DNA of 64,000 nucleotides, taken from assembly GCF_003813775.1 (NCBI RefSeq), contig NZ_RPDH01000003.1, forward strand, positions 434,001 to 498,000, read 5' to 3'. The position numbers were made by a program, and so were the translations under genes. How positions within the stretch are numbered: position 1 is the stretch's first letter; every line of letters starts with the position of its first letter. Shown here piece by piece: positions 1 through 64,000 of this stretch. This DNA is from Chitinophaga lutea. GTDB taxonomy: Bacteria > Bacteroidota > Bacteroidia > Chitinophagales > Chitinophagaceae. A model generated the notes under the pieces. The model ran no database searches, was not told the DNA's origin, and saw only the letters and a list, made by a program, of their open reading frames with translations.

Positions 1-2
1 GC

Positions 3-494
3 TACAGGGCTTACCGCAATTTCGGCACGCCGTTCTGGACGGAGGGATGGGCGCTTTACTGGGAACGCCTGCTCTGGGACCTCAAATTCCCTAATTCGCC
101 GGAAGACCGCATCGGGATGCTGTTCTGGCGCATGCACCGCTGCGCCCGCATCATCTTTTCCCTCAGTTACCATACCGGCAAATGGACGCCGCAGCAATGC
201 ATCGATTTCCTGGTAGACCGGGTGAACCACGAACGCGCCAACGCGGAAGGGGAAGTGCGCCGCTCCTTCACCGGCGGCTACGGGCCGCTGTACCAGGTCG
301 CGTACATGATCGGTGGGTTGCAGTTTGAAGCGCTCAAGAAAGAACTGGTAGACAGCGGCAAGATGAGCTACCGCCAGTTCCACGACGCCATCCTCCACGA
401 AAACGCCATGCCCGTGGAAATGGTGCGCGCCATTCTGCTGAACCAGCCGCCGGGTAAGGATTTTACTTCCAAATGGCGGTTCTACAAGCTATAG
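3..494 (+). CDS. DUF885 family protein, C-terminal part (5' end outside window)
   Basis: The reading frame is open from the first bases of the window and ends with TAG at 492-494, so only the last ~163 residues are present. The fragment carries the EGWALYWE segment near its start, which matches the EGWALY signature of DUF885 proteins, a family of predicted exported metallopeptidase-like proteins in Bacteroidota. The metal-binding HExxPGHH-type motif expected upstream is not in the window. A conserved C-terminal segment (GYGPLYQVAYMIGG and the following helix) also fits the family. Substrate and localisation cannot be judged without the N-terminus. No terminator is obvious in the 8 bp before the convergent Nudix gene. 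Identification is good, function is unproven. Confidence 0.75.
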   Translation, partial: YRAYRNFGTPFWTEGWALYWERLLWDLKFPNSPEDRIGMLFWRMHRCARIIFSLSYHTGKWTPQQCIDFLVDRVNHERANAEGEVRRSFTGGYGPLYQVAYMIGGLQFEALKKELVDSGKMSYRQFHDAILHENAMPVEMVRAILLNQPPGKDFTSKWRFYKL

Positions 495-502
495 GCGGGC
501 CG

Positions 503-1180
503 TTAATTTACATTATTAGGATTGGGAATGAAATTGAGGAAGGCGTTGAACTTCGTCTGGTATTTCCTTTTGTCGAGTTTGTAATAATAAGCGCCGCGTT
601 TGGAGCTGAGTTTTTCCTTGTCTTTCTGCTTGATGAGCAGGCCGGTTGACAATACCTTCCGCGAAAAATTCCGTTTGTCGAGCAGCGAACCGTAGATGCC
701 CTCGTACAGGCTTTGCAGCTGCGGGAGGGTGAATTTTTCCGGCAGCATCTCGAACACGATGGGGTGGAAGGCGGCTTTGTAGCGCAGCTTCTGTTTGGCC
801 AGCTCCACCATTTCGCGGTGGTCGAATATGAGGGAGGGTATTTTTTTCAGCGGGAACCATTCCGGGTGATAGTCGTTGTTCAGCTGCTTTTTGTACTGGT
901 TGATGTCGATCAGGCTGGAATACGCGACAGACACCGTTCTTTCCACAGGGTCGCGGTGTACTTCGCCGAACACATGCAGCTGTTCCATATACACGTCCTC
1001 CAGGCCCGTTAATTCCTTCAGGATCCTGGCTGCCGCGTTCTCCAGGTTCTCCGAAGGCTGCACGATACCGCCCATCAGGCTCCAGCGGCCCTTTTCCGGT
1101 TCAAATCCCCTTTTGATGAGCAATAGTTTCAGCTCCGTGCCATCGAATCCGAATATGATGCAGTCTACCGCGAGCAACAT
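503..1180 (-). CDS. Nudix-fold transcriptional regulator (NrtR/AraR-like)
   Basis: About 225 aa. The N-terminal two thirds is a Nudix domain (LLLIKRGFEPEKGRWSLMGG followed by the Nudix box) and the C-terminal third is a basic winged-helix-like segment (KLSSKRGAYYYKLDKRKY). The Nudix box is degenerate: after the conserved G and E, the RE dipeptide reads RI and the catalytic EE reads EL, so hydrolase activity is unlikely. This fits the NrtR and Bacteroides AraR type, where the Nudix domain senses a sugar or nucleotide ligand. The frame stays open to 1321, but that would leave no room for a promoter; the ATG at 1180 (MLLAVDC) is preferred, with a start a few codons upstream also possible. Divergent from an aldose 1-epimerase, so it may control sugar metabolism there (inference). 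Confidence 0.75.
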   Translation of the reverse strand: MLLAVDCIIFGFDGTELKLLLIKRGFEPEKGRWSLMGGIVQPSENLENAAARILKELTGLEDVYMEQLHVFGEVHRDPVERTVSVAYSSLIDINQYKKQLNNDYHPEWFPLKKIPSLIFDHREMVELAKQKLRYKAAFHPIVFEMLPEKFTLPQLQSLYEGIYGSLLDKRNFSRKVLSTGLLIKQKDKEKLSSKRGAYYYKLDKRKYQTKFNAFLNFIPNPNNVN

Positions 1181-1350
1181 CCTGTTTTTGCCTGCGTAGT
1201 GATTGATTTTCAAATTGATCAGTTTTCTCGTGAAATAGGGTACTAATATCGTAAAAGTATAATTGTCATTTTGACTTTTTACTGGAAAATCCCGGATTAA
1301 TTCCAGATATTTAAACGACAATCCACGTGAAAAATAAAACTTGCTTCCTC

Positions 1351-2496
1351 ATGTTAAAAAAAACCGCTACTGTTATGACAATCGTTACAGGCAGCCTGAT
1401 GGCAGGCGCCGGCTGTAATAACCCGGGCCCACAGAAAGACGCATCGGCAGATTCCGTTAAAACAACGCCCGTACAGGTGCAGCCTTACGGAGAAGTCGAC
1501 GGTAAACCTGTTTCACAGTACACACTGGCCAACCAGCACGGCATGGTCGTTAAGTTGATCAATTACGGGGGGATTATCACGGACATCATCACGCCGGACA
1601 AAGAAGGCAAACCCGGCAACGTAGTGCTCAGTTATGATTCGCTGGCGGGTTACCGGCAAAAGGGCAATCCCTATTTCGGCACCCTGGTGGGCCGTTATGC
1701 CAACCGCATCGCCAAAGCGACGTTCAAAATCGATTCGGCGGAATACAAACTGGCCGCCAACAACAACGGCAACTCCCTGCACGGAGGCCTCAAAGGTTTC
1801 GATAAAGCCCTCTGGCAGGTAACGCCTCTGCCCGGCGACAGCAGCCTGCTGCTGGAATATACCAGTCCCGACGGTGAAGAAGGCTACCCCGGCACCCTCC
1901 AGGCCAAAGTGATCTATACCCTCACGGCCGACAACGCCCTGAAAATAGAATACGTGGCCACCACGGATAAACCCACGCCCATCAACCTCACCCAGCATAC
2001 CTACTTCAACCTGTCTGCCGGCAAAGAGCCGACCATCCTCAACCATGTGCTGCAGCTGGATGCGCCGAGCTTCACGCCGGTGGATGCACAGCTGATCCCC
2101 ACCGGGAAAATCGAACCGGTGAAAGGCACGCCGATGGACTTTACCACGGCCAAACCCGTAGGGCAGGATATCGCGAATGTGACCGGCGGGTATGACCACA
2201 ACTATGTGTTCGATAAAGCGGAGATGAAGGTGCGTGGCTCGCTCTACGACCCGTCTACCGGCCGTGTGATGACCTTTTCCACTTCCGAGCCGGGCGTGCA
2301 GTTCTATACCGGTAATTTCCTCGACGGCAAGCTGCAGCACACCCGCAACGGCGCCGTGTACGGAAAAAACGCCGGGCTTTGCCTCGAAGCGCAGCATTTT
2401 CCCGATTCTCCCAACCAGCCCGCGTTCCCGAACGTGATCCTGAAACCGGGTGAGAAGTATACACAAACCACGATTTATCAATTTGGCGTAAAATAA
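1351..2496 (+). CDS. galM: aldose 1-epimerase (mutarotase), exported
   Basis: About 381 aa. Interconverts alpha and beta anomers of aldoses. Visible family motifs are NPYFGTLVGRYANRIA, LHGGLKGFDK, the histidine motif NLTQHTYFNL, GYDHNYVF, and the C-terminal LCLEAQHFPDSPN with the catalytic glutamate. The N-terminus is a signal sequence ending in a cysteine (SLMAGAGC), so it is likely a lipoprotein or periplasmic enzyme, common for Bacteroidota mutarotases; the lipobox is imperfect because position -3 is Gly. An in-frame GTG at 1327 exists, but ATG 1351 gives a normal signal peptide. The stop overlaps the next start (TAATG at 2494-2498), so the two genes are probably translationally coupled. 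Confidence 0.88.
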   Translation: MLKKTATVMTIVTGSLMAGAGCNNPGPQKDASADSVKTTPVQVQPYGEVDGKPVSQYTLANQHGMVVKLINYGGIITDIITPDKEGKPGNVVLSYDSLAGYRQKGNPYFGTLVGRYANRIAKATFKIDSAEYKLAANNNGNSLHGGLKGFDKALWQVTPLPGDSSLLLEYTSPDGEEGYPGTLQAKVIYTLTADNALKIEYVATTDKPTPINLTQHTYFNLSAGKEPTILNHVLQLDAPSFTPVDAQLIPTGKIEPVKGTPMDFTTAKPVGQDIANVTGGYDHNYVFDKAEMKVRGSLYDPSTGRVMTFSTSEPGVQFYTGNFLDGKLQHTRNGAVYGKNAGLCLEAQHFPDSPNQPAFPNVILKPGEKYTQTTIYQFGVK

Positions 2497-4745
2497 TGAT
2501 GCGAAAAGTTTGGGCGCTGCTGCTGCTGGCGCCTTTGGCGGCAGCGGCCCAGCAAACGCCCTTCTGGCCGGATAAAGACGAAGTGCTCAAACGCTTCGGC
2601 AGCTCCAGGGCGCTGGAGCAGAACTCCCAGAACAAGATTTACAAAACCGGCGTGAACGCCCACTGGTCGGCCGATGGCCGTACCTTCTGGTATTGTAACG
2701 AAGGGAAGGGAGGCGCGAAGGAATATATCCTGGCCGATGCCGCATCCGGCACCAAACGCCCTGCCTTCGATGCGCAGCAACTGGCCGGAGCGCTCGGCAA
2801 GGCTACCGGCGACACGTACGACGGCCGGCGGCTGGTGATCCCCGCAATGACGTTCAGCGCAGACGGCAAAGAAGTGCGTTTTGAAACGGACGGCAAATAC
2901 TGGCGCTGCAACCTGCACGACTACACGCTGCAGCGGGCGGACAGTCTGCCGAAGCCACCTCCGCCACGCCGCAATTACCGGCCGGGGCGCTGGGAAAGTT
3001 TCGAGACACGCCGCCGCTCGCCCGATAACCAGTGGGTGGCGCTGATCGACAAAGGCAATATCTACCTGCGGCACACCGGCCGCGGCGATACGCTGCAATA
3101 TACCACCGACGGCACTCCCGCAAAACCTTACGGCTCGCTGGCCTGGTCGCCGGACAGTAAATACCTCGTTTGTTACCGCGTTACGCCGGTGGCGGACTCT
3201 TCGGTGTACTACATCCTCACCAGCATGGGCGGCACACGCGGGCAGCTGCGGTCGCAGCTCTACAAACAGCCCGGTGATCCGTTCACGACCTACGAAATGC
3301 ACCTGCTGACCGTGGGGAAACCCGGCGCGGTAAAGGTCAATACGGAGATCATCGACTTCTTCGACGCGCCCCGCCTTCACTGGCGGAAAGACGCCCGTTA
3401 TTTCATGTACGAAAAGGTGGACCGCGGCCATCAGCGTTTCCGCATCATCGAAGTGGACGCACAAACGGCTGCTACGCGCACTGTTGTGGACGAACGAAGC
3501 AATACCTTCATCCAGGAAGCGCGCATTTTTACGAAGTACCTTCCTGATACCGATGAGATCCTCTGGACGTCCGAGAAAGACGGATGGCGGCACCTCTACC
3601 TGGTGGATGCATTGACCGGGCGTGTTAAAAACCCGGTGACGGCAGGAGAATGGGTGGTGCGGGACATCGACAGCGTGGACGTACAGAAGCGGGAGGTCTG
3701 GTTCCGTGCGAACGGGATGCATGCAGGAGAAGACCCGTATCACATCCATCATTACCGTATCGGTTTTAACGGTAAGAAACTCGTGCAGCTGACGCCTGAA
3801 AAAGGCCATCATTTTGTGACTTACAGCCCGGATAAGAAATATTATATCGATACCTATTCGCAGATCGGCGTACCGCATGTTACGGAACTGCGCAGTACCG
3901 CTACGGGCAGGAAAATCATGGAACTGGAGCGGGCCGACGTTACGGAGTATTTCGCCACCGGCATCGCACCCGTGGAGAGTTTCACCGCCAAAGGCCGCGA
4001 CGGTAAAACGGATATCTGGGGCATCGTATGCCGCCCCTCCAATTTTGATACCTCGAAAAAGTATCCCATCATCGAAAACATCTACGCCGGCCCCCACGAT
4101 GCTTTTGTGCCCAAATCGTTCACCGGTAATTTCAGGGACATGCAGTACCTGGCGGAACTGGGATTCATTGTGGTGCAGATAGACGGCATGGGCACGGCCA
4201 ACCGTTCCAAGGCTTTTCACGACGTGTGCTGGAAAAACATCGCGGATGCCGGTTTTCCCGATCGCATCTTATGGATGAAAGCGCTGGCCAAAAAATATCC
4301 TTACGTAGACACCGGCAGGGTAGGGCTCTACGGCACTTCGGCCGGCGGCCAGAACGCGCTCGGCGGCCTGCTGTTCCACCCGGAGTTTTACAAAGCGGCC
4401 GTGTCGGCCTGCGGCTGTCACGATAACCGCATCGACAAACAGTGGTGGAACGAACAGTGGATGGGCTACCCCGTAGGCCCGCACTACGATGCGCAATCCA
4501 ACATCACGCATGCGCATAAACTGCAGGGCAAACTGCTGTTGATCGTGGGCGAGGCCGATACCAACGTACCGCCCGAATCCACCTACCGGGTGGTGGATGC
4601 ATTGATCCGCGCGCGGAAAGACTTCGATTTTCTCGCCGTTCCCGGCATGGGCCACAGCGATGGCGGGCCGTACGGGCGGATGAAGCGATACCAGTTTTTT
4701 GTGAAACATCTGCTCGGCGTGGAAGCGCCGCTGGGCGGACAATAA
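2496..4745 (+). CDS. S9 family serine peptidase (dipeptidyl peptidase IV type), exported
   Basis: 749 aa with a cleavable signal peptide (LLLLAPLAAAAQQ). The first ~480 residues have the WD40-like beta-propeller pattern of the DPP IV N-terminal domain (for example LAWSPDSKYLVCY). The C-terminal alpha/beta-hydrolase domain carries the nucleophile in GTSAGGQ (about Ser615), the acid in GEADTNVP (about Asp688) and the histidine in GMGHSDGG (about His720). Such enzymes cleave X-Pro dipeptides or oligopeptides in the periplasm. The start overlaps the galM stop by one base. A second ATG lies one codon downstream. A strong hairpin follows immediately, ending the operon. The link between a mutarotase and a peptidase is unexplained. 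Confidence 0.88.
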   Translation: MMRKVWALLLLAPLAAAAQQTPFWPDKDEVLKRFGSSRALEQNSQNKIYKTGVNAHWSADGRTFWYCNEGKGGAKEYILADAASGTKRPAFDAQQLAGALGKATGDTYDGRRLVIPAMTFSADGKEVRFETDGKYWRCNLHDYTLQRADSLPKPPPPRRNYRPGRWESFETRRRSPDNQWVALIDKGNIYLRHTGRGDTLQYTTDGTPAKPYGSLAWSPDSKYLVCYRVTPVADSSVYYILTSMGGTRGQLRSQLYKQPGDPFTTYEMHLLTVGKPGAVKVNTEIIDFFDAPRLHWRKDARYFMYEKVDRGHQRFRIIEVDAQTAATRTVVDERSNTFIQEARIFTKYLPDTDEILWTSEKDGWRHLYLVDALTGRVKNPVTAGEWVVRDIDSVDVQKREVWFRANGMHAGEDPYHIHHYRIGFNGKKLVQLTPEKGHHFVTYSPDKKYYIDTYSQIGVPHVTELRSTATGRKIMELERADVTEYFATGIAPVESFTAKGRDGKTDIWGIVCRPSNFDTSKKYPIIENIYAGPHDAFVPKSFTGNFRDMQYLAELGFIVVQIDGMGTANRSKAFHDVCWKNIADAGFPDRILWMKALAKKYPYVDTGRVGLYGTSAGGQNALGGLLFHPEFYKAAVSACGCHDNRIDKQWWNEQWMGYPVGPHYDAQSNITHAHKLQGKLLLIVGEADTNVPPESTYRVVDALIRARKDFDFLAVPGMGHSDGGPYGRMKRYQFFVKHLLGVEAPLGGQ

Positions 4746-4785
4746 AAGCAGGAAGGGCTTCCGTTCGGGGAAGCCCTTCCTGCTT
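4746..4785. terminator. Bidirectional Rho-independent-type terminator
   Basis: A perfect 17-bp inverted repeat (arms 4746-4762 and 4769-4785, loop GTTCGG) starts directly after the S9 peptidase stop. A-rich sequence on the left and TTAAAT on the right allow it to work for the converging transcripts. Confidence 0.8.
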
Positions 4786-4844
4786 AAATGTTTATCCATA
4801 TGCCCCGGAAACCTCATTTCGTTTGATCGCCGGAGCATCGCCTT

Positions 4845-4905
4845 TCATGTCTGGATGATCATCTTCACCGGATTTTCGTGGTGAACAATCCCGGCAAGGC
4901 ATCAA
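4845..4905 (-). pseudogene. Decayed 3' end of a second CurA-like reductase gene
   Basis: Read on the minus strand, this stretch encodes VDALPGLF and then, one frame over, NPVKMIIQT followed by a stop. This aligns with the real C-terminus of the neighbouring reductase (DALLGLFAGKNTGKMIVKA). The nucleotide match is also visible, with a one-base frameshift. It looks like the remnant of a tandem paralogue, or of a duplicated 3' end, just downstream of the intact gene. The match is short, so chance or a small duplication is not fully excluded. Confidence 0.45.
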
Positions 4906-4921
4906 CCCTCCCTTCACATCT

Positions 4922-5920
4922 TCACGCCTTCACGATCATCTTCCCCGTATTTTTCCCGGCAAACAGTCCAAGCAGGGCGTCTGGCAGTTTTTCAAAACCC
5001 TCCACCACCGTTTCCGTAAACTTCAGCTTGCCTGATTTTACCAGCGGGGCGAGGTATTGAATGCCTTCTGCGAAACGGGCGCCATAATTACGTACAATGA
5101 AACCCTGCATGAGAATGCTGAGCGTCAGCATTACCGGCTGTATACGCGGGCCCACCGGTTCCGATGTGGCGTTGTACGAGGAGATCTGCCCGCAAAGCGG
5201 GATGCGGGCGAAGAAGTTGAGATGTTTGAACACGGCATCGGTCACTTTACCACCTACGTTATCGAAATAGATATCGATCCCGTCGGGACAGGCTTTCCCG
5301 ATTTCGGCGGCGAGGTCGGGCGTGTGGTAGTTCACCGCCTCATCAAACCCGTATTCCTCCTTCAGCATCCTGATCTTATCGTCTGTGCCGGCAATGCCCA
5401 CCACGCGGCAGCCCAGTTGTTTGCCCAGTTGCCCCACTACCAGGCCCACCGCTCCGGCGGCGCCCGATACCACGAGAGTTTCGCCGGCTTTGGGTTTGCC
5501 GATGTCGAGCAGCCCGAAGTAAGCCGTTAAGCCGGGCATGCCCAGGATGCCGAGGAAATAGCTCGGCGGAGCGAGGCTCGTATCTATTTTCTGGAATTTG
5601 TCACCGCCGATCACAAACTCCTGCGCCCAGGGCAGGTAGGGGCCGAGCACCGTATCGCCGGGCCGGAAGCGGCTGTCTTTGCTCTCCACCACTTCCGCCA
5701 CCACGCCGCCTTCCATCGGCTGCTCCAGCCGGAACGGCGGAGAATACGACTTCACGTCGTTCATACGGCCACGCATATAAGGATCTACCGAATAATACAG
5801 CCCTTTCAGGTGCACATCCCCTTCCTGCAGCGGAGGCAGCTCCACTTCGTCGAACCTGAACACCGATACATCGGGCAGCCCGGACGGGCGTGCCGCGAAC
5901 GTAATTTGCTTCACTTTCAT
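4922..5920 (-). CDS. NADP-dependent MDR-family oxidoreductase (CurA/leukotriene B4 dehydrogenase type)
   Basis: About 332 aa. A zinc-independent medium-chain dehydrogenase that reduces carbon-carbon double bonds of enones with NADPH. Key features are YYSVDPYMRGRM near the N-terminus, the nucleotide-binding loop VVSGAAGAVGLVVGQ, GIAGTDDK, GIDIYFDNVGG, and the terminal FAGKNTGKMIVKA. The structural-zinc cysteines of alcohol dehydrogenases are absent, as expected. ATG 5920 gives the normal N-terminus (MKVKQITFA); the frame extends to 5941 with no support. Monocistronic and convergent with the S9 peptidase. The substrate is unknown; curcumin reductase is the best-studied bacterial relative. Confidence 0.85.
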   Translation of the reverse strand: MKVKQITFAARPSGLPDVSVFRFDEVELPPLQEGDVHLKGLYYSVDPYMRGRMNDVKSYSPPFRLEQPMEGGVVAEVVESKDSRFRPGDTVLGPYLPWAQEFVIGGDKFQKIDTSLAPPSYFLGILGMPGLTAYFGLLDIGKPKAGETLVVSGAAGAVGLVVGQLGKQLGCRVVGIAGTDDKIRMLKEEYGFDEAVNYHTPDLAAEIGKACPDGIDIYFDNVGGKVTDAVFKHLNFFARIPLCGQISSYNATSEPVGPRIQPVMLTLSILMQGFIVRNYGARFAEGIQYLAPLVKSGKLKFTETVVEGFEKLPDALLGLFAGKNTGKMIVKA

Positions 5921-6134
5921 GCTGATATGATTTATTGTCAATTATTGAGATAGTTAGGATTACGAATGTATTGGCTTCAGCCGTAATTTGTGTATGGTTA
6001 ATTGTCAAATTTTCAAGTCCGCCGGATTTATGCCGGCCGCCGCCACTTTAATATTTATCTTCATTAACAGCCCGGTTAACCCAAAGTTTAAATAATATTT
6101 TCTACCTTACCTCCACGTATTCAGCTACTATAGC

Positions 6135-6716
6135 ATGCCTCAGAATGATCTGTCAGCCGCAGCCGACCAATCGGCCTGGGAGGACTTTATAAAAGGCGAC
6201 CGGCAGGCCTTTGCGCGCTTGTACCGGGAGCATATACACCAGCTGATTGCCTATGGGATGCGTATCAGCGGTGAACAACATGTGGTGAAAGACGCCATCC
6301 AGGATCTGTTTGTAGAACTATGGAAAGGGCGGTCGAACCTCGCTTCCGTACGCTCCGTAAAAGGTTACCTGCTGAAAGCGCTCCGTTACAAACTGCTTCG
6401 CAACCACAAGGTGCGTACCCGTTATTATTCCGATGTGCCCGACCAGGCTGATCCGCAGAACGCGGAAACCACCATGCTGGAAAGGGAAACGGCTACCAGC
6501 CGGCATGAACAGGTGCGCCTGGCCATCAACCGCCTGCCGCCGCGCCAGCAGGAGGTGATCAACCTCCGTTTTTTCCATGCCTGCACAACCGAAGAAGCGG
6601 CCGAAATCATGTCGGTCAACTACCAGTCGGCCACCAATCTCCTGCACCGGGCCATCATACACCTGCGCCAACACCTCGATGCTGGGCTTTTTTCTCTCAT
6701 TTTTCTCTTTTTTTAA
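6135..6716 (+). CDS. ECF RNA polymerase sigma factor, FecI/SigK-like
   Basis: 193 aa. Region 2 spans roughly residues 20-90 (LYREHIHQLIAYGMRISG through DLFVELWKGR, then KGYLLKALRY) and region 4 roughly 125-180 (INRLPPRQQEVINLRF with the helix-turn-helix EEAAEIMSVNYQSATNLLHR). It is followed after 75 bp by a FecR anti-sigma gene and a SusC with an STN domain, the standard surface-signalling arrangement in Bacteroidota. It probably activates the downstream uptake operon when substrate binds the outer-membrane receptor. The 3' end is very T/A-rich (LFSLIFLFF then an A8 run), unlike the rest of the gene. Confidence 0.9.
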   Translation: MPQNDLSAAADQSAWEDFIKGDRQAFARLYREHIHQLIAYGMRISGEQHVVKDAIQDLFVELWKGRSNLASVRSVKGYLLKALRYKLLRNHKVRTRYYSDVPDQADPQNAETTMLERETATSRHEQVRLAINRLPPRQQEVINLRFFHACTTEEAAEIMSVNYQSATNLLHRAIIHLRQHLDAGLFSLIFLFF

Positions 6717-6791
6717 AAAAAAGTTGCCGGCGGGTGAGTATCCGGGCACCAATTGATACACTTGTTTAAAAGCGCTTAATTTTTTTACCGT

Positions 6792-7826
6792 ATGTCTTAT
6801 TCGCACGAGGAACTGGAAGCATTGCTGCAGAACGATGAATTTATCCGCTGGGCGACGTCCCGGGAGACTGTGGAGAACGCCTATTGGGAAAGCTGGGTAA
6901 AACAGCAGCCGGACAGGCAGGCCCTGGTGGAATTCATCCGCAGCCTGCACGCGGCAGAGCAGGTGCACCCCGGCCACCGCGAACTGGCGGATGAGGTATG
7001 GCATGCGGTACAGCTGCAAATGGAAGCCCCCGTTCGCCGCATCAGCTGGCGCAAATATGCCGCTGCGGCCGCGGTGGCGATCATACTGGGGGCCGCCGGC
7101 CTCTGGTACGGATTATCGGGCAACAGGGGAGGCGAGGGCGGCCTGGTGGTGCAGAAGGTCAATTCCGTGAATATTACGGCTAAAAACAACGGAAAGGCCC
7201 CGAAAACCGTATATCTGACAGACGGTACCCGCATCACCCTCGGCCAAAACAGCACGCTGGCTTACAGCAACCTGCTGCACGGCGATAAAAGGGAGGTACA
7301 CCTCGAAGGCGAGGCCTTTTTTGAAGTGACGAAAGACGCACAGCGGCCGTTCCTGGTGTACAGCGGCGGCATCGTGACCAAAGTGCTGGGCACCAGCTTC
7401 CGGGTAACTGGGCATGATAAGATCACGGTAGCGGTTAAATCCGGGAAAGTGGCCGTGTCGAGGCAGCAGCGGGATGTGGACGAAGAATTTATCCTCCTGC
7501 CCAACGAACAGGTGGTGTTTAACAGGAAAGCAAACACGCTCAATAAAACGGTGGTGGTGGACGCGATGCTGCTCCAGAACCCCGTAACAAGCCATGTAAC
7601 GCTGAATTTCGATGAAGCCCCGGTAACGCAGGTGCTCGATTCACTGGCGGCTATGTATACAGTAGACATTCAATACGACCGCAACCTGCTCGCCAGATGT
7701 ATGGTGACCGTATCGCTGGAGCAGGAATCTTTATACGACAAACTGCAGATCGTCTGCAAAGTGCTGGGGGCAACGTTCGAGACGCACGGGAATGTAATTT
7801 ATGTAAAAGCGCAGGGCTGCAACTGA
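6792..7826 (+). CDS. FecR family anti-sigma factor
   Basis: 344 aa. A cytoplasmic N-terminal segment of ~85 residues binds the sigma factor; one membrane helix follows (KYAAAAAVAIILGAAGLWYG, about 86-105); then the periplasmic FecR domain (DGTRITLGQNSTLAYSN, EGEAFFEVTKDAQRPFLV, VLGTSFRVTG) and a C-terminal DUF4974/STN-like domain (VTLNFDEAPVTQVLDSLAA). It holds FecI inactive until the SusC STN domain contacts it. The gene sits between its sigma factor and the receptor, in the usual order. Confidence 0.9.
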   Translation: MSYSHEELEALLQNDEFIRWATSRETVENAYWESWVKQQPDRQALVEFIRSLHAAEQVHPGHRELADEVWHAVQLQMEAPVRRISWRKYAAAAAVAIILGAAGLWYGLSGNRGGEGGLVVQKVNSVNITAKNNGKAPKTVYLTDGTRITLGQNSTLAYSNLLHGDKREVHLEGEAFFEVTKDAQRPFLVYSGGIVTKVLGTSFRVTGHDKITVAVKSGKVAVSRQQRDVDEEFILLPNEQVVFNRKANTLNKTVVVDAMLLQNPVTSHVTLNFDEAPVTQVLDSLAAMYTVDIQYDRNLLARCMVTVSLEQESLYDKLQIVCKVLGATFETHGNVIYVKAQGCN

Positions 7827-7880
7827 TGCCCTGGATATTATAATAGTGAACAATTCTACAGTCAACCAAAAGAAACGCGT

Positions 7881-10800
7881 ATGAATACCTTCCTTTTTAC
7901 AATGCGGGTAGCGCTGTTAAAGTCATGCCTGTTGCTGTGCCTGGCGGGCACCGTTTTAGCCGCCGGTACAGGAGCACAGGGAGTGCTCGATAAGAAGATC
8001 TCCCTGGCCATGAATAACAAAGTGCTCAAAAACGTACTGGGCAAAATTGAGCAGACGGCTGCCGTTAAATTTGCATACGCCTCTCAGACCATCCCGCTGA
8101 ACAACAAAGTGAGCATCGAAGTATCGGACACCCGCCTGGGCGACGTGCTCGAAGTATTGCTCGCTCCTTACAAAGTGACCTACGAAGTAGTGGGCAACCA
8201 GATCATTCTCAAAAAAGACGGGATGAAAATGGTGATCAGCAGCGACATGCTGGAGAATGCCGTTTTCAAAAAGGTAACGGGCCAGGTGAAAACGGCCGAC
8301 GGCGCCACCGTACCGGGTGTAACGGTAGCGGTGAAAGGTACCGCCAAAGGCACTATCACCAATGCGGACGGCCGCTATGAAATAGAAGCCGACGAAGGCG
8401 CCGTGCTGGTGTTTACCGCTATCGGCTTCGAAACGCAGGAAGTGACCGTGGGCGGCAATGCCGCGTACGACGTGGTGCTGCAGGAATCCAAAAAAGAACT
8501 GAAAGAAGTGGTGGTGACGGCCCTCGGTGTACGCAAGGAGAAACGCGCGCTGGGCTACTCCGTAACGGAAGTGAAAGGCGCCGATATGGCGGCCACCAAC
8601 GAAGTGAACCCGATCAACGCCCTCCAGGGTAAAGCGGCGGGTATCAATATCGACCAGGGCTCCGGCGGGCTGTTCGGCAACTCCCGTATCCTCATCCGCG
8701 GTAACTCCACGCTGAATACGAACAACCAGCCCATCTTCGTGATCGACGGGGTGATCCTCGATAACGACGCCTTCAACGGGCAGGGCCGCGATTTCGGGAA
8801 CGACCTGAAGAACCTGAACATGGAAGAGTTTGAAAGCGTATCCGTACTGAAAGGTTCCGCTGCCGCCGCATTGTACGGCGCCCGCGCCATCAACGGCGTG
8901 GTGCTCATCACCACCAAAAAAGGCCGCGCGAAAAAAGGATGGGGCGTGAGCGTATCACAATCCATCAACATACAGGACCCTTACCGCGGGCCCGACTTCC
9001 AGAACGAATACGGCGGCGGTACGGTAGGCGCATTTTTTACCGATACCCGCGACCCGGGATATAAACCCAACCAGAACTGGCAAACGAAAGTATTCCCCAC
9101 CAACGCCGCCGGAGAGCCATACATCGATCCGCAAAAGAACCGCGAGCTCGAAAACTGGGGCCCCCGCTTTGCGAATCAGCGCGTGCTGAACTACGACGGC
9201 ACCTGGACGGAATATAAAGCCGCACCCAACAACTATCTCGACGCATTCCAGACGGGTGTGGGCTACATCACCAACGTGGCGCTCGACGGGGCAACGGAAA
9301 AATCATCCTTCCGTTTGTCTTATTCCCGCAACCAGGCCGAAGGGTTCAACCTGCGCAACAAGATGGACAAAAACGCCTTCTCCCTGCGCGCCACCCACAA
9401 CCTCACCAGCTTCATCGCGCTGGATGCAGGAGCGGACTATACCACCCTCAACGGTGAGAACCCGCCTGCGCTGGGCCTGAATAACTTTATCTGGATCTTC
9501 CCGCGCAACTACGACACCAAATACTGGATGCAGCGCGCCAAATATACCAGCACCCTGGGCGGCGTGCCCAAACCGTACGATCCGGCCGAAACGAACTTCG
9601 TACCCGGCGCCGACTACTGGTTCCGCATCTATGAAAATAACTACCTGCAGGACGAACAGATGTTCCGCGGCCGCCTCACCATCACGGCGACCCTCAACAG
9701 CTGGCTGAAACTGCAGCTGGAAGGTAACTTCAGCAACCTCGCCATCAAGAAGGAAACCAAGGAACTGGGCCAGGGATACAACTTCACCGGCGCGGACAAT
9801 ACCAGCGGCGGTAAATACGGCCTGGGCCACTCCAACAAACAGAGCTATTTCTTCAAATGGATGGGCCTGGTGACCAAACAGCTCAGCAAAGACCTGTCGC
9901 TGAACGGTTACATCGGCGGTGAAACGCAGCGCTTCAATGTTTCGCACAACTACTCCGAAACAGCGGGCGGCCTCATCTTCCCGGGCAACTATTTCCTCGG
10001 CAACTCACAGAAACCGCAATTCTCCGAAGGCGGTGTGAAAACAAGGAAAACCATCAACTCCATATACGCCAGCGCCGACCTCGCGTATAAAGACCAGCTT
10101 TACATGCAGGCCACCTGGCGCGGCGACTGGTCGTCTGCGCTCACCTACGCCAACGGCGAAGGCAACAATTTCTACAACTACCCGGCCGTGAGCCTGTCGT
10201 GGATATTCACGGAAACGTTCAAAATGCCGTCGTTTATCTCCTTCGGTAAACTGCGCAGCAACGTGGCCTGGCTGGGCGGCGATCTGGATCCGTTCCTCAT
10301 CAACCCCGGTTTCAAACTCCAGGGCTACAGCGAAGCCAACGGCGGCAACACACCGCTGCTGACCTACTTCATGGATCCCAGCGGGCAGTCGTTCGTAGTA
10401 GACAAAAACATCAAGCCGCTGAATAAAAGAGCCGTGGAAGCGGGGCTGGATCTGCGCTTCCTGCAAGACAGGCTGGGCATCGACGTGACCCTTTACCGCG
10501 ACAATACTTTCAACCAGGCCATCCGTATTCCTGCCGCCGCGGAATCCGGTGTGAACAGCCTGATGATCAATGCCGGCAACATCCAGAACTCCGGCGTCGA
10601 AATCGCCCTCAACGCCACGCCTGTCAAAACGAAGAGCTTCGACTGGAACACCGTGCTGACCTATACCCGCAACCGCAACAAGATCGTGGAACTGTACGGC
10701 GACCGTGAGTATTATGCGCTCGACGACGAAGGGCTGGGCGGCAACGACCAGATTCCCTACGCCAAAGTGGGCGGCGCATACGGTGTTATCCGCACCCGTA

Positions 10801-11603
10801 TCCACTCCAAATCTTACCAGGCGGTGGATGCCAGCGGCAACCCGAAAGACCATCCCAACAACGGCAAGGTGGTGCTCGCCTGGCGCTCCGATGCCAGGGC
10901 GGCCTTCCCCAAGCGCAGCAACGAATGGAAAGATGTGGGCGACATCAACCCCGATTTCCGCGGCAGCTGGGACAACACTTTCCGTTACAAAAACTTTTCG
11001 CTCAACTTTCTCATTGATGCCAAGATCGGTGGCGATATGGTGATGCATACCCTGCGGTACGGCACCCATACCGGCATCTTCAAATCATCTTTACAGGGAA
11101 GGGATAAGGAACATGGCGGCATCGAATGGACCAGCCGGTACGATAACCAGACTTACGACGACGGTATCCTCCCTGAGGGGGTGTTCGACAACGGTCAGAA
11201 GATCACGCAGCCCGATGGAACAGAGGTGGATGTCAGCGGGATGACTTTCCGCGAAGCCTACGATAAAGGATATGTGGAGCCCACGCACCTGCCGCAGTTC
11301 AACTACCGTTACGGATCGTTCTCCACCGCGGTGGGCGATTACTGGGTAGTGGAAAACTCCTGGGTATCGCTGCGCCAGCTGGCGCTGAATTATACGCTGC
11401 CGCAAAGCGTCGCCGCCAAACTGCACCTCACCAACCTGGGCGTGAGCATCATCGGCCGCGACCTGTTTTATCTCTATAATTCTTTACCCAATAATATCAA
11501 CCCTGCCTCCAACAATTCCAACAGAACGAGTGTGAATAAAGAGGAAGGTTTTGTTCCGCCCATGGTACGCTCTTTCGGGTTTACCATCAGGGCAGGGTTT
11601 TAA
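7881..11603 (+). CDS. SusC/RagA TonB-dependent outer-membrane transporter with STN signalling domain
   Basis: 1240 aa. After a signal peptide (CLLLCLAGTVLAAGTGAQ) come an STN domain (about 40-112), a carboxypeptidase-regulatory-like beta-sandwich (about 130-205), a TonB plug (about 215-350, with AALYGARAINGVVLITTKKG) and the 22-strand barrel ending in the aromatic-rich GFTIRAGF. The STN domain is the signalling element that talks to FecR; it is absent from the other two SusC proteins in this window. It should import a ligand captured by the SusD partner. The substrate cannot be read from the sequence; no glycoside hydrolase or peptidase is linked. Confidence 0.93.
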   Translation: MNTFLFTMRVALLKSCLLLCLAGTVLAAGTGAQGVLDKKISLAMNNKVLKNVLGKIEQTAAVKFAYASQTIPLNNKVSIEVSDTRLGDVLEVLLAPYKVTYEVVGNQIILKKDGMKMVISSDMLENAVFKKVTGQVKTADGATVPGVTVAVKGTAKGTITNADGRYEIEADEGAVLVFTAIGFETQEVTVGGNAAYDVVLQESKKELKEVVVTALGVRKEKRALGYSVTEVKGADMAATNEVNPINALQGKAAGINIDQGSGGLFGNSRILIRGNSTLNTNNQPIFVIDGVILDNDAFNGQGRDFGNDLKNLNMEEFESVSVLKGSAAAALYGARAINGVVLITTKKGRAKKGWGVSVSQSINIQDPYRGPDFQNEYGGGTVGAFFTDTRDPGYKPNQNWQTKVFPTNAAGEPYIDPQKNRELENWGPRFANQRVLNYDGTWTEYKAAPNNYLDAFQTGVGYITNVALDGATEKSSFRLSYSRNQAEGFNLRNKMDKNAFSLRATHNLTSFIALDAGADYTTLNGENPPALGLNNFIWIFPRNYDTKYWMQRAKYTSTLGGVPKPYDPAETNFVPGADYWFRIYENNYLQDEQMFRGRLTITATLNSWLKLQLEGNFSNLAIKKETKELGQGYNFTGADNTSGGKYGLGHSNKQSYFFKWMGLVTKQLSKDLSLNGYIGGETQRFNVSHNYSETAGGLIFPGNYFLGNSQKPQFSEGGVKTRKTINSIYASADLAYKDQLYMQATWRGDWSSALTYANGEGNNFYNYPAVSLSWIFTETFKMPSFISFGKLRSNVAWLGGDLDPFLINPGFKLQGYSEANGGNTPLLTYFMDPSGQSFVVDKNIKPLNKRAVEAGLDLRFLQDRLGIDVTLYRDNTFNQAIRIPAAAESGVNSLMINAGNIQNSGVEIALNATPVKTKSFDWNTVLTYTRNRNKIVELYGDREYYALDDEGLGGNDQIPYAKVGGAYGVIRTRIHSKSYQAVDASGNPKDHPNNGKVVLAWRSDARAAFPKRSNEWKDVGDINPDFRGSWDNTFRYKNFSLNFLIDAKIGGDMVMHTLRYGTHTGIFKSSLQGRDKEHGGIEWTSRYDNQTYDDGILPEGVFDNGQKITQPDGTEVDVSGMTFREAYDKGYVEPTHLPQFNYRYGSFSTAVGDYWVVENSWVSLRQLALNYTLPQSVAAKLHLTNLGVSIIGRDLFYLYNSLPNNINPASNNSNRTSVNKEEGFVPPMVRSFGFTIRAGF

Positions 11604-11624
11604 TCAATTTTAAATGATATTGTT

Positions 11625-13304
11625 ATGAAGAAATTAAGCCTGTATATAGTCATCGCCGCGGTTGTATGCGTTTCGTGCAAAAAAGACTTTGCGGAGATCA
11701 ATACCGATCCCAGCGTGGTGACCTCGCCGGATATCAACGCGCTTTTTGCCTATTCCGCGGAAAATATAGAAAGTTACCAGGGCACGGAATGGATATGGGA
11801 AAACCTGGAGCAGCTGCTCCGCTTTTCGCAGCATCTCACCACGGACCCCTATGAGTTGTCGACCAACATCAACAGCCGCTACGGCGTATTGTACAACAGG
11901 GTGCTGCCCAACCTGTTCGAGATCCGGAAACAGATCGATGCCAAAACCGACAAGGACCGGTACCGCAACATCAGGGCCGTGACCTATGTGCTGCAGATCC
12001 TGCACGCGCTGAAGGTGACTGACATGAACGGTTCCATGCCTTACACACAGGCCATCCTGGGCAGAACGGAAGCGCAGTACAAACCCGTGTACGACAATCA
12101 GAAAACGCTGTACGATACCTGGCTGAAAGAGCTCACCGAAGCGGCCGACGCCCTCAGCGCGGACGCCGCGGGCCAGGTGAATTTAGGGGCCTCCGATTTC
12201 TATTACGCCAACGCCTGGCAGAACTGGGCCAAGCTGGCCAATACTCTCAAGCTGCGCATCGCTGCACGGTACGAAGGGCAGGACGTGAATGCCACGAAAC
12301 GTATATTCAAGGAGGTGATGCAAAGCCCGGCCGGTTTCATCGACAGCGATATTGCCCAATTTGTGTATAATAAACCACAACACAATCCCATCGGCAACGA
12401 TATCGATTACCGCAGCCCCCGCTTCGGCACCTCTTCGATCATCAATTTCCTCAAATCCACCAACGACCCGCGCCTGAAGATCTATTTCAGTCCCAACGAC
12501 CTGGTGGGATCCTTTAAAGACACGCTGGCCAAATACGGCAAAACGCTGCCCGCTTTCATCAACGTGAACGATCCGCTGGTGATGTTCCAGGGCGGCCCCG
12601 CCGACTGGACTACCGACCCGGCTGTCGCCACCTTCTACAAAACCACCTTCGATGCCGGCGGCGACAATAAATACCGCCTGATCGGCAACATCAACAAACG
12701 TTTCTTTGCGCCGCGTTACGGCACTTTCAGCAACAGCAACGGCCGCATGCTCGATTATATGGTGACCTGGGCTGAAACCTGCTTCTACATCGCAGAGTTC
12801 ATCCAGAAAGGACACGGCGTTGGTTTTGATACCAAAGGCTCGGCAGCGGACTGGTACAACAGGGGCATTGCCGCATCCATGCAGACGATGAACAAGATCG
12901 CCATCGCCGCAGAGTCCACCACCGGCTTCACCGGCAACGGGGACGCGGAGATAGCCGCTTACCAGAACCATGTGAACGTAAAATTCAACGGTGTGAACAA
13001 CCTGGAGCGCATCTACATCCAGCAGTACCTGAATTTTTACCGCCTGCCCACCGAGGCGTTCACATTCGTCAGAAGGACCGGTTATCCGAAAAATACATCC
13101 ACCTATTATCCGCGCAATGCGTGGAATGAACCCATCCCGCGCCGCTATCCGCTGGAAGAACCACCGCTGGGCACCAATAACGAAAACTGGCAGAAAGCCC
13201 AGCAGGAACAGGGTTTCACGCCTGGCGACAGGGGAGTGCCCGCACTCAGCACGCAGCGTTTGTGGTTCGATAAAAACAGTCCCGATTTCGGGAAAGGGAT
13301 TTAG
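11625..13304 (+). CDS. SusD/RagB-like surface lipoprotein (SusD-like_2 type)
   Basis: 559 aa. A lipoprotein signal peptide (VVCVSC, Cys ~18) is followed by KKDFAEINTDPSVV, typical of the SusD-like_2 subfamily, and TPR-like helical segments (RAVTYVLQILHALKVTDMNG, YANAWQNWAKLANTLKLRIA). It forms the lid that delivers ligand to the SusC encoded 21 bp upstream. The NTDP motif near the N-terminus and the C-terminal RRTGYP and PRRYPLEE segments fit this subfamily, which is often found with FecI/FecR-controlled transporters. Last gene of the operon; a hairpin follows. Confidence 0.9.
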   Translation: MKKLSLYIVIAAVVCVSCKKDFAEINTDPSVVTSPDINALFAYSAENIESYQGTEWIWENLEQLLRFSQHLTTDPYELSTNINSRYGVLYNRVLPNLFEIRKQIDAKTDKDRYRNIRAVTYVLQILHALKVTDMNGSMPYTQAILGRTEAQYKPVYDNQKTLYDTWLKELTEAADALSADAAGQVNLGASDFYYANAWQNWAKLANTLKLRIAARYEGQDVNATKRIFKEVMQSPAGFIDSDIAQFVYNKPQHNPIGNDIDYRSPRFGTSSIINFLKSTNDPRLKIYFSPNDLVGSFKDTLAKYGKTLPAFINVNDPLVMFQGGPADWTTDPAVATFYKTTFDAGGDNKYRLIGNINKRFFAPRYGTFSNSNGRMLDYMVTWAETCFYIAEFIQKGHGVGFDTKGSAADWYNRGIAASMQTMNKIAIAAESTTGFTGNGDAEIAAYQNHVNVKFNGVNNLERIYIQQYLNFYRLPTEAFTFVRRTGYPKNTSTYYPRNAWNEPIPRRYPLEEPPLGTNNENWQKAQQEQGFTPGDRGVPALSTQRLWFDKNSPDFGKGI

Positions 13305-13358
13305 TTTCTATGTGACAACGTGTTAGCCCAGGAATTTGGTTATTAAATTGAGCAGATA

Positions 13359-13382
13359 GGGGCGCCTGATTACAGGCGCCCC
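13359..13382 (+). terminator. Hairpin terminator of the FecI-FecR-SusC-SusD locus
   Basis: A perfect 10-bp stem (GGGGCGCCTG with loop ATTA) 55 bp after the SusD stop. The downstream side is only moderately T-rich (TCTTCTGTTGT). Its right arm also forms the start of the 70-bp repeat array. Confidence 0.65.
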
Positions 13383-13592
13383 TCTTCTGTTGTATGCACC
13401 GGGGTGTTGTGATGGTTGCCGTGACCAGCAGAACGTTTATTGCATGCGCTATCTTTTGTTTTTTAGCATGAAGGTGTTGTGATGATTACCGTTACCAGCA
13501 GAACGTTTATTGCAGGCGCCCTCTTCTGTTTTTATGTATTAAGATGTTGTGATGATAGCCGTGACCGGCAGAATGGTTATTGCAGGTTACCC
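13371..13592. repeat. Tandem array with exact 70-bp period
   Basis: Copies can be anchored at GTTGTGATG in 13401-13410, 13471-13480 and 13541-13550, exactly 70 bp apart, each followed by a GTGACCAGCAGAACGTTTAT-like block and a GCAGGCGCC-like block. A partial copy precedes them (13371-13400) and overlaps the terminator right arm. The copies differ by scattered substitutions, so they are not recent. The third copy decays after 13592 into an unrelated TTACCC...GGGTAA inverted repeat. The 469-bp stretch 13305-13773 holds no convincing gene; open frames inside it are artefacts of the repeats. Confidence 0.8.
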
Positions 13593-13773
13593 TTTAGGGG
13601 TAATTCAGGCAGTCAGACGATCCGGTGGATGGGTGTCATCGATAGACTGGTGCGGGATGCTCTCCCTTCTTTTCAGGAATAATTGCAGCACGCAGCTCCT
13701 GTGGCTGTTTACCGGTCAGATTTTGCACCGCTACGCTTGTTTCACGTGGCCGGGTTTTTGTGTAACGGCTGTT

Positions 13774-14718
13774 ATGAAACAACCCATAAAACATTGGTGG
13801 GGCCTTTTCAAATGTGCGGCAAGTGATTTTATGGACGACAAGGTGCTGAAGCTGAGCGCGTCCCTCGCATATTCCACGGTGTTTTCCATTGCCCCCATGC
13901 TGATCATCGTGTTGTATTTCAGCGACATCTTCCTGGGGAGGGAAGCGCTGGAAGGCGACCTGTACGGGCAGCTCCGCGGGATGATGGGGCCGGCCGCCGC
14001 ACAACAGGTGCAGGACATCGTTAAGAACTCCACGCTTTCCCGCGATTTCGGCTGGTCTACCGTGATCGGTTTTGTGACCCTTATCATCGGCGCCACAGGC
14101 GTATTCTCCGAAATACAGGATTCCATCAACCTCATCTGGCGGCTGAAAGCCAAGCCTAAGGTAGGTACCGGCATCGTCAAGATCCTGCTGACCCGTTTGC
14201 TGTCGTTCTCGATGGTGATCAGTCTTGGTTTTGTGATGGTCGTATCGTTGGTGATACATGGGATAATCGAGGTGCTGATCGGCCGCCTCACCGCGGAATT
14301 TCCGGACGTGGCGGTGGTAGTCGTCTACATCATCAACCTGGTGGTGACCTTCGCTACCATCACCGCTTTATTTGCCGTTATCTTCAAGGTGCTGCCCGAT
14401 GCAAAAGTGAAATGGGGGCATGTGTGGGTAGGAGCGATCACCACCGCGGTATTGTTCATGCTGGGCAAGGCGGCCATCGGTTTTTATCTCGGCAACAGCA
14501 ACATCAGCAGCACATATGGCGCGGCCGGTTCAATCGTGATATTGCTCGTGTGGGTGTATTATTCCGCTGCCATATTGTATTTCGGCGCGGAGTTCACCCG
14601 CCAGTACGTACAGCACACGGGCGCGCGTATTTACCCGAACGATTATGCCGTGTGGGTGGAACAGGTGGAAATGGAATCGAAGGGCAACCTGCCTGAAAAA
14701 TCGAACGACATCGCCTAG
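13774..14718 (+). CDS. YihY/BrkB family inner-membrane protein
   Basis: About 314 aa. The hydrophobic pattern gives about six membrane helices, with family motifs near the N-terminus (LSASLAYSTVFSIAPMLIIV) and the C-terminus (STYGAAGSIVILLVWVYYSA, ILYFGAEFTRQY). The family was once named ribonuclease BN, but that assignment is not supported; its role is unknown, possibly transport. The start at ATG 13774 (MKQPIKHWW) is chosen because the frame further upstream runs into the repeat array. The stop codon shares the CTAG at 14715-14718 with the stop of the convergent DeoR gene. Confidence 0.85.
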   Translation: MKQPIKHWWGLFKCAASDFMDDKVLKLSASLAYSTVFSIAPMLIIVLYFSDIFLGREALEGDLYGQLRGMMGPAAAQQVQDIVKNSTLSRDFGWSTVIGFVTLIIGATGVFSEIQDSINLIWRLKAKPKVGTGIVKILLTRLLSFSMVISLGFVMVVSLVIHGIIEVLIGRLTAEFPDVAVVVVYIINLVVTFATITALFAVIFKVLPDAKVKWGHVWVGAITTAVLFMLGKAAIGFYLGNSNISSTYGAAGSIVILLVWVYYSAAILYFGAEFTRQYVQHTGARIYPNDYAVWVEQVEMESKGNLPEKSNDIA

Positions 14719-15461
14719 ATCACCTGGATGCCCAGGTCGATGTAAGGCTGGAGGGCCGCGTCACCGGGTTTGTCGGTGATGATGGTGTCGATGTCCGTCA
14801 TTTCGCAGACTTTGAACGGTTCCGCCGTGCCCATTTTATCGCTGGTGCCGATGGCCACCACGCGGTTGGCGGATTCCACCATGGCGGTTTTTACTTCCGT
14901 TTCTTCGAGGTCGAGGCCCGTTACGCCCACAACAGGGTGCAGGCTGCAGACGCCGAGGAAACAAAGGTCGGCCCGTATGCGGCGGATCATCCGGATGGTA
15001 TCGAGGCCGCTGGCCACGCGGGAATCTTTAAAGATCCTGCCCCCGGTGAAGATCACTTCCACGCCGGGATGTTCGATCAGCTGCGCAACGATGGGCACGC
15101 TGTTGGTCACCACGGTGAGTTTGAGATGGGCGGGGAAGAGTTTCGCCAGCACGAGGGTGGAGGTGCCGCCGTCGAGCACGATGGTTTGCCCGTCTTTGAG
15201 AAGCGACAGTGCTTTCTGCGCCATCAGCTGTTTGTCCTGCTCATGCAGCAGGATACGCTCGGTAAAAGAATACGGGTTGGGGGAGTGGGGAATGGCGCCG
15301 CCCCGCACCTTGATGAGCAGCCCGTCCTGCGCCAGCGATTCCAGGTCGCGGCGCACCGTATCCTCCGATACCTGGAGGTCTGTGCTCAGCTCCGCCTGCA
15401 GCACTTTCTGGTCGGTTTTCAGCTTTTTCAGAATGTAATCGAGGCGCTCTTCTCTTAACAT
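14715..15461 (-). CDS. DeoR/GlpR family transcriptional regulator
   Basis: About 248 aa. An N-terminal DeoR helix-turn-helix (residues ~1-57: REERLDYILKKLKTDQ then VSEDTVRRDLESLAQDGLLIKVRGGA) precedes a sugar-phosphate-sensing domain of the ribose-5-phosphate isomerase fold (IVLDGGTSTLVLAKLF, TVVTNSVPIVAQL, IFTGGRIFKDSRVASG). These proteins usually repress sugar or nucleoside catabolism and are released by a phosphorylated intermediate. Start chosen at ATG 15461; the frame extends to 15509 without support. It is divergent from a 5'-nucleotidase gene, so that short promoter region (93 bp) is a natural target, including its own promoter. Confidence 0.88.
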   Translation of the reverse strand: MLREERLDYILKKLKTDQKVLQAELSTDLQVSEDTVRRDLESLAQDGLLIKVRGGAIPHSPNPYSFTERILLHEQDKQLMAQKALSLLKDGQTIVLDGGTSTLVLAKLFPAHLKLTVVTNSVPIVAQLIEHPGVEVIFTGGRIFKDSRVASGLDTIRMIRRIRADLCFLGVCSLHPVVGVTGLDLEETEVKTAMVESANRVVAIGTSDKMGTAEPFKVCEMTDIDTIITDKPGDAALQPYIDLGIQVI

Positions 15462-15530
15462 GTTTGCGGTTTTATGCAATATTAAGTAATATTTTGCCAT
15501 TTTAGTCATGGAAGTTTAAATGATATTGCA

Positions 15531-15538
15531 TAACTTTG
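15531..15538 (+). promoter_or_regulatory. Candidate -7 element of the nucleotidase promoter
   Basis: TAACTTTG matches the Bacteroidota -7 consensus TAnnTTTG, 17 bp before the start codon. The surrounding 93-bp divergent region has AATATT repeats and TTGCATAACTTTGCA, which may be a DeoR operator (inference). Confidence 0.55.
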
Positions 15539-15554
15539 CAACAAATAGCAGAAT

Positions 15555-16106
15555 ATGGCAAAAAAGAGAATCGCAATTGACATGGATGGGGTGATGGCCG
15601 ACCTGAACCAGCATTACATCGACTGGTACTATGAACGCACCGGCGAAAAGGTGGAAAAGGAACGATTGATGGGTTTGCCGGAAACCACCGGTTTCCCGCA
15701 GGAAGGCATTGTGCATCATTTTTTGCACACCCCCGGTTTTTTCCGCACGGCGCCCGTGATGCCCGGCAGCCAGGAGGTTATCCGCCGGCTCATGGAAAAC
15801 TATGAAGTGTTCATCGTTTCTGCCGCCGTGGAATTCCCGCAGTCACTCAGCGAAAAAATCGAATGGCTGGCGGAGCATTTCCCTTTCATCAGCTGGAAAA
15901 ACATCGTTTTCTGCGGCCTGAAAACCATCGTGCGGGCCGATTATATGATCGACGACTACGACAAGAACCTGCGGTATTTCGACGGCGAACGCCTGTTGTT
16001 CACCGCCCCTCACAATATCAACTACCAGGATTACAACCGCTATGATACCTGGGACGACGTTGCAAAATTTTTCGGCGTACAGGAAGCAGTGACGGTCACC
16101 GGATAA
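15555..16106 (+). CDS. 5'(3')-deoxyribonucleotidase, HAD superfamily (NT5C type)
   Basis: 183 aa. The HAD motif I is DMDGVMAD near residues 9-16, giving the nucleophile and acid aspartates. Motif II lies in VFIVSAAVEFP and the C-terminal acidic motif in YMIDDYDKNL. The compact size and the sequence match the NT5C family, which removes the phosphate of deoxynucleoside monophosphates in the cytoplasm, limiting dNTP pools. It has its own promoter and is divergent from a DeoR-type regulator, a plausible pairing because several DeoR proteins sense deoxyribose phosphates. Confidence 0.85.
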   Translation: MAKKRIAIDMDGVMADLNQHYIDWYYERTGEKVEKERLMGLPETTGFPQEGIVHHFLHTPGFFRTAPVMPGSQEVIRRLMENYEVFIVSAAVEFPQSLSEKIEWLAEHFPFISWKNIVFCGLKTIVRADYMIDDYDKNLRYFDGERLLFTAPHNINYQDYNRYDTWDDVAKFFGVQEAVTVTG

Positions 16107-16214
16107 AACGCGCACCAACAATCCCCATTGATGCGGTTAACGTTTTGTCAAAGTGTAACGGATAAACTATTACGGACAAAGGCCTGTTGCTTTTTCCGGG
16201 ATGGTTTATCCGTT

Positions 16215-16244
16215 TTCGTTAAGTAATTCCCCCCATCCGTTAAG
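16215..16244 (+). promoter_or_regulatory. Paired LytTR-type binding boxes upstream of the LytS/LytTR operon
   Basis: TTCGTTAAG (16215-16223) and TCCGTTAAG (16236-16244) are direct repeats with starts 21 bp apart and a 12-bp gap. LytTR-domain regulators bind two nine-base direct repeats of [TA][AC][CA]GTTN[AG][TG] with a 12-13 bp gap; the second copy is a perfect match. They lie 52-81 bp before the kinase gene. An 11-bp inverted repeat (AACGGATAAAC at 16157-16167, GTTTATCCGTT at 16204-16214) flanks them on the left. Confidence 0.65.
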
Positions 16245-16295
16245 TCACCGGTCCACACGGTTGTTTTTTCCGCCACCTTTGGGCAAAGCAGAGTA

Positions 16296-17219
16296 ATGGT
16301 TAGAATATTCGGGTGGATAGGAGGAACGATAGCCTCGGCCGGAACTTTCAGGGGGATGTGCGCGATGGTAAGTGAGGGGAAAACGGGACCGGTAGAGGCA
16401 GTGTGGCCGGATATTCAACCATTCATCTTTGCGGGGAAAACGGCCGCCGGCGGCACATTCCTGCTGGTGCCCGTGCAAACCTGGTGGATGACCGGGGCGA
16501 TCGTGCTGCTCATGGCGGCCCTGGCCTTCGGATACATCGCCCGGAAAAACCTCCGCCTCCGGATACGGGAACAGCAGGAGCAGCTCAACCGGCAGCGCGA
16601 CCAGCTGGATCAGCTCAACCTGATGATCAAGCTCAAGATCCTGCAGGCCCGGATGAACCCCCACTTCCTGTTTAATTCCCTGAACGCCGTGCAGTATTTT
16701 ATCAATGCGGACGACAAGCGGATGGCCCTCCAGTATGTGAGCCGGTTCGCTTCCTTTCTCCGGAAAATGATCCAGCATGGAGACGATATCTGCATCACCC
16801 TCCGCGATGAGGCGGACCTCATCAACGATTACCTGATCCTCGAGCAATCGCGCTTCCCGGACAGGTTCACTTACGAAATTGACCTGCCGGAAGCACTCTG
16901 GCTGGAAGATATACCGCCTTTTTTGACACATAGCCTACTGGAAGACGCACTGTACAAGGGTGTACTGAATCTCGGACAACAGGAGCAGGGAAGAATTACG
17001 GTGGCGCTCAAGGCCCACGAAAACGGATTGATGGTAGAGGTCACAGATAACGGGATCAGTTTCGCCCGCGCACAGGAACCGGACGATAAAAGGGATATGC
17101 TCAACAAGCGCATCCAGCTCTACAACCAGCAGAACGTACGGCAGATCAGCCTCGCATACCGCCGCAGCGTCAAAAGTGAAAACGGGTGGGTGAACAAAGC
17201 GGTGCTGACCATCACATAA
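16296..17219 (+). CDS. LytS-type sensor histidine kinase (His_kinase family), atypical ATPase
   Basis: 307 aa. One clear membrane helix (TWWMTGAIVLLMAALAFGYI, about 62-82), a coiled coil rich in Q and R, and the phosphoacceptor motif LQARMNPHFLFNSLNAVQYF (His around 128). The ATPase part is unusual: the expected N-box Asn in LxENAxKH is replaced (LLEDALYKG), the G1 motif reads DNGISF rather than DNGIG, and no glycine-rich G2 is visible. Activity may be weak or lost. It is followed after 37 bp by its LytTR response regulator. No large sensor domain is present, so the signal may come through the membrane or a partner. Confidence 0.85.
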   Translation: MVRIFGWIGGTIASAGTFRGMCAMVSEGKTGPVEAVWPDIQPFIFAGKTAAGGTFLLVPVQTWWMTGAIVLLMAALAFGYIARKNLRLRIREQQEQLNRQRDQLDQLNLMIKLKILQARMNPHFLFNSLNAVQYFINADDKRMALQYVSRFASFLRKMIQHGDDICITLRDEADLINDYLILEQSRFPDRFTYEIDLPEALWLEDIPPFLTHSLLEDALYKGVLNLGQQEQGRITVALKAHENGLMVEVTDNGISFARAQEPDDKRDMLNKRIQLYNQQNVRQISLAYRRSVKSENGWVNKAVLTIT

Positions 17220-17256
17220 ATATTCCTTATATTGTTCTCACCTCAATCCCCATGTA

Positions 17257-18015
17257 ATGAAATACAAGGCTTTAATCGTCGAGGACGAAGTGCTGAGCCG
17301 CGATTTTTTGTCCAACCTCGTCCGTGAGTTTTGTCCACAGCTCGAACTGGCCGGTACGGCCTCGAATGTGGATGAAGCAGTGGCTTTCATCAACGCCAAA
17401 TATCCCCGCCTTGTGTTCATGGATATCGAAATGCAAACAGGCACGGGCTTCGACGTACTGCAGAAAGTCAACCACCACAATTTTCACGTCATCTTCACCA
17501 CCGCCTTCGATCATTACGCCATCAAAGCCATCAAATTCAGCGCGGTGGATTACCTGCTGAAACCGATCAATCTCCAGGAACTGGAACTGGCCGTGGCCAA
17601 AGCGGTGAAAACCATGGAAACGCGGGCCGACGACGGCCGCCTGGAAATGCTGCTCCAGAACTTCCGCAAGCCGGCGGGAGAAGACTTCTCCATCAGCCTC
17701 TCCACATCCGAAGGCGTCGATTTCATCCCGCTGTCGCACATCATCCGCCTCGAAGCCAAAGGCCCGTATACGATCTTTTACCTCCGCGACGGCCGCCAGA
17801 TCATGGTGAGCAAGAATCTCAAGGAATATGAGCTCTGTCTCACCGAGCACGGCTTTTTCCGGATACATAATTCATACATGATCAACCTGAAGGATGTGAA
17901 GCGCTGGGTGAAAACGGACGGCGGTTATGCCGTGATGAGCGACGAGGCGCTGGTGGCCATTTCCCCGAAAAAGAAAGATGAATTCATGATGCTGATGACA
18001 AAGCGGATGGTGTAA
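17257..18015 (+). CDS. LytTR family response regulator
   Basis: 252 aa. An N-terminal receiver domain (ALIVEDEVLSRDFL, acceptor Asp in LVFMDIEMQTGTG around residue 52, Thr in IFTTAFDHYA, Lys in YLLKPIN) and a C-terminal LytTR DNA-binding domain (about 145-250: FIPLSHIIRLEAKGPYTIFY, FFRIHNSYMINLKDVKRW). Partner of the upstream kinase. Candidate targets are GTTAA box pairs in its own promoter and in the 21.9 kb divergent promoter. Its 3' end overlaps the convergent hybrid-kinase gene by 32 bp. Confidence 0.92.
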   Translation: MKYKALIVEDEVLSRDFLSNLVREFCPQLELAGTASNVDEAVAFINAKYPRLVFMDIEMQTGTGFDVLQKVNHHNFHVIFTTAFDHYAIKAIKFSAVDYLLKPINLQELELAVAKAVKTMETRADDGRLEMLLQNFRKPAGEDFSISLSTSEGVDFIPLSHIIRLEAKGPYTIFYLRDGRQIMVSKNLKEYELCLTEHGFFRIHNSYMINLKDVKRWVKTDGGYAVMSDEALVAISPKKKDEFMMLMTKRMV

Positions 18016-20314
18016 GCTGCCGCAATTCCTGCATCGCTTCCTCGCAGATATTCCTGATATGCTGAAAGCGGCTCTCTTCCGCCGTTCTGTGCTGCTCGAT
18101 ATGCAGCAGGTCGCTCCCGATATATTGCTGTAACCCGAAATACCCCACCGATGTACGGAGGGTATGCGCGATTTTATACACGGCCGCTTCGTCGCCTTTG
18201 GAAAGGGCTTTCTGCAGCGCGTTGAGGTCTTTGGGCGTTTGTTTGAGGAAGGTGCTCACCATGTCTTTGATGAAGGCGGCGTTGTTATGCGTTTGTTCTT
18301 TCAGGAAAGAAAGGTCGATGAGCTTCTGCTGCCGCGCGGCGGCGATGGCCTGCATCAGCTCGTGCTCGCGGAAAGGTTTGGGCAGGTAGTCGTTCATCCC
18401 GGCGGCCAGGCACTTCTCGCGCTCGCCGCTGAAGGCATGCGCGGTAATGGCGATGACGGGGGTGTTGAGTTGCAGGCTCCGGCGGATCTTTTCGGTGGTG
18501 AGGTAACCGTCCATGCCGGGTATCTGCAGATCCATGAGGATGAGGTCGACCTTGTTCTTTTTCAGGAAACTCACCGCCTTCAGCCCGTTGCCGGCCACGC
18601 TTACGCGGAAGCCGTTATGCTGCAGCATGATGCGCGTCATTTTCTGGTTCAGCACATTGTCTTCCACCACCAGCACATGCATTCCCTGCCCGTTGATCAG
18701 CCCGGCGGGCCGCTCCCGGCCTTCCGCGGGCGCTTCTGCCTTCAGGAAGGGCAGCCGCACGGTGAATTCGGTGCCTTTTTTCTCCTCGCTTTTCAGGGTG
18801 ATGGAACCGCCCTGCAGCTCCACCAGCTCACGCGTAATGGCAAGCCCCAGCCCCGTGCCGCCGTATTTGCGGGTGATGGCGGTATCGGCCTGCGTGAACC
18901 GCTCGAATACGAGGTGCTGTTTGTCGGCCGCAATACCGATGCCGGTATCGCTGATGCGGAACAGCACCTGCACGCCCTGCGCGTTTTCCTGCTCGGCTTC
19001 GCAGCGGATGGTGATCTTGCCTTTTTCGGTGAACTTGATGGCGTTACCGATGATGTTGAGCAGTATCTGCGTGAGCCGCACGCTGTCGCCCAGCAGCGGC
19101 TGGTGCAGTGTTTTATCGACGCTGGAAATGTATTGCAGCTTTTTATGCCCGATGCGCGACGCGAGCATCAGCTCGATGCTCTGCAGCAGATCGGGCAGCT
19201 GAATGGCCACGGACTCGAAACTGATCTTCCGGGCGTCGAGCTTGCTGAGGTCCATGATGTCGTTGATGGTCGACAGCAGGTTGCTCCCCGAAGCGTAGAT
19301 GGCTTCGAGGTAATCGTGCTGCATCGGGTCGAGCTTCGTTTTCTTCAGCAGGTCCGTATATCCCAGGATGGCGCTCAGCGGCGTTCTCAGTTCGTGGCTC
19401 ATATTGGCCACGAAATCGGACTTCGCCCTGGACGATTCTTCGGCCAGCACGCGGGCTTTCTCCATCTGTTCTTCCACCGTTTTGCGGAGGAAGAACGTGG
19501 GGATTTCCGGCGGCGATTTTTTGATGTTGTATTTGCGGTGTTTTTTGGCGTACTGCTGGATGTGCTGCTCTATCTTATGGGGCGGCGACATGATGAAGGT
19601 GCACTGCTCGTGCCCCTGTGCGCGGCAGGTTACCTCCACGGCCGTGAGCGGTACGCCGAAGCTCTGCTCGCACCAGCCGGAAGAATACCCGCCGTTCATG
19701 ATGCACACGGGATTTTTTGATTTTTCGCCGGCCCGTATCCAGGCGTCGGCTTCAAAGGAAAAAGGATGATGATAGTGTAAATAAAAATTGTCGTCGGGCG
19801 TGGGGTTGCTTTCGGGAAGAATGTCCACGTAAGCCCAGCCCGTATAGGCGAAATGCACCGGCCCGGCGCTCAGCCTGGCCAGCGGGTTGCTGAGGTTCAT
19901 TTTGGCATGAAAAGCCCGCGCGTCGTTGAGGCCGAGGGCGTGGGAAATATCGAACAGGAAGTTCCGGCCGATGCTGAAAGCTTCCTGTTCGCCACGGTCT
20001 GCATATAATTTCAGGATGCTGTCGAGAAAGTCTTTCGACAGCGCCGAAGCCCTCACCAGCACATATCTTTCGTCGCTGATCTCGATCACGGCTTTGGACG
20101 GGTCCCATTTAAAATCGGAGAAGTACTGCCGCACGTTTTCTTCGGCCTTGCGGAATAAAGGCGCCATCTCATCGGGCACTTTTACCGAAGGCCCGCCGGT
20201 GTGCATCATGCCCTCGCCTTCGTGGGCATGCGCGCTTCGTTTGAGGGCAGCGTTTTCCGCTTCCAGGTTTTTCACTTTTTCCTCCAGTGCTGCTATGATT
20301 GCTGAGGTTTTCAT
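17984..20314 (-). CDS. Hybrid sensor histidine kinase with V4R ligand-binding domain, receiver and Hpt
   Basis: 776 aa, soluble, no membrane helix. Order: short coiled coil (1-27); XylR_N/V4R-type small-molecule domain (about 50-245) ending with the V4R signature CRAQGHEQCTF; HisKA with FVANMSHELRTPLSAILGY (His ~307); HATPase with a full N-box (LLNIIGNAIKFTEKG), DTGIGIA and GTGLGLAITREL; receiver (VLVVEDNVLNQ, LILMDLQIPGMDG); Hpt with KIAHTLRTSVGYFG. V4R domains bind small hydrophobic or aromatic compounds. It lies 6 bp downstream of a flavin monooxygenase gene, so they are probably co-transcribed. No DNA-binding output is fused; the phosphate must pass to another regulator. Confidence 0.88.
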   Translation of the reverse strand: MKTSAIIAALEEKVKNLEAENAALKRSAHAHEGEGMMHTGGPSVKVPDEMAPLFRKAEENVRQYFSDFKWDPSKAVIEISDERYVLVRASALSKDFLDSILKLYADRGEQEAFSIGRNFLFDISHALGLNDARAFHAKMNLSNPLARLSAGPVHFAYTGWAYVDILPESNPTPDDNFYLHYHHPFSFEADAWIRAGEKSKNPVCIMNGGYSSGWCEQSFGVPLTAVEVTCRAQGHEQCTFIMSPPHKIEQHIQQYAKKHRKYNIKKSPPEIPTFFLRKTVEEQMEKARVLAEESSRAKSDFVANMSHELRTPLSAILGYTDLLKKTKLDPMQHDYLEAIYASGSNLLSTINDIMDLSKLDARKISFESVAIQLPDLLQSIELMLASRIGHKKLQYISSVDKTLHQPLLGDSVRLTQILLNIIGNAIKFTEKGKITIRCEAEQENAQGVQVLFRISDTGIGIAADKQHLVFERFTQADTAITRKYGGTGLGLAITRELVELQGGSITLKSEEKKGTEFTVRLPFLKAEAPAEGRERPAGLINGQGMHVLVVEDNVLNQKMTRIMLQHNGFRVSVAGNGLKAVSFLKKNKVDLILMDLQIPGMDGYLTTEKIRRSLQLNTPVIAITAHAFSGEREKCLAAGMNDYLPKPFREHELMQAIAAARQQKLIDLSFLKEQTHNNAAFIKDMVSTFLKQTPKDLNALQKALSKGDEAAVYKIAHTLRTSVGYFGLQQYIGSDLLHIEQHRTAEESRFQHIRNICEEAMQELRQLTPSALSSAS

Positions 20315-20320
20315 GCGTTT

Positions 20321-21823
20321 TTATCGGATGATGTCGGCCGTCCGTTGCACAGGTTTCGGGGGGACGGGCACTTTTTTGGTTGCTCTTTGCAGCAAAATAC
20401 GATAATCTTTCGGGTTAATCGGTTTGAAAAATTCATACGGCATCCACCTGGTGGCGGTCACAGGCAGGCCCATATCGCGCATCAGCTGGTCGAGGTGCAT
20501 GAAGTTGAAAGGCGCCACGCAGGTGCCGCTGAACTCGGCGGCAATGGGCCTTCCGGAGTAGCGCCAGTCCTGCATATAGGTGATGTCGCGCTGGATCTCC
20601 GCCGCTGCCGGCAGTTGCAGGGTGCCCTCCACATAACGCACAAACCAGTTGGCGGCAATTTCGGATGTGAGGGTGGTGAACAGGCTGGAGTTGAAACCGA
20701 TGAACGCCAGCTGCGGCACCTGCGGGTGCAGGATGTTGCGGAACAGCCGGTAGCCGCCGCCGGGCCCGAGCAGCACATCGCGGTATTTGGCTTCCAGGAA
20801 AGGCAGGCTCTGGCTGAAACCGGTGCCGCACACGATCACGTCGGGGTGAATTACGTTGCCGTTCACGAGGTGCACGGCCGGCCCGTCGATCCTGTCAATT
20901 TCCGTTTGCTGCGCCCGGATCTGTCCGCTCTTTACCTTTTCATAAAACCCTTCCGGCGCAACGCCCAGGCTGCAGCTGATCTGGTCTTCGATGCGGTGCT
21001 GCGGCACCATGCCGCAGGCTTTCAGCTTGAACTGTTTTTTAAGCAGCAGCTCCAGCCCTCGCCATTGCGCCCACACCATGGGCCTGCCGGCGCTGTGCAG
21101 GAACTTCTGGAAAGGGGTTTTGTACGGCGCGTTAAAGAACGCTTCCGAAAACCGGGAGAAGAGCAGGTAACGCATATTGACCAGGTTGCCGAAAAAACGC
21201 GGCACTTTCCACTGCGCCTTGCGGTACAGCAGGTGGCACTCGCGGCCGAGATCGGCGGCCAGCGTGGCGATGTCGGTGGCGGACTTGGCGAAGCCCACCA
21301 CGGCTACGGATTGATGCTCGAGGATGGCCGGGTCGTTTACCTGGCTGGAATGCAGGATGCGGCCGGTAAAGGTGTCCATGCCTTTGAATGCCGGCAGGTG
21401 CGGTTTATGAAAGGTGCCGGTGCAAACGGCTACATAGTCGAACAGGAGGGTGGCCGTTTCATCGTTCACGGCGTCGTACACGTCCATTTGCCACAGCCCG
21501 TCCTGGTACTCGAGGTGGGTCACGGTGGTCTGGAAACGGATGTGCGGTGTAACATTGAAGTAAGCCGCGTAATCTTCAAGGTACCGCTGTACCTGTGCGC
21601 CGGTAGGCCATTGGGGATAGGAGGAAGGCATGGGAAAATCCGAAAAGGCATATTCGTCGCGGGTGGTTTGCGTGGCCACGCCGAGATAGGAACGGCTGAG
21701 CTCCCATACGCCGCCGATGGCTTTGGCTTTTTCGATGACCGTAACGCGGTAACCTTGCCGGAGGAACGCTTTTGCAGTGGCGAGGCCGCTGAGGCCGGCG
21801 CCGATGATACCGATATGTTTCAT
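20321..21823 (-). CDS. Flavin-containing monooxygenase (FMO-like)
   Basis: About 500 aa. Has the N-terminal FAD-binding GIIGAGLSGLATAKAF, the second Rossmann motif VAVVGFAKSATDIATLAA for NADPH, and between them a FMO-like stretch (DFPMPSSYPQWPT). The ATG-containing HPDVIVCGTGF matches the late conserved segment. FMOs oxygenate nitrogen, sulfur or ketone groups of small molecules in the cytosol. Start at ATG 21823 gives the Rossmann fold at once; the frame extends to 21877. First gene of an operon with the V4R hybrid kinase and divergent from a methyltransferase, with GTTAA box pairs between them. The substrate is unknown. Confidence 0.85.
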   Translation of the reverse strand: MKHIGIIGAGLSGLATAKAFLRQGYRVTVIEKAKAIGGVWELSRSYLGVATQTTRDEYAFSDFPMPSSYPQWPTGAQVQRYLEDYAAYFNVTPHIRFQTTVTHLEYQDGLWQMDVYDAVNDETATLLFDYVAVCTGTFHKPHLPAFKGMDTFTGRILHSSQVNDPAILEHQSVAVVGFAKSATDIATLAADLGRECHLLYRKAQWKVPRFFGNLVNMRYLLFSRFSEAFFNAPYKTPFQKFLHSAGRPMVWAQWRGLELLLKKQFKLKACGMVPQHRIEDQISCSLGVAPEGFYEKVKSGQIRAQQTEIDRIDGPAVHLVNGNVIHPDVIVCGTGFSQSLPFLEAKYRDVLLGPGGGYRLFRNILHPQVPQLAFIGFNSSLFTTLTSEIAANWFVRYVEGTLQLPAAAEIQRDITYMQDWRYSGRPIAAEFSGTCVAPFNFMHLDQLMRDMGLPVTATRWMPYEFFKPINPKDYRILLQRATKKVPVPPKPVQRTADIIR

Positions 21824-21879
21824 GGTGATGGGGTTGTTTGACGGTACGAAAATAAAGCGGCGGAAAAGGCCCGCCACGC

Positions 21880-21909
21880 CAAGTTAATGTATGCGCCGTT
21901 TGAGTTAAC
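21880..21909. promoter_or_regulatory. GTTAA box pair A in the FMO/methyltransferase divergent promoter
   Basis: CAAGTTAAT (21880-21888) and TGAGTTAAC (21901-21909): the GTTAA cores are exactly 21 bp apart, the same spacing as the boxes before the LytS/LytTR operon. They match seven or eight of nine positions of the LytTR consensus. They lie 57 bp upstream of the monooxygenase start. Confidence 0.5.
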
Positions 21910-21927
21910 CGATCGTATGGCGCGGTA

Positions 21928-21957
21928 TCCGTTAAGTGGATTACAGTTCCTGTTAAA
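21928..21957. promoter_or_regulatory. GTTAA box pair B in the FMO/methyltransferase divergent promoter
   Basis: TCCGTTAAG (21928-21936), identical to the box at 16236-16244, is followed by CCTGTTAAA (21949-21957) with cores 21 bp apart. They lie about 78-107 bp upstream of the methyltransferase start. Confidence 0.55.
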
Positions 21958-22034
21958 CCACGTAGTTGCCTGTTGGAGGAACGCCGGAATTTTACACCGT
22001 TAACACGAATATTCACGTAAAAACCGAACCCCAA

Positions 22035-22928
22035 ATGCAACTGAACAAAGAACCCATGGCTTTCCTGCGGGAAATCATCGAGAATGGCGGCCCCGAAGCG
22101 CCGCAGTACGAAACGCTCAACCGCGTATTCGAAACCATCACCACCGAATTCAAAGCGGGCAACATTCCCGCCGAAACGCTCGACGCCCTGCAAAGCGGCT
22201 TCGGAGGAGACAGTATGGACAATACGATCCTCGGCCACGTGCGGTCGAAACCTTTCGGCTATGCGGGCGACTTCCTCATCATCGACAAGATCTACCGCGA
22301 ACAGGTGTCGGCCGATGCGCGTTACGAAAAGTGGGACAGCTTCTGGCACGAACAACCCGCCTGTAAAGCCGTTCGCAACCGCAAGGATTATTTCATCCGC
22401 ACCATCACCCAGGCCCTCCGCCGGAAACCCTCGCTGCAACTGCTCAACGTGGCCAGCGGCCCCGCCCGCGACCTCGCGGAAGTATACGGGGAGATCGATC
22501 CGCAACGCCTGCATACGGTATGCGTGGAAGCCGACATCAACGCCATCAGCTACGCGAAGGAACTGAACGAAGCGCACGCCGCGCAGGTGCAGTTCGAGCA
22601 CCAGAATATATTCCGTTATACGGCAGACAGGCAGCACGACATCGTGTGGAGCGCCGGGCTGTTCGATTATTTTGAAGATGAGATCTTTATCAAATTGCTG
22701 CGCAAGTTCATGGGGTGGACCAAACCCGGCGGCGAAGTGATCATCGGCAACTTCAGCGATCAGAACCCCACGCAGAATTTTATGGAGCTGATCGGCGACT
22801 GGTACCTCCACCACCGTTCCGCGGAAGCGCTAACCGAGATGGCTATAGCCGCGGGCGCGCCCCGGAAGGCAGTACACGTGGGCAGTGAAGCGGAAGGGGT
22901 AAACCTGTTTTTGCATGTGAAAGTGTAA
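22035..22928 (+). CDS. Class I SAM-dependent methyltransferase
   Basis: About 297 aa. An N-terminal helical region (MDNTILGHVRSKPFGYAGDF) precedes the SAM fold: motif I LLNVASGPARDLAEVY, acidic VCVEADINAISYAKE, then QHDIVWSAGLFDYF and KPGGEVIIGNFS. The GYAGD-containing N-terminal segment resembles proteins often named 3-hydroxypalmitate methyl ester biosynthesis (PhcB-like), but this resemblance is from memory and weak. ATG 22035 is chosen over a TTG at 21966. Divergent from the FMO/V4R-kinase operon and with candidate LytTR boxes upstream, so probably part of the same regulon (inference). Confidence 0.8.
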   Translation: MQLNKEPMAFLREIIENGGPEAPQYETLNRVFETITTEFKAGNIPAETLDALQSGFGGDSMDNTILGHVRSKPFGYAGDFLIIDKIYREQVSADARYEKWDSFWHEQPACKAVRNRKDYFIRTITQALRRKPSLQLLNVASGPARDLAEVYGEIDPQRLHTVCVEADINAISYAKELNEAHAAQVQFEHQNIFRYTADRQHDIVWSAGLFDYFEDEIFIKLLRKFMGWTKPGGEVIIGNFSDQNPTQNFMELIGDWYLHHRSAEALTEMAIAAGAPRKAVHVGSEAEGVNLFLHVKV

Positions 22929-22932
22929 GGCG

Positions 22933-23259
22933 CTATTTTCTCCCATACAGGAACATCCACAGGGCCACTACAAGAACGGTATGGATGATGAAAGCGATGT
23001 TGAGGATGTTGCTGGTGCGCATCAGCCGGGTAATATCAGGGTCGTCGTCTTCCATGAAATCGGCGGACCACCGGAAAGTGAAGAGCGCCAGCATATTGTC
23101 TTCCCCGCGATATTGCCGCTCGAGGCTGGTGCCTCCCATTTCCTCTTTCCCGATTAATTCATAGATATGGTAATTCAGGATAAAACGGATGATGAATATC
23201 ACAGGCCAGGTGAAGTAAATGAAGGGTGCGAGCTTGTTAAGGAATTGAACGATCATCAT
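22933..23259 (-). CDS. Small membrane protein of unknown function
   Basis: 108 aa. Two hydrophobic helices flank a charged middle: about residues 8-28 (LNKLAPFIYFTWPVIFIIRF) and 85-104 (ILNIAFIIHTVLVVALWMFL). The middle (GTSLERQYRGEDNMLALF) is polar. I do not recognise the family. It is convergent with the methyltransferase (4 bp apart). Two adjacent ATGs (23259, 23256) could start it. The upstream hairpin at 23263-23290 separates it from the epoxide hydrolase gene, so its promoter would have to lie in or over that hairpin, or it depends on read-through. Confidence 0.65.
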   Translation of the reverse strand: MMIVQFLNKLAPFIYFTWPVIFIIRFILNYHIYELIGKEEMGGTSLERQYRGEDNMLALFTFRWSADFMEDDDPDITRLMRTSNILNIAFIIHTVLVVALWMFLYGRK

Positions 23260-23262
23260 TAA

Positions 23263-23290
23263 AAGGGAGGCGTGTTTGAACGCCTCCCTT
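23263..23290 (-). terminator. Hairpin terminator of the epoxide hydrolase-like gene
   Basis: An 11-bp perfect stem (AAGGGAGGCGT, loop GTTTGA) lies 20 bp downstream of the stop of the minus-strand gene at 23311 and is followed in that direction by a short T-rich stretch. Confidence 0.7.
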
Positions 23291-23310
23291 CCCCAAATAT
23301 ATCAATTCAT

Positions 23311-24435
23311 TCAGACAGTTTCAAAAAACGCATTCAGTTCTCCCACCCAGGCATCGGGCTGTTCCAGCGGGGCGAAGTGCCCGCCTTTGGGCATTTTGGA
23401 GAAGCGTTTCACGTTGACCCAGCGCTCCGCCCATTCTTTGGGAATAGGCGCCTCACCGGGGAAGCTGGCCACACCCGTGGGAACTTCCACGCGTTTGTAC
23501 GATGCCAGGCCGCCAGGGGTGGTATAAAGGGCCCGAGAGCCCTCGAGATAGGTGCGCATGCTGCTGTTGATGGTTTGCGTCACCCAGTAGATCATGATGT
23601 TGGTGAGCAGCTCGTCTTTGCTGACCGCGTTTTCCACGTTGCCGCCGTTATCCGTCCAGGCATTGAATTTTTCCAGTATCCACGATGCGAGGCCCACCGG
23701 TGAATCGTTCAGGGCGAACGCCAGCGTTTGCGGTTTGGTGGAATGCAGCATGTTGTACGCGCCCTCCGTATACCACCAGTGCTGCAGGAATTTCCCGAAC
23801 TCCTGTTCCGGTGCCGACATCTGCGACCAGTCTTCCATCCCCGTGCCGTACCCCACGTCCGTCAGATGGATGGCCTTCACGGCCTGGGGGAAGATGTTGG
23901 CGAGGGATTTGACGATGCCCGTGCCCAGGTCGCCGCCGCCGGCGTAATAAGTGGAATATCCCAGTACGTCCTGCATCAGCTTGTTGAAGATGCCGGCATG
24001 CTGGTCGGGGTTCAGCGCCACGTGATCGGAAAAACCGAAACCGGCGATGGAAGGGATCACCAGGTCGTACGAAGGCTCGCCCTGCGTAAGCATGGGAATG
24101 ACCTTGTAGTACCGGTAAAAGCTATCCGGCCAGCCGTGCACGAGCAACAGCGGTTTCGGGTTTTTTCCCTTGCCTTTCACATGAATGAAGTGGATGTTGA
24201 TGCCGTCGATTTCGGTGGTGAAATGAGGAAACCGGTTCAGCGCCGCTTCCTGCTTGCGCCAGTCGTACGACGTGGCCCAGTATTGCACCAGGTCTTTCAA
24301 CGTATCCGGGTTGGTGCCGTAATTCCATCCGGGGTTTTCAGGGGCGTCGGCCCAGCGGGTACGTTGCAGGCGTTGTTGCAGGTCGTCGAGAACGGTTTGA
24401 GGAACATCAATAGAAAAGGGTTTGACAGTGTACAT
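23311..24435 (-). CDS. Epoxide hydrolase-like alpha/beta hydrolase
   Basis: 374 aa with the N-terminal epoxide hydrolase domain (PFSIDVPQTVLDDLQQRLQ, WADAPENPGWNYG). The catalytic domain shows the HGWP oxyanion motif at 100-103, the nucleophile Asp169 in GGGDLGTG, and His353 in GGHFAPLEQPD. This is the microsomal-type epoxide hydrolase family, which opens epoxides to diols through an ester intermediate. No signal peptide. Monocistronic with its own hairpin terminator. The physiological substrate is unknown. Confidence 0.87.
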   Translation of the reverse strand: MYTVKPFSIDVPQTVLDDLQQRLQRTRWADAPENPGWNYGTNPDTLKDLVQYWATSYDWRKQEAALNRFPHFTTEIDGINIHFIHVKGKGKNPKPLLLVHGWPDSFYRYYKVIPMLTQGEPSYDLVIPSIAGFGFSDHVALNPDQHAGIFNKLMQDVLGYSTYYAGGGDLGTGIVKSLANIFPQAVKAIHLTDVGYGTGMEDWSQMSAPEQEFGKFLQHWWYTEGAYNMLHSTKPQTLAFALNDSPVGLASWILEKFNAWTDNGGNVENAVSKDELLTNIMIYWVTQTINSSMRTYLEGSRALYTTPGGLASYKRVEVPTGVASFPGEAPIPKEWAERWVNVKRFSKMPKGGHFAPLEQPDAWVGELNAFFETV

Positions 24436-24538
24436 ACAGCTATATTTTTAGGTTTAATGATATGGTAAAACTAAACCAGGGGCATGACAGCAGTATGTCA
24501 GCAGGATTTCCGCGTCTCAAAAAAATCTGTGTCTGCCG

Positions 24539-25321
24539 TTAGGGTTTCAGTTCCCTGATCAGGATATTCCGGAAATCGATCGGCTGGCCTTCGCTCTGGA
24601 GGGCGATGAAGCCGGCCGACAGCACCTTGCCGTCTGGTTTCTGTTTCGGGTCGAAGTTGTTCACCACCGGCCCGCCGATCTGGGGTTTGGAATATTGCAG
24701 TACGGTATCGCCGTTGATGATGTGGGTGATGAGGGAGTCGCCGTACACGATGAGCTCCGCCTTTACCCATTCATCCTTATCGTATGTTTTGGAACTGGAA
24801 TTGATGCAATGCCGCGTGTCGAGCTTGCCTTTATACACGATGTGCGTGCCCGGAGAGCACATGTTGCCCGTGGGGCGCGGCTGGCCGTCGCCCAGCCCGG
24901 CCAGGAACTGCATTTCCACGGAAATGGGCCAGTCCTGTTCCACCGGCATGGTGCGCGGGTCCTGCGAATGATACATCACGCCGCTGTTTAACACCGTGTA
25001 GGAGGGGGCGCTTTTCATCCATTCGCCGGTAAAGCGGTATTCGAGTTTGAGATGATAGTTCGAAAAAGGTTGTTTGTAATAGAGATGGCCGTACTGGTTG
25101 TTGAAATCGCCGTACTGATCGTACCGCACTTTCACGATGCCGTCTTCGGCCCGGAAGGTATTCCCGAAGTTGTCGCCTACCGGGTGGTGGTGGATCTTCA
25201 CATACCAGTCGTTCAGGTCTTTGCCGTTGAACAGCGGTTTCCATTCCTGGGCCCGGGCTGAAAGGAACGATACGGTTAAAAAAGCAGCCGCGGCGGCTTT
25301 GCGTAAAAAAAGAGTAGTCAT
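24539..25321 (-). CDS. DUF1080 (3-keto-disaccharide hydrolase-type) exported protein
   Basis: 260 aa with a signal peptide (FLTVSFLSARAQ). The DUF1080 lectin-like jelly roll is visible from WKPLFNGKDLNDWYV through FSNYHLKLEYRF and SGVMYH to the final PIDFRNILIRELKP. Some members hydrolyse 3-keto-glucosides; many are uncharacterised glycan-binding or hydrolysing proteins in the periplasm or on the surface. No sugar dehydrogenase or oxidoreductase partner is adjacent, so activity is not supported by context. Confidence 0.85.
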   Translation of the reverse strand: MTTLFLRKAAAAAFLTVSFLSARAQEWKPLFNGKDLNDWYVKIHHHPVGDNFGNTFRAEDGIVKVRYDQYGDFNNQYGHLYYKQPFSNYHLKLEYRFTGEWMKSAPSYTVLNSGVMYHSQDPRTMPVEQDWPISVEMQFLAGLGDGQPRPTGNMCSPGTHIVYKGKLDTRHCINSSSKTYDKDEWVKAELIVYGDSLITHIINGDTVLQYSKPQIGGPVVNNFDPKQKPDGKVLSAGFIALQSEGQPIDFRNILIRELKP

Positions 25322-25360
25322 AAAGGCAATCGTCGTGTTGCCTAAAAATACCCAAAAACT

Positions 25361-26602
25361 TTATTTCTTTTTCTTTTTTCGTTTAGCCGCTTTCATGGCT
25401 GCTTCGTGCTGGGCGATGAGCAGCTGTACGTTTTCATTGGGTACTTCTTCCGAAAAACTGATGGTTTCGCGATAGTCATCCTTGTTGATCTTCATCAGCG
25501 TGATCTCTTTGCCCAGGTACTTCTGGATGTCGTCGAGGATGGGTTTTTCTTCCTTGCTGCAGAACGTAACGGCCTGGCCTTTCTGCACGCCGCGGCCTGT
25601 ACGGCCCACACGGTGCACATAGTTTTCCGGGTCGTCGGGCAGGTCGTAGTTCACCACGTATTCCACGTTGGGAATGTCGATACCGCGGGCGTTCACGTCG
25701 GTGGTGATCAGCACCTTCACTTCACCTTTCCGGAACTCCTCCATCACGGCGAGGCGATCCTGCTGTTCCTTGCCGCCATGCATGATGAGGGTTTTGATAT
25801 TCACCCTTTCCATGGCCGCCGCCACGCGCTCCGCTCTCACTTTGGTGCGCACGAACACGAGTATCTTGTTCTCCGGGAATTCACGCACGAGCCGTTCGAG
25901 GAAAAAACGTTTGTCGTCCATTTCCACGTAGGCCACGGAGTGGCTCACGTTTCTGGACACCGGGTCTTCCGGCGATATCTGTATGCGGATGGGATTGCGT
26001 ACGATGGAATACGCCAGGTCCTTGATCTCTTCGTCGATGGTGGCGGAGAAAAAGAGGGTCTGGTGCCGGCGGGGGAGACGTTTGATCACGTCGCGGATGT
26101 CGCGGATGAACCCGAGGTCGAGCATATGGTCCGCCTCGTCGAGGATGAGCGTCTGCACATGGCTCAGGTCGAGATGCCCCTGGCTGATCAGGTCGAACAT
26201 GCGGCCGGGAGTGGCTATCAGCACGTCTACGCCCTCTTCGAGCTTCTTGATCTGTTTGTCCTGCTCCACCCCGCCGAAAAGACCCATGATATCGACCCGC
26301 GTATGTTTGCCCAGCTGTTTGAACACATCCGAGATCTGGATGGCCAGTTCGCGCGTGGGCACCATCACGAGGCACTTCACGGCCCCCTTGGAACGGGAGT
26401 GGCTTTGCTGGTGCATCAGTTGCAGGATGGGAATGGCGAAAGCGGCCGTTTTGCCGGTGCCGGTCTGTGCGATGGCCAGCACGTCGTCCCCCTTCAGGAT
26501 GGAGGGGATGGCCTTGTATTGAATGTCTGTAGGGCGTTTGAATCCAAGGTCTTCGAGGCTTCTCTTGATTTCTTCGGCGATGCGGTATTGTTCGAATTTC
26601 AT
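25361..26602 (-). CDS. DEAD-box RNA helicase (RhlE-like)
   Basis: About 413 aa. All core motifs are visible: Q motif (GFKRPTDIQ), I AQTGTGKT, Ia PTRELA, Ib TPGR, II DEAD (LILDEADHML), III SAT, IV ILVFVRTK, V ARGIDIP, and VI HRVGRTGR. The C-terminal extension is short and ends in a lysine-rich tail (AAKRKKKKK), which probably binds RNA. It unwinds structured RNA, for example in ribosome assembly or decay. ATG 26602 is preferred, because a TACCTTTG -7 element lies 26 bp upstream of it. Confidence 0.93.
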   Translation of the reverse strand: MKFEQYRIAEEIKRSLEDLGFKRPTDIQYKAIPSILKGDDVLAIAQTGTGKTAAFAIPILQLMHQQSHSRSKGAVKCLVMVPTRELAIQISDVFKQLGKHTRVDIMGLFGGVEQDKQIKKLEEGVDVLIATPGRMFDLISQGHLDLSHVQTLILDEADHMLDLGFIRDIRDVIKRLPRRHQTLFFSATIDEEIKDLAYSIVRNPIRIQISPEDPVSRNVSHSVAYVEMDDKRFFLERLVREFPENKILVFVRTKVRAERVAAAMERVNIKTLIMHGGKEQQDRLAVMEEFRKGEVKVLITTDVNARGIDIPNVEYVVNYDLPDDPENYVHRVGRTGRGVQKGQAVTFCSKEEKPILDDIQKYLGKEITLMKINKDDYRETISFSEEVPNENVQLLIAQHEAAMKAAKRKKKKK

Positions 26603-26627
26603 GCGCTGCAACTTGTACTAAAGGGTA

Positions 26628-26635
26628 CAAAGGTA
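26628..26635 (-). promoter_or_regulatory. Candidate -7 promoter element of the helicase gene
   Basis: TACCTTTG on the minus strand matches TAnnTTTG and lies 26 bp upstream of the start codon, giving a short leader. Confidence 0.55.
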
Positions 26636-26680
26636 GAGAAATGAACGCTCATGCCGTTAAAAACATACCGGCGCGGCGGA

Positions 26681-27199
26681 TTACCGGGCGGCGGGCTCTG
26701 AAATCACGCATACGCAGGGACTGGGCGCGAGTTTTTTCAGCAGCACGTCTTTCACCTTGAAATCGTTCTTTTTCAGCTGCGCGGAAATGGCGTCTGCAAA
26801 GTATTGCGCCACCTGCACGTTGTCTGTCGGCGGCGGCTGATGAAATACATACAACGCGCCGTTCGGCGCCAGGCAGCGGCGGATGAACTGCAGTTCCTTC
26901 ACGGGGTCTTTGTGAAAAACGTTCACATTGAAAGCAAACACCTTGTCGAACTGCTGCTCGGGCAGGTCTGCCGCCCCGAGCGCGCCGGTGATGAAGGTGG
27001 CCTCGTTGTTTTCGTTGCGTTTCATGGCCCTGTCGATCATGGTCTGGGAAACATCGATGGCCGTAATGGAGCCCGATTTCAGCTCCGGGGCAATGAGCGA
27101 AACGGCAATACCATGCCCGCAGCCGATTTCAAGAATATGGTCGTCCGGGTGAACATGCAGCATCTCCACTGCCCAGTTAAATCGCTCATTCACTTTCAT
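26681..27199 (-). CDS. Class I SAM-dependent methyltransferase
   Basis: About 172 aa, a minimal methyltransferase fold without extra domains. Motif I is HILEIGCGHGIAVSLIA, the acidic motif SGSITAIDVSQTMIDRA, motif II around DKVFAFNVNVF and the post-motif GALYVFHQPP. The type resembles UbiE/Methyltransf_11 small-molecule methyltransferases. The start at ATG 27199 (MKVNERFNW) is preferred; the frame extends to 27253 through a hydrophobic but unlikely segment. Substrate unknown. It stands alone between two minus-strand genes. Confidence 0.8.
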   Translation of the reverse strand: MKVNERFNWAVEMLHVHPDDHILEIGCGHGIAVSLIAPELKSGSITAIDVSQTMIDRAMKRNENNEATFITGALGAADLPEQQFDKVFAFNVNVFHKDPVKELQFIRRCLAPNGALYVFHQPPPTDNVQVAQYFADAISAQLKKNDFKVKDVLLKKLAPSPCVCVISEPAAR

Positions 27200-27307
27200 A
27201 CTAAAAAGACATATTAGTATAATGAATATATTATATATTTCTGGAAATTCCAAACGGGCTGTGATGAGTGGATTGGAGAAATGCCGGGTGGACGGGAGGG
27301 GCGTGGT

Positions 27308-28318
27308 TCAGCCCAGGAATGCCTGGAATTTTTCAATGGCCCTGTCCACCGCCGCCATTTTAGTTTTCGGGAGCGGGACGAACAGTTCCGTTTCCAGGTC
27401 CGCGCCTTCCAGCTTCCGCCAGCCACCGGCGGGTTTCCCTTCGCATACGATGTACCGGTCCCACGCCGGCACCCCGCCATCGGTCAGCATGGCGCTGCGG
27501 TCCTTATAGCTCATCCCGTATTCGTCGTAATCGGGCATGAGGAAGGTGGTTTGCAGTTTTTTACCGGCCGGGATGGTTACTGGCTTGAAAATCAGATCGT
27601 TCTCTTTTTCGAACGCAGGAGGCAGGGAGGCCGCGCCTTCCTGCGCTTCTTTCATCGTAAGGCCGCTCCAGTAGGAAAAATCCTTCACGGTGGCCGGGCC
27701 GCGACTGGTGAAGTAACGTTCGGCGAAAAGGCGCAGGGCTTCCTTACGGTTCAGTTTCTTCACGGCAGGCGCCCGTTCTTCGAGCAGGGCGTAGGTGAAT
27801 TGTTTGCCCTGGCGCGGTCCGCTGCATAGCACACCTTCCAGCTCGGCATACATCACGATATAGGCCAGCCGCAACCCGTCGGCATTGATCTTCGCTTTTT
27901 CAAGCGCCGTTTTCAACGCCGCGCGGGTCAGGAACTGACCCGTTAATGCTTTGGAGATCACCTTGTTGCAGCGGTCCATCGTTTTGGCGTCCAGCTCCAG
28001 CTGCTTGTAGTAATACGCATTGGCCTGGTGTACCCGCGGGGCGGTGAGCAGCAGCATCCACCGGATATCCGCCGGGTGTACGAAATGCCAGGTAGGCCGC
28101 ATCAGGTGGGTACGGAGAATTTTGCCGTCGTTGAAGGCCTGTTCCACCGCCCGGTCGTTGAGCCCTACGCCACGGAGGGCAATGGCCCATTTGGCCCGGG
28201 CGTATTCCTGGGCCTGCATCGCGGTGAGCCACTGCACGATGTCTTCGGGCCGTTCAAAAGCCGGTAGCGCGATTTGCTGGTTGTATAAGCGTTGCCGCAG
28301 GATGTCGTCGGGGTGCAT
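27308..28318 (-). CDS. Winged-helix DNA-binding protein of the AlkZ/HTH_42 family
   Basis: 336 aa. Family motifs include the N-terminal LTAMQAQEYARAKWAI, the LRTHLMRPTWHFVHPADIRW block and GPATVKDFSYWSGL. AlkZ-type enzymes are DNA glycosylases that remove bulky alkyl adducts, including interstrand cross-links, with catalytic glutamines in a Q-x-Q motif; QAQ is present here at the expected place. This supports a DNA-repair glycosylase role, although many homologues are untested. No toxin or antibiotic biosynthesis gene is adjacent. Monocistronic, preceded upstream by the repeat-rich region at 28.4-28.9 kb. Confidence 0.8.
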   Translation of the reverse strand: MHPDDILRQRLYNQQIALPAFERPEDIVQWLTAMQAQEYARAKWAIALRGVGLNDRAVEQAFNDGKILRTHLMRPTWHFVHPADIRWMLLLTAPRVHQANAYYYKQLELDAKTMDRCNKVISKALTGQFLTRAALKTALEKAKINADGLRLAYIVMYAELEGVLCSGPRQGKQFTYALLEERAPAVKKLNRKEALRLFAERYFTSRGPATVKDFSYWSGLTMKEAQEGAASLPPAFEKENDLIFKPVTIPAGKKLQTTFLMPDYDEYGMSYKDRSAMLTDGGVPAWDRYIVCEGKPAGGWRKLEGADLETELFVPLPKTKMAAVDRAIEKFQAFLG

Positions 28319-28460
28319 ACGATAAAGTTAACAAAAACACTTTGTGCAGGCGCCTGCCGGGTGAAAATACCTCTGTTCGGCAAAACCACCCGGCAGCGGG
28401 TGGGTAAAAAGCCGGGGCTGCCCTGGTCGTGCCAAAGTTCTGACTGGGAGAAAGACGAAG

Positions 28461-28550
28461 CTACAACGAACCTTCAACGAACCTACAACGAATCTTCCCT
28501 TTTGGGCGTAGGTTCGTTATTCCCCTAGTGTAGGTTCGTTGTAGGTTCGT
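28461..28550. repeat. Inverted array of ACGAACCTAC-type units
   Basis: The left side has three 11-bp direct units (CTACAACGAAC, CTTCAACGAAC, CTACAACGAAT). The right side has GTAGGTTCGTT at 28508, then TAGGTTCGTTGTAGGTTCGT at 28531-28550. A 16-bp perfect inverted repeat pairs 28477-28492 with 28535-28550. The array could form a large cruciform or RNA hairpin, or be a cluster of protein-binding sites. Confidence 0.75.
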
Positions 28551-28640
28551 CTTTTACCCTCAGAATCTCCACTCAGATCAAATTTTTGTCCATTCGCGTA
28601 CAATTTGCTGTCCGGTGGAGGCATCATCACGGCCAGGGGC

Positions 28641-28852
28641 GATTTTATCCATATTCTGCACTCATGCACATTTTTTCTCCACTCGTGCACATTTTGCCTG
28701 CGGGGTAAGAGGGACATTTACAGTGCGGGATAAAAAGGGCGGGCTTGGTCGATTTTAACCATATTCTGCACTCATGCACATTTTTTCTGCACTCGTGCAC
28801 ATTTTGCCTGCGGGGTAAGGAGGATTTTTACAGCGAAGGATGAAAAGGGCGA
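28641..28852. repeat. 110-bp tandem duplication with internal GTGCAC repeats
   Basis: Two copies (28641-28742 and 28751-28852) start at GATTTTA.CCATATTCTGCA and run through TTTTGCCTGCGGGGTAAG to AAAAGGGCG, offset by exactly 110 bp. Inside each, a 21-bp unit GCACTC[AG]TGCACATTTT occurs twice. They are not CRISPR repeats because there is no spacer diversity and only two copies. Confidence 0.8.
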
Positions 28853-28917
28853 CCAGGTTCATCTGTTCCGTAAAGGGGAATGGTGCGGAACGCCGGGCGC
28901 TGGCAATCGGGCATAAA

Positions 28918-28941
28918 AAAAGCGCACCGTCACCGGTGCGC
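28918..28941 (-). terminator. Rho-independent terminator of the glutamate synthase-like gene
   Basis: On the minus strand a GCGCACCG/CGGTGCGC 8-bp stem with a 4-nt loop is followed by a run of seven T. It lies 23 bp past the stop codon at 28965. Confidence 0.8.
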
Positions 28942-28964
28942 CCTTGTTTTATCGTAAAGTGTCA

Positions 28965-30551
28965 TTAATACCACCGGTCGGCATGCGCCATTTCGAAATC
29001 CTGCTTATACCGTTCGGGGATTTTGTTGACCAGCATGCAGCTGGGCTCCAGGCTGGGGAAAATGTCCTCCAGCGTCCGCACTTCGTTCATGAATACGCGG
29101 CGGTAAATATGCGAACGGGTGAGTTTTTTGTAATCGTCGATGCCGGCGGCGCCCATCAGCTCCACGAAGGTTTTCACGGTGTCTTCGTGGTAATTGGCGA
29201 CACGCTGTTTTTTATCGGCCACCACCAGGCCGATGGCCAGGGCGGGGTCTTGGGTGGCCACACCGGTGGGGCATTTGTTCGAGTTGCACTGCAGCGCCTG
29301 GATGCAGCCGAGGGCCATCATCATCGCGCGGGCGCTGTTGCAGGCGTCGGCGCCGAGGGCTACGGCCCGCAGCAGGTGGAAGCCGGAGAGGATCTTGCCG
29401 GAGGCGATGATCTTGATGTGATGGCGGATGTTGAAGCCTGTCAGCATGTTGTGCACGAACGCGAGGCCGTCGAGCAGGGGAGCGCCCACGTGGTTGGAGA
29501 ACTCCTGCGGCGCCGCGCCGGTGCCGCCTTCGCCGCCGTCTACGGTGATGAAATCGGGATAGGTGTCTAGCTCGATCATCGCTTTACAGATGCCGATAAA
29601 CTCGCTTTTCCGCCCGATGCACAGTTTCATGCCCACCGGTTTGCCGCCGGAGAGCTGGCGCATCTGGTGCAGGAACTGCACGAGCTCGCGCGGCGTGCTG
29701 AACGCGCTGTGATAGGGCGGGGAATAAATGGTGGTATGCGGCTTCACGTGCCGGATGGCCGCGATTTCGGGCGTGTTCTTTTTGGCCGGCAGAATACCGC
29801 CGTGCCCGGGTTTGGCGCCCTGCGACAGTTTCAGCTCTATCATTTTGATCTGCGGGGCCGACGCCGTCTGCGTGAACAGCTCGGGGGAAAATTTCCCTTC
29901 TTCGTCGCGGCAGCCGAAGTATCCGGTGCCTACCTGCCAGATGATGTCGCCGTTATGTTTGAGGTGATACGGACTGATGCCGCCTTCGCCGGTATTGTGC
30001 GCGAAGTTCCCGATTCTGGCGCCCGCATTCAGCGCCTCGATGGCGTTGCTGCTCAGCGAGCCGAAGCTCATGGCCGACACGTTGAAGATGCTGGCGGAAT
30101 AAGGCTGTTTACAGTCCTTATTGCCGATCGTCACGCGCGGGTTATGATCGAGCTTGTGAAAATCTTTCGGGGAAATGGAATGGCTCATCCACTCATATCC
30201 TTCTTCATACACATCCAGCTGCGTACCGAAGGGCATGGTGTCCATTTCCTGTTTGGCGCGCTGGTAAATGGTAGACCGGTCTATCCGGTTGATGGGCCGC
30301 CCGTCGATGTCGGACTCCACGAAATACTGGTACATTTTGGGCCGCAGCGCTTCCATCCAGTAACGCATCCGGCCGAATACCGGGTAGGTGCGCATGATGG
30401 AGTGGCGCGTCTGCCGCATGTCGTTAATGCCCATGATAAAAAGCGCCACAACAATGGCCAGCAACACATACCACCAGGGGCTGGCGTAATAGCCCAGTAA
30501 AAAACTGCCGATGATGCCGATGATCGCACTGATAATAAATCCTTTCCGCAT
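28965..30551 (-). CDS. FMN-binding glutamate synthase family protein, membrane-anchored
   Basis: About 528 aa. Two N-terminal membrane helices (GFIISAIIGIIGSFLLGYYA and WWYVLLAIVVALFIMGI) precede a glutamate synthase FMN-barrel domain: GSLSSNAIEALNAGARIGN, NTGEGGISPYHLKH, GAKPGHGGILPAKK, DFITVDGGEGGTGAAP, IASGKILSGFHLLRAVALGAD, and the cysteine segment CIQALQCNSNKCPTGVATQ for an iron-sulfur cluster. It lacks the glutamine amidotransferase domain, so it is not a full GOGAT; such stand-alone proteins are common and of unclear role. ATG 30551 is chosen because the frame further upstream lacks homology; a TACATTTG -7 element lies at 30575-30582. Confidence 0.82.
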   Translation of the reverse strand: MRKGFIISAIIGIIGSFLLGYYASPWWYVLLAIVVALFIMGINDMRQTRHSIMRTYPVFGRMRYWMEALRPKMYQYFVESDIDGRPINRIDRSTIYQRAKQEMDTMPFGTQLDVYEEGYEWMSHSISPKDFHKLDHNPRVTIGNKDCKQPYSASIFNVSAMSFGSLSSNAIEALNAGARIGNFAHNTGEGGISPYHLKHNGDIIWQVGTGYFGCRDEEGKFSPELFTQTASAPQIKMIELKLSQGAKPGHGGILPAKKNTPEIAAIRHVKPHTTIYSPPYHSAFSTPRELVQFLHQMRQLSGGKPVGMKLCIGRKSEFIGICKAMIELDTYPDFITVDGGEGGTGAAPQEFSNHVGAPLLDGLAFVHNMLTGFNIRHHIKIIASGKILSGFHLLRAVALGADACNSARAMMMALGCIQALQCNSNKCPTGVATQDPALAIGLVVADKKQRVANYHEDTVKTFVELMGAAGIDDYKKLTRSHIYRRVFMNEVRTLEDIFPSLEPSCMLVNKIPERYKQDFEMAHADRWY

Positions 30552-30574
30552 GTTGGTCTCGTTTAAATCAACGG

Positions 30575-30582
30575 CAAATGTA
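30575..30582 (-). promoter_or_regulatory. Candidate -7 element, glutamate synthase-like gene
   Basis: TACATTTG on the minus strand (CAAATGTA on plus) fits TAnnTTTG and lies 24 bp before the chosen start. Confidence 0.5.
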
Positions 30583-30757
30583 GGGAATAAACTATTACGG
30601 CTGAAATGGCTGAAAAGCCCGCCCAAACCCGCTATCAGCCATGTTGGATTGAACGTAATTATGGTTATCCGCGCGTTTAATGAATAAAAGACATGGAAAC
30701 CCTGCTTTTTATTGGAAACGTCTAATTTTCGGCGCATCAAATAAAATAAAATACTTA

Positions 30758-30765
30758 TACCTTTG
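30758..30765 (+). promoter_or_regulatory. Candidate -7 element of the 30.8-32.2 kb operon
   Basis: TACCTTTG fits TAnnTTTG and lies 31 bp before the ATG at 30797. Confidence 0.5.
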
Positions 30766-30796
30766 TACCTGTTACAACCTAAATAACCCATATCCA

Positions 30797-31075
30797 ATGC
30801 CCAAAATAAAACTCAGCATATCCATGATGGACGGCGACGGATTTTATGTCATCCTGCGCATCGCCGGCCAGACCCACAGAATCGAACGTTCCTCCACCTT
30901 GTCGCTCGACCTTGAGCCCCGTATTTATTACATGGGCGTAGCGGGCATACAGGACCCTTCGGACACGGATTCCACCATCGTGGTGAAGGCCGTCTCGGAC
31001 ACCGGGGGAGAACTGGTCCGGCATGTGATCACCGAGCGCCAGTTCATTAAAAACTTCAGACTCACCGTTGCATGA
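30797..31075 (+). CDS. Small uncharacterised protein
   Basis: 92 aa, no signal peptide or membrane helix. The sequence is rich in beta-type segments (IKLSISMMDGDGFYVILRI, IERSSTLSLDLEPRIYYMG, DSTIVVKAVSDTGG) and looks like a small beta-sandwich or barrel. I do not recognise the family. The start at ATG 30797 follows a TACCTTTG promoter element. It overlaps the next gene by 4 bp (ATGA at 31072-31075), so the two are almost certainly one translationally coupled operon. Confidence 0.65.
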   Translation: MPKIKLSISMMDGDGFYVILRIAGQTHRIERSSTLSLDLEPRIYYMGVAGIQDPSDTDSTIVVKAVSDTGGELVRHVITERQFIKNFRLTVA

Positions 31076-32202
31076 AACATATTTACCTGATGGCCTGCCT
31101 GCTGGCGGCCTTTTTTTGCGCGCACGCGCAGGTGCAGCAGGATGTGCTGCAAAAGAAAGTGCTGGAAGCGGCGGATCCCTCCACCCATGTGAAATCGATC
31201 CGCACCAACATCTTCGTGGATAAATACCAGGCCCTGCTGAAAAGCGGCATCCTGTCGCAAAACGATGCGGGGCTGAAGGTGTCCACCACCGTGTACGGCC
31301 TCTTCAAACTGTTCGATTCCACCATCGCCATCGATACCAATTACAGCCGCTACAAATGGGGCCGCAACCTCGCCATCGGCGCGGGCATCACGATGGGCGA
31401 CGATAACCGCATCACCGCCGTGACGCCGTCGTTCACCTGGGCGGTGGTCAACGGGCGCGAGCTCAGCGTGAAAAAACACGCGAAGCAATGGGCGGTGATC
31501 AAACGGTACGTGGATGGGTACGAAGGTTTGCTGGTAGCCATGGAAACCGCCGTGAACGCCAATACGCTCACGCAGGAACAGCTGAACCGGATAGACAGTT
31601 TTAACGTCAGGCAAAACCTCCGCCTGCTGCAGGGCATCGTGCCGGACGCGGTGCTCGACGGCGCCATAGAGAACCAGCGGGCGCTCGACAGCGCCTACCG
31701 CAAACTGGAGCACGACATCAAAGCGGGGCCGTTGTTCACCGTGGGCTTCGACGGCAACTATGCAGACAAATCGTGGAGCACGCTGGATGCCAAAGCGGAA
31801 TTCCTGGTCGGCACCGGGTTTAAAAAAGACAGGGAAAAGAACTGGGACTTTTACAGCGGCGCGTTCTTTAACGCCGCGAAGGATACGGTGGCTTTGAAGA
31901 ACCTGCGCCGGCAATCGTTCAGTGTGAAAGCGGGCCTCAACAAGGTGCTGCTCAAAACCCGCGACCGGAAAAACTCCATCGTGGAGGTGCTGGGCTCACT
32001 GGAGTACCGCAATATTTTACAGGGCGCCTACGCCGGTGAAACCGCCAGTAACCTGCTGGCCAATTTTACATTCAGCATCCGGCTGGCCAACGATCTGTAC
32101 CTGCCGGTGGAGATAAAATATGACCCCAGGAACGGGAAGTTCCTGGGATTCATAGATCTGAAATTCGATATCAGGAAAGTGTTTTTGCGGGCTGACCCGT
32201 AA
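31072..32202 (+). CDS. Exported protein of unknown function, possible outer-membrane beta structure
   Basis: 376 aa with a clear signal peptide (MKHIYLMACLLAAFFCAHAQ). The first half is mixed (KWGRNLAIGAGITMGDDNRI). The second half has alternating segments of beta-barrel type (GPLFTVGFDGNYADKSW, AEFLVGTGFKKDREKNWD, SIVEVLGSLEYRNILQG, FTFSIRLANDLYLPVEI, GFIDLKFDIRKVF), as expected for an outer-membrane protein. I do not recognise a named family. It is coupled to the 92-aa protein and its 3' end overlaps the convergent HD-Pnk gene by 32 bp. Confidence 0.65.
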   Translation: MKHIYLMACLLAAFFCAHAQVQQDVLQKKVLEAADPSTHVKSIRTNIFVDKYQALLKSGILSQNDAGLKVSTTVYGLFKLFDSTIAIDTNYSRYKWGRNLAIGAGITMGDDNRITAVTPSFTWAVVNGRELSVKKHAKQWAVIKRYVDGYEGLLVAMETAVNANTLTQEQLNRIDSFNVRQNLRLLQGIVPDAVLDGAIENQRALDSAYRKLEHDIKAGPLFTVGFDGNYADKSWSTLDAKAEFLVGTGFKKDREKNWDFYSGAFFNAAKDTVALKNLRRQSFSVKAGLNKVLLKTRDRKNSIVEVLGSLEYRNILQGAYAGETASNLLANFTFSIRLANDLYLPVEIKYDPRNGKFLGFIDLKFDIRKVFLRADP

Positions 32203-33298
32203 CATATATCACTTCCTGCGCTTCCCACCTGGCCGGCACTTCGAGCTTGTTCACCAGTTTGTCGAGCGCCGCCGCGGGCACCGCCGCTTCGCGGTTTCTG
32301 TTCTGCGCGGTGAGCTGCGCATACGGCACTTCGAGATACACGAGCGTTACATGCGCTTTATAGTCGCGGAACAGGCTGATAAGCTGGGCGCGCATCTGCC
32401 GCGTGATGTTGGTGGCATTCCACACAAAAGGCTGTTTTTTGCGCAGGTATTGGCGCGCCAGTTCCTTCGCGGCCTGGATGGCCTGGCCATTGCCGGTCTT
32501 ATCCCCGTGCACGATGTTGCGTTGCCCGCGGATGCCGTCGAGCGACACCACCGGCCAGTCCGGGTAATGTTTTTTGATGAACGTGTCCTTGCCCGCGCCG
32601 GGGAGGCCGCTCATCAGCACCACCTTCGGCTGCTGCTGTTCGAAAGGCACATAGTCCGCGTGTGCGTCTTCTTTTTCGAGGTAGTGCAGCAGCGCCTCGC
32701 CGGAAGCGAAGGGGCGGGTGGCGCCCCAGCAGGCGTGCTCCTTGCAGAACTCTTCGAAACAATCGACACGGTATAACAAATCCGGTATGTCCGTCGCAAT
32801 GCGGCCGCGCACGTCGGCCCGCGCCAGTATGGCAAGCCATTCGGTGTTCACTTCCAGGCTGGCCTGTATGAGCGTTTTCAGCGGATCGCGCTTCTCGAGC
32901 AGCCACAGCGGCAGGCTGTGGTGCCGCACCAAACCGCATACCGCCTCGCGGATGGCGAAAGGCGTGGGAGTGTCGCGGTACAGGATACGCCCGGCGGTTT
33001 GCGCGCCTTTCCGTGCGTGCCCCTTCGAGGTGATGCGGCCGTCGGCCTCCGTTACCGTGGTGCTGGCTTTTTCCACGTCGTGCAGCAGGGCGGCCGCCCA
33101 GAGGGTTTCCCGGTCCAGCGCGGCGAGGTTTTGCCAGGCGGTGTCTTCTTCGAGCGCGCGCAGCACCATCTGCGTATGTACGGCTACGTTGCCCTCGGCG
33201 TGATGGATGCGGTCCTGCGGAACTTCCTGCATGACCTGCACCCAGGGGAATCGTTCTTCGAGGTATGTCCAGGTTTTATTTTCACTGATGGTCCACAT
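32171..33298 (-). CDS. HD-Pnk: HD-domain phosphoesterase fused to polynucleotide 5'-kinase
   Basis: About 375 aa. The N-terminal HD domain carries the metal ligands in LLHDVEKAST (HD ~73-74) with VRHHSLP further on. The C-terminal half is a P-loop kinase: LMSGLPGAGKDTFI (about 230-243), then DGIRGQ, and NATNITRQMRAQL. This order matches the HD-Pnk family described from Runella slithyformis, in which HD removes 2',3'-cyclic or 3' phosphates and the kinase phosphorylates 5'-OH ends. Start at 33298 is favoured over 33313 because AGGAGG lies 5 nt upstream of it. It overlaps the upstream RNA ligase gene by 17 bp, making an end-healing and sealing operon. Confidence 0.85.
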   Translation of the reverse strand: MWTISENKTWTYLEERFPWVQVMQEVPQDRIHHAEGNVAVHTQMVLRALEEDTAWQNLAALDRETLWAAALLHDVEKASTTVTEADGRITSKGHARKGAQTAGRILYRDTPTPFAIREAVCGLVRHHSLPLWLLEKRDPLKTLIQASLEVNTEWLAILARADVRGRIATDIPDLLYRVDCFEEFCKEHACWGATRPFASGEALLHYLEKEDAHADYVPFEQQQPKVVLMSGLPGAGKDTFIKKHYPDWPVVSLDGIRGQRNIVHGDKTGNGQAIQAAKELARQYLRKKQPFVWNATNITRQMRAQLISLFRDYKAHVTLVYLEVPYAQLTAQNRNREAAVPAAALDKLVNKLEVPARWEAQEVIYVTGQPAKTLS

Positions 33299-33992
33299 AA
33301 TGTCCTCCTTCATGATTTAACGGGGCGCGTTGCCAGTTGCGGGTCCAGTGCTGGTCCGTCTGAACGTGCCCTTTTCTTACATATTTGAATACGTTGCGGG
33401 AAAAATCCTCCACGCCGTATCCGTTTACATTGCGGGTAACGATGCCTTCCATGGTGGCCGGTGTTCCGCTGTGGGCGTCGCAGGGGGCGAAAGCCCCGGG
33501 CCCTTTGACGATGGCCAGTACGTCGTGCTCGAATACCTGCTGCGAGGCGGGCGGGGCGCATATCCCCAGTTCCGGTACCGTGGGCAGGCCGAGCATGGCG
33601 GCGTAGAATTTCGTTTCCTCCCAGCTCAGCCAGCGGCCCAGTTCCCTGACCCCGAACACGAAGAAGTGGGCGGGGAGTTGCCGGTACCGGAGAGAGTGCA
33701 CCGCATAGAGGTTTTCCCCGAATATTTCGAGGTCGCCGAGGTCGTTTTTCACCAGCTGCCAGAATCGGCGGATGCTTTCGGTCCACGGTGAAACGGTGGG
33801 CGCCGCATGCGAGCGCGCAAACACCCCGTGCCGCGAGAGGCAGTTGTTTTCCCCGTCGAGTTTTTCCGTATGCACGAGCTGGGGAATCTTTGAAAGATGC
33901 GCCCAATAATCATGCTGAATCCTGTCGTCGCTGCTGGTCCCGGGCGAAAAAGGGTAATGGTAGGTACGGCCGTATTTTTCTGAGATAGCCAT
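33282..33992 (-). CDS. RNA ligase, ATP-dependent (nucleotidyltransferase fold)
   Basis: About 236 aa. The nucleotidyltransferase motifs are in order: motif I TEKLDGENN with the adenylated lysine near residue 44, motif III-like LEIFGENLYAVHS, motif IV MEGIVTRN, and motif V VFKYVRKGHV. There is no helicase or OB-fold extension of the DNA ligase type, and the compact size fits stand-alone bacterial RNA ligases. It should seal 5'-phosphate and 3'-OH RNA ends in the cytoplasm. First gene of an operon with HD-Pnk, which makes such ends. The start at 33992 avoids a weak upstream extension to 34016. Confidence 0.83.
   Translation of the reverse strand: MAISEKYGRTYHYPFSPGTSSDDRIQHDYWAHLSKIPQLVHTEKLDGENNCLSRHGVFARSHAAPTVSPWTESIRRFWQLVKNDLGDLEIFGENLYAVHSLRYRQLPAHFFVFGVRELGRWLSWEETKFYAAMLGLPTVPELGICAPPASQQVFEHDVLAIVKGPGAFAPCDAHSGTPATMEGIVTRNVNGYGVEDFSRNVFKYVRKGHVQTDQHWTRNWQRAPLNHEGGHYVDHQ
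33304..33309 (-). promoter_or_regulatory. Strong Shine-Dalgarno sequence deciding the HD-Pnk start
   Basis: AGGAGG on the minus strand, 5 nt from the ATG at 33298. Such a strong site is unusual in Bacteroidota and lies inside the end of the RNA ligase gene, which suits re-initiation at the overlap. Confidence 0.6.
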
Positions 33993-34299
33993 ATAACTTT
34001 TGTTTAGATGCAACAATAAAATCCCTGACCGGGCGGATGGGAGTGCCCGGTGAATCGATGGTTAATATGTCGAACCTGTTACATGGCGCAAGGCGTTGTA
34101 ATTTTTGCGTAATGAGGGGGCAAAGATAGTGATTATATTTTTGCTTCGTCACAACAATTGAACCCTGCGCCGCGTTATCCGATTAACAACCCCGGCATCA
34201 CCGGCCGATCACTAAAGCAGCAGCCCTTAAACATAACAACAGCACCTCACTCCGGTAGTGTATCCACTCACTGCGTGCATACGCATAAATCTTGATGTT
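33993..34299. other. Intergenic region between the RNA-repair operon and an exported protein gene
   Basis: No gene seen. On the minus strand, a TATCTTTG element at 34121-34128 is a candidate promoter for the RNA ligase operon and implies a leader of ~120 nt. In that leader lies a perfect 7-bp inverted repeat (ACCGGGC at 34028-34034, GCCCGGT at 34045-34051). On the plus strand nothing obvious precedes the gene at 34300. Confidence 0.45.
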
Positions 34300-34833
34300 A
34301 TGAGACATTTTCAATGGTTATGTCTGTTGGGAGCTTTCGTTACCTGCGTGCCCGTTATGGCGCAAGACAGCACCGCTGCGCCGCGGCATCCTGAAAAAGA
34401 CATCGTTCACAGCCTCTTCGGCCGCAGCCGCGAAGACCTGTTCTGCAACTATCTCAAAGTATCCCGCGGCGAAAGGGCCATCTTCCTCGAAGCGCTGACC
34501 CAGTACGAAGCCGAAAAAGATCCGTATATCCAGGAACGCATCGCGCTGCTGAAGGTGTACAACGAAAAATACACCTCGCTCGACGAACCGATGATGAATT
34601 CGCTGACCAAAAACATCATCCGGAACGACAAGGAATTCGTGGCCCTGCAAACCCGCTTTTACCGCCGGATGATCAACCTGCTGGGCGGTACCCGCGCGGC
34701 GATGTTCTTTCAGCTCGACAATTACCTGGAACTCAGCACACGCCTGTATATACAGGACGACCTGCCCTTCATCAAGGAACTGGAATCCGACCGGAAGCTG
34801 GCCGTGGCGCGGATGAAGGCGAATATTAACTGA
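34300..34833 (+). CDS. Exported helical protein of unknown function
   Basis: About 177 aa with a signal peptide (WLCLLGAFVTCVPVMAQ). The mature part is charged and helical (EALTQYEAEKDPYIQERIAL, KYTSLDEPMMNSLTKNIIRN, FYRRMINLLGG). It resembles in style the small periplasmic sensor or chaperone proteins of the Spy or CpxP kind, but without their LTxxQ motif, so no function is assigned. The start at ATG 34300 gives the signal peptide; a GTG further upstream (34258) is unlikely. It is separated from the next gene by 88 bp. Confidence 0.65.
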   Translation: MRHFQWLCLLGAFVTCVPVMAQDSTAAPRHPEKDIVHSLFGRSREDLFCNYLKVSRGERAIFLEALTQYEAEKDPYIQERIALLKVYNEKYTSLDEPMMNSLTKNIIRNDKEFVALQTRFYRRMINLLGGTRAAMFFQLDNYLELSTRLYIQDDLPFIKELESDRKLAVARMKANIN

Positions 34834-34921
34834 CCGCTTCCGAAAATGATCTATCTTTATTGCCGGTGGCGGGTGATTCCGCCGCTGTGTTTATTCCCGC
34901 GCGGAACAGAAAGACAGAACT

Positions 34922-36253
34922 ATGCACCGGAAGAATTTTAATGTTATTTGTACCCTTTTAATCGGTTTTTTTCTCAGTTCCTCCTGCACCAAGGAAGAAA
35001 GGCAAAGCAAGATGGCGGGCATACTGGAATTCAGCATTCCGTCGCTGGCCAAACCGTTTATCATTAACCAGTTTAACCGTTCGGTGTACAACCCCGACAG
35101 CGTACATTACACGACCGACCTGACGGCCCTGAAAGCGACATTCACACTGCCGCCCGGCGCCACTCTGAAAATAGGGGATGTGGTGCAGGAATCCGGCGTA
35201 ACGGTGAATGATTTCTCCAAACCGGTGGTTTACACGGTGGTGGCGGAAGACGGTAAAACCATGCATAATTATACCGCAAGTATCCTGCTCACGCTGGATC
35301 CAAAGGCGGTAACCTGGCGGCGGCTCTCTGCCGAAGGTTTCGGCGCTTTCCAGGACGCCAGCACCGCGGTGTTTCTCGGCCGCGTATATTCGGCGGCATT
35401 CACCCTCAACAGCAGTACACCCAATACCTGGGGCCTTTATTTTACCGGCGACGGCAATGCCTGGACGCGCGTAAGGGCCGCGGACGATAAAAAGGATTCC
35501 ATTCCCCTGGCCGCTCACGGCCGCCTGGTTGCTTTTAAAGAAAAGCTCTGGCTGCTGGGAGGACTGCGGAAAGATGCGGTGCTGAACACGATCTGGAGCA
35601 CTTCCGACGGGCAGGCATGGACGCGCTCCGATGCTGCCGACCCCTCCACGCGCTGGAGCCCCCGGGAACGCCTCAACGCGGTAGTCGCCGGCGACGCGCT
35701 TTGGGTCATCGGCGGGAACGAATACCCCGCCAATGGCAACCCCGCCGTGAGCGGCAAGGCGCTGAACGATGTATGGAGCAGCGTGGACGGACTGGTGTGG
35801 ACGAAGAGAGTGGCCGCCGCGGCATTCCCGGCACGTTCCAACCCCGCCGTGTTCCTCTACAAAAACCGGATATATCTCGCCGGCGGTGCGGACAACAACA
35901 AACAATACCTCAACGATATCTGGTACACGGAAAACGGGCTGGAATGGAAACAGGTGGCAACGGTAACCCCACCGCCCGCACGGGAGGGGTACAAGATCCT
36001 GGTGAACAAAAGCCAGCTGCTGCTCGTCGGCGGCACCAACGGCGCCAATACGTACGGCGACCTGTGGGTATCCGAAGACGACGGCGTGAACTGGAAACAG
36101 ATCACCGACCCGAAAGATTCCCGGTCCCTGCCCGCAGATTTTCCCAAACGCGCTTATTACGACGCCTTTACCAGCGGCAGAACGATCTGGATACTTGGCG
36201 GCCTCGATAATACCTCACCCGTGAAAGAGATCTGGCTGGGCAGTATGAACTGA
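34922..36253 (+). CDS. Kelch-repeat lipoprotein (DUF6242 type)
   Basis: 443 aa. A lipoprotein signal ends at SSSC (Cys ~22). Residues ~30-125 form an Ig-like domain (FSIPSLAKPFIINQF, VVYTVVAEDGKTMHNYTASI). From ~135 to the end there are kelch-type beta-propeller blades (KLWLLGGLRKDAVLNTIWST, ALWVIGGNEYP, RIYLAGGADNNKQYLNDIWY, QLLLVGGTNG, TIWILGGLDN). This pattern is that of DUF6242 surface proteins of Bacteroidota, probably glycan or ligand binding. It is 7 bp upstream of a cellobiose epimerase gene, so they form an operon. Possible -7 element TATCTTTA at 34852-34859. Confidence 0.8.
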   Translation: MHRKNFNVICTLLIGFFLSSSCTKEERQSKMAGILEFSIPSLAKPFIINQFNRSVYNPDSVHYTTDLTALKATFTLPPGATLKIGDVVQESGVTVNDFSKPVVYTVVAEDGKTMHNYTASILLTLDPKAVTWRRLSAEGFGAFQDASTAVFLGRVYSAAFTLNSSTPNTWGLYFTGDGNAWTRVRAADDKKDSIPLAAHGRLVAFKEKLWLLGGLRKDAVLNTIWSTSDGQAWTRSDAADPSTRWSPRERLNAVVAGDALWVIGGNEYPANGNPAVSGKALNDVWSSVDGLVWTKRVAAAAFPARSNPAVFLYKNRIYLAGGADNNKQYLNDIWYTENGLEWKQVATVTPPPAREGYKILVNKSQLLLVGGTNGANTYGDLWVSEDDGVNWKQITDPKDSRSLPADFPKRAYYDAFTSGRTIWILGGLDNTSPVKEIWLGSMN

Positions 36254-36260
36254 GGGCAGT

Positions 36261-37460
36261 ATGTCCAAAGCAAATAAGACAATCATGCAGGAACAACTCA
36301 GACAGGCATTGCAGGCGGAATTGAACGCGATTCTCGATTTCTGGCTGCAGCACAGCATGGATGAAAAATTCGGCGGTTTTTACGGCAAGCTGTTCAACGA
36401 CAACCGGCCCGACCCGTTCGCCGTCAAAGGCGCGGTGTTGAATGCGGGGATCCTGCGCGCCTTCTCGGCCGCCTACCAGGCCACCCAGCATGCGCCGTAC
36501 CTGCAGGCCGCGCACCGGGCTTTCTCTTATATTGCGGAATACTTTTTAGACAAGGAATACGGCGGCGTGGTGTGGAGCGTGGACTATACCGGCAACCCCG
36601 TCGAAACCAAAAAACAGGTGTATGCCATCGCCCGCGTGATCGACGCGTTCAGCGAATATTACAAAGTGTCGCAGCACCAGGTGGCGAAAGACAGGGCTAC
36701 CGGCCTCTACAGCCTGCTCCAGTTATACGGCTACGATTGTGTGTGCGGCGGATACCTGCAGGCCTTCAGCCGCGACTGGAAAGAGATCAGCGACCTGCGC
36801 ATGTTCACCCGCGACGCGAATGAAAAAAAATCCGCCAACACCCATCTCCAGATACTCGACGCTTATGTGAACCTGTATTCCATCTGGCCCGACGAGGGAC
36901 TGAAAACGCACATCCGCGACCTGCTGGTGGTGTTCCACGAAAAGATCGTGGATAAAAAAACAGGGCATCTGCAGCTGTTTTTTGAAGAAGACTGGCTGGT
37001 CAAAAGCAATACGGTTTCTTACGGTTACGATATGCAGGCCAGCTGGTTATTACCCGCGGCGGCCAAAGCGATCGGCGATGAAGCCATGCAGGAAAAGTCG
37101 GCGGTGCTGGCTATCCAGCTGGTGGAAGCCGCCAAAGCCGGCCAGGATACCGACGGTGGGTTCTGGAACGAATTTGCGCCCGATAACCAGCACCTCGTTA
37201 TGGAAAAACTCTGGTGGCCGCAGGCCGAGGCCATCACCGGCCTCATCAATGCCTGGCAGCTCAGTGCAAACCCGGCTTACCTGGAGTCTGCGAACCAGGT
37301 GTGGCAGTTTGTCTGCGATCACCTCCGCGACCGTAAAAACGGCGAATGGTTCTGGGGTGTGCGTAAAGACAGAACGGTGATGGATGAGGAAAAAGTGGGC
37401 ATGTGGAAAACGCCCAACCACAACAGCCGCGTGTGTATGGAAGCACTGAAGCGGCTATAG
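36261..37460 (+). CDS. Cellobiose 2-epimerase (AGE superfamily)
   Basis: 399 aa, (alpha/alpha)6 barrel. The N-terminal FWLQHSMDEKFGGFYG, the VDYTG and KKQVYAIARVIDAFSEYY segment, NTHLQILDAYVNL, KSNTVSYGYDMQASWLL, KLWWPQAEAI, and the C-terminal MWKTPNHNSRVCMEAL match cellobiose 2-epimerases more closely than N-acylglucosamine epimerases. The enzyme epimerises reducing-end glucose to mannose in beta-1,4 disaccharides. The residue after NTHL is Q where many family members have H. No signal peptide, so cytoplasmic. Co-operonic with a surface kelch protein. Converges on the LuxR regulator with 5 bp between stops. Confidence 0.82.
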   Translation: MSKANKTIMQEQLRQALQAELNAILDFWLQHSMDEKFGGFYGKLFNDNRPDPFAVKGAVLNAGILRAFSAAYQATQHAPYLQAAHRAFSYIAEYFLDKEYGGVVWSVDYTGNPVETKKQVYAIARVIDAFSEYYKVSQHQVAKDRATGLYSLLQLYGYDCVCGGYLQAFSRDWKEISDLRMFTRDANEKKSANTHLQILDAYVNLYSIWPDEGLKTHIRDLLVVFHEKIVDKKTGHLQLFFEEDWLVKSNTVSYGYDMQASWLLPAAAKAIGDEAMQEKSAVLAIQLVEAAKAGQDTDGGFWNEFAPDNQHLVMEKLWWPQAEAITGLINAWQLSANPAYLESANQVWQFVCDHLRDRKNGEWFWGVRKDRTVMDEEKVGMWKTPNHNSRVCMEALKRL

Positions 37461-37465
37461 CGCGC

Positions 37466-38098
37466 TTACAGTATCCCGTGCTGTTTCGCGAAGTTCAGCA
37501 GGCCGGTGGTGTTCTTCAGTTCCAGCTTCCGCAGGATGTTTTTCCGGTGTGTGTTCACCGTCAGCTCCGAAATACACAACTGGTCCCCGATCTCCTTACT
37601 CGTCAATTCACTGCCCACCATTTTGATGATCTCCACTTCTCTTTTGGTGAGATGGTATTTTTTCATGAACTCATCCAGGAAATAAGGCGGCAACTGCGTC
37701 TGCGCGGGCAGCAGCTCCTCGAAGTAAGGCCGGCCTTCCAGCATGCCGGCGATGGCGCTTTTCAGCGCGGCGGCCGTGGCGTTTTTGAGCATGTAGCCGT
37801 CGGCGCCCAGCTTCTTTACTTCCGCCAGCAGTTGCGGCTGGTTGTAATTGGTGAGCACAAGTATTTTCAGGTGCCGGTATTCTTTCCGGATCAGTTCCAG
37901 TGCACGGATGCCGTCTATCTGCGGCATATTCAGGTCGAGCAGTAAAAAGTCGACCGGCGTTTCCGCCAGCCTGCTGAGCAATGCGCGGCCGTTGTTCACC
38001 GGCTCGAGTATTTCCCATTCCGGGTTTTCCTGCAGCACGGCCGTCAGGCCATCGATGAGCAACTGGTGATCGTCTGCGATCAGTAAGCGGATAGGCAT
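37466..38098 (-). CDS. NarL/LuxR-type response regulator
   Basis: 210 aa. The receiver domain (LLIADDHQLLIDGL, acceptor Asp in FLLLDLNMPQIDG around residue 55, Lys in YMLKNAT) is joined to a C-terminal LuxR helix-turn-helix (LTKREVEIIKMVGSELTSKE, LCISELTVNTHRKNILRKL). It is 2 bp downstream of the 7TM-DISM histidine kinase gene and is its obvious partner. Confidence 0.93.
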   Translation of the reverse strand: MPIRLLIADDHQLLIDGLTAVLQENPEWEILEPVNNGRALLSRLAETPVDFLLLDLNMPQIDGIRALELIRKEYRHLKILVLTNYNQPQLLAEVKKLGADGYMLKNATAAALKSAIAGMLEGRPYFEELLPAQTQLPPYFLDEFMKKYHLTKREVEIIKMVGSELTSKEIGDQLCISELTVNTHRKNILRKLELKNTTGLLNFAKQHGIL

Positions 38099-38100
38099 AT

Positions 38101-39885
38101 TCAGCTATTCAATTTTTCAGGTAAGGGTAAAGTGATGTCGATGATGGTGCCTTTGCCGGGCGTACTGTCGATGTTCATATGTCCTTCGAGGTAGCCCACC
38201 TTGGCGTGCACGCTGCGCAAAAGCCCCGGCGCTGCCCGTTCCGGCGGCATGCCTTTCCCGTTGTCTTCCACCATCAGCGAGCAGCTGTCGTCGTGCTCAA
38301 TCAGCTGGATGAGCACATTGGCGGCGCCGGCATGTTTCAGGATGTTCTGCAGCAGCTCCTGTACGAGCCGATAGAGCGTGTGCAGGAAGTTGAGCGGCCG
38401 TTGCCGGTCTTCCGTAAACCCGATGATGATCAGCTCGATATGGATCTGACCCGATGCATTCGCCTGCTGCACCATGTCTTCCACGGCATGCCGGAACCCG
38501 TATTTTTCCATGGCGACGGGTGTGAGCTGGTGGCTGATGGTGCGCACGGTGTGGCTGATTTCCTGCAGCAGTCCGGCTGCCTGTTCTGTTTTTCCCGCAT
38601 TCACCTGCAGCGAGGTCAGCGCCAGCATGGCGCCCAGTTCGTCGTGCAGGCGGTCGGCGAGGGCTTTTCTTTCTTTTTCTTCCACTGTTACGATGGTATC
38701 CGTCAGTGCTTTCTGTTGCCGGTTCAAAGCCACCAGCGCCGCTTCCTTTTCTTTCCGGTAGCTCGAAAAACGTGCCGCCAGCCCGAACGTAATGATGATC
38801 ATTTCCAGCGCCACGCCGGTGAAGATGCCGTAATGCGCCACGAAGGAGGGTAGCTGCACCTTCCCGAGATGGTACAGGTTTTCGAGCACGACGAATACCA
38901 GCAGCATCACGTTGGCCACCAGGTAAATGAGCGCGGCCCTGTTTTTTTGCAGGGCCTTGCGGACAAGCGTATAAGTGACGAACAGCACGGCCGCCATTGA
39001 AAACAATGGCAGCGCCTGCTGGATGCGCATGCTGGCTTCCACGAAACGGGTGTACGGCACGGGCCAGAGCACCAGCACGACAAACACCAGCCACACACCC
39101 TGGAACAGGCGGATGGGCCAGCTCCTGCGGATGCCGGTGTACGCGGTGATGAATTGCAGGGCGAGTATGAGGTTCAGGAACACGAACAAAGGCCGCGAGC
39201 GGCTGGGGAAAAAGGAGGAACCGGGCCAGATGTAATGGAAGCCCAGCCCTTTGTTGGCCCATATCCAGAGCAGCACGCTGGTCACGTAAATCGCGTACCA
39301 GCCGTACACCGCATCACGGGTGGTGCAAAAAAGGAAACAGCCGAATAAAATGATAAGGACGATGATACCGGTGAATATGCCATTCGCGAGCGCATCCGTT
39401 ACCTGTTGCTGCTGCAATTGTTCCCGCGTGCGGAGGTACAGCGGCGCCTGCAGCGACTCGTGGTGTTTCTCGACTTTCAGCAGGTAGAGCGGAGCTACCG
39501 GCTGCAGCGGAAAAACGAATGTATTGTGCACGAGGGGGCGCTGCGCAAAAGGATGGAAATCGCCGGTGATGTGCAGCAGCCGGGGAGCACCTGCAACGGC
39601 ATACAGCTCGAGGTGGTTGATGTGCGCATTGTCTGCTACCAGGCACCAGTCCTGGCCGGGCGGCACGCCGGTCAGCGCTATCCAGAATATCGAGGTGGTG
39701 AAGCCGGGATTGAGAAAAGCGGAGGGCAGCGGTTTGAACCTGCCTTCCTGGAAGGCCGCATACACGGCAGGAGCCTGCATTTCTCGGCTCTTGTCTTCAT
39801 ATACCGTAAACACCGGCGCTTGCGCTTTTGCAAAGATGTGCAACAGCAACAAGCCGGTTATCAGCAAGGCTCTCGGCATGGGCAT
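38101..39885 (-). CDS. 7TM-DISM sensor histidine kinase (HisKA_3 type)
   Basis: 594 aa. After a signal peptide, an extracytoplasmic 7TMR-DISMED2 domain (about 25-160) binds carbohydrate-like ligands. Seven membrane helices follow (about 180-390), then a short coiled coil, the HisKA_3 dimerisation domain with ALADRLHDELGAML (His ~420) and an HATPase with an N-box-like LVQELLQNILKHA and DNGKGMP. This combination is frequent in Bacteroidota and usually senses sugars or other small solutes outside the cell. The gene starts at ATG 39885 or 39879. It is in one operon with the LuxR regulator. Confidence 0.9.
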   Translation of the reverse strand: MPMPRALLITGLLLLHIFAKAQAPVFTVYEDKSREMQAPAVYAAFQEGRFKPLPSAFLNPGFTTSIFWIALTGVPPGQDWCLVADNAHINHLELYAVAGAPRLLHITGDFHPFAQRPLVHNTFVFPLQPVAPLYLLKVEKHHESLQAPLYLRTREQLQQQQVTDALANGIFTGIIVLIILFGCFLFCTTRDAVYGWYAIYVTSVLLWIWANKGLGFHYIWPGSSFFPSRSRPLFVFLNLILALQFITAYTGIRRSWPIRLFQGVWLVFVVLVLWPVPYTRFVEASMRIQQALPLFSMAAVLFVTYTLVRKALQKNRAALIYLVANVMLLVFVVLENLYHLGKVQLPSFVAHYGIFTGVALEMIIITFGLAARFSSYRKEKEAALVALNRQQKALTDTIVTVEEKERKALADRLHDELGAMLALTSLQVNAGKTEQAAGLLQEISHTVRTISHQLTPVAMEKYGFRHAVEDMVQQANASGQIHIELIIIGFTEDRQRPLNFLHTLYRLVQELLQNILKHAGAANVLIQLIEHDDSCSLMVEDNGKGMPPERAAPGLLRSVHAKVGYLEGHMNIDSTPGKGTIIDITLPLPEKLNS

Positions 39886-40028
39886 GGGATAAATACGGGT
39901 ACAAGATAAGGATATTACGGGCGTATTGCAAGCGCCGGCGTTGTATTCCGGTGCCGGATTGCCACGAATGCCATCAATGCCAGGTGGCCGTCCGGTGCGT
40001 GGCGGGGAGGTCGCGGGCGGATGCTTCA

Positions 40029-40163
40029 GTTTGTTTTTAACGATGTATTAAAACATCACCACCCCGTAGCGAACAATCGCCGGCCGCTGCATCTTATGGA
40101 GGCTGTTTGTTTTTAACGATACATCAAAGCGTCACCACCCCGTAGCGAACAATCGCCGGGCGC
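40029..40163. repeat. 59-bp direct duplication that includes the 3' end of a gene
   Basis: GTTTGTTTTTAACGAT at 40029 and 40105 begin two copies, 76 bp apart, both ending around CCCCGTAGCGAACAATCGCC. The right copy contains the last ten codons and stop of the minus-strand gene at 40132; the left copy still encodes GRRLFATGW and a stop but has no gene behind it. It is a local partial duplication of a gene end. Confidence 0.75.
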
Positions 40164-40869
40164 CTTTCAGGCCGCAGCGCTGATATTGGTGATAGGCTTG
40201 TGCTACCTTTTCGTGCGTGACTGCGTGCGGTTCTTTTTTCAGCCAGCTGTCGAGCATGGCGTCGAGTGTATAAGCCTCGGGCGAGAGGAGGTGGGTGGTC
40301 CAGATGAGCGGCGTGGCGCCCGTTTGCCGGATGGCATCGTAAAAGTAGGGGCGGCTGGCGCAGGCGAAGATGGCGACCTCCCTTTTCAGCGTATCCGTTT
40401 TGCGGGGAAATTGGGCCAGGGAAAAGTCCATCAGGCCATTATGTCCTACAAAACAAATTAATCTTGCTTCGCCGCCCGCGGGGATGTTTTCGATGCGGTG
40501 TTTTTGATGGCCGCCGGCGTACTGCAGGAAGTCCGTCAACGCCGTTTTCATATAGGCGCCGTCATAAGCGTCCGCCACCAGGTGCACCCCCGTGGTGCGG
40601 TGTTTGAATATGATACGTTCGGGTATGTATGGCTTCGGGTGCTGGATGAGGCGCAGGAATTGCCATTCCGGCTGTTTTTTCAGGAATGTCTTGACGCCGT
40701 AACCGCAACCCCAGTAGAGGTTATTGGCGGGGTCCTGCCCGTTGCCGATTCTGGCGGGCACTTTTACGATGCCCTGGTTGGCATTGTCGCAAAGCGCTAC
40801 GATAACATGGACCGTAGGTGTTTGGGAAAAGGCTGACAGCGGCAGCAACAGAAAAAGGAGGCAGCGCAT
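40132..40869 (-). CDS. Exported protein with clan CD (caspase-fold) peptidase-like motifs
   Basis: 245 aa with a signal peptide (CLLFLLLPLSAFSQ). The clan CD pattern is four hydrophobic residues then His-Gly, and later four hydrophobic residues then Ala-Cys. Here ICFVGHNGLMDF and VAIFACASRPYF fit, except that an Asn sits between His and Gly. The N-terminal part (VHVIVALCDNANQGIVKVP) also resembles the first strand of caspase folds. I do not recognise a named family and no proteolysis is shown. A hydrolase of another kind remains possible. Its 3' end is duplicated just downstream. Secreted or periplasmic location is likely. Confidence 0.6.
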   Translation of the reverse strand: MRCLLFLLLPLSAFSQTPTVHVIVALCDNANQGIVKVPARIGNGQDPANNLYWGCGYGVKTFLKKQPEWQFLRLIQHPKPYIPERIIFKHRTTGVHLVADAYDGAYMKTALTDFLQYAGGHQKHRIENIPAGGEARLICFVGHNGLMDFSLAQFPRKTDTLKREVAIFACASRPYFYDAIRQTGATPLIWTTHLLSPEAYTLDAMLDSWLKKEPHAVTHEKVAQAYHQYQRCGLKGARRLFATGW

Positions 40870-41030
40870 GGGGGTGTGTTTGCAATAAGATGCGTGCGGG
40901 ATGATTTTCCATACGTCATCAATGCGCGATGTGGTTTACCCGCTCCGGTATCAGGCAGGAAAATAACGCGTGTTCAGGTAATAGTATAGCTTGAAAAATC
41001 ATACTGGTCGGGCATTACAGGCAAGCAAGC

Positions 41031-41504
41031 CTAATTCGCCTGCGACGTGCGGTTGGCCCGCAGGCCGAAGAACCACACCCACCCGATCAGCACCAGCTGC
41101 AGGGGAACCCGCAGCCACAGATAGCCCGGGCCTTTGCCGCCCGTAGTGGCGTTTTGATAGTCGATATGGTGCAGCGCCGCGTAAATATTGGCCGGCAATA
41201 CCAGTACAAAAAAGATGATCAGCAAAATAGCGGCCCAGCGGCGGTAACGCTGGAACAATAATCCAATTCCGCCCGCAATTTCCAGCAGGCCGGTGAGGAT
41301 GATCAGCTCCCGTTTGAAAGGCACTGCCTCCGGCAGCATCATCTGCATGCCCTCTAGGTACACGAAATGCCCCATGGCCGTAAAACAGAGCATCACACAC
41401 ATGGCGATGCACCCGCTCAGCCAGGGATTCCAGACTTTCGTAATCGCTTTCAGCGCCAGCAGCGCGATGCCGAATGCCGTCAATAATACCAGCAACACAA
41501 TCAT
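41031..41504 (-). CDS. DoxX-like four-helix membrane protein
   Basis: 157 aa. Four hydrophobic helices are visible: residues ~1-20, 30-50, 66-88 (ELIILTGLLEIAGGIGLLF), 90-110 (WAAILLIIFFVLVLPANIY) and a final one (LQLVLIGWVWFFGL). The G-x-LE-GGIGLL pattern is the DoxX/DoxD family signature. These proteins of unclear function are found with redox or thiosulfate enzymes, but no such gene is adjacent. It is on its own and divergent from the sialidase gene. Confidence 0.78.
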   Translation of the reverse strand: MIVLLVLLTAFGIALLALKAITKVWNPWLSGCIAMCVMLCFTAMGHFVYLEGMQMMLPEAVPFKRELIILTGLLEIAGGIGLLFQRYRRWAAILLIIFFVLVLPANIYAALHHIDYQNATTGGKGPGYLWLRVPLQLVLIGWVWFFGLRANRTSQAN

Positions 41505-41608
41505 ACACCGATAATTTCCTTAAAAATACCGCATAATTTGGCAATGTGATTTGACTATCCTATTTTTAATATGTAGAACATATCCACAATAACCAAAATC
41601 CACGTATC

Positions 41609-42823
41609 ATGAAAAGTTGCATTGTTCTCTCCGCATGGTTCCTGCACATTGCCTGCAGCAAACCTGCCCAGCCTTCCGAAACAGGCGTCCCCGAAACGAA
41701 AAGCGCCACCAGTGTACAGGCGGCGGCCGCACCGAACCACACGAGCATGTTGCTCTTCAACGGCGGCAACGAAAGCATTTATCATTCTTTCCGCATTCCT
41801 TCCATCGTCAAAACCAAAAACGGCACCCTCATCGCGTTTGCGGAAGGCAGGCGATGGAGCCCGAGCGACTGGGGCGACATCAACGTGGTGTTCAAACGCT
41901 CCACCAACAATGGCTCCACCTGGTCGGCCCTCGGCGAAGTGGTGGGCAGCGGCAACGGCACCTGGGGAAATCCCACGGCGGTGTACGACTGGAACTACGG
42001 CACCAACGGCCGGGTATGGGTGTTCATGTCGTGGAACGATGCCAATAAACAGGCCTGGAGCGATATTACGGCCTGGGGCGACCGGCGGGTGTTTTCGTCT
42101 TACAGCGACGATCACGGCGCTACCTGGTCTGTTCCGCAGGACATGAGCAACACATTGCTGCCGCCCAATTACACCTGGGACGCCATGGGCCCCGGCATCG
42201 GCATACAGACGGTGGTGAACACACCGGGCCGCCTCATCATCCCGGCGTTCGGCCGTAATATCTACAGCGACGATCACGGGCAAACCTGGCAGTACCAGCT
42301 CATTCCCGGCGGTACCGACGAAGGCACCATCGTGGAGCTGATGAACGGCAGCCTGCTGCGCAACGACCGGCCGGGCACCACGCTGTGGAACGCCGCCAAG
42401 CGCCGCCGCAAATCGGTGGGCACCATCGCGGGCGGATTTGCCGCATGGACGGTCGACAATACACTCAACGATCCCAAATGCGAAGGCTCGATGATCCGGT
42501 ACAACACCGACACGCCGCACCGCATCATCTTCCTCAATCCCAATACGACCGACAAACGTTGCAATATGACCGTGCGCATCAGTTACGACGACGGCGCCAC
42601 CTGGGCCAAAAGCAGGCCCATCTACGACTGGAACACCTGCGACTATGCGTCCATCACCGTCGCCAAAGGCGGGTATTCCAGCATGATCAAAACATCGGAT
42701 TATCACGTAGGCGCACTGATCGAAATCAATGAAGACGTACATGCGAGCAGCACCAGCAACAAATCGATCGAGTTTCACAAATTCAACCTTCCCTGGATAT
42801 TAAACGGCACAACAGAACCATGA
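41609..42823 (+). CDS. Exo-alpha-sialidase (GH33-like), lipoprotein
   Basis: 404 aa. A short lipoprotein signal ends at LHIACSK (Cys ~16). The FRIP motif (SFRIPSIV, about 60-67) supplies one arginine of the catalytic triad, and there are four Asp-boxes of the S-x-D-x-G-x-T-W type (STNNGSTW, SDDHGATW, SDDHGQTW, SYDDGATW). The late CEGSMIRY gives the second arginine and its glutamate. The enzyme releases terminal sialic acid from glycans at the cell surface or periplasm. The next gene, an N-acetylneuraminate lyase-like aldolase, overlaps by 4 bp, so the two act in one pathway. Confidence 0.88.
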   Translation: MKSCIVLSAWFLHIACSKPAQPSETGVPETKSATSVQAAAAPNHTSMLLFNGGNESIYHSFRIPSIVKTKNGTLIAFAEGRRWSPSDWGDINVVFKRSTNNGSTWSALGEVVGSGNGTWGNPTAVYDWNYGTNGRVWVFMSWNDANKQAWSDITAWGDRRVFSSYSDDHGATWSVPQDMSNTLLPPNYTWDAMGPGIGIQTVVNTPGRLIIPAFGRNIYSDDHGQTWQYQLIPGGTDEGTIVELMNGSLLRNDRPGTTLWNAAKRRRKSVGTIAGGFAAWTVDNTLNDPKCEGSMIRYNTDTPHRIIFLNPNTTDKRCNMTVRISYDDGATWAKSRPIYDWNTCDYASITVAKGGYSSMIKTSDYHVGALIEINEDVHASSTSNKSIEFHKFNLPWILNGTTEP

Positions 42824-43752
42824 TTCCATTACAAAGTCATCAGATTCGCGGCAACTGGGCAACCTTGTTATTGCCCGTAGATGCAGACGACAGCATCAGC
42901 CTGAGCAGGCTGGGCGACGAAATAGACCAGCTCATTGCCATGAAAGTTGACGGGATTTATTCCAACGGCACTGCCGGAGAATTTTACAATCAGACCGAAA
43001 ACGAATTCGACGCGGTCAACAGCCTGCTGGCCGCCAAATGCAATCGCGCCGGCATGCCTTTCCAGGTAGGCTGCAGCCACATGAGCCCGCAGCTCTCGCT
43101 GGAGCGGCTGAAAAGAAGCCTGGCCTGGCAGCCTTCGGCGATACAGGTGATACTGCCCGACTGGTTTCCGCCATCGATGGAAGAGGTCATCGTATTCCTC
43201 CGCAAAATGGAGGAGGCGGCTGTAGGCACACCGCTCGTACTTTACAATCCGCCCCACGCCAAAAAACGGCTGACGCCCGCGGATTTCAAAACCATCCGCG
43301 AAGCGGGCATCCACCTGGCCGGATGTAAAGTGCCCGGCGGCGACGCAGCCTGGTACCGCGACATGCTGGGACAAAACCCTGAGCTGTCGGTTTTCATTCC
43401 CGGCCACCATCTCGCCACCGGCGTAAAGGCCGGCGCGCACGGCGCGTATTCCAACGTAGCCTGCCTGCACCCGGCCGTAGCGCAGCAATGGTACGACAGC
43501 ATGCACACCGCCATGGACGCCGCGCTTGAACTGGAAACACGCATCCAGCGGTTCATGACGGAGCACATCGTGCCGTACATCACGCAGCAGGGTTATTCCA
43601 ACCAGGCGGTCGACAAGCTGCTGGCTGCGGTTGGCGGCTGGGCGGATGTGGGCACGCGGTTGCGCTGGCCGTACCGGTGGATCGCGGAGGAAGAAGTGAG
43701 CGGCGTGCGGGAGGCAGCGAAGCGGCTGGTGCCGGAGTTTTTTGAATACTGA
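42820..43752 (+). CDS. N-acetylneuraminate lyase-like aldolase (DapA family)
   Basis: 310 aa TIM barrel. The active-site motif reads SNGTAGEFY (GTAGE replaces the common GGTGE), the catalytic tyrosine is in VLYNPPHAKK (about Y142) and the Schiff-base lysine in LAGCKVPGGD (K170). DapA-family members use this chemistry for pyruvate condensation or cleavage; sequence alone cannot separate NanA from other aldolases, but the 4-bp overlap with a sialidase gene strongly favours sialic acid cleavage to ManNAc and pyruvate. No epimerase or kinase for ManNAc is in the window. A strong terminator follows. Confidence 0.82.
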   Translation: MIPLQSHQIRGNWATLLLPVDADDSISLSRLGDEIDQLIAMKVDGIYSNGTAGEFYNQTENEFDAVNSLLAAKCNRAGMPFQVGCSHMSPQLSLERLKRSLAWQPSAIQVILPDWFPPSMEEVIVFLRKMEEAAVGTPLVLYNPPHAKKRLTPADFKTIREAGIHLAGCKVPGGDAAWYRDMLGQNPELSVFIPGHHLATGVKAGAHGAYSNVACLHPAVAQQWYDSMHTAMDAALELETRIQRFMTEHIVPYITQQGYSNQAVDKLLAAVGGWADVGTRLRWPYRWIAEEEVSGVREAAKRLVPEFFEY

Positions 43753-43770
43753 ACGGAAACATAACAAATG

Positions 43771-43801
43771 AAAAAAGCCACGTGACCAACGTGGCTTTTT
43801 T
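43771..43801. terminator. Strong terminator after the sialidase-lyase operon
   Basis: AAAAAAGCCACGT pairs with ACGTGGCTTTTTT around the loop GACCA (13 bp, ending in a T run), 19 bp after the lyase stop. Confidence 0.9.
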
Positions 43802-44057
43802 CATCATAATATTATCCATTTTTATAACCGTTTTATCCATTTCACAAACCCCCTCCCCACAATAAATTTATACCCACTGAACGCAGATAACAACCGCAGG
43901 CTGAGAGTGCACGCGGTTGTTCGTGAGTTGTATAGATAAGCTGTTACCATTATTATAATCGGGTTTATTCCACCAGTTATGTTTCACCAGGGAAGTGCCA
44001 CCGGCATGTTCCGTCGCGTCTTCAATCCACGTATATCATCACTTAAACTACAAAACA
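43802..44057. other. Leader region of the second SusC/SusD operon
   Basis: About 256 bp without a gene. It contains an 8-bp inverted repeat (ACAACCGC at 43890-43897, GCGGTTGT at 43913-43920) with a 15-nt loop. No clear TAnnTTTG element was seen. It probably carries the promoter and 5' leader of the SusC gene. Confidence 0.4.
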
Positions 44058-47000
44058 ATGATCGTTCTTTTGCATGGCAGAACCTCCGGATGCAACGCCG
44101 CTGTTGTGCCCCGTGCCCCTCTGCGGGCCGTCCTCCAGCGTATGGCCAGGCTGTTCCTGGTTGTGCTTTTCCTCGCCTCCGCGGGCACCGCTGCCGCCCA
44201 GGAGGAAACCCTCCGGGGCAAAGTCACCGACGAAACAGGGCAGCCGCTGCCCGGCGTTACCGTGGTGGTCAAAGGCACCAGTCATGGCGCGGTAACGAAT
44301 GCGGAGGGCGTATACCAGCTGAAAGTACCGGAAGGGGCGAAAACGCTGCTCTTTAAATTCCTCGGTATGCAGGAGCAGGAAATCAACGTCAACAAAAGAA
44401 CCGTGATAGACGTAGTAATGGCTGCCTCCGCGCAGAACCTCGAAGCGGCTGTTGTGGTAGGCTACGGCACACAGAAAAAAACAAACCTTACGGGCGCGGT
44501 GTCCACTATCAGTGCAAAAGCGCTGGAAACAAGGCCGGTCGCCAACGTGGCGCAGGCATTGCAGGGTGTATCGCCCGGCCTGAATATCACGCAAAGCGGC
44601 GCACTGGCGGGCAGTATGGAAAACCGTCCCAGCATCAATATCCGCGGGGTGGGCACCATCGGGCAGGGCTCCAGTGCGGCGCCACTGATCCTGATAGACG
44701 GGATGGAAGGGGATATCAACGCCATCAGCCCGCAGGATATCGATAACATCTCGGTACTGAAAGATGCGGCGGCGTCCTCCATTTACGGCTCGCGCGCGCC
44801 GTTCGGGGTTATCCTCATCACCACCAGACAAGGCAAGGCGGGCAAAACGATATTGAACGCAGCCGCCAATTACCGCTCCTCCCGCCCGGTATTGCTCCCC
44901 AGAATGCTCGACTCCTATACCTTCGCTACTTACTTCAACGACGCCAGCGTGAACTCGGGACAGGGCGTTTATTTTACGCCCGCGCGCATGCAGCGCATCC
45001 GGGATTATATGGACGGGAAAATCAAGACCACGATCATTCCCAGGCCGGGCCAGCCGAACCTCTGGGCCGACGGCTATTATGAAGGCAACGATAACATCGA
45101 CTGGTACAAGGCGCTCTATAAAAGCCAGTCGCCCGCCCAGGAATATTCCCTGAGCGCCAGCGGCGGAAAAGAAAACATCACCTATTTCCTCTCCGGTAAT
45201 TACCTCGACGAAATCGGCTTCATGCGTTTCGGCGGCGACAAATTCAAACGCTACAACATCACGGCAAGGATCAACGCGAAACTCACCGATTGGGCGTCGC
45301 TCACGTTCATTCAGCGTTTCAGCCGCGAGGAGTTCGAACGGCCCAGTACCATGACCAACAGCCTTAACCAGCTGATCGGTACGCAGGGCTGGCCGATGCT
45401 GCCGCTGTACGACAACAACGGATTCCTCTACGATTCGCCCTCGCCGGCACTGGGCCTCCAGGAAGGCGGCCGCGGCGCGAAACAATACGACGCCAATTCG
45501 CAGCAGCTGAAACTCACCATCGAGCCGCTGGCAGGGTGGAAGATCTTTGCGGACCTGAACTACAGCGTGAACAACCAGTTTTACCACTGGGACATCCAGC
45601 AGCTGTCCAATCACGATGTAGCGGGCAATCCTTACGTGTACAAATCCGGCTCGCACGTACATGAAGAAGCGGGCCGCACCAACTACCTCAACACCAATGT
45701 GTATACAGAATACACACGGCAGTTGGGTTCACATAACTTCAAAGTACTGGCCGGCATGCAAACGGAAGAGACAAAAACCAGATGGTTCATGGCGCAGCGC
45801 GACGGTCTCATCGTACCGATGTTGCCCGTGCTGGACCTGACTTCCGGCAACGACGCCACCGGCAAACCCGTGCCGCCCAGCGTTGGCGGCAACAACCAGA
45901 AGTGGGCTACACAGGGCTACTTCGGCCGCCTGAACTACGATTACAAAGGAAAATACCTGCTGGAAGCAAACCTGCGGTACGACGGCTCTTCCCGCTTCCG
46001 CTCGGATATGCGCTGGCTGTATTCGCCTTCGGTATCGGCAGGGTGGAACCTCGACAAGGAAGCATTCTGGCTGCCACTGGAAAAATATGTGAACCTGTTT
46101 AAAATACGCGGCTCGGTGGGCGAACTGGGTAACCAGAATACGACGGACTGGTACCCCACCTATGTAACGATGCCCACAGGCAATTCGAACGGCGTCTGGC
46201 TGGTGAACGGCGGACGGCCCAATACGGCTTCCGCCCCGGGCCTGATCAGCTCCAACCTTTCCTGGGAAAAAATACGCACCTGGAACGTGGGAGTGGATGC
46301 GGCTTTCCTGGGCAACAGGCTCACCGTTACTGCTGAATATTACAACCGTCTTACCCTGAACATGATCGGACCCGCGCCTGAATTGCCGGTGATACTGGGC
46401 ACTGATGTGCCGCGCGCGAACAACACGGATCTTGTTACCAAAGGATGGGAGCTGGAAATGAACTGGAGAGACCAGCTGAAAAACGGGCTGGGTTACAACC
46501 TGCGCCTCACACTGTCTGACGCGAAAACAAAAATCACCCGGTATCCCAATCCCACCCGCAGCCTGAGCACCTACATCGCCGGGCATATGATGGGAGAGAT
46601 CTGGGGATACCAGACGATCGGCATCGCCAAAACACAACAGCAGATGGACGATCACCTGAAGTCATTACCCGGTGGCGGCCAGAACGCGCTCGGCAATAAC
46701 TGGAAAGCGGGCGACCTGATGTTCGCGGACGTGAACGGCGATGGCAAAATTTCCAACGGCGCCAACACGGAAACCGATCACGGCGATCTGGTGCTGATCG
46801 GCAACAACTCCCCGCGGTACCTGATTGGTGCGGAAGTGGGGGCAGACTGGAAGGGCGTCGATTTCAGGGCGTTTTTCCAGGGTGTGCTGAAACGCGATTA
46901 TTTCCAGAACAGCTATTATTTCTGGGGCGCATCTTCCAGTATTTACGCCTCCGTAGGCCTGAAAGAACATGCGGATTATTTCCGCGACGATCCCAATCAT

Positions 47001-47315
47001 CCGCTGGGCCTGAACCTCGACGGCTATTATCCCCGCCCGCTGATCAGCACGAAAAACCAGGTGGCGCAAACGCGGTATCTGCAAAATGCGGCGTACCTGC
47101 GGTTGAAGAACCTCCAGGTGGGATACACGCTGCCGGCTGCCATCACACGCAGAATAGGCATACAAAAACTGCGGGCGTATGTGTCTGGCGAGAACCTCTT
47201 CACCATCACCAAAATGTCGACCATGTTCGACCCGGAAACGGTGGATGGCGGGTATGGCGGGAATGTGTATCCTTTGTTTAAAGTATACGCCGCGGGCCTG
47301 AATGTAACTTTTTAA
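44058..47315 (+). CDS. SusC/RagA TonB-dependent outer-membrane transporter (sialic acid locus)
   Basis: About 1085 aa. A signal peptide (LFLVVLFLASAGTAAAQ) is followed by a carboxypeptidase-regulatory-like domain (LRGKVTDETGQPLPGVTVVV), the SusC signature VVVGYGTQKKTNLTGAVS, a TonB plug (ISVLKDAAASSIYGSRAPFG) and a beta-barrel ending in YAAGLNVTF. There is no STN domain. ATG 44058 begins 28 codons before the hydrophobic signal; ATG 44142 is the other possibility and gives a more typical signal peptide. The SusD partner is 21 bp downstream. The adjacent sialidase-lyase operon suggests import of sialoglycan fragments or free sialic acid (inference). Confidence 0.9.
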   Translation: MIVLLHGRTSGCNAAVVPRAPLRAVLQRMARLFLVVLFLASAGTAAAQEETLRGKVTDETGQPLPGVTVVVKGTSHGAVTNAEGVYQLKVPEGAKTLLFKFLGMQEQEINVNKRTVIDVVMAASAQNLEAAVVVGYGTQKKTNLTGAVSTISAKALETRPVANVAQALQGVSPGLNITQSGALAGSMENRPSINIRGVGTIGQGSSAAPLILIDGMEGDINAISPQDIDNISVLKDAAASSIYGSRAPFGVILITTRQGKAGKTILNAAANYRSSRPVLLPRMLDSYTFATYFNDASVNSGQGVYFTPARMQRIRDYMDGKIKTTIIPRPGQPNLWADGYYEGNDNIDWYKALYKSQSPAQEYSLSASGGKENITYFLSGNYLDEIGFMRFGGDKFKRYNITARINAKLTDWASLTFIQRFSREEFERPSTMTNSLNQLIGTQGWPMLPLYDNNGFLYDSPSPALGLQEGGRGAKQYDANSQQLKLTIEPLAGWKIFADLNYSVNNQFYHWDIQQLSNHDVAGNPYVYKSGSHVHEEAGRTNYLNTNVYTEYTRQLGSHNFKVLAGMQTEETKTRWFMAQRDGLIVPMLPVLDLTSGNDATGKPVPPSVGGNNQKWATQGYFGRLNYDYKGKYLLEANLRYDGSSRFRSDMRWLYSPSVSAGWNLDKEAFWLPLEKYVNLFKIRGSVGELGNQNTTDWYPTYVTMPTGNSNGVWLVNGGRPNTASAPGLISSNLSWEKIRTWNVGVDAAFLGNRLTVTAEYYNRLTLNMIGPAPELPVILGTDVPRANNTDLVTKGWELEMNWRDQLKNGLGYNLRLTLSDAKTKITRYPNPTRSLSTYIAGHMMGEIWGYQTIGIAKTQQQMDDHLKSLPGGGQNALGNNWKAGDLMFADVNGDGKISNGANTETDHGDLVLIGNNSPRYLIGAEVGADWKGVDFRAFFQGVLKRDYFQNSYYFWGASSSIYASVGLKEHADYFRDDPNHPLGLNLDGYYPRPLISTKNQVAQTRYLQNAAYLRLKNLQVGYTLPAAITRRIGIQKLRAYVSGENLFTITKMSTMFDPETVDGGYGGNVYPLFKVYAAGLNVTF

Positions 47316-47336
47316 CCCTGTCTCAATTCTGAAAAA

Positions 47337-49328
47337 ATGAAAACACGCAACATATTCATCGCAGCCGGACTGGTGGTGCTGCTGGGCGCCTGTAACAAAA
47401 ACATGCTGGAGGTGCCGCCGCCGTCGAAAGTGACGCCGGACAATTACCTCGTGGAAGAATCACAGCTGGCGGCGTATGCCATCAAACAATACGAAGGCCT
47501 GCCGATATTCGGGACATTCGACGGCGACGCACATACCGACGTGGGGGCCAGAAGGGCGTACGACGCCAAATACACGCCGGGGCAATGGCGTGTGGCGCAA
47601 TCGGGTGGCGCATGGTCTTTCACCGGTATCTTCCAGTGCAACTATTTCCTGGAAACCGTGCTGCCCCGCCTCGCCGCCGGCACCATCACCGGTAATGCGG
47701 GCAACATCAAACACTATATCGGCGAAATGTATTACCTCCGGGCCTGGGCTTATTTCGATAAACTGCAATCGCTCGGCGATTTCCCGATCGTAAAAACCAC
47801 GCTGAAAGATGATAAACAAATGCTGACCGAAGCCAGCAAACGTGCGCCGCAAACTGAAGTGGCCCGCTTCATCTTATCGGACCTCGATTCGGCCATTTTG
47901 CTGATGGGCGCCACCGCGCCCACGGGCGGGAAAAACCGGTTATCGAAAAGCTGCGCACAGTTGCTGAAATCGAGGGTGGCGCTGTATGAAGGCACTTTCC
48001 TGAAATATTTCAAAGGCACGGCTTTCGTGCCCAACGGCCCCGACTGGCCGGGCAAAACAAAAGACTACAATGCTTCGTATGCTTTCCAGTCGGGCAGCAT
48101 CGAAGGAGAGATCGATTTTTTTCTGACACAGGCGATGGATGCGGCTAAAGCGGTGGCGGACGCTGTGCCGCTGGTAACGAACTCGATGGTGTTGCGGAAA
48201 GAAACGACGAATGAAGACTTTGCGGTGGCCAGCGAGGCCAATCCTTATTGCCGGATGTTCAGCGCAACGGATTTGTCCGGCTTCAGCGAGGTGTTGCTGT
48301 GGCGCGATTATGACCTGGGACTGGGGGTGAGCAACGGCATTCCGAACACCATCCAGGCGGCGCACGGATGGGGATTCACGCGCGGGTACGTAGACCGTTT
48401 CCTCATGGCGAACGGCCTGCCGATTTATGCGCCCGGCTCCGGCTACGCGGGCGACGATTCCATCCAGCTCGTGCGGCAGAACCGTGACGGCCGCCTCTGG
48501 CTGTTCCTGGCGCAACCGGGCCAGATCAACATCCTGAAACCTTCGTCGCTGGGCACGCATGCCACGCCGATTGTAACATATCCCGACATCCTGAACCTGA
48601 TCGGCAACCACGATAACGTGACCGGCTATATGAGCCGGAAAGGCAACGTGTACGACGGCGCCCAGCTCGGCAACGGGCGCGGCGACGTGGGCAGCATTGC
48701 GCTGCGGGGAACGGAAGCCTACTTCAACTACATGGAAGCCAGCTATGAAAAAACCGGAACGGTAGACGGTACCGCGAAAGCTTACTGGGAAGCCATCCGG
48801 AAACGGGCGGGCATCGATCCCGATTTCCAGAAAACCATTGCGGCCACCGATCTCGCCAAAGAAGCGGCGAACGACTGGGGGGTGTATTCCGCCGGAGTGA
48901 TGGTCGATAAAACACTGTACAACATCCGCCGCGAACGGAGCTGCGAACTGATGGGAGAGGGCCTGCGGAATATGGACCTGAAACGTTGGCGCGCGCTCGA
49001 CCAGATGAGCGCCACGCCGTACCATGTGGAAGGCTTCAAATTATGGGGGCCTATCAAAAACTGGTATAAGGCTTCCACGCTTACCTATAACATCGGCGAC
49101 AGAAGCACCGTATCGGACCCGGCCCTGAGCCCATACCTGCGCATCTACCAGAAAACCCCGACGGTACTGGCGTTTACGGGGTACCGGTGGACGATGGCGC
49201 ATTATTTCAGTCCCATCGCGATGCAGCATTTCCTGATTACTTCGGAGAACAACGATGTGAAGACGTCGCCCATTTACCAGAACCCCGGATGGCCGGTGGA
49301 AGCGAACAAACCACCGCTGGGATTTTGA
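47337..49328 (+). CDS. SusD/RagB-like surface lipoprotein
   Basis: 663 aa. Lipobox LLGACNK (Cys ~19), then MLEVPPPSKVTPDNY of the SusD start. TPR-type helices are seen in YYLRAWAYFDKLQSLGDFPI (about 130-150) and RRERSCELMGEGLRNMDLKRW (about 530-550), the latter being the ERxxELxxEGxRxxDLxRW signature of RagB/SusD. It partners the SusC upstream as the ligand-capturing lid. Long for the family, with insertions in the middle. A terminator follows. Confidence 0.92.
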   Translation: MKTRNIFIAAGLVVLLGACNKNMLEVPPPSKVTPDNYLVEESQLAAYAIKQYEGLPIFGTFDGDAHTDVGARRAYDAKYTPGQWRVAQSGGAWSFTGIFQCNYFLETVLPRLAAGTITGNAGNIKHYIGEMYYLRAWAYFDKLQSLGDFPIVKTTLKDDKQMLTEASKRAPQTEVARFILSDLDSAILLMGATAPTGGKNRLSKSCAQLLKSRVALYEGTFLKYFKGTAFVPNGPDWPGKTKDYNASYAFQSGSIEGEIDFFLTQAMDAAKAVADAVPLVTNSMVLRKETTNEDFAVASEANPYCRMFSATDLSGFSEVLLWRDYDLGLGVSNGIPNTIQAAHGWGFTRGYVDRFLMANGLPIYAPGSGYAGDDSIQLVRQNRDGRLWLFLAQPGQINILKPSSLGTHATPIVTYPDILNLIGNHDNVTGYMSRKGNVYDGAQLGNGRGDVGSIALRGTEAYFNYMEASYEKTGTVDGTAKAYWEAIRKRAGIDPDFQKTIAATDLAKEAANDWGVYSAGVMVDKTLYNIRRERSCELMGEGLRNMDLKRWRALDQMSATPYHVEGFKLWGPIKNWYKASTLTYNIGDRSTVSDPALSPYLRIYQKTPTVLAFTGYRWTMAHYFSPIAMQHFLITSENNDVKTSPIYQNPGWPVEANKPPLGF

Positions 49329-49344
49329 CGGAATGTTTTATATA

Positions 49345-49383
49345 ACCAAAGGGCCTCCTGTTTTTTGCAGAAGGCCCTTTGGT
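49345..49383. terminator. Terminator after the second SusC/SusD operon
   Basis: ACCAAAGGGCCT and AGGCCCTTTGGT form a perfect 12-bp stem around a loop that itself has a short CTG/CAG stem and six T. Confidence 0.75.
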
Positions 49384-49514
49384 ATTGATGTAATGATTTA
49401 ATGCATGCACATCGGAGCGTATCGTATGTGCCGGCGATTGAAGGAGAAGACGGACAGTTCCCGTCGTCGTTACATTTCAGGATGATGCGCGCACATGTAG
49501 CCGTAGCCGGGGCA

Positions 49515-50108
49515 TCACCGCAGTTTCCCTGCCAGCATTTCCTTCACATGCCCGTTCCACTCATCTTTGAGGATGCTGAGCACGATGCTGTCGCGACGGC
49601 CGCCGCTTACACGCGGCATGTGACTGCGTAAAATTCCTTCCACCGTACAACCAATGCTTTTCATGGCGGCGATACTTTTTTCGTTGGTACTGTCTGCGCG
49701 GAATTCCACTCTTTCCACACCTAACGTTTCAAAGGCGAATTGAAGCAGCAGGTATTTGCAGTGTTTATTCAGGCCGGTTCCCTGGAACTGTTTACCATAC
49801 CAGGTGTAACCCAACTGCAGTGTCTGGTGGGTGGGCTGGATATCGTAAAAGCGCGTGGACCCTGCATATGCCTGTTGTTTTTTGTCGAACACGATAAACG
49901 GGTATTCCCTGCCGGCCCTGCGTGCGTCAACCGCCTGTTCGATGTAGGTGGCCAGGTTTTCTTCGCCGGCGGCCGTTGCGAGGGAATGCTTCCATAGCTC
50001 CGGTTCATGAAGGGAGAAGGGAAGCAGATGCGGTAAGTCCGCTGCCGTCAGTGGCCGCAGCAGTACGGCATCATTTTCGAGTGTGATATCGGCTGAAAGT
50101 TGTTGCAT
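49515..50108 (-). CDS. GNAT family N-acetyltransferase (RimJ/RimL-like)
   Basis: About 197 aa. The GNAT fold is seen from LRPLTAADLPHLLPF and, in the acetyl-CoA region, LGYTWYGKQFQGTGLNKHCKYLL (glycine loop Q-x-x-G-x-G/N) and RVEFRADSTNEKSIAAMKSIGC, with VEGILRSHMPRVSGGRRDSI as the C-terminal strand. The HTLGYTW and STNEKSIAAMKSIG features are typical of RimJ/RimL-like enzymes that acetylate protein N-termini or small molecules. The start at ATG 50108 is chosen; the frame goes to 50132. Stand-alone gene, substrate unknown. Confidence 0.85.
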   Translation of the reverse strand: MQQLSADITLENDAVLLRPLTAADLPHLLPFSLHEPELWKHSLATAAGEENLATYIEQAVDARRAGREYPFIVFDKKQQAYAGSTRFYDIQPTHQTLQLGYTWYGKQFQGTGLNKHCKYLLLQFAFETLGVERVEFRADSTNEKSIAAMKSIGCTVEGILRSHMPRVSGGRRDSIVLSILKDEWNGHVKEMLAGKLR

Positions 50109-50287
50109 GGCGGATATTTTTTGCATACGCAAGATACGATGAAATTACGGGGCGGCAGTTCCCGTTGACCATTTGACGAACCCCAATGGCCATTTAACTG
50201 ACTCTGTACCAATGATCTATGCTGAACGTAATGTTTTCCTTGAAAAATTAATTTTTCGGTGTAATTTCATGTCAAAATCAGGTAACC

Positions 50288-50719
50288 ATGTTTCACATCG
50301 AACAACTCCAATTCATCAATGCCCCCGCCGCCAAAGTGTATGAAGCCCTGACCACGCAGGAAGGGCTGGGCGCGGTCTGGACCAACAAACTGATCGTGCG
50401 CCCGGGATTGGGTGCGGTGAACGAATTCGACTTCAATGACAACTACGCCACCAAAATGGAAGTAGCAGAACTGGAAGAAAACAAACACATCCTGTGGAAA
50501 TGTATATCCGACGCAGATCCCGAGTGGGGCGGCACCTCCGTGCTGTTTGATCTGTCGGAGAAGAACGGCGTGACCACGGTGGATTTCAGGCACCTCAACT
50601 GGCGGGAAGTGTCGCGCTGCTACCGCAGCTGCAATTACAACTGGGCGATGTTCCTCTTCAGCCTCAAATCTTATGTGGAAGACGGGCAGGGCCTGAACTT
50701 CCAGCAGCGGAAATGGTAA
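50288..50719 (+). CDS. SRPBCC (AHSA1/START-like) domain protein
   Basis: 143 aa, a single helix-grip domain: N-terminal INAPAAKVYEALTTQEGLG with the W that marks the family, beta-strands (EFDFNDNYATKMEVAEL, TTVDFRHLNWREVS) and a final long helix (WAMFLFSLKSYVEDG). The AHSA1 family is a ligand-binding cavity protein of various roles and does not define a reaction. It lies 58 bp upstream of a GNAT gene; both may form one unit, but the gap is long enough for separate promoters. A second SRPBCC gene lies 0.9 kb further on. Confidence 0.8.
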   Translation: MFHIEQLQFINAPAAKVYEALTTQEGLGAVWTNKLIVRPGLGAVNEFDFNDNYATKMEVAELEENKHILWKCISDADPEWGGTSVLFDLSEKNGVTTVDFRHLNWREVSRCYRSCNYNWAMFLFSLKSYVEDGQGLNFQQRKW

Positions 50720-50777
50720 CGGGTTCATCCGTTGAATTCCCGGCGGGAATCGGTAAATTCGGACATAAATCCCCGTT

Positions 50778-51509
50778 ATGGACATCAGCATCCGCCGCGC
50801 CGCCCCGGACGATATCCGGGCATTCCGCACGTTATTTCTCCATGAGCTGAACCGGCAATTCATCTGCAATAAATGCCACGATTACGGCTGGGCAGACAGC
50901 TACCTGTTCACGGTAGCCGGGGAGCCTGCGGGCTACGGCGCCGTTTGGGGCACCGACCGGCGGGAAGACCGGGATACGATTTTCGAATTTTACCTGCTGC
51001 CGCCCTACCGGCGCCTGGTGCATGAAATATTCCTGGCGTTCCGTGCGCAGTGCGGCGCCGTTTACGTAGAGGCGCAAAGCAACGATGCGCTCCTCTCGCT
51101 GATGCTCTTTTCGCACACCGCCAATATCCGCGCGGAGGCCATCCTGTTCGAAGATGATGTAACTACCGGTTTGCAGCAGCCGGATGTGACTTTTCGGGAA
51201 GTTACTTCTGCCGACGAATCCGCCGGCGACAATGAATACCTGCTGGAGCAGGAGGGCCGGATAGTGGCGACCGGCGGACTGATGCTGAATTACAACTACC
51301 CGTACGCAGACATCTACATGGATGTGAAAGAACCTTTCCGCGGCAACGGATACGGCAGTTATATCGTGCAGGAATTGAAACGGGAAGCCTATGCCCGCCA
51401 GCGGGTGCCTGCGGCGCGCTGCAACATCAGCAACCGTATCTCGCAGCGCACGTTGGAGAGAGCCGGGTTGAAAATCTGTGGTTACCGGTTGAAAGGAGAT
51501 GCGGTATAA
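50778..51509 (+). CDS. Double GNAT-domain N-acetyltransferase
   Basis: 243 aa. The C-terminal half has a normal GNAT acetyl-CoA loop (VKEPFRGNGYGSYIVQELK) followed by RCNISNRISQRTLERAGLK. The N-terminal half has GNAT-like strand-helix pattern (SIRRAAPDDIRAFRTLF, GEPAGYGAVWG, FEFYLLPPYRR) but no glycine loop. It therefore looks like two GNAT folds in one chain, the first probably degenerate. Substrate unknown. It ends 75 bp before the second SRPBCC gene. Confidence 0.7.
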   Translation: MDISIRRAAPDDIRAFRTLFLHELNRQFICNKCHDYGWADSYLFTVAGEPAGYGAVWGTDRREDRDTIFEFYLLPPYRRLVHEIFLAFRAQCGAVYVEAQSNDALLSLMLFSHTANIRAEAILFEDDVTTGLQQPDVTFREVTSADESAGDNEYLLEQEGRIVATGGLMLNYNYPYADIYMDVKEPFRGNGYGSYIVQELKREAYARQRVPAARCNISNRISQRTLERAGLKICGYRLKGDAV

Positions 51510-51516
51510 AGAATAT

Positions 51517-51565
51517 TTTGTGTAACCAGATGGTTTCTTTTATATTTGTAACCAAACGGTTTCTT
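51517..51565 (+). promoter_or_regulatory. Promoter with two flanking palindromic operator boxes
   Basis: The -33 element TTTG (51517-51520) and the -7 element TATATTTG (51541-51548) are separated by 20 bp, a good match to the Bacteroidota consensus. Two near-identical boxes overlap it: GTAACCAGATGGTTTCTT (51522-51539) in the spacer and GTAACCAAACGGTTTCTT (51548-51565) just after the -7 element. Each has an AACCA/TGGTT-like or AACC/GGTT dyad. Binding there would block transcription of the SRPBCC gene. No ArsR or MarR gene is adjacent. Confidence 0.7.
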
Positions 51566-51584
51566 AATACCCAAATCATTGAAC

Positions 51585-52010
51585 ATGGAAACAGCACCAT
51601 TTACGATTGAAAGAACTTTTCAGGCGCCGGTGGAGAAAGTCTGGCAGGCCATTACAGACAAAGACCAGATGCGCGAATGGTATTTCGACCTCGCGGAGTT
51701 CCGGCCGGAGGTCGGGTTTGAATTCCAGTTTTACGGCGGCAGCGAGGAGCAGCAGTACCTGCACAAATGCAAGGTGCTGGCGGCGGAAGTGAACAGGAAA
51801 CTGGCTTACAGCTGGGTGTACGAAAACTATCCGGGTTATTCGGTGGTGACCTTTGAGTTGTTCCCCGAAGGGAAAACCACCCGTCTGAAACTGACGCACG
51901 AAGGGCTCGACAGTTTCCCCCAAGACAACAAAGACTTTGCGAAGAACAGCTTCGTGCAGGGCTGGACGGAAATTATCGGTACTTCGCTCAAAAATCACCT
52001 CGATAAATAG
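51585..52010 (+). CDS. SRPBCC (AHSA1) domain protein under a dyad-controlled promoter
   Basis: About 141 aa. The helix-grip fold is seen from FTIERTFQAPVEKVWQAITD through MREWYFDLAEFRPEVGFEFQ, LAYSWVYENYPGYSVVTFEL and the final helix NSFVQGWTEIIGTSLKNHL. Such AHSA1-type genes are often repressed by ArsR-family proteins encoded beside them; here the operator boxes are present but no regulator is. The start at ATG 51585 is chosen, 6 bp after a TTG in the same frame. It is convergent with the PhyH-like gene. Confidence 0.83.
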   Translation: METAPFTIERTFQAPVEKVWQAITDKDQMREWYFDLAEFRPEVGFEFQFYGGSEEQQYLHKCKVLAAEVNRKLAYSWVYENYPGYSVVTFELFPEGKTTRLKLTHEGLDSFPQDNKDFAKNSFVQGWTEIIGTSLKNHLDK

Positions 52011-52014
52011 CGTT

Positions 52015-52803
52015 TCATGGATGTATGCCCAATCCTAAACGGATGGCTTGTTCCACAGGATTGTACGCACCATTTTTTCCTTCGATGATAAAGTCCTTTC
52101 TGGCCACCAGCGGCGGCTGCGCGAGGAAGCGCGGACGGCTGCCGTGATGCGGCTGTGCGGCATGCACCAGGAAGGGATGGCAGAGATAAACCGTGCCGGC
52201 TTCACCCGTGGCGGATACCTCCGGGCGGTGCGCCGAAACATCCAGCATGCCCGCAAGTTCCATAAAACCCAGGCCTGCCTCACCGTATGGCTGCAGCAAC
52301 CGGGCGATGTCGAGATGCGACCCTGCGCGGATGCGCGTGGGCGCGTCGGCGGCTTCCACATCGGAAAAAAGGAACAGCATCAGTAAAGCCCTCATTTTCG
52401 AATACACGTTAACGCGGTATGCAAAAAAATCAGCGGGGTCATCTCCGGGGAAACTCGCGTCTACATGCCAGCCGTCATCGCCCGGGTTTTCGGCGCTGGG
52501 GAACCGTACCGGGAAGGTCCCGAGGTCGCCCCGCGGGTACCAGTTGCCTTCGCCTGCCAGCTGGTCGAATGCATTGCGAAGCAGCGGTGTGTTCACGGCC
52601 TGCCGGAACGGCTCCTGTCCGTAATAGCCCAGCCTGACGACCGGCTGCGTCCATGTGGCGGGATTGGCAGGGTCGCAGCCCGTTTCTTTCCATAAGATGG
52701 CCTGCGCTTCCATGGCTGTTTCGCGGGGGAAGGCATGATCTATCCGTGTATAACCGTCGCGGATAAACTGTTGTACCTGTATATCGGTGAGATGGGTTTG
52801 CAT
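52015..52803 (-). CDS. Phytanoyl-CoA dioxygenase (PhyH) family protein
   Basis: 262 aa, a non-haem iron 2-oxoglutarate dioxygenase of the double-stranded beta-helix fold. The iron ligands can be read as the H-x-D in DDGWHVDASF (about 113-115) and the distal histidine in CHPFLVHAAQPHHGSRPRF (about 215), with the arginine in SRPRF that binds 2-oxoglutarate. The family hydroxylates small molecules; the substrate is unknown. It is divergent from an AraC-type regulator, with a promoter between them on the AraC side. Confidence 0.85.
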   Translation of the reverse strand: MQTHLTDIQVQQFIRDGYTRIDHAFPRETAMEAQAILWKETGCDPANPATWTQPVVRLGYYGQEPFRQAVNTPLLRNAFDQLAGEGNWYPRGDLGTFPVRFPSAENPGDDGWHVDASFPGDDPADFFAYRVNVYSKMRALLMLFLFSDVEAADAPTRIRAGSHLDIARLLQPYGEAGLGFMELAGMLDVSAHRPEVSATGEAGTVYLCHPFLVHAAQPHHGSRPRFLAQPPLVARKDFIIEGKNGAYNPVEQAIRLGLGIHP

Positions 52804-52854
52804 GGCATTGATTTCCGTTGCGTTAAAATCCGTTATTTACCGGTATTTTCCAAG

Positions 52855-52862
52855 TATATTTG
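52855..52862 (+). promoter_or_regulatory. Candidate -7 element of the AraC-type gene
   Basis: TATATTTG fits TAnnTTTG, 18 bp before the start codon. The resulting leader would be only about a dozen nucleotides. Confidence 0.5.
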
Positions 52863-52880
52863 CCATACTAAACCCGCAAA

Positions 52881-53693
52881 ATGGAGTTCAGGCAAATACC
52901 GCCGCCAGACGCACTGAAAAACCACATCCGCTACTTCTGGGTACTGGAGGGCGCAGGCGCGGACATTCCTTCCAAATCTTTCAGAACCATGGCCGACGGT
53001 TGCCCCGGCCTGATCTTCCAGCATCCCGACCTCGGCGTGATGTACCAGAACAACAAGGCATTGCCCGGCATTTTTGTATACGGTCCGGCTACGAAGTATG
53101 CGGAGATACGCCTGGCCGGCGCTTTCAGCACCATCGGCATTTTCTTTTATCCCAACGCGCTGCCTGCGATTTTCGGGCTGAACGCCGGGGAACTGACCGA
53201 TACCTGCATGGACCTGGACCTGCTGGCGCAGAAGGAAGGATTCCCCCTGGCCGAGCGTCTTTCCGCCGCACCCTCCGCGCAGGATCGCATGGCCATCCTC
53301 TGCACGTTCCTCATGCAGCAAATCCGGGAAAACAGCCGTTTTGAAGATGCCGCCATCCAGCATGCCCTCAGTCATATCATCCAGTCGAAAGGCAGCGTGC
53401 CCATGAAGCAGCTGCAGGAACAGCTGCAGTTATCCGAAAGGAGCTTCGAGCGGAAATTCAAACAATACGTGGGCGTTTCTCCCAAACTGTTCGCCCGTAT
53501 CAGCCGCTTCCAGGCCTCCCTGAGCCAGCTGCGGAACAACGACTTCTGCAAATTGTCCGACCTGGCCTTCGATAACGATTACGCCGATCAGTCTCATTTT
53601 ATCCGTTCATTCCGGGAGTTTGCCGGTTTTTCCCCGCATCAGCTCCGCAAGCAGTCGGTAGAATTGCTTGAAAACTTCACCGAACTGAAGTAA
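52881..53693 (+). CDS. AraC family transcriptional regulator (DUF6597 N-terminal domain)
   Basis: 270 aa. The N-terminal sensory part begins MEFRQIPPPDALKNHIRYFW and includes GPATKYAEIRLAGAF. The C-terminal AraC helix-turn-helix pair is clear: PMKQLQEQLQLSERSFERKF and LSDLAFDNDYADQSHFIRSF with FSPHQLRKQ. It is probably an activator; the effector is not known. The next gene, 87 bp downstream on the same strand, is a DUF1772 protein with its own promoter element and may be a target. Confidence 0.9.
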   Translation: MEFRQIPPPDALKNHIRYFWVLEGAGADIPSKSFRTMADGCPGLIFQHPDLGVMYQNNKALPGIFVYGPATKYAEIRLAGAFSTIGIFFYPNALPAIFGLNAGELTDTCMDLDLLAQKEGFPLAERLSAAPSAQDRMAILCTFLMQQIRENSRFEDAAIQHALSHIIQSKGSVPMKQLQEQLQLSERSFERKFKQYVGVSPKLFARISRFQASLSQLRNNDFCKLSDLAFDNDYADQSHFIRSFREFAGFSPHQLRKQSVELLENFTELK

Positions 53694-53740
53694 CCCCAAT
53701 GCCTGTCGGGTTTGTTCTATTTTGACAGGCGTAGTGTGGG

Positions 53741-53748
53741 TACATTTG
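53741..53748 (+). promoter_or_regulatory. Candidate -7 element of the DUF1772 gene
   Basis: TACATTTG fits TAnnTTTG and lies 32 bp before the chosen start. A TTTG lies 16 bp upstream, a slightly short spacer. Confidence 0.45.
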
Positions 53749-53780
53749 TCGTGTTTAATAACCATTCATTTGACCGCTAT

Positions 53781-54272
53781 ATGTTCGTAAATCTTGTTTT
53801 AGCACTCACCTCCGTGGCCTCTGCATTGATGGCCGGCCTTTTTTATGCGTATTCCTGCTCTGTGAGCCCCGGTCTCGGCCGCCTGAGCGATGCGGAGTAT
53901 ATCCGCTCCATGCAGCACATCAACCGCGCCATCCTGAACCCGGTGTTCTATGTGGGGTTCATGGGAACGTTGTTATTATTGCCCCTCAGCACTTACCTGC
54001 ATTACGGGCAGCCGCTCACCGTACGTTTCTGGTGCCTTGCCGCGGCCACACTGGTGTATGCAGTAGGGGTGTTCGGTGTAACGGTGGCTGTGAATGTACC
54101 GCTGAACGAAGCGCTGGACGCTTTCAATACCCAATCCGCTTCCCTTTCCGAAATCGCAGCGCGCAGGGCAGGATTTGAAGCGCGCTGGAACAGTTTCAAT
54201 ACGGTGCGCACGGTGTCTGCCATTGCAGCTACGGCGCTGGTGGCGATCGGGTGTATTTATCGCGAGGCTTAA
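53781..54272 (+). CDS. DUF1772 (anthrone oxygenase-like) membrane protein
   Basis: About 163 aa. Four hydrophobic helices are seen: N-terminal (LVLALTSVASALMAGLFYAY), ~55-75 (PVFYVGFMGTLLLLPLSTYL), ~82-105 (CLAAATLVYAVGVFGVTVAVNV) and the C-terminal one (TVSAIAATALVAIGCIY). The SVSPGLGRLSDAEYIRSMQHINRA motif and NVPLNEALDAF are typical of DUF1772. Fungal relatives oxidise anthrones; bacterial function is unknown. The start at ATG 53781 is preferred over an upstream frame. Confidence 0.82.
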   Translation: MFVNLVLALTSVASALMAGLFYAYSCSVSPGLGRLSDAEYIRSMQHINRAILNPVFYVGFMGTLLLLPLSTYLHYGQPLTVRFWCLAAATLVYAVGVFGVTVAVNVPLNEALDAFNTQSASLSEIAARRAGFEARWNSFNTVRTVSAIAATALVAIGCIYREA

Positions 54273-54288
54273 CGATTGTTTTAAAATG

Positions 54289-54319
54289 AAGCGGCGCTTC
54301 CGGTGGGGAAGCGCCGCTT
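54289..54319. terminator. Terminator of the DUF1772 gene
   Basis: AAGCGGCGCTTCC pairs with GGAAGCGCCGCTT (13 bp, loop GGTGG) followed by TTTTTG, 16 bp after the stop. It may also serve the convergent minus-strand gene. Confidence 0.85.
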
Positions 54320-54379
54320 TTTTGTTCACTGGTACCAGGTCTGTTACAGCATTTGTTTTCAGGTTATTCCGCTTAGCGG

Positions 54380-55228
54380 TTACAAACTTCTCACATAGTC
54401 TTTCAACACCACCCTTTTCCGTTGCAGCAGTCCTTCCAGTGCGCCGTCTACATGTGCGAATTCTCCTGCTTTTACGCTGTCTGCCATGCTGATGTAGAAA
54501 TCCACTGCAATAGGCGGCATTTCCAGTTTGACCAGTTCGTCGCGGAAAGCGCTGGCGGGGATGTCGGTGTAGCTGGCGGGTAAACCTTTTTCGGATGCCA
54601 GCAGCGTGGCGATGTCGCTGAAAGAGTACGCACCGGTACCGGTGATGTCGTATGCTGCGTTGGCGTGTTTTTCACCGGCTGCCAGCACATTGGCAAGCGC
54701 TTCGGCGATGTCGGTACGGGCAACGAAGCTGACCTTGCCTTCGCCGGCAGGGTAGAAGATCTGCCCGTCTTCCATCGCGCTGCCGATAAACTGGGGAATG
54801 GTTTCCATGTACATGCTGTTGCGGAAAAACGTATAGGTGATGCCGGATGCCCGGATGGCGTTTTCCGTGTGCTGATTGGTCTGCGAACCGAAGAAGATAG
54901 GCTGGCTGCCGGGGTTGACGGTGCTGGTGTACACGATGTGTTGCACGCCCGCTCCACTGGCGGCATCCACCACGTTTTTCTCCTGTTGCGTGGCATGGTC
55001 GCCGTAGCTGGCGGACGAGATCTGCAGCAGCGTTTTTACACCGCTCAGCGCATCGCGCAGCGAGGCGGCATCGTCGTAGTCGGCTACCCGTACCTGTATG
55101 CCGGGAAAATCTTTCATTTTTTCAGGATCCCTTACCACGGCGATGATGTTGGCAGGGTCGATCTTGTTGATCAGAAATCCGATGGTGGCTTTGCCTAAGT
55201 GGCCGCTGGCTCCGGTAATGGCTATCAT
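54380..55228 (-). CDS. NmrA-like NAD(P)-binding oxidoreductase (QOR2 type)
   Basis: About 282 aa. N-terminal Rossmann motif ITGASGHLGKATIGFL and VVRDPEKM, then VQHIVYTSTVNPGSQP and RNSMYMETIPQFI. The sequence pattern matches the NmrA-like NAD(P)-binding family, which includes the quinone oxidoreductase QOR2 of E. coli; some members only sense redox state. The start at ATG 55228 gives the Rossmann fold at once; the frame goes much further upstream without homology. Stand-alone gene. Confidence 0.85.
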   Translation of the reverse strand: MIAITGASGHLGKATIGFLINKIDPANIIAVVRDPEKMKDFPGIQVRVADYDDAASLRDALSGVKTLLQISSASYGDHATQQEKNVVDAASGAGVQHIVYTSTVNPGSQPIFFGSQTNQHTENAIRASGITYTFFRNSMYMETIPQFIGSAMEDGQIFYPAGEGKVSFVARTDIAEALANVLAAGEKHANAAYDITGTGAYSFSDIATLLASEKGLPASYTDIPASAFRDELVKLEMPPIAVDFYISMADSVKAGEFAHVDGALEGLLQRKRVVLKDYVRSL

Positions 55229-55354
55229 GGTATTTTTTTTTAACAAAATTAGGAGGAGGGGAACGGGGAAAATAGAACAAAACCGACAGTGCTGGAAAAT
55301 AGAAGTATTTACTGATATTGCATGGTATGCCGTCATCTCAAATGTAAGCGATAT

Positions 55355-55738
55355 ATGCCAATCAACGAAACGCCCGACAATAACGCACTGCACGCCATGC
55401 TGGCCGGTAAATCAGCCACAACCCTCGCCCTGTTCGATCATTTTGTGGCTGAATTCGGCAGAATCGGTGACGTACAGCTATTTCCGGCGAAAACCATGAT
55501 TGGGGTAGCAAATGCACAGAAAAGGATCGCCTACGTTACTCAGCTGGGCAAAAACTTCGTGCATGTGGTATTCCCGTTTAAAAAGCCTTATAACGACAAT
55601 CTCTGTTTCCAGAAAATTGCGCAAGTGCCTGGCGATCAGCATCAGTTCAATCACCATTTCCGGATGTACCATCCGGATGACGTGAACGACGAAGTAAAAA
55701 CGTATATGCGGCTGGCTTTTACCGGTGAAAAGGCTTAA
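55355..55738 (+). CDS. DUF5655 domain protein
   Basis: About 127 aa, soluble. The conserved segment runs from ALFDHFVAEFGRIGDVQLFP through TMIGVANAQKRIAYVTQLG to FVHVVFPFKKPYNDNLCFQK. It matches the DUF5655 family as I know it, a small single-domain family of unknown function. Start at ATG 55355 rather than 55322. It is divergent from the NmrA-like gene and precedes the tandem repeat region. Confidence 0.65.
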   Translation: MPINETPDNNALHAMLAGKSATTLALFDHFVAEFGRIGDVQLFPAKTMIGVANAQKRIAYVTQLGKNFVHVVFPFKKPYNDNLCFQKIAQVPGDQHQFNHHFRMYHPDDVNDEVKTYMRLAFTGEKA

Positions 55739-55830
55739 ATCGCCGCAAATGCCCATCCGCGGGGCAATTACGGCCGTCTGCTTGTTAAGGGCTGGTTAAT
55801 CGAGACCACCGGGACAGCGTTTACGGAGTA
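55739..55830. other. Short intergenic lead-in to the tandem repeat array
   Basis: Nothing supported as a gene. It contains TTTACGGAGTATTTTATAGCG, whose last part begins the first repeat unit. Confidence 0.4.
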
Positions 55831-55892
55831 TTTTATAGCGTTCACGGAATACCGCTTTGTACCGGTTATTTACAGGCTTATCTTTACATCGG

Positions 55893-55952
55893 TTTTTCAT
55901 AGGATATGGTTAAAAATATTGAAGGGCGGTATTCTTACCGCCCTTGTTTTTT
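55893..55952 (+). ncRNA. Putative small RNA, repeat unit 1
   Basis: Promoter-like TTTG (55856-55859), 19 bp, TATCTTTA (55879-55886). A 10-bp perfect hairpin (AAGGGCGGTA, TTCT, TACCGCCCTT; 55922-55945) is followed by GTTTTTT. The expected transcript is about 60 nt and ends at the T run. The transcript also has a short open frame starting MVKNIEGRYSYRPC, so a leader-peptide reading cannot be excluded. Confidence 0.5.
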
Positions 55953-56090
55953 CTCCGCCTTTCCGCGCGTAACACTCCATCATCGCATTACAACATTCCA
56001 ATACACAATTCCGCACGTTCCCCTGATATTTTATATCGTTCACGGAATACCGCTTTGTACCGGTTATTTACAGGCTTATCTTTACATCGG

Positions 56091-56151
56091 TTTTTCATAG
56101 GATATGGTTAAAAATATTGAAGGGCGGTATTCTTACCGCCCTTGTTTTTTT
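56091..56151 (+). ncRNA. Putative small RNA, repeat unit 2
   Basis: Same core as unit 1: TTTG 56054-56057, 19-bp spacer, TATCTTTA 56077-56084, hairpin 56120-56143, then GTTTTTTT. The leader and hairpin are identical to unit 1. Confidence 0.5.
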
Positions 56152-56285
56152 GCCTTTCCACCCGCAGCACTCCATCACCACATTACAAACATTATAATAC
56201 ACAATTCCGCACGTTCCCCTGATATTTTATAGCGTTCACGGAATACCGCTTTGCACCGGTTATTTGCGGCTTATCTTTACATCGG

Positions 56286-56346
56286 TTTTTCATAGGATAT
56301 GGTTAAAAATATTGAAGGGCGGTATTCTTACCGCCCTTGTTTTTTT
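56286..56346 (+). ncRNA. Putative small RNA, repeat unit 3
   Basis: TTTG 56250-56253, 18-bp spacer, TATCTTTA 56272-56279, hairpin 56315-56338, then GTTTTTTT. The leader is identical to units 1 and 2. Confidence 0.5.
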
Positions 56347-56471
56347 CCTTCGGTCAGGCATACACTGCATCACTACTTCAGAACACACAATTTCCCGCGT
56401 TCCCTTGGTATTTTCCAGCATTCACGGAATATCATTTTACCCTGCTACTTCACGGCTTATCTTTATATCGG

Positions 56472-56531
56472 TTTTTCATAGGATATGGTTAAAAATTTGG
56501 AAGGGCGGTATTCTTACCGCCTTTATTTTTT
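56472..56531 (+). ncRNA. Putative small RNA or attenuator, repeat unit 4
   Basis: Most diverged unit: TTTA 56436-56439, 18-bp spacer, TATCTTTA 56458-56465, hairpin 56503-56523 with some wobble pairs, then ATTTTTT. The hairpin ends about 40 bp before the start of the Crp-like gene, so it could also act in that gene's leader. Confidence 0.45.
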
Positions 56532-56568
56532 CAGAAAGTCCTAACTTACAACCCTACCTGCCCGCGTT

Positions 56569-57135
56569 ATGGAAAACATGCTCATTCAATATATCCGCTC
56601 TATTGTTACGGTGCCGCCTGCGGAGGCGGAAAAATTGCTGGATTTGGGGAAAGCTGTCTCTGTCCGTAAGGGCGATTATTTTATACACGAAGGACAGATA
56701 CCCCGCAAATTTGCATTTGTCGGCAAAGGCCTGTTCCGGTATCTGTATGTAGATGGAGAGGGGAGGGAATACACGAAGAATTTCATGCCGGAACAGCATT
56801 TTATCGCAGCCTACTCTTCCATGATCGCGCGGCAGCCTTCCCGTATGTTCATAGAAGCGCTGGAAGACAGCGACATCCTCGAACTGGATTACGCAGGATG
56901 GTTACAGCTGCTTCAGGGCCACGCCTGCTGGAGCCGGTTGCTCATCAGGATGCTGGAGCATGCCTTTTCCGTCAAAGAAAACCGGGAGCGCGACCTGCTG
57001 CTGCTTGATGCCGGGAAACGGTACGACCTTTTCCGCGCCGAATTCCCCGGGCTTGAAAAGCGGGTGGCCCAGCACCTGATCGCTTCTTATCTCGGCATCT
57101 CTCCCGTGTCGCTCAGCCGCCTGCGGAAAAAATAA
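56569..57135 (+). CDS. Crp/Fnr family transcriptional regulator
   Basis: 188 aa. The N-terminal cNMP-binding beta-roll is visible (GKAVSVRKGDYFIHEGQIPR, YLYVDGEGREYTKNFMPEQH, PSRMFIEALEDSDILEL). The C-terminal winged helix is short (RVAQHLIASYLGISPVSLSRLRKK). Many Bacteroidota proteins of this size do not bind cAMP; the ligand is unknown. The gene sits directly downstream of the fourth tandem repeat, whose hairpin is in its leader region. Confidence 0.88.
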   Translation: MENMLIQYIRSIVTVPPAEAEKLLDLGKAVSVRKGDYFIHEGQIPRKFAFVGKGLFRYLYVDGEGREYTKNFMPEQHFIAAYSSMIARQPSRMFIEALEDSDILELDYAGWLQLLQGHACWSRLLIRMLEHAFSVKENRERDLLLLDAGKRYDLFRAEFPGLEKRVAQHLIASYLGISPVSLSRLRKK

Positions 57136-57202
57136 GCGTCTTAACATAGGTTAATGTTTCCCTGTGGCGAATGTTGTCCCTTTGGGGCAAAGTAACATTC
57201 GT

Positions 57203-57940
57203 ATGCAACTACATGGAAACACGGTACTGATTACCGGCGGCAGTTCGGGAGCAGGCCTAGCACTCGCCGCCGTATTGCTGGAAAAAGGCAACCGCGTGCT
57301 CATCTGCGGGCGCTCGGAAGAAAAACTGGCGGCAGCAAAGCGGCAATTGCCACAGGCGCATATTTTCCGCTGCAACATCGCGGACGCTAACGATTGCAGG
57401 CGATTGTGCGAATGGGTAGCCGCCAACCACCCCGACTGTAACATCCTGGTGAATAACGCGGCCATCGTGCACCGCAAACAGTTTTTGACGGAACCGGGCA
57501 TCCTGGAAATGGGAGAGCAGGAGTTCTCGACCAATGTGCTGGGTCCCATCCGCCTCATCAAAATGCTGATCCCACTGCTGACGGAAAACAGGCAACCGGC
57601 CGTAGTGAACATCACTACCGGCCTTGTATATGCGCCCAAGGCGGCTTACCCGTTCTACAACGCTACCAAAGCGGCGCTGCACGCCTTCACGCAGGTATTG
57701 CGCCTGCAGGCGGCGGGTTTGCCCGTAAAAATCTTTGAAGTGATGCTGCCGGCCATGAATACGCCCTGGCATGAAGGGAACCCGCCGGCCATCGCCATCC
57801 CCGTAGAAAAGGCGGTGGCGGAAATGCTGTGCGGGCTGGAAAAAGACAAACCGGAAATAAGGGTGGCGGGCGTGAAATTGTTATACCTGCTGTCGAGGAT
57901 AGCACCGGGGTTGGCGCTCAGGAAAATCAATGCATTGTAA
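57203..57940 (+). CDS. Short-chain dehydrogenase/reductase (DltE-like)
   Basis: About 245 aa. Classical SDR features: TGGSSGAGLALA (TGxxxGxG cofactor loop), NNAAIV (NNAG variant), the catalytic Ser/Thr in NITTGLVYAP, and YNATKAAL for the YxxxK pair, here Y-N-A-T-K. The sequence style resembles the DltE-type SDRs. Cofactor NADPH or NADH is not decided. The start at ATG 57203 is preferred over an upstream frame. It is convergent with the LacI gene with only 2 bp between the stops. Confidence 0.88.
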   Translation: MQLHGNTVLITGGSSGAGLALAAVLLEKGNRVLICGRSEEKLAAAKRQLPQAHIFRCNIADANDCRRLCEWVAANHPDCNILVNNAAIVHRKQFLTEPGILEMGEQEFSTNVLGPIRLIKMLIPLLTENRQPAVVNITTGLVYAPKAAYPFYNATKAALHAFTQVLRLQAAGLPVKIFEVMLPAMNTPWHEGNPPAIAIPVEKAVAEMLCGLEKDKPEIRVAGVKLLYLLSRIAPGLALRKINAL

Positions 57941-57942
57941 GC

Positions 57943-58956
57943 CTAGCTCGATTTGCGTATCACCAGTTCCGTTTTTAATACGCGGATGATGGACTTCCAG
58001 TCAGACACCTCGCGGTTGATCTGGTCGATCAGCAATTGCGCCGCCGTGCGCCCGATTTCGCGGACGGGCTGCGATACCGTGGTAAGCGGCGGATCGATGA
58101 GGCCGGACACGAAATCGTTGCTGAAACCGACCACTGCGATGTCTTCCGGCACCCGCAGCCCTCTTTTGCGGATCACCTGGATGGTTTCGATCGCTGTAGG
58201 GTCGTTGACGGCGAAAATCGCGTCGGGCGGATTGTCGAGGTTCAGCAGGTGGTTCACGTAAATTTTCACCTTGTCGATATTAAGGTCGTATGTGATCATC
58301 AGCTCCTCATCCTGCGGGATGTTGTGTTTGCGCAACGCCGCCTTATAGCCGTTCAGCCGCTTTTCGGAAATTTTCAGGGAAGAGGGGCCGGCCAGGTGGG
58401 CGATGCGCTTCCTGCCAGACTCGATCAGGTAACTCACCGCACGGAAAGAACCATCGTAATCGTCCACGATCACTTTCGGCACGTCCATCTCATCGCACAC
58501 CCGGTTGAAAAAAACAATGGGAATTCCCTTCCGCTGGAATATTTTCAGGTGATCATAGTTGCGCGTTTCTTTGGTGATCGACACCAGGATGCCGTCTACC
58601 TGGTTGGCCAGCATCACTTTCGTATTGGCTACTTCCGTTTCATAACTTTCATCGCTCTGGCAGATCACCGTGGAATACCCGGCCTTGCTGGCCACCTCCT
58701 GCGCGCCGATGATGGCCGTGGGAAAGTAGGAACTGTTGAATTCGGGCACGATGATGCCGATGGTATTGGTCTTTTTCGTGATGAGGCTGATGGCCAGCAT
58801 ATTCCGCTGATAGTCGAGCTTTTCGGCCAGCTCCAGCACGGCCTGCCGGGTTTCCGGCTTCACGCTCTTATGCCCCGTCAATGCCCGCGAAACGGTGGAT
58901 TTGGAGAGATTCAGCTCCTTCGCAATGTCGATAATGGTGATCTGGTGCCTTTTCAT
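57943..58956 (-). CDS. LacI family transcriptional regulator
   Basis: About 337 aa. The N-terminal helix-turn-helix reads IIDIAKELNLSKSTVSRALT with the hinge helix segment at ~50; the rest is a periplasmic-binding-protein-like effector domain (TIGIIVPEFNSSYFP, VDGILVSITKE, AIFAVNDPTAIETI, VAVVGFSND). LacI proteins beside SusC/SusD pairs usually control them and sense a sugar or sugar phosphate. The start at ATG 58956 is preferred over a longer frame to 59019 that would run into the operator region. Divergent from the SusC gene. Confidence 0.93.
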   Translation of the reverse strand: MKRHQITIIDIAKELNLSKSTVSRALTGHKSVKPETRQAVLELAEKLDYQRNMLAISLITKKTNTIGIIVPEFNSSYFPTAIIGAQEVASKAGYSTVICQSDESYETEVANTKVMLANQVDGILVSITKETRNYDHLKIFQRKGIPIVFFNRVCDEMDVPKVIVDDYDGSFRAVSYLIESGRKRIAHLAGPSSLKISEKRLNGYKAALRKHNIPQDEELMITYDLNIDKVKIYVNHLLNLDNPPDAIFAVNDPTAIETIQVIRKRGLRVPEDIAVVGFSNDFVSGLIDPPLTTVSQPVREIGRTAAQLLIDQINREVSDWKSIIRVLKTELVIRKSS

Positions 58957-58984
58957 GCTGCTAAGAAACGAATTATTTCGATTG

Positions 58985-59020
58985 ATGGGAACATTCCCGC
59001 AAAATGGGAATGTTCCCATT
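58985..59020. promoter_or_regulatory. Twin LacI-type operators in the divergent promoter
   Basis: GGGAACATTCCC (58987-58998) and AATGGGAATGTTCCCATT (59003-59020) are each dyad-like and reverse complements of each other; together they form a 14-bp inverted repeat with loop GCAAAAT. The arrangement suits binding by two LacI dimers or a tetramer, covering the LacI leader and the SusC promoter. Confidence 0.7.
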
Positions 59021-59094
59021 TTATTCCGGGCACTTTTTTCTGCGTTATATAGCTGTTAAGTTTTAATCTTTGGCAATCAATTAAATTCACACGT

Positions 59095-59184
59095 ATGAAA
59101 AAGCTGTTGCTCCTCACCGGCTCGCCGGAGCATATTTATGCCACGTTTATGGAGTGTTCCGGTATTTCTGCACTGCACGCATAG
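59095..59184 (+). CDS. Possible 29-aa leader peptide upstream of SusC
   Basis: ATG to TAG encoding MKKLLLLTGSPEHIYATFME and nine more residues, in the same frame as the SusC gene and ending 24 bp before its ATG. The first residues look like the start of a SusC signal peptide (MKKLLLLTG), so it may be a remnant of the gene's original start cut by a stop codon, or a short translated leader. No ribosome binding site was seen. Low confidence. Confidence 0.3.
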   Translation: MKKLLLLTGSPEHIYATFMECSGISALHA

Positions 59185-59208
59185 TTCAATTTAAAACACG
59201 TTGGTTGT

Positions 59209-62200
59209 ATGAATGTCAAGATCTTTTTAATGCTATCGTTGTGTATTGCGTTTATCCGTACCGCCTATGCACAAAATTCCACCAGCCCGGACAGAACCAT
59301 CACCGGGAAAATTACGGACATGGAGGGAGAGCCGCTCCCGGGAGTAACCATTCTCCTGAAAGGCGGCAAAGCCCAGGCCATGACCAACGACGTAGGGGTG
59401 TATTCCATCCGCATCCCGCAAACGCCCAGCCCTGTGCTCGTTTTTTCTTTCGTGGGCTTCCATACCAAGGAAGCGCGCCTCGCACCGGGCGCCACCGTTT
59501 ACAACACCAAACTGGAACCGTCCATTAAGGGCCTGAACGACGTAGTCGTAATCGGTTACGGTACCGTGAAAAGAAAAGACGTAACGGGCAGCGTAGGGGA
59601 AGTGAAGATGGCCGACATGGAAAAGGCCCCGGTTGCCAGCTTCGAACAGGCGCTGGCAGGCAGGGTGGCGGGTGTACAGGTATCCTCGACCGACGGCCAG
59701 CCGGGCGCAGGTCTCCAGATCGTTATCCGCGGCAACAACTCGGTTACGCAGGAGAACTCCCCACTGTACGTGGTGGACGGATTTCCCATGGAAAGCCCGG
59801 ACAATAACGTGATCAACCCGGCGGACATCGCCTCCATCGAAGTGCTGAAAGACGCTTCGGCCACGGCCATTTACGGCGCCCGCGGCGCCAACGGGGTGAT
59901 CATGATCACCACCAAGCAGGGCAAACTCGGCGCACCGGTGGTCAATTACCAGACCTGGATGGGCGTGATGCAGAACATCCGCCAGCAGGAAATGATGGAA
60001 CCCTACGAGTTCGTGAAATACCAGCTGGAAATGAACCCCGGCATGTATACGCCCATCTACCTGAAAGACGGGAAAACGCTGGAAAGCTACCGCAATGTGA
60101 AAGGCGTGAACTGGCAGGACCTCGTGTTCCGCAACGCCTTCGTGCACAACCACAACCTGTCGCTGCGCGGCGGTACGGATAAAACGAAGTATTCGCTCTC
60201 CGGTTCCATCCTGTCGCAGGACGGTATCATCATCAACAGCGGTTTCCGCCGTTACCAGGGCCGCGCGTCCATCGACCAGACGATCAGCAACAAGGTAAAA
60301 GCCGGCATCAACGTCAATTATACCGGCACCAAAACCTTCGGCACTTTCGCGAATTCAACGACCAGCGGTCCCGCCAGCGGCCCCACATCCAGCCTGATGT
60401 ACAGCGTATGGGGTTTCCGCCCGGTAACCGGTGATTCCACGAACGACGCGTCGCTGATCGACGAGCCGTTCGACCCGAACGTGGACCCGCTCGCCGAGTG
60501 GCGCATCAACCCGATCATTTCCACCAAAAACGAATACAACCCTTCTTTCAACAATACCCTCATCGCGAATGCCTACGCGGAGTTCAAACCGCTGAAGTAC
60601 TTCACGCTGCGGATCACGGGCGGCCTTACGAAAATCAACATCCGCCGCGAATTGTTCAATAACTCCAACACGCGCCTGGGCAATCCCAAGAGCAGCGCGC
60701 TGGGGGTGAACGGCTCGGTCGACAACCAGGAGATCAATAACCTGCTGAACGAAAACACGCTCAGTTATGTGCGCACTTTCAATAAAAAACACAACCTGAA
60801 TGTGGTAGGAGGGGTGACGCTGCAAAAAATATCGAGCTACCGTTTCGGTTTCAGCTCCACGCAGGTGCCCAACGAGGCGCTGGGTATGAGCGGCCTCGAT
60901 GAAGGTACTGTAACGGCTTCGCCCAACGAAAAGTCGAGCAATGCGCTGATGTCGTTCCTCGGCCGCGTGAACTACGGTTACAATTCGAAATACCTGCTGA
61001 CGGTATCGTTCCGCGCCGACGGCTCCTCCAAATTCGCAAACGGCAACAAATGGGCCTCGTTCCCCTCCGGTGCGCTGGCCTGGCGGATCATCGAGGAACC
61101 GTTCATGAAGCAGTTCAACTGGCTGTCTGACGCCAAACTGCGCGCAGGCTACGGCCTTACCGGCAATAACCGCGTGCTGGATTTTGCGTACCTCTCGTCG
61201 CTGCAGACGTTCGTGTATTCCGGGTATTCCTACGGCAACAACCTCGAAGCGGGTCTCATCCCCGGCAACCTGGGCAACAGGAAGCTGAAATGGGAAACCA
61301 CCGCGCAGACAGACATCGGCCTCGACCTCGGGTTCCTCAAAAACCGCATCACCCTCACCACCGACTATTACAAAAAGAATACGCGCGACCTGTTGCTGCT
61401 GGCCACGCTGCCGGGCTCAACCGGTTACCTGAGCGGTTTCCGGAACGTAGGCCGCGTATCGAACGAAGGGCTCGAATTCACCCTGAACACGGTGAACGTG
61501 CAGGGGAAAAAATTCACCTGGTCGAGCAACTTCAACATCGCCTTCAACCGCAACAAGGTGCTGCAGCTGAACGACGGAGAGCCGAGCATGGCCACCCGCA
61601 TCACCTGGGGCAACTTCAACAACGCTTTCCCCTACATCGCCATCCCCGGCCAGCCGATCGCGCAGTTTTACGGGTTCCTCTTCGACGGGGTGTACCAGTA
61701 CAGCGATTTCAACAAACTGCCCAACGGGAGTTATGTGCTGAGAGACGATGTGCCCAACAATACCATGCCTCGCGCCAATATCACGCCGGGCCATATCAAA
61801 TACAAAGACATTAATAACGACGGGCAGGTGGATAACAACGACCTCACCATCATCGGCAATCCCAACCCGAAACACACGGGCGGTTTCTCGAACAACTTCA
61901 CCTACGGCGGTTTCGACCTGAACGTATTTTTCCAGTGGAGCTACGGGAACGATCTGCTGAACGCTAACCGCATCGAATTCGAAGGCGGCGACGTGGTGCG
62001 GCACTACCTCAACATGTTCAAATCGTTCGAAAAACGCTGGACGCCCGAGAATCAGACCAACGAGCTGTACCGCGTAGGCGGCCAGGGCCCGCAGGTCTAT
62101 TCGTCCCGCACCATCGAGGATGGCTCATACCTCCGCCTGAAAACGGTGGCGCTGGGTTACACCCTGCCGGCGAGCATCCTGAGAAGGGCGCATATCAAAA

Positions 62201-62364
62201 CGCTGCGGGTATACGCGGCTGCGCAGAACCTGTACACGTGGACGAACTACACCGGCCTCGATCCGGAAGTGTCTGTCCGCCATTCGGCCCTCACGCCGGG
62301 CTTCGACTGGTCTGCCTATCCGAAAGCGCGCACGCTTACCCTGGGGCTCGATCTTACTTTTTAA
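59209..62364 (+). CDS. SusC/RagA TonB-dependent outer-membrane transporter (LacI-linked)
   Basis: 1051 aa. Signal peptide (LSLCIAFIRTAYAQ), carboxypeptidase-regulatory-like domain (ITGKITDMEGEPLPGVTILL), SusC signature DVVVIGYGTVKRKDVTGSVG, plug (IASIEVLKDASATAIYGARG), and the barrel ending in LTLGLDLTF. No STN domain. It should import a glycan or its fragments together with the SusD encoded 74 bp downstream. Regulated most likely by the divergent LacI protein through the twin operators. The substrate is unknown. Confidence 0.93.
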   Translation: MNVKIFLMLSLCIAFIRTAYAQNSTSPDRTITGKITDMEGEPLPGVTILLKGGKAQAMTNDVGVYSIRIPQTPSPVLVFSFVGFHTKEARLAPGATVYNTKLEPSIKGLNDVVVIGYGTVKRKDVTGSVGEVKMADMEKAPVASFEQALAGRVAGVQVSSTDGQPGAGLQIVIRGNNSVTQENSPLYVVDGFPMESPDNNVINPADIASIEVLKDASATAIYGARGANGVIMITTKQGKLGAPVVNYQTWMGVMQNIRQQEMMEPYEFVKYQLEMNPGMYTPIYLKDGKTLESYRNVKGVNWQDLVFRNAFVHNHNLSLRGGTDKTKYSLSGSILSQDGIIINSGFRRYQGRASIDQTISNKVKAGINVNYTGTKTFGTFANSTTSGPASGPTSSLMYSVWGFRPVTGDSTNDASLIDEPFDPNVDPLAEWRINPIISTKNEYNPSFNNTLIANAYAEFKPLKYFTLRITGGLTKINIRRELFNNSNTRLGNPKSSALGVNGSVDNQEINNLLNENTLSYVRTFNKKHNLNVVGGVTLQKISSYRFGFSSTQVPNEALGMSGLDEGTVTASPNEKSSNALMSFLGRVNYGYNSKYLLTVSFRADGSSKFANGNKWASFPSGALAWRIIEEPFMKQFNWLSDAKLRAGYGLTGNNRVLDFAYLSSLQTFVYSGYSYGNNLEAGLIPGNLGNRKLKWETTAQTDIGLDLGFLKNRITLTTDYYKKNTRDLLLLATLPGSTGYLSGFRNVGRVSNEGLEFTLNTVNVQGKKFTWSSNFNIAFNRNKVLQLNDGEPSMATRITWGNFNNAFPYIAIPGQPIAQFYGFLFDGVYQYSDFNKLPNGSYVLRDDVPNNTMPRANITPGHIKYKDINNDGQVDNNDLTIIGNPNPKHTGGFSNNFTYGGFDLNVFFQWSYGNDLLNANRIEFEGGDVVRHYLNMFKSFEKRWTPENQTNELYRVGGQGPQVYSSRTIEDGSYLRLKTVALGYTLPASILRRAHIKTLRVYAAAQNLYTWTNYTGLDPEVSVRHSALTPGFDWSAYPKARTLTLGLDLTF

Positions 62365-62438
62365 TGTTTAAAAAGTGGTGTGGATGAAACCGGGTATGTT
62401 CTGCGAGATTCCATCCGGCCACTGAAAAATAAATTGTT

Positions 62439-64000
62439 ATGATGAAACGCATCCTTATATGCTTATTACTGGCCGCCTCTACCATGAGCGCCTGTAACAA
62501 GTTCCTGGAAACGGAACCGGAAGACTTTGTGACGCCGGAAAACTATTACAATACGGAAGCCGACCTGCGCCGCGCGCTGAACGGGGTGTACAACCGGCTG
62601 ATCGACAACTTCGGGCGCATGTATTCCCGTGGCCTGTTTACCTACCTGTCTATCAGCGATGAGTTCTTCTTCAAAAGCATCACTATCAACAACATCCGCG
62701 TGATGGAATTCGACGCGGGCCAGCTGGACATCGGGCGTTTCTGGGAAACGGCCTACCAGGGCATCGACCGGGCGAACCTCCTGCTCGAGAACATCAACAA
62801 GCCGAAGATGGACGAAACCAAACGGAATGTCATCAAAGGGGAAGCGCTGTTCCTGCGAGGGTATTATTATTTCCTGCTGGTGGACAACTTTGGCGGTGTA
62901 CCGCTGAAACTCGTGTCTACCAAATCACCGAATGAGGCCTTCCTGCCCCGCTCCACCGTGAAGGAAGTATACACCCAGATCCTGAAAGACATGCTGGAAG
63001 CGGAGAAACTCGTGAGCGACATCAACGGGTATACTTACAACGAAACCGTTACCCAAACCGCCGTACAGGCCATCCTGGCGAGGGTGTACCTCACCATGGC
63101 AGGGGAGCCGCTGAAGGAAACAGCGCGTTACAAGGATGCGCTGGAATATGCCGACAAGGTGATCAATTCCGGCCGCCATTCCCTCAGCCCGGACTACAAA
63201 CAGATTTTTATCAATCACTCGCAGGATAAATACGACTTGCAGGAGTGCATCTGGGAAGTGGGCATGTATGGCAACCAGCTGGGCAATGCGCAACTGGCCG
63301 GCGCCGTGGGTATCGAGAACGGCCTGGAATGCCCGGACGACAAGATCGGGTATAGCGGCGGCAGCGTGCATCCCACCGCGCGGCTGTTCAGTCTCTATGC
63401 CGCTACGGATCTGCGCCGCGACTGGGCCATCGCACCTTACCGCTATGTCACCACCAACGGCGTAACCACCAAATCGAACTACACCGCCGCGCAGATCTAT
63501 GATCGCACCTGCGGGAAATGGCGCCGGGAATATGAAATGTCCACGCCGAAAAACCGGAGCTACAACTCCACCAACTTCCCCGTTATCCGTTATGCGGATG
63601 TGCTGCTGATGAAGGCGGAAGCCGAGAATGAAGTGAACGGGCCCAGCGCTGCGGCTTACAACGCGTTGAACATGGTGAGAAGAAGGGGCTACGGCAAGCC
63701 GCTGGGCACACCGGATGCCGCGGTGGATGCGCCGGCAGGCATGGATAAAGCGGCGTTCCTCGCGTACATCCAGGATGAGCGCGCCCGTGAGCTGTCGTTT
63801 GAAGCCATGCGCAAACACGACCTGATCCGCTGGGGGCTCTATTTGTCCAAAATGCAGTCGCTTGCCGCGGAAATCACCGCCACAGCGCCTTCCGGCCTCA
63901 AATATGCAGCCAATGCCGCTAAAAATATCACGCCCAGGAACCTGGTGTTCCCTATTCCTAACACAGAACTGACGGTGAACCGCCTGATCGTTCAAAATCC
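62439..64000 (+). CDS. SusD/RagB-like surface lipoprotein, 3' end outside window
   Basis: At least 520 aa, open to the last base. Start ATG 62439 (MMKRILICLLLAASTMSACN, lipobox Cys ~19). SusD pattern: NKFLETEPEDFVTPENYYN, IKGEALFLRGYYYFLLVDNFGGVPL, ADVLLMKAEAENEV, ERARELSFEAMRKHDLIRWG and ITPRNLVFPIPNTEL near the end, so only a few residues are missing. It is the partner of the SusC upstream. An antisense open frame over its middle is only a shadow of this gene. Confidence 0.9.
   Translation, partial: MMKRILICLLLAASTMSACNKFLETEPEDFVTPENYYNTEADLRRALNGVYNRLIDNFGRMYSRGLFTYLSISDEFFFKSITINNIRVMEFDAGQLDIGRFWETAYQGIDRANLLLENINKPKMDETKRNVIKGEALFLRGYYYFLLVDNFGGVPLKLVSTKSPNEAFLPRSTVKEVYTQILKDMLEAEKLVSDINGYTYNETVTQTAVQAILARVYLTMAGEPLKETARYKDALEYADKVINSGRHSLSPDYKQIFINHSQDKYDLQECIWEVGMYGNQLGNAQLAGAVGIENGLECPDDKIGYSGGSVHPTARLFSLYAATDLRRDWAIAPYRYVTTNGVTTKSNYTAAQIYDRTCGKWRREYEMSTPKNRSYNSTNFPVIRYADVLLMKAEAENEVNGPSAAAYNALNMVRRRGYGKPLGTPDAAVDAPAGMDKAAFLAYIQDERARELSFEAMRKHDLIRWGLYLSKMQSLAAEITATAPSGLKYAANAAKNITPRNLVFPIPNTELTVNRLIVQN

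Follow-up and report, generated by a model that had tools for sequence, protein, structure and literature searches.

How are four tandem promoter–hairpin units in Chitinophaga lutea to be read, and what would their products act on? The units lie in the window, the 64,000-nucleotide stretch of contig NZ_RPDH01000003.1 analyzed here (positions 434,001–498,000, forward strand; assembly GCF_003813775.1), where a first-pass annotation had read them as a possible small RNA (sRNA) family with a leader peptide as the alternative. The reading we favor, with a probability of about 0.77, is that each unit is one tandem copy of a stand-alone gene encoding a trans-acting sRNA of ~60 nt, which would pair with the starts of its target mRNAs.

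Four tandem units and their upstream boxes

The array spans positions 55818–56531, each unit comprising a −7 box (TATCTTTA), a leader, and a terminator hairpin with a T run on its 3′ side. Tandem Repeats Finder delineated a repeat at 55829–56531 (period 186, 3.6 copies, score 986) and a repeat finder independently returned four copies at a spacing of 197, 196, and 186, so that the tandem arrangement first noticed from the sequence alone is real. The −7 box, the leader, and the hairpin are indeed present in all four units, the leader reading GGUUUUUCAUAGGAUAUGGUUAAAA / GGTTTTTCATAGGATATGGTTAAAA throughout; the stretch GGUUUUUCAUAGGAUAUGG of the sRNA would be suited as a probe site for the family. 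The hairpin folds in each unit, with z-scores against shuffles of −3.2, −3.0, −3.0, and −2.4 for units 1–4, respectively. The wobble reported to preserve the hairpin of unit 4 was found as a G–U pair (AAGGGCGGTA/TACCGCCTTT) holding its stem, but the same unit, said to have lost most of the repeat, has not done so, sharing 82% identity with unit 3 across 157 nt. The individual features, all on the + strand, are:

55818–55827, +: upstream box 1 of unit 1 (CGTTTACGGA); sequence, GTTYAC enriched 69–71 nt upstream of family members
55839–55848, +: upstream box 2 of unit 1 (CGTTCACGGA), 21 bp past box 1; sequence, GTTYAC enriched 48–50 nt upstream
55879–55886, +: −7 promoter box of unit 1 (TATCTTTA); sequence, TAnnTTT box in 79 of 105 family copies
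55889–55952, +: putative sRNA 1, leader and terminator (hairpin 55922–55945); model R1, 92 bits (in seed of R1), and fold
56037–56046, +: upstream box 2 of unit 2; sequence, GTTYAC enrichment
56077–56084, +: −7 box of unit 2 (TATCTTTA); sequence
56087–56150, +: putative sRNA 2 (hairpin 56120–56143); R1, 92 bits (in seed of R1), and fold
56233–56242, +: upstream box 2 of unit 3; sequence, GTTYAC enrichment
56272–56279, +: −7 box of unit 3 (TATCTTTA); sequence
56282–56345, +: putative sRNA 3 (hairpin 56315–56338); R1, 92 bits (in seed of R1), and fold
56419–56428, +: upstream box 2 of unit 4 (CATTCACGGA); sequence, GTTYAC enrichment
56458–56465, +: −7 box of unit 4 (TATCTTTA); sequence
56468–56531, +: putative sRNA 4 (hairpin 56501–56524, one G–U wobble); R1, 88.7 bits (in seed of R1), and fold

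Elsewhere in the window, a 110-bp repeat of 1.9 copies with short CACTCATGCACATTTT-like repeats inside is located at 28640–28851, and a 70-bp tandem repeat of 2.6 copies with 84% matches at 13403–13586.

Across the family, a TAnnTTT box 4–5 nt 5′ of the leader was observed in 79 of 105 copies, with 25 lacking it by pattern and one having it farther off. The first-pass annotation had also assigned a TTTG near −33 to each unit, a claim that is left with units 1–3: the corresponding position of unit 4 reads TTTTACC, without TTTG, and only seven of the 80 copies with a −7 box found (105 examined) carry a TTTG at a fitting distance. In place of a −33 element, and beyond what that annotation contained, we found two upstream boxes, direct repeats of ~10 nt at a distance of ~21 bp. 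The 103 distinct upstream sequences contain GTTYAC 92 times versus 6.9 expected, with 83 of these 92 occurrences between −71 and −69 or between −50 and −48; using a relaxed motif, both boxes were detected in 52 and one only in 39 of the 103 upstream sequences.

LytTR sites, as described in an excerpt of PMC4847170, consist of two repeats of 9–11 nt that are 11–13 nt apart upstream of the promoter, a common sequence being absent according to the same excerpt. The box pair of the family has this site form, a likeness of geometry alone. It suggests a single activator common to the copies, perhaps a LytTR-type regulator, which would act via the two direct-repeat boxes; the genome holds at least one LytTR-domain ORF (L290:21–548, C3:310020–310547). 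A strict pattern of the box pair matched 10 places genome-wide, unit 1 included, versus 0 and 2 in controls; it is insensitive, as it did not recover the remaining sRNA copies of this genome. On visual inspection, most of the nine further places fall within coding sequence, with L287 and L288 lying between ORFs.

Spread of the family and conservation of its hairpin

A DNA search of the assembly revealed that the core recurs far from the window, on contig C1. The exact 19-mer of the leader occurs seven times in the genome, four times in the window and three times on C1, and the reversed 19-mer used as a control yielded no match in the genome even with up to three mismatches. A covariance model (R1), built from 10 copies and including the four window units in its seed, identified 10 places in this genome at E ≤ 0.01. 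At the same threshold it matched 60 of 60 genomes of the genus, with 5–19 copies each, and 67 of the 98 Chitinophagaceae genomes sampled, where matches were weaker than in the genus and mostly showed the variant leader GGUUUUUCAUAGGAUAUUGG. Conservation of the core in relatives, on which the first-pass reading hinged, is borne out by these counts.

On the level of the phylum, 27 of 296 genomes matched R1 at E ≤ 0.01, nine of them from the same family and 18 from outside it, the latter at E values of 7e-4 to 0.01 only. Among the 18 displayed loci from outside the family, TTTTTCATAG stands at the site only in L087, with partial likeness in L092 (AATAGGATATGG), and most of the other extra-family matches were therefore treated as chance terminators. 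The pattern GGTTTTTCATAGGATATNGG was found in at least 119 stretches in named genomes. The 80 matches listed all belong to Bacteroidota, judging from title or genus name, and include Chitinophaga pinensis, Niastella, Puia, Terrimonas, Ferruginibacter, Flavihumibacter, and Filimonas. In copies from outside the genus, the usual form of the leader is GATATTGGATT, and some have GATATGGTT, as in the window genome. The exact 25-mer had no match among viral contigs, and Rfam at its curated cut-offs found nothing in the window.

Some leaders at other loci deviate from the common form. In two other genera of the family (L086:1503–1562; L125:1222–1279 and 1503–1562), leaders of the type GTGTTTTTCATAGGTTATTGATTAATG seemingly stand between the family form and the FopS sRNAs discussed below. 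An sRNA-like leader (GGGTTTTCATAGGATATATGG) with a 3′ part unlike the family lies at L013:1504 (C3:310649 of this genome), ~0.1 kb downstream of the LytTR-domain ORF on the same strand.

We assessed conservation on 105 copies, 75 of them distinct, from 23 loci chosen because they hold copies. In this sample 98.0% of the hairpin cells are paired versus 85.3% in shuffles, and two-sided stem changes number 80 versus 17.5 in shuffles, a signal that is abolished by sliding the partner. The leader columns are near-invariant, and the stretch from the leader to the stem is variable in length and sequence. With copies across the genome, a covarying hairpin, and a conserved open leader, the sRNA family proposed in the first-pass annotation is supported as far as sequence goes, the window units representing one site of a multicopy family of putative sRNAs. 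These would be transcribed from about 10 gene copies in this genome, and copy number would set the dose.

A start-codon match and the competing readings

The seed complement TCCTATGAAAAA occurs 10 times in the genome, namely in seven sRNA copies and three other places, among them the start of a gene for a 191-aa protein (C1:443547–444119). This protein is probably secreted, judging from an apparent signal peptide, and has no Pfam match. The gene was chosen for the match of its start to a seed 12-mer in this genome, so the choice is tested by the other species alone. Orthologs were identified in 55 of the 60 genus genomes, and a search at E ≤ 1e-6 did not detect the gene in 96 genomes sampled from other genera. 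Protein homologs with an organism name are labeled Chitinophaga. For the 55 ortholog starts (50 distinct), which are not 55 independent tests because the species are related, the average duplex energy was −20.8 kcal/mol, with values of −20 or below in 28, −18 or below in 44, and −16 or below in 50, the remaining five being weak (above −16); in five of the 55, the nearest in-frame ATG replaced the aligned start.

By comparison, 369 background ORF starts from 24 loci averaged −10.4 kcal/mol (sd 3.0), with 19 at −16 or below, six at −18 or below, and two at −20 or below, one of these being the 191-aa target itself; the ten background starts containing ATGAAAAA, target included, averaged −12.6 kcal/mol. 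With shuffled seeds, values were −8.2 (sd 1.4) for the first 30 orthologs and −8.5 (sd 1.5) for the remaining 25. Six control ortholog sets of 11–14 members had means of −8.8 to −14.0 without any of the 73 starts reaching −18, and in seven control sets of 1–2 members one start of 10 did so, that of the Crp-like gene of L274 (−22.5). Pairing is weaker for the 25 more distant orthologs, with a mean of −18.2 kcal/mol and five of the 25 above −16. The start sequences diverge between clades and mostly pair still: the region reads AACCTTATCCTATGAAAAA in one clade and AAACCATATTTTATGAGAACC in another, and both pair, AAACCATATTTTATGAGAACC via G–U wobbles. The open region that had been envisaged for target pairing thus has a start-codon match conserved in most of the 55 orthologs.

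On the favored reading, the seed would pair with the start-codon region of the target mRNA and block ribosome entry, leading to translational repression over the start codon as for the FopS sRNAs (family of paralogous sRNAs) of Bacteroides. The best-supported target would be the 191-aa protein, found only in the genus within the sampled genomes. Since its gene was not found outside the genus and related sRNAs occur in many such genera, other targets must exist.

A wobble-aware pattern matched 18 places in this genome, eight of which are sRNA copies; the remaining 10 compare with 11 in the control and are thus mostly noise. Candidate starts at these places are those of a DUF4230 gene (C1:156869, −22.8 kcal/mol) and of a small protein (C1:1461048, −16.7 kcal/mol). 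Among 729 ORF starts near the sRNAs of other genera, one strong match was obtained (L209, −35.6 kcal/mol), the rest being −21.2 or weaker; L209 was rejected as a target, its strong match being the complement of an sRNA-type leader. The DUF4230 gene (L325:1512–2123) lies ~1.9 kb from one RRM_1 gene. Moderate seed matches were also observed at start regions near sRNA loci of other genera in L187, L222, and L237 (−17.6 to −19.9 kcal/mol), in genes that we take to be gldK-like, and, within several genomes of the genus, for one gene (MKSQQL...) starting at L267:3447 (−), L269:4051 (−), L281:2683 (+), and L270:2837 (−), with −16.7 to −18.7 kcal/mol.

The units could instead encode sRNAs whose leader is mainly a site for a protein, such as an RRM protein, or a sponge, the start-codon match being secondary. 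The genome encodes two RRM_1 proteins, the Bacteroides RRM protein RbpB binds the 5′ regions of FopS (PMC11697453, in excerpt), and the leader is conserved in genera where the 191-aa target was not found. The retention of start-region complementarity of −16 kcal/mol or below in 50 of 55 orthologs nevertheless renders this reading unlikely; an RRM-type protein might still assist the proposed trans-acting sRNAs.

The genomic surroundings bear on a further reading, in which the units are cis-acting leader attenuators or promoter–terminator modules whose read-through feeds the Crp-like gene at 56569 and, elsewhere, csaA. The last window unit ends 37 nt 5′ of the Crp-like ORF. One relative, L274, shows synteny with the window site and has a single copy there between an NmrA gene and a Crp-like gene, ~33 nt before the latter; given this single copy, the four window copies arose most simply by local amplification. 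On C1, the tRNA-binding-domain gene csaA is flanked by copies, one of them lying directly 5′ of csaA and facing it. Further C1 copies are located by what we take to be S9 peptidase and DoxX-like genes, and between presumed DUF2911 and cystathionine gamma-lyase genes. In relatives, csaA was present in 13 and all six cluster query genes in 10 of 20 fetched loci, each 20 kb long and picked because it holds copies. However, the other four copies of the csaA cluster are arranged tail-to-tail with the S9 peptidase or DUF2911 gene, or lie against DoxX on the opposite strand, overlapping its end, and the ORF list contains no identifiable sense gene for any of them. Four serial promoter–terminator units are unexpected for one attenuator, and the leader, not the hairpin alone, is kept whatever the neighbor. 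We therefore regard attenuation as distinctly improbable.

The multicopy nature of the units might also reflect transposition of a repetitive palindrome, extragenic or mobile, that is devoid of regulatory function. Six relatives have arrays of 4–6 copies with periods of 186–324 nt at seven other loci, in none of which the flanking genes of the window were found. Yet single copies keep the same places across species, the −7 box, upstream boxes, leader, and hairpin hold fixed positions, and the hairpin covaries and the target match is conserved, making this reading very improbable. A small peptide (MVKNIEGRYSYRPC) as the product, the alternative of the first-pass annotation, which had noted the ORF, has in its favor an ATG within the conserved GATATGG but is hardly credible. 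The frame of the stem with respect to this ATG drifts over all three possibilities (31/27/14 among 72 distinct sequences scored, of 75). Predicted peptides range from 5 aa (a stop after five codons is seen in 20 copies within the 40 commonest listed peptides) to the 60-aa limit of the script and have mainly the first residues, set by the leader, in common; most copies seen outside the genus read GATATTGG, without ATG.

Relation to FopS and other small RNAs

The resemblance to FopS of Bacteroides thetaiotaomicron (Rfam RF04319), like the copies far outside the window, had not entered the first-pass annotation. As described in an excerpt of PMC11697453, FopS comprises 14 copies built from a single-stranded 5′ seed followed by a Rho-independent terminator, and the seed pairs at start-codon regions to block translation, thereby repressing SusC-like glycan transporters. 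Both families are multicopy (14 FopS copies; 10 here, 5–19 in the 60 genus genomes) and short, the Rfam model of FopS having 71 positions, and the family here likewise shows an open 5′ stretch with one terminator hairpin. The FopS 5′ end GUGUUUUUCAU has UUUUUCAU at the same place as the family here, and GUUUUUCAU and GGUUAA align with the units. In contrast, the leader here has CAUAGGAUAUGGUU in place of CAUNGUAUUAGAUUUAAGGUU, and the best candidate target is a gene other than SusC. The family here has tandem arrays and paired upstream boxes.

RF04319 scored the four units at 25.7–27.0 bits, far below its cut-off of 56, so that the family is FopS-like and not a shown member; the model had no match in this genome at E ≤ 0.001 and exceeded its cut-off in only two of the 296 phylum genomes. 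Conversely, model R1 placed 16 of 18 FopS loci above every other match (15.7–28.4 bits versus 13 or less; E 0.0015 to 0.39). A sequence-only model (R2), which has no base pairs, presumably owing to misaligned hairpins, matched two of the 18, with a chance match ranked second. By sequence the family is new, in its predicted working it is FopS-like, and common descent with FopS is possible.

GibS of B. thetaiotaomicron has its seed R1 in common with FopS and targets start-codon regions (PMC7366714, PMC11697453, both in excerpt); it differs in having a second seed (R2) and a promoter of type PM2, as against the many copies and TAnnTTT −7 box of the family here. Multicopy sibling sRNAs are also represented by LhrC, Qrr, the Cia-dependent sRNAs, and OmrA/B (PMC11697453, in excerpt). 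These belong to other phyla, and their likeness to the family here consists in the several siblings. They are known to be driven by response regulators. The top sub-threshold Rfam score, DapZ (RF02551; 31 bits versus a cut-off of 56), derives from the hairpin and GGUUA with the first stem missing and was taken as chance, as were MicX, STnc430, sraA, and other weak rows.

Tentatively, the family may constitute an sRNA regulon driven by a LytTR-type response regulator and silencing a Chitinophaga-specific envelope or secreted protein; it might share an ancient Bacteroidota sRNA ancestor with FopS, having kept a seed antisense to AUGAAAAA start codons and exchanged its targets. Trans-acting sRNAs are documented in Bacteroides, and in the open-access literature we found no paper on such sRNAs in Chitinophaga or Chitinophagaceae. 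A many-copy family across a bacterial family, with an open seed and a concrete target, would extend start-codon riboregulation to environmental Bacteroidota and raises the question whether seeds of the FopS type represent the ancestral state of the phylum, with the tandem arrays of differing period in several species offering a natural dosage experiment.
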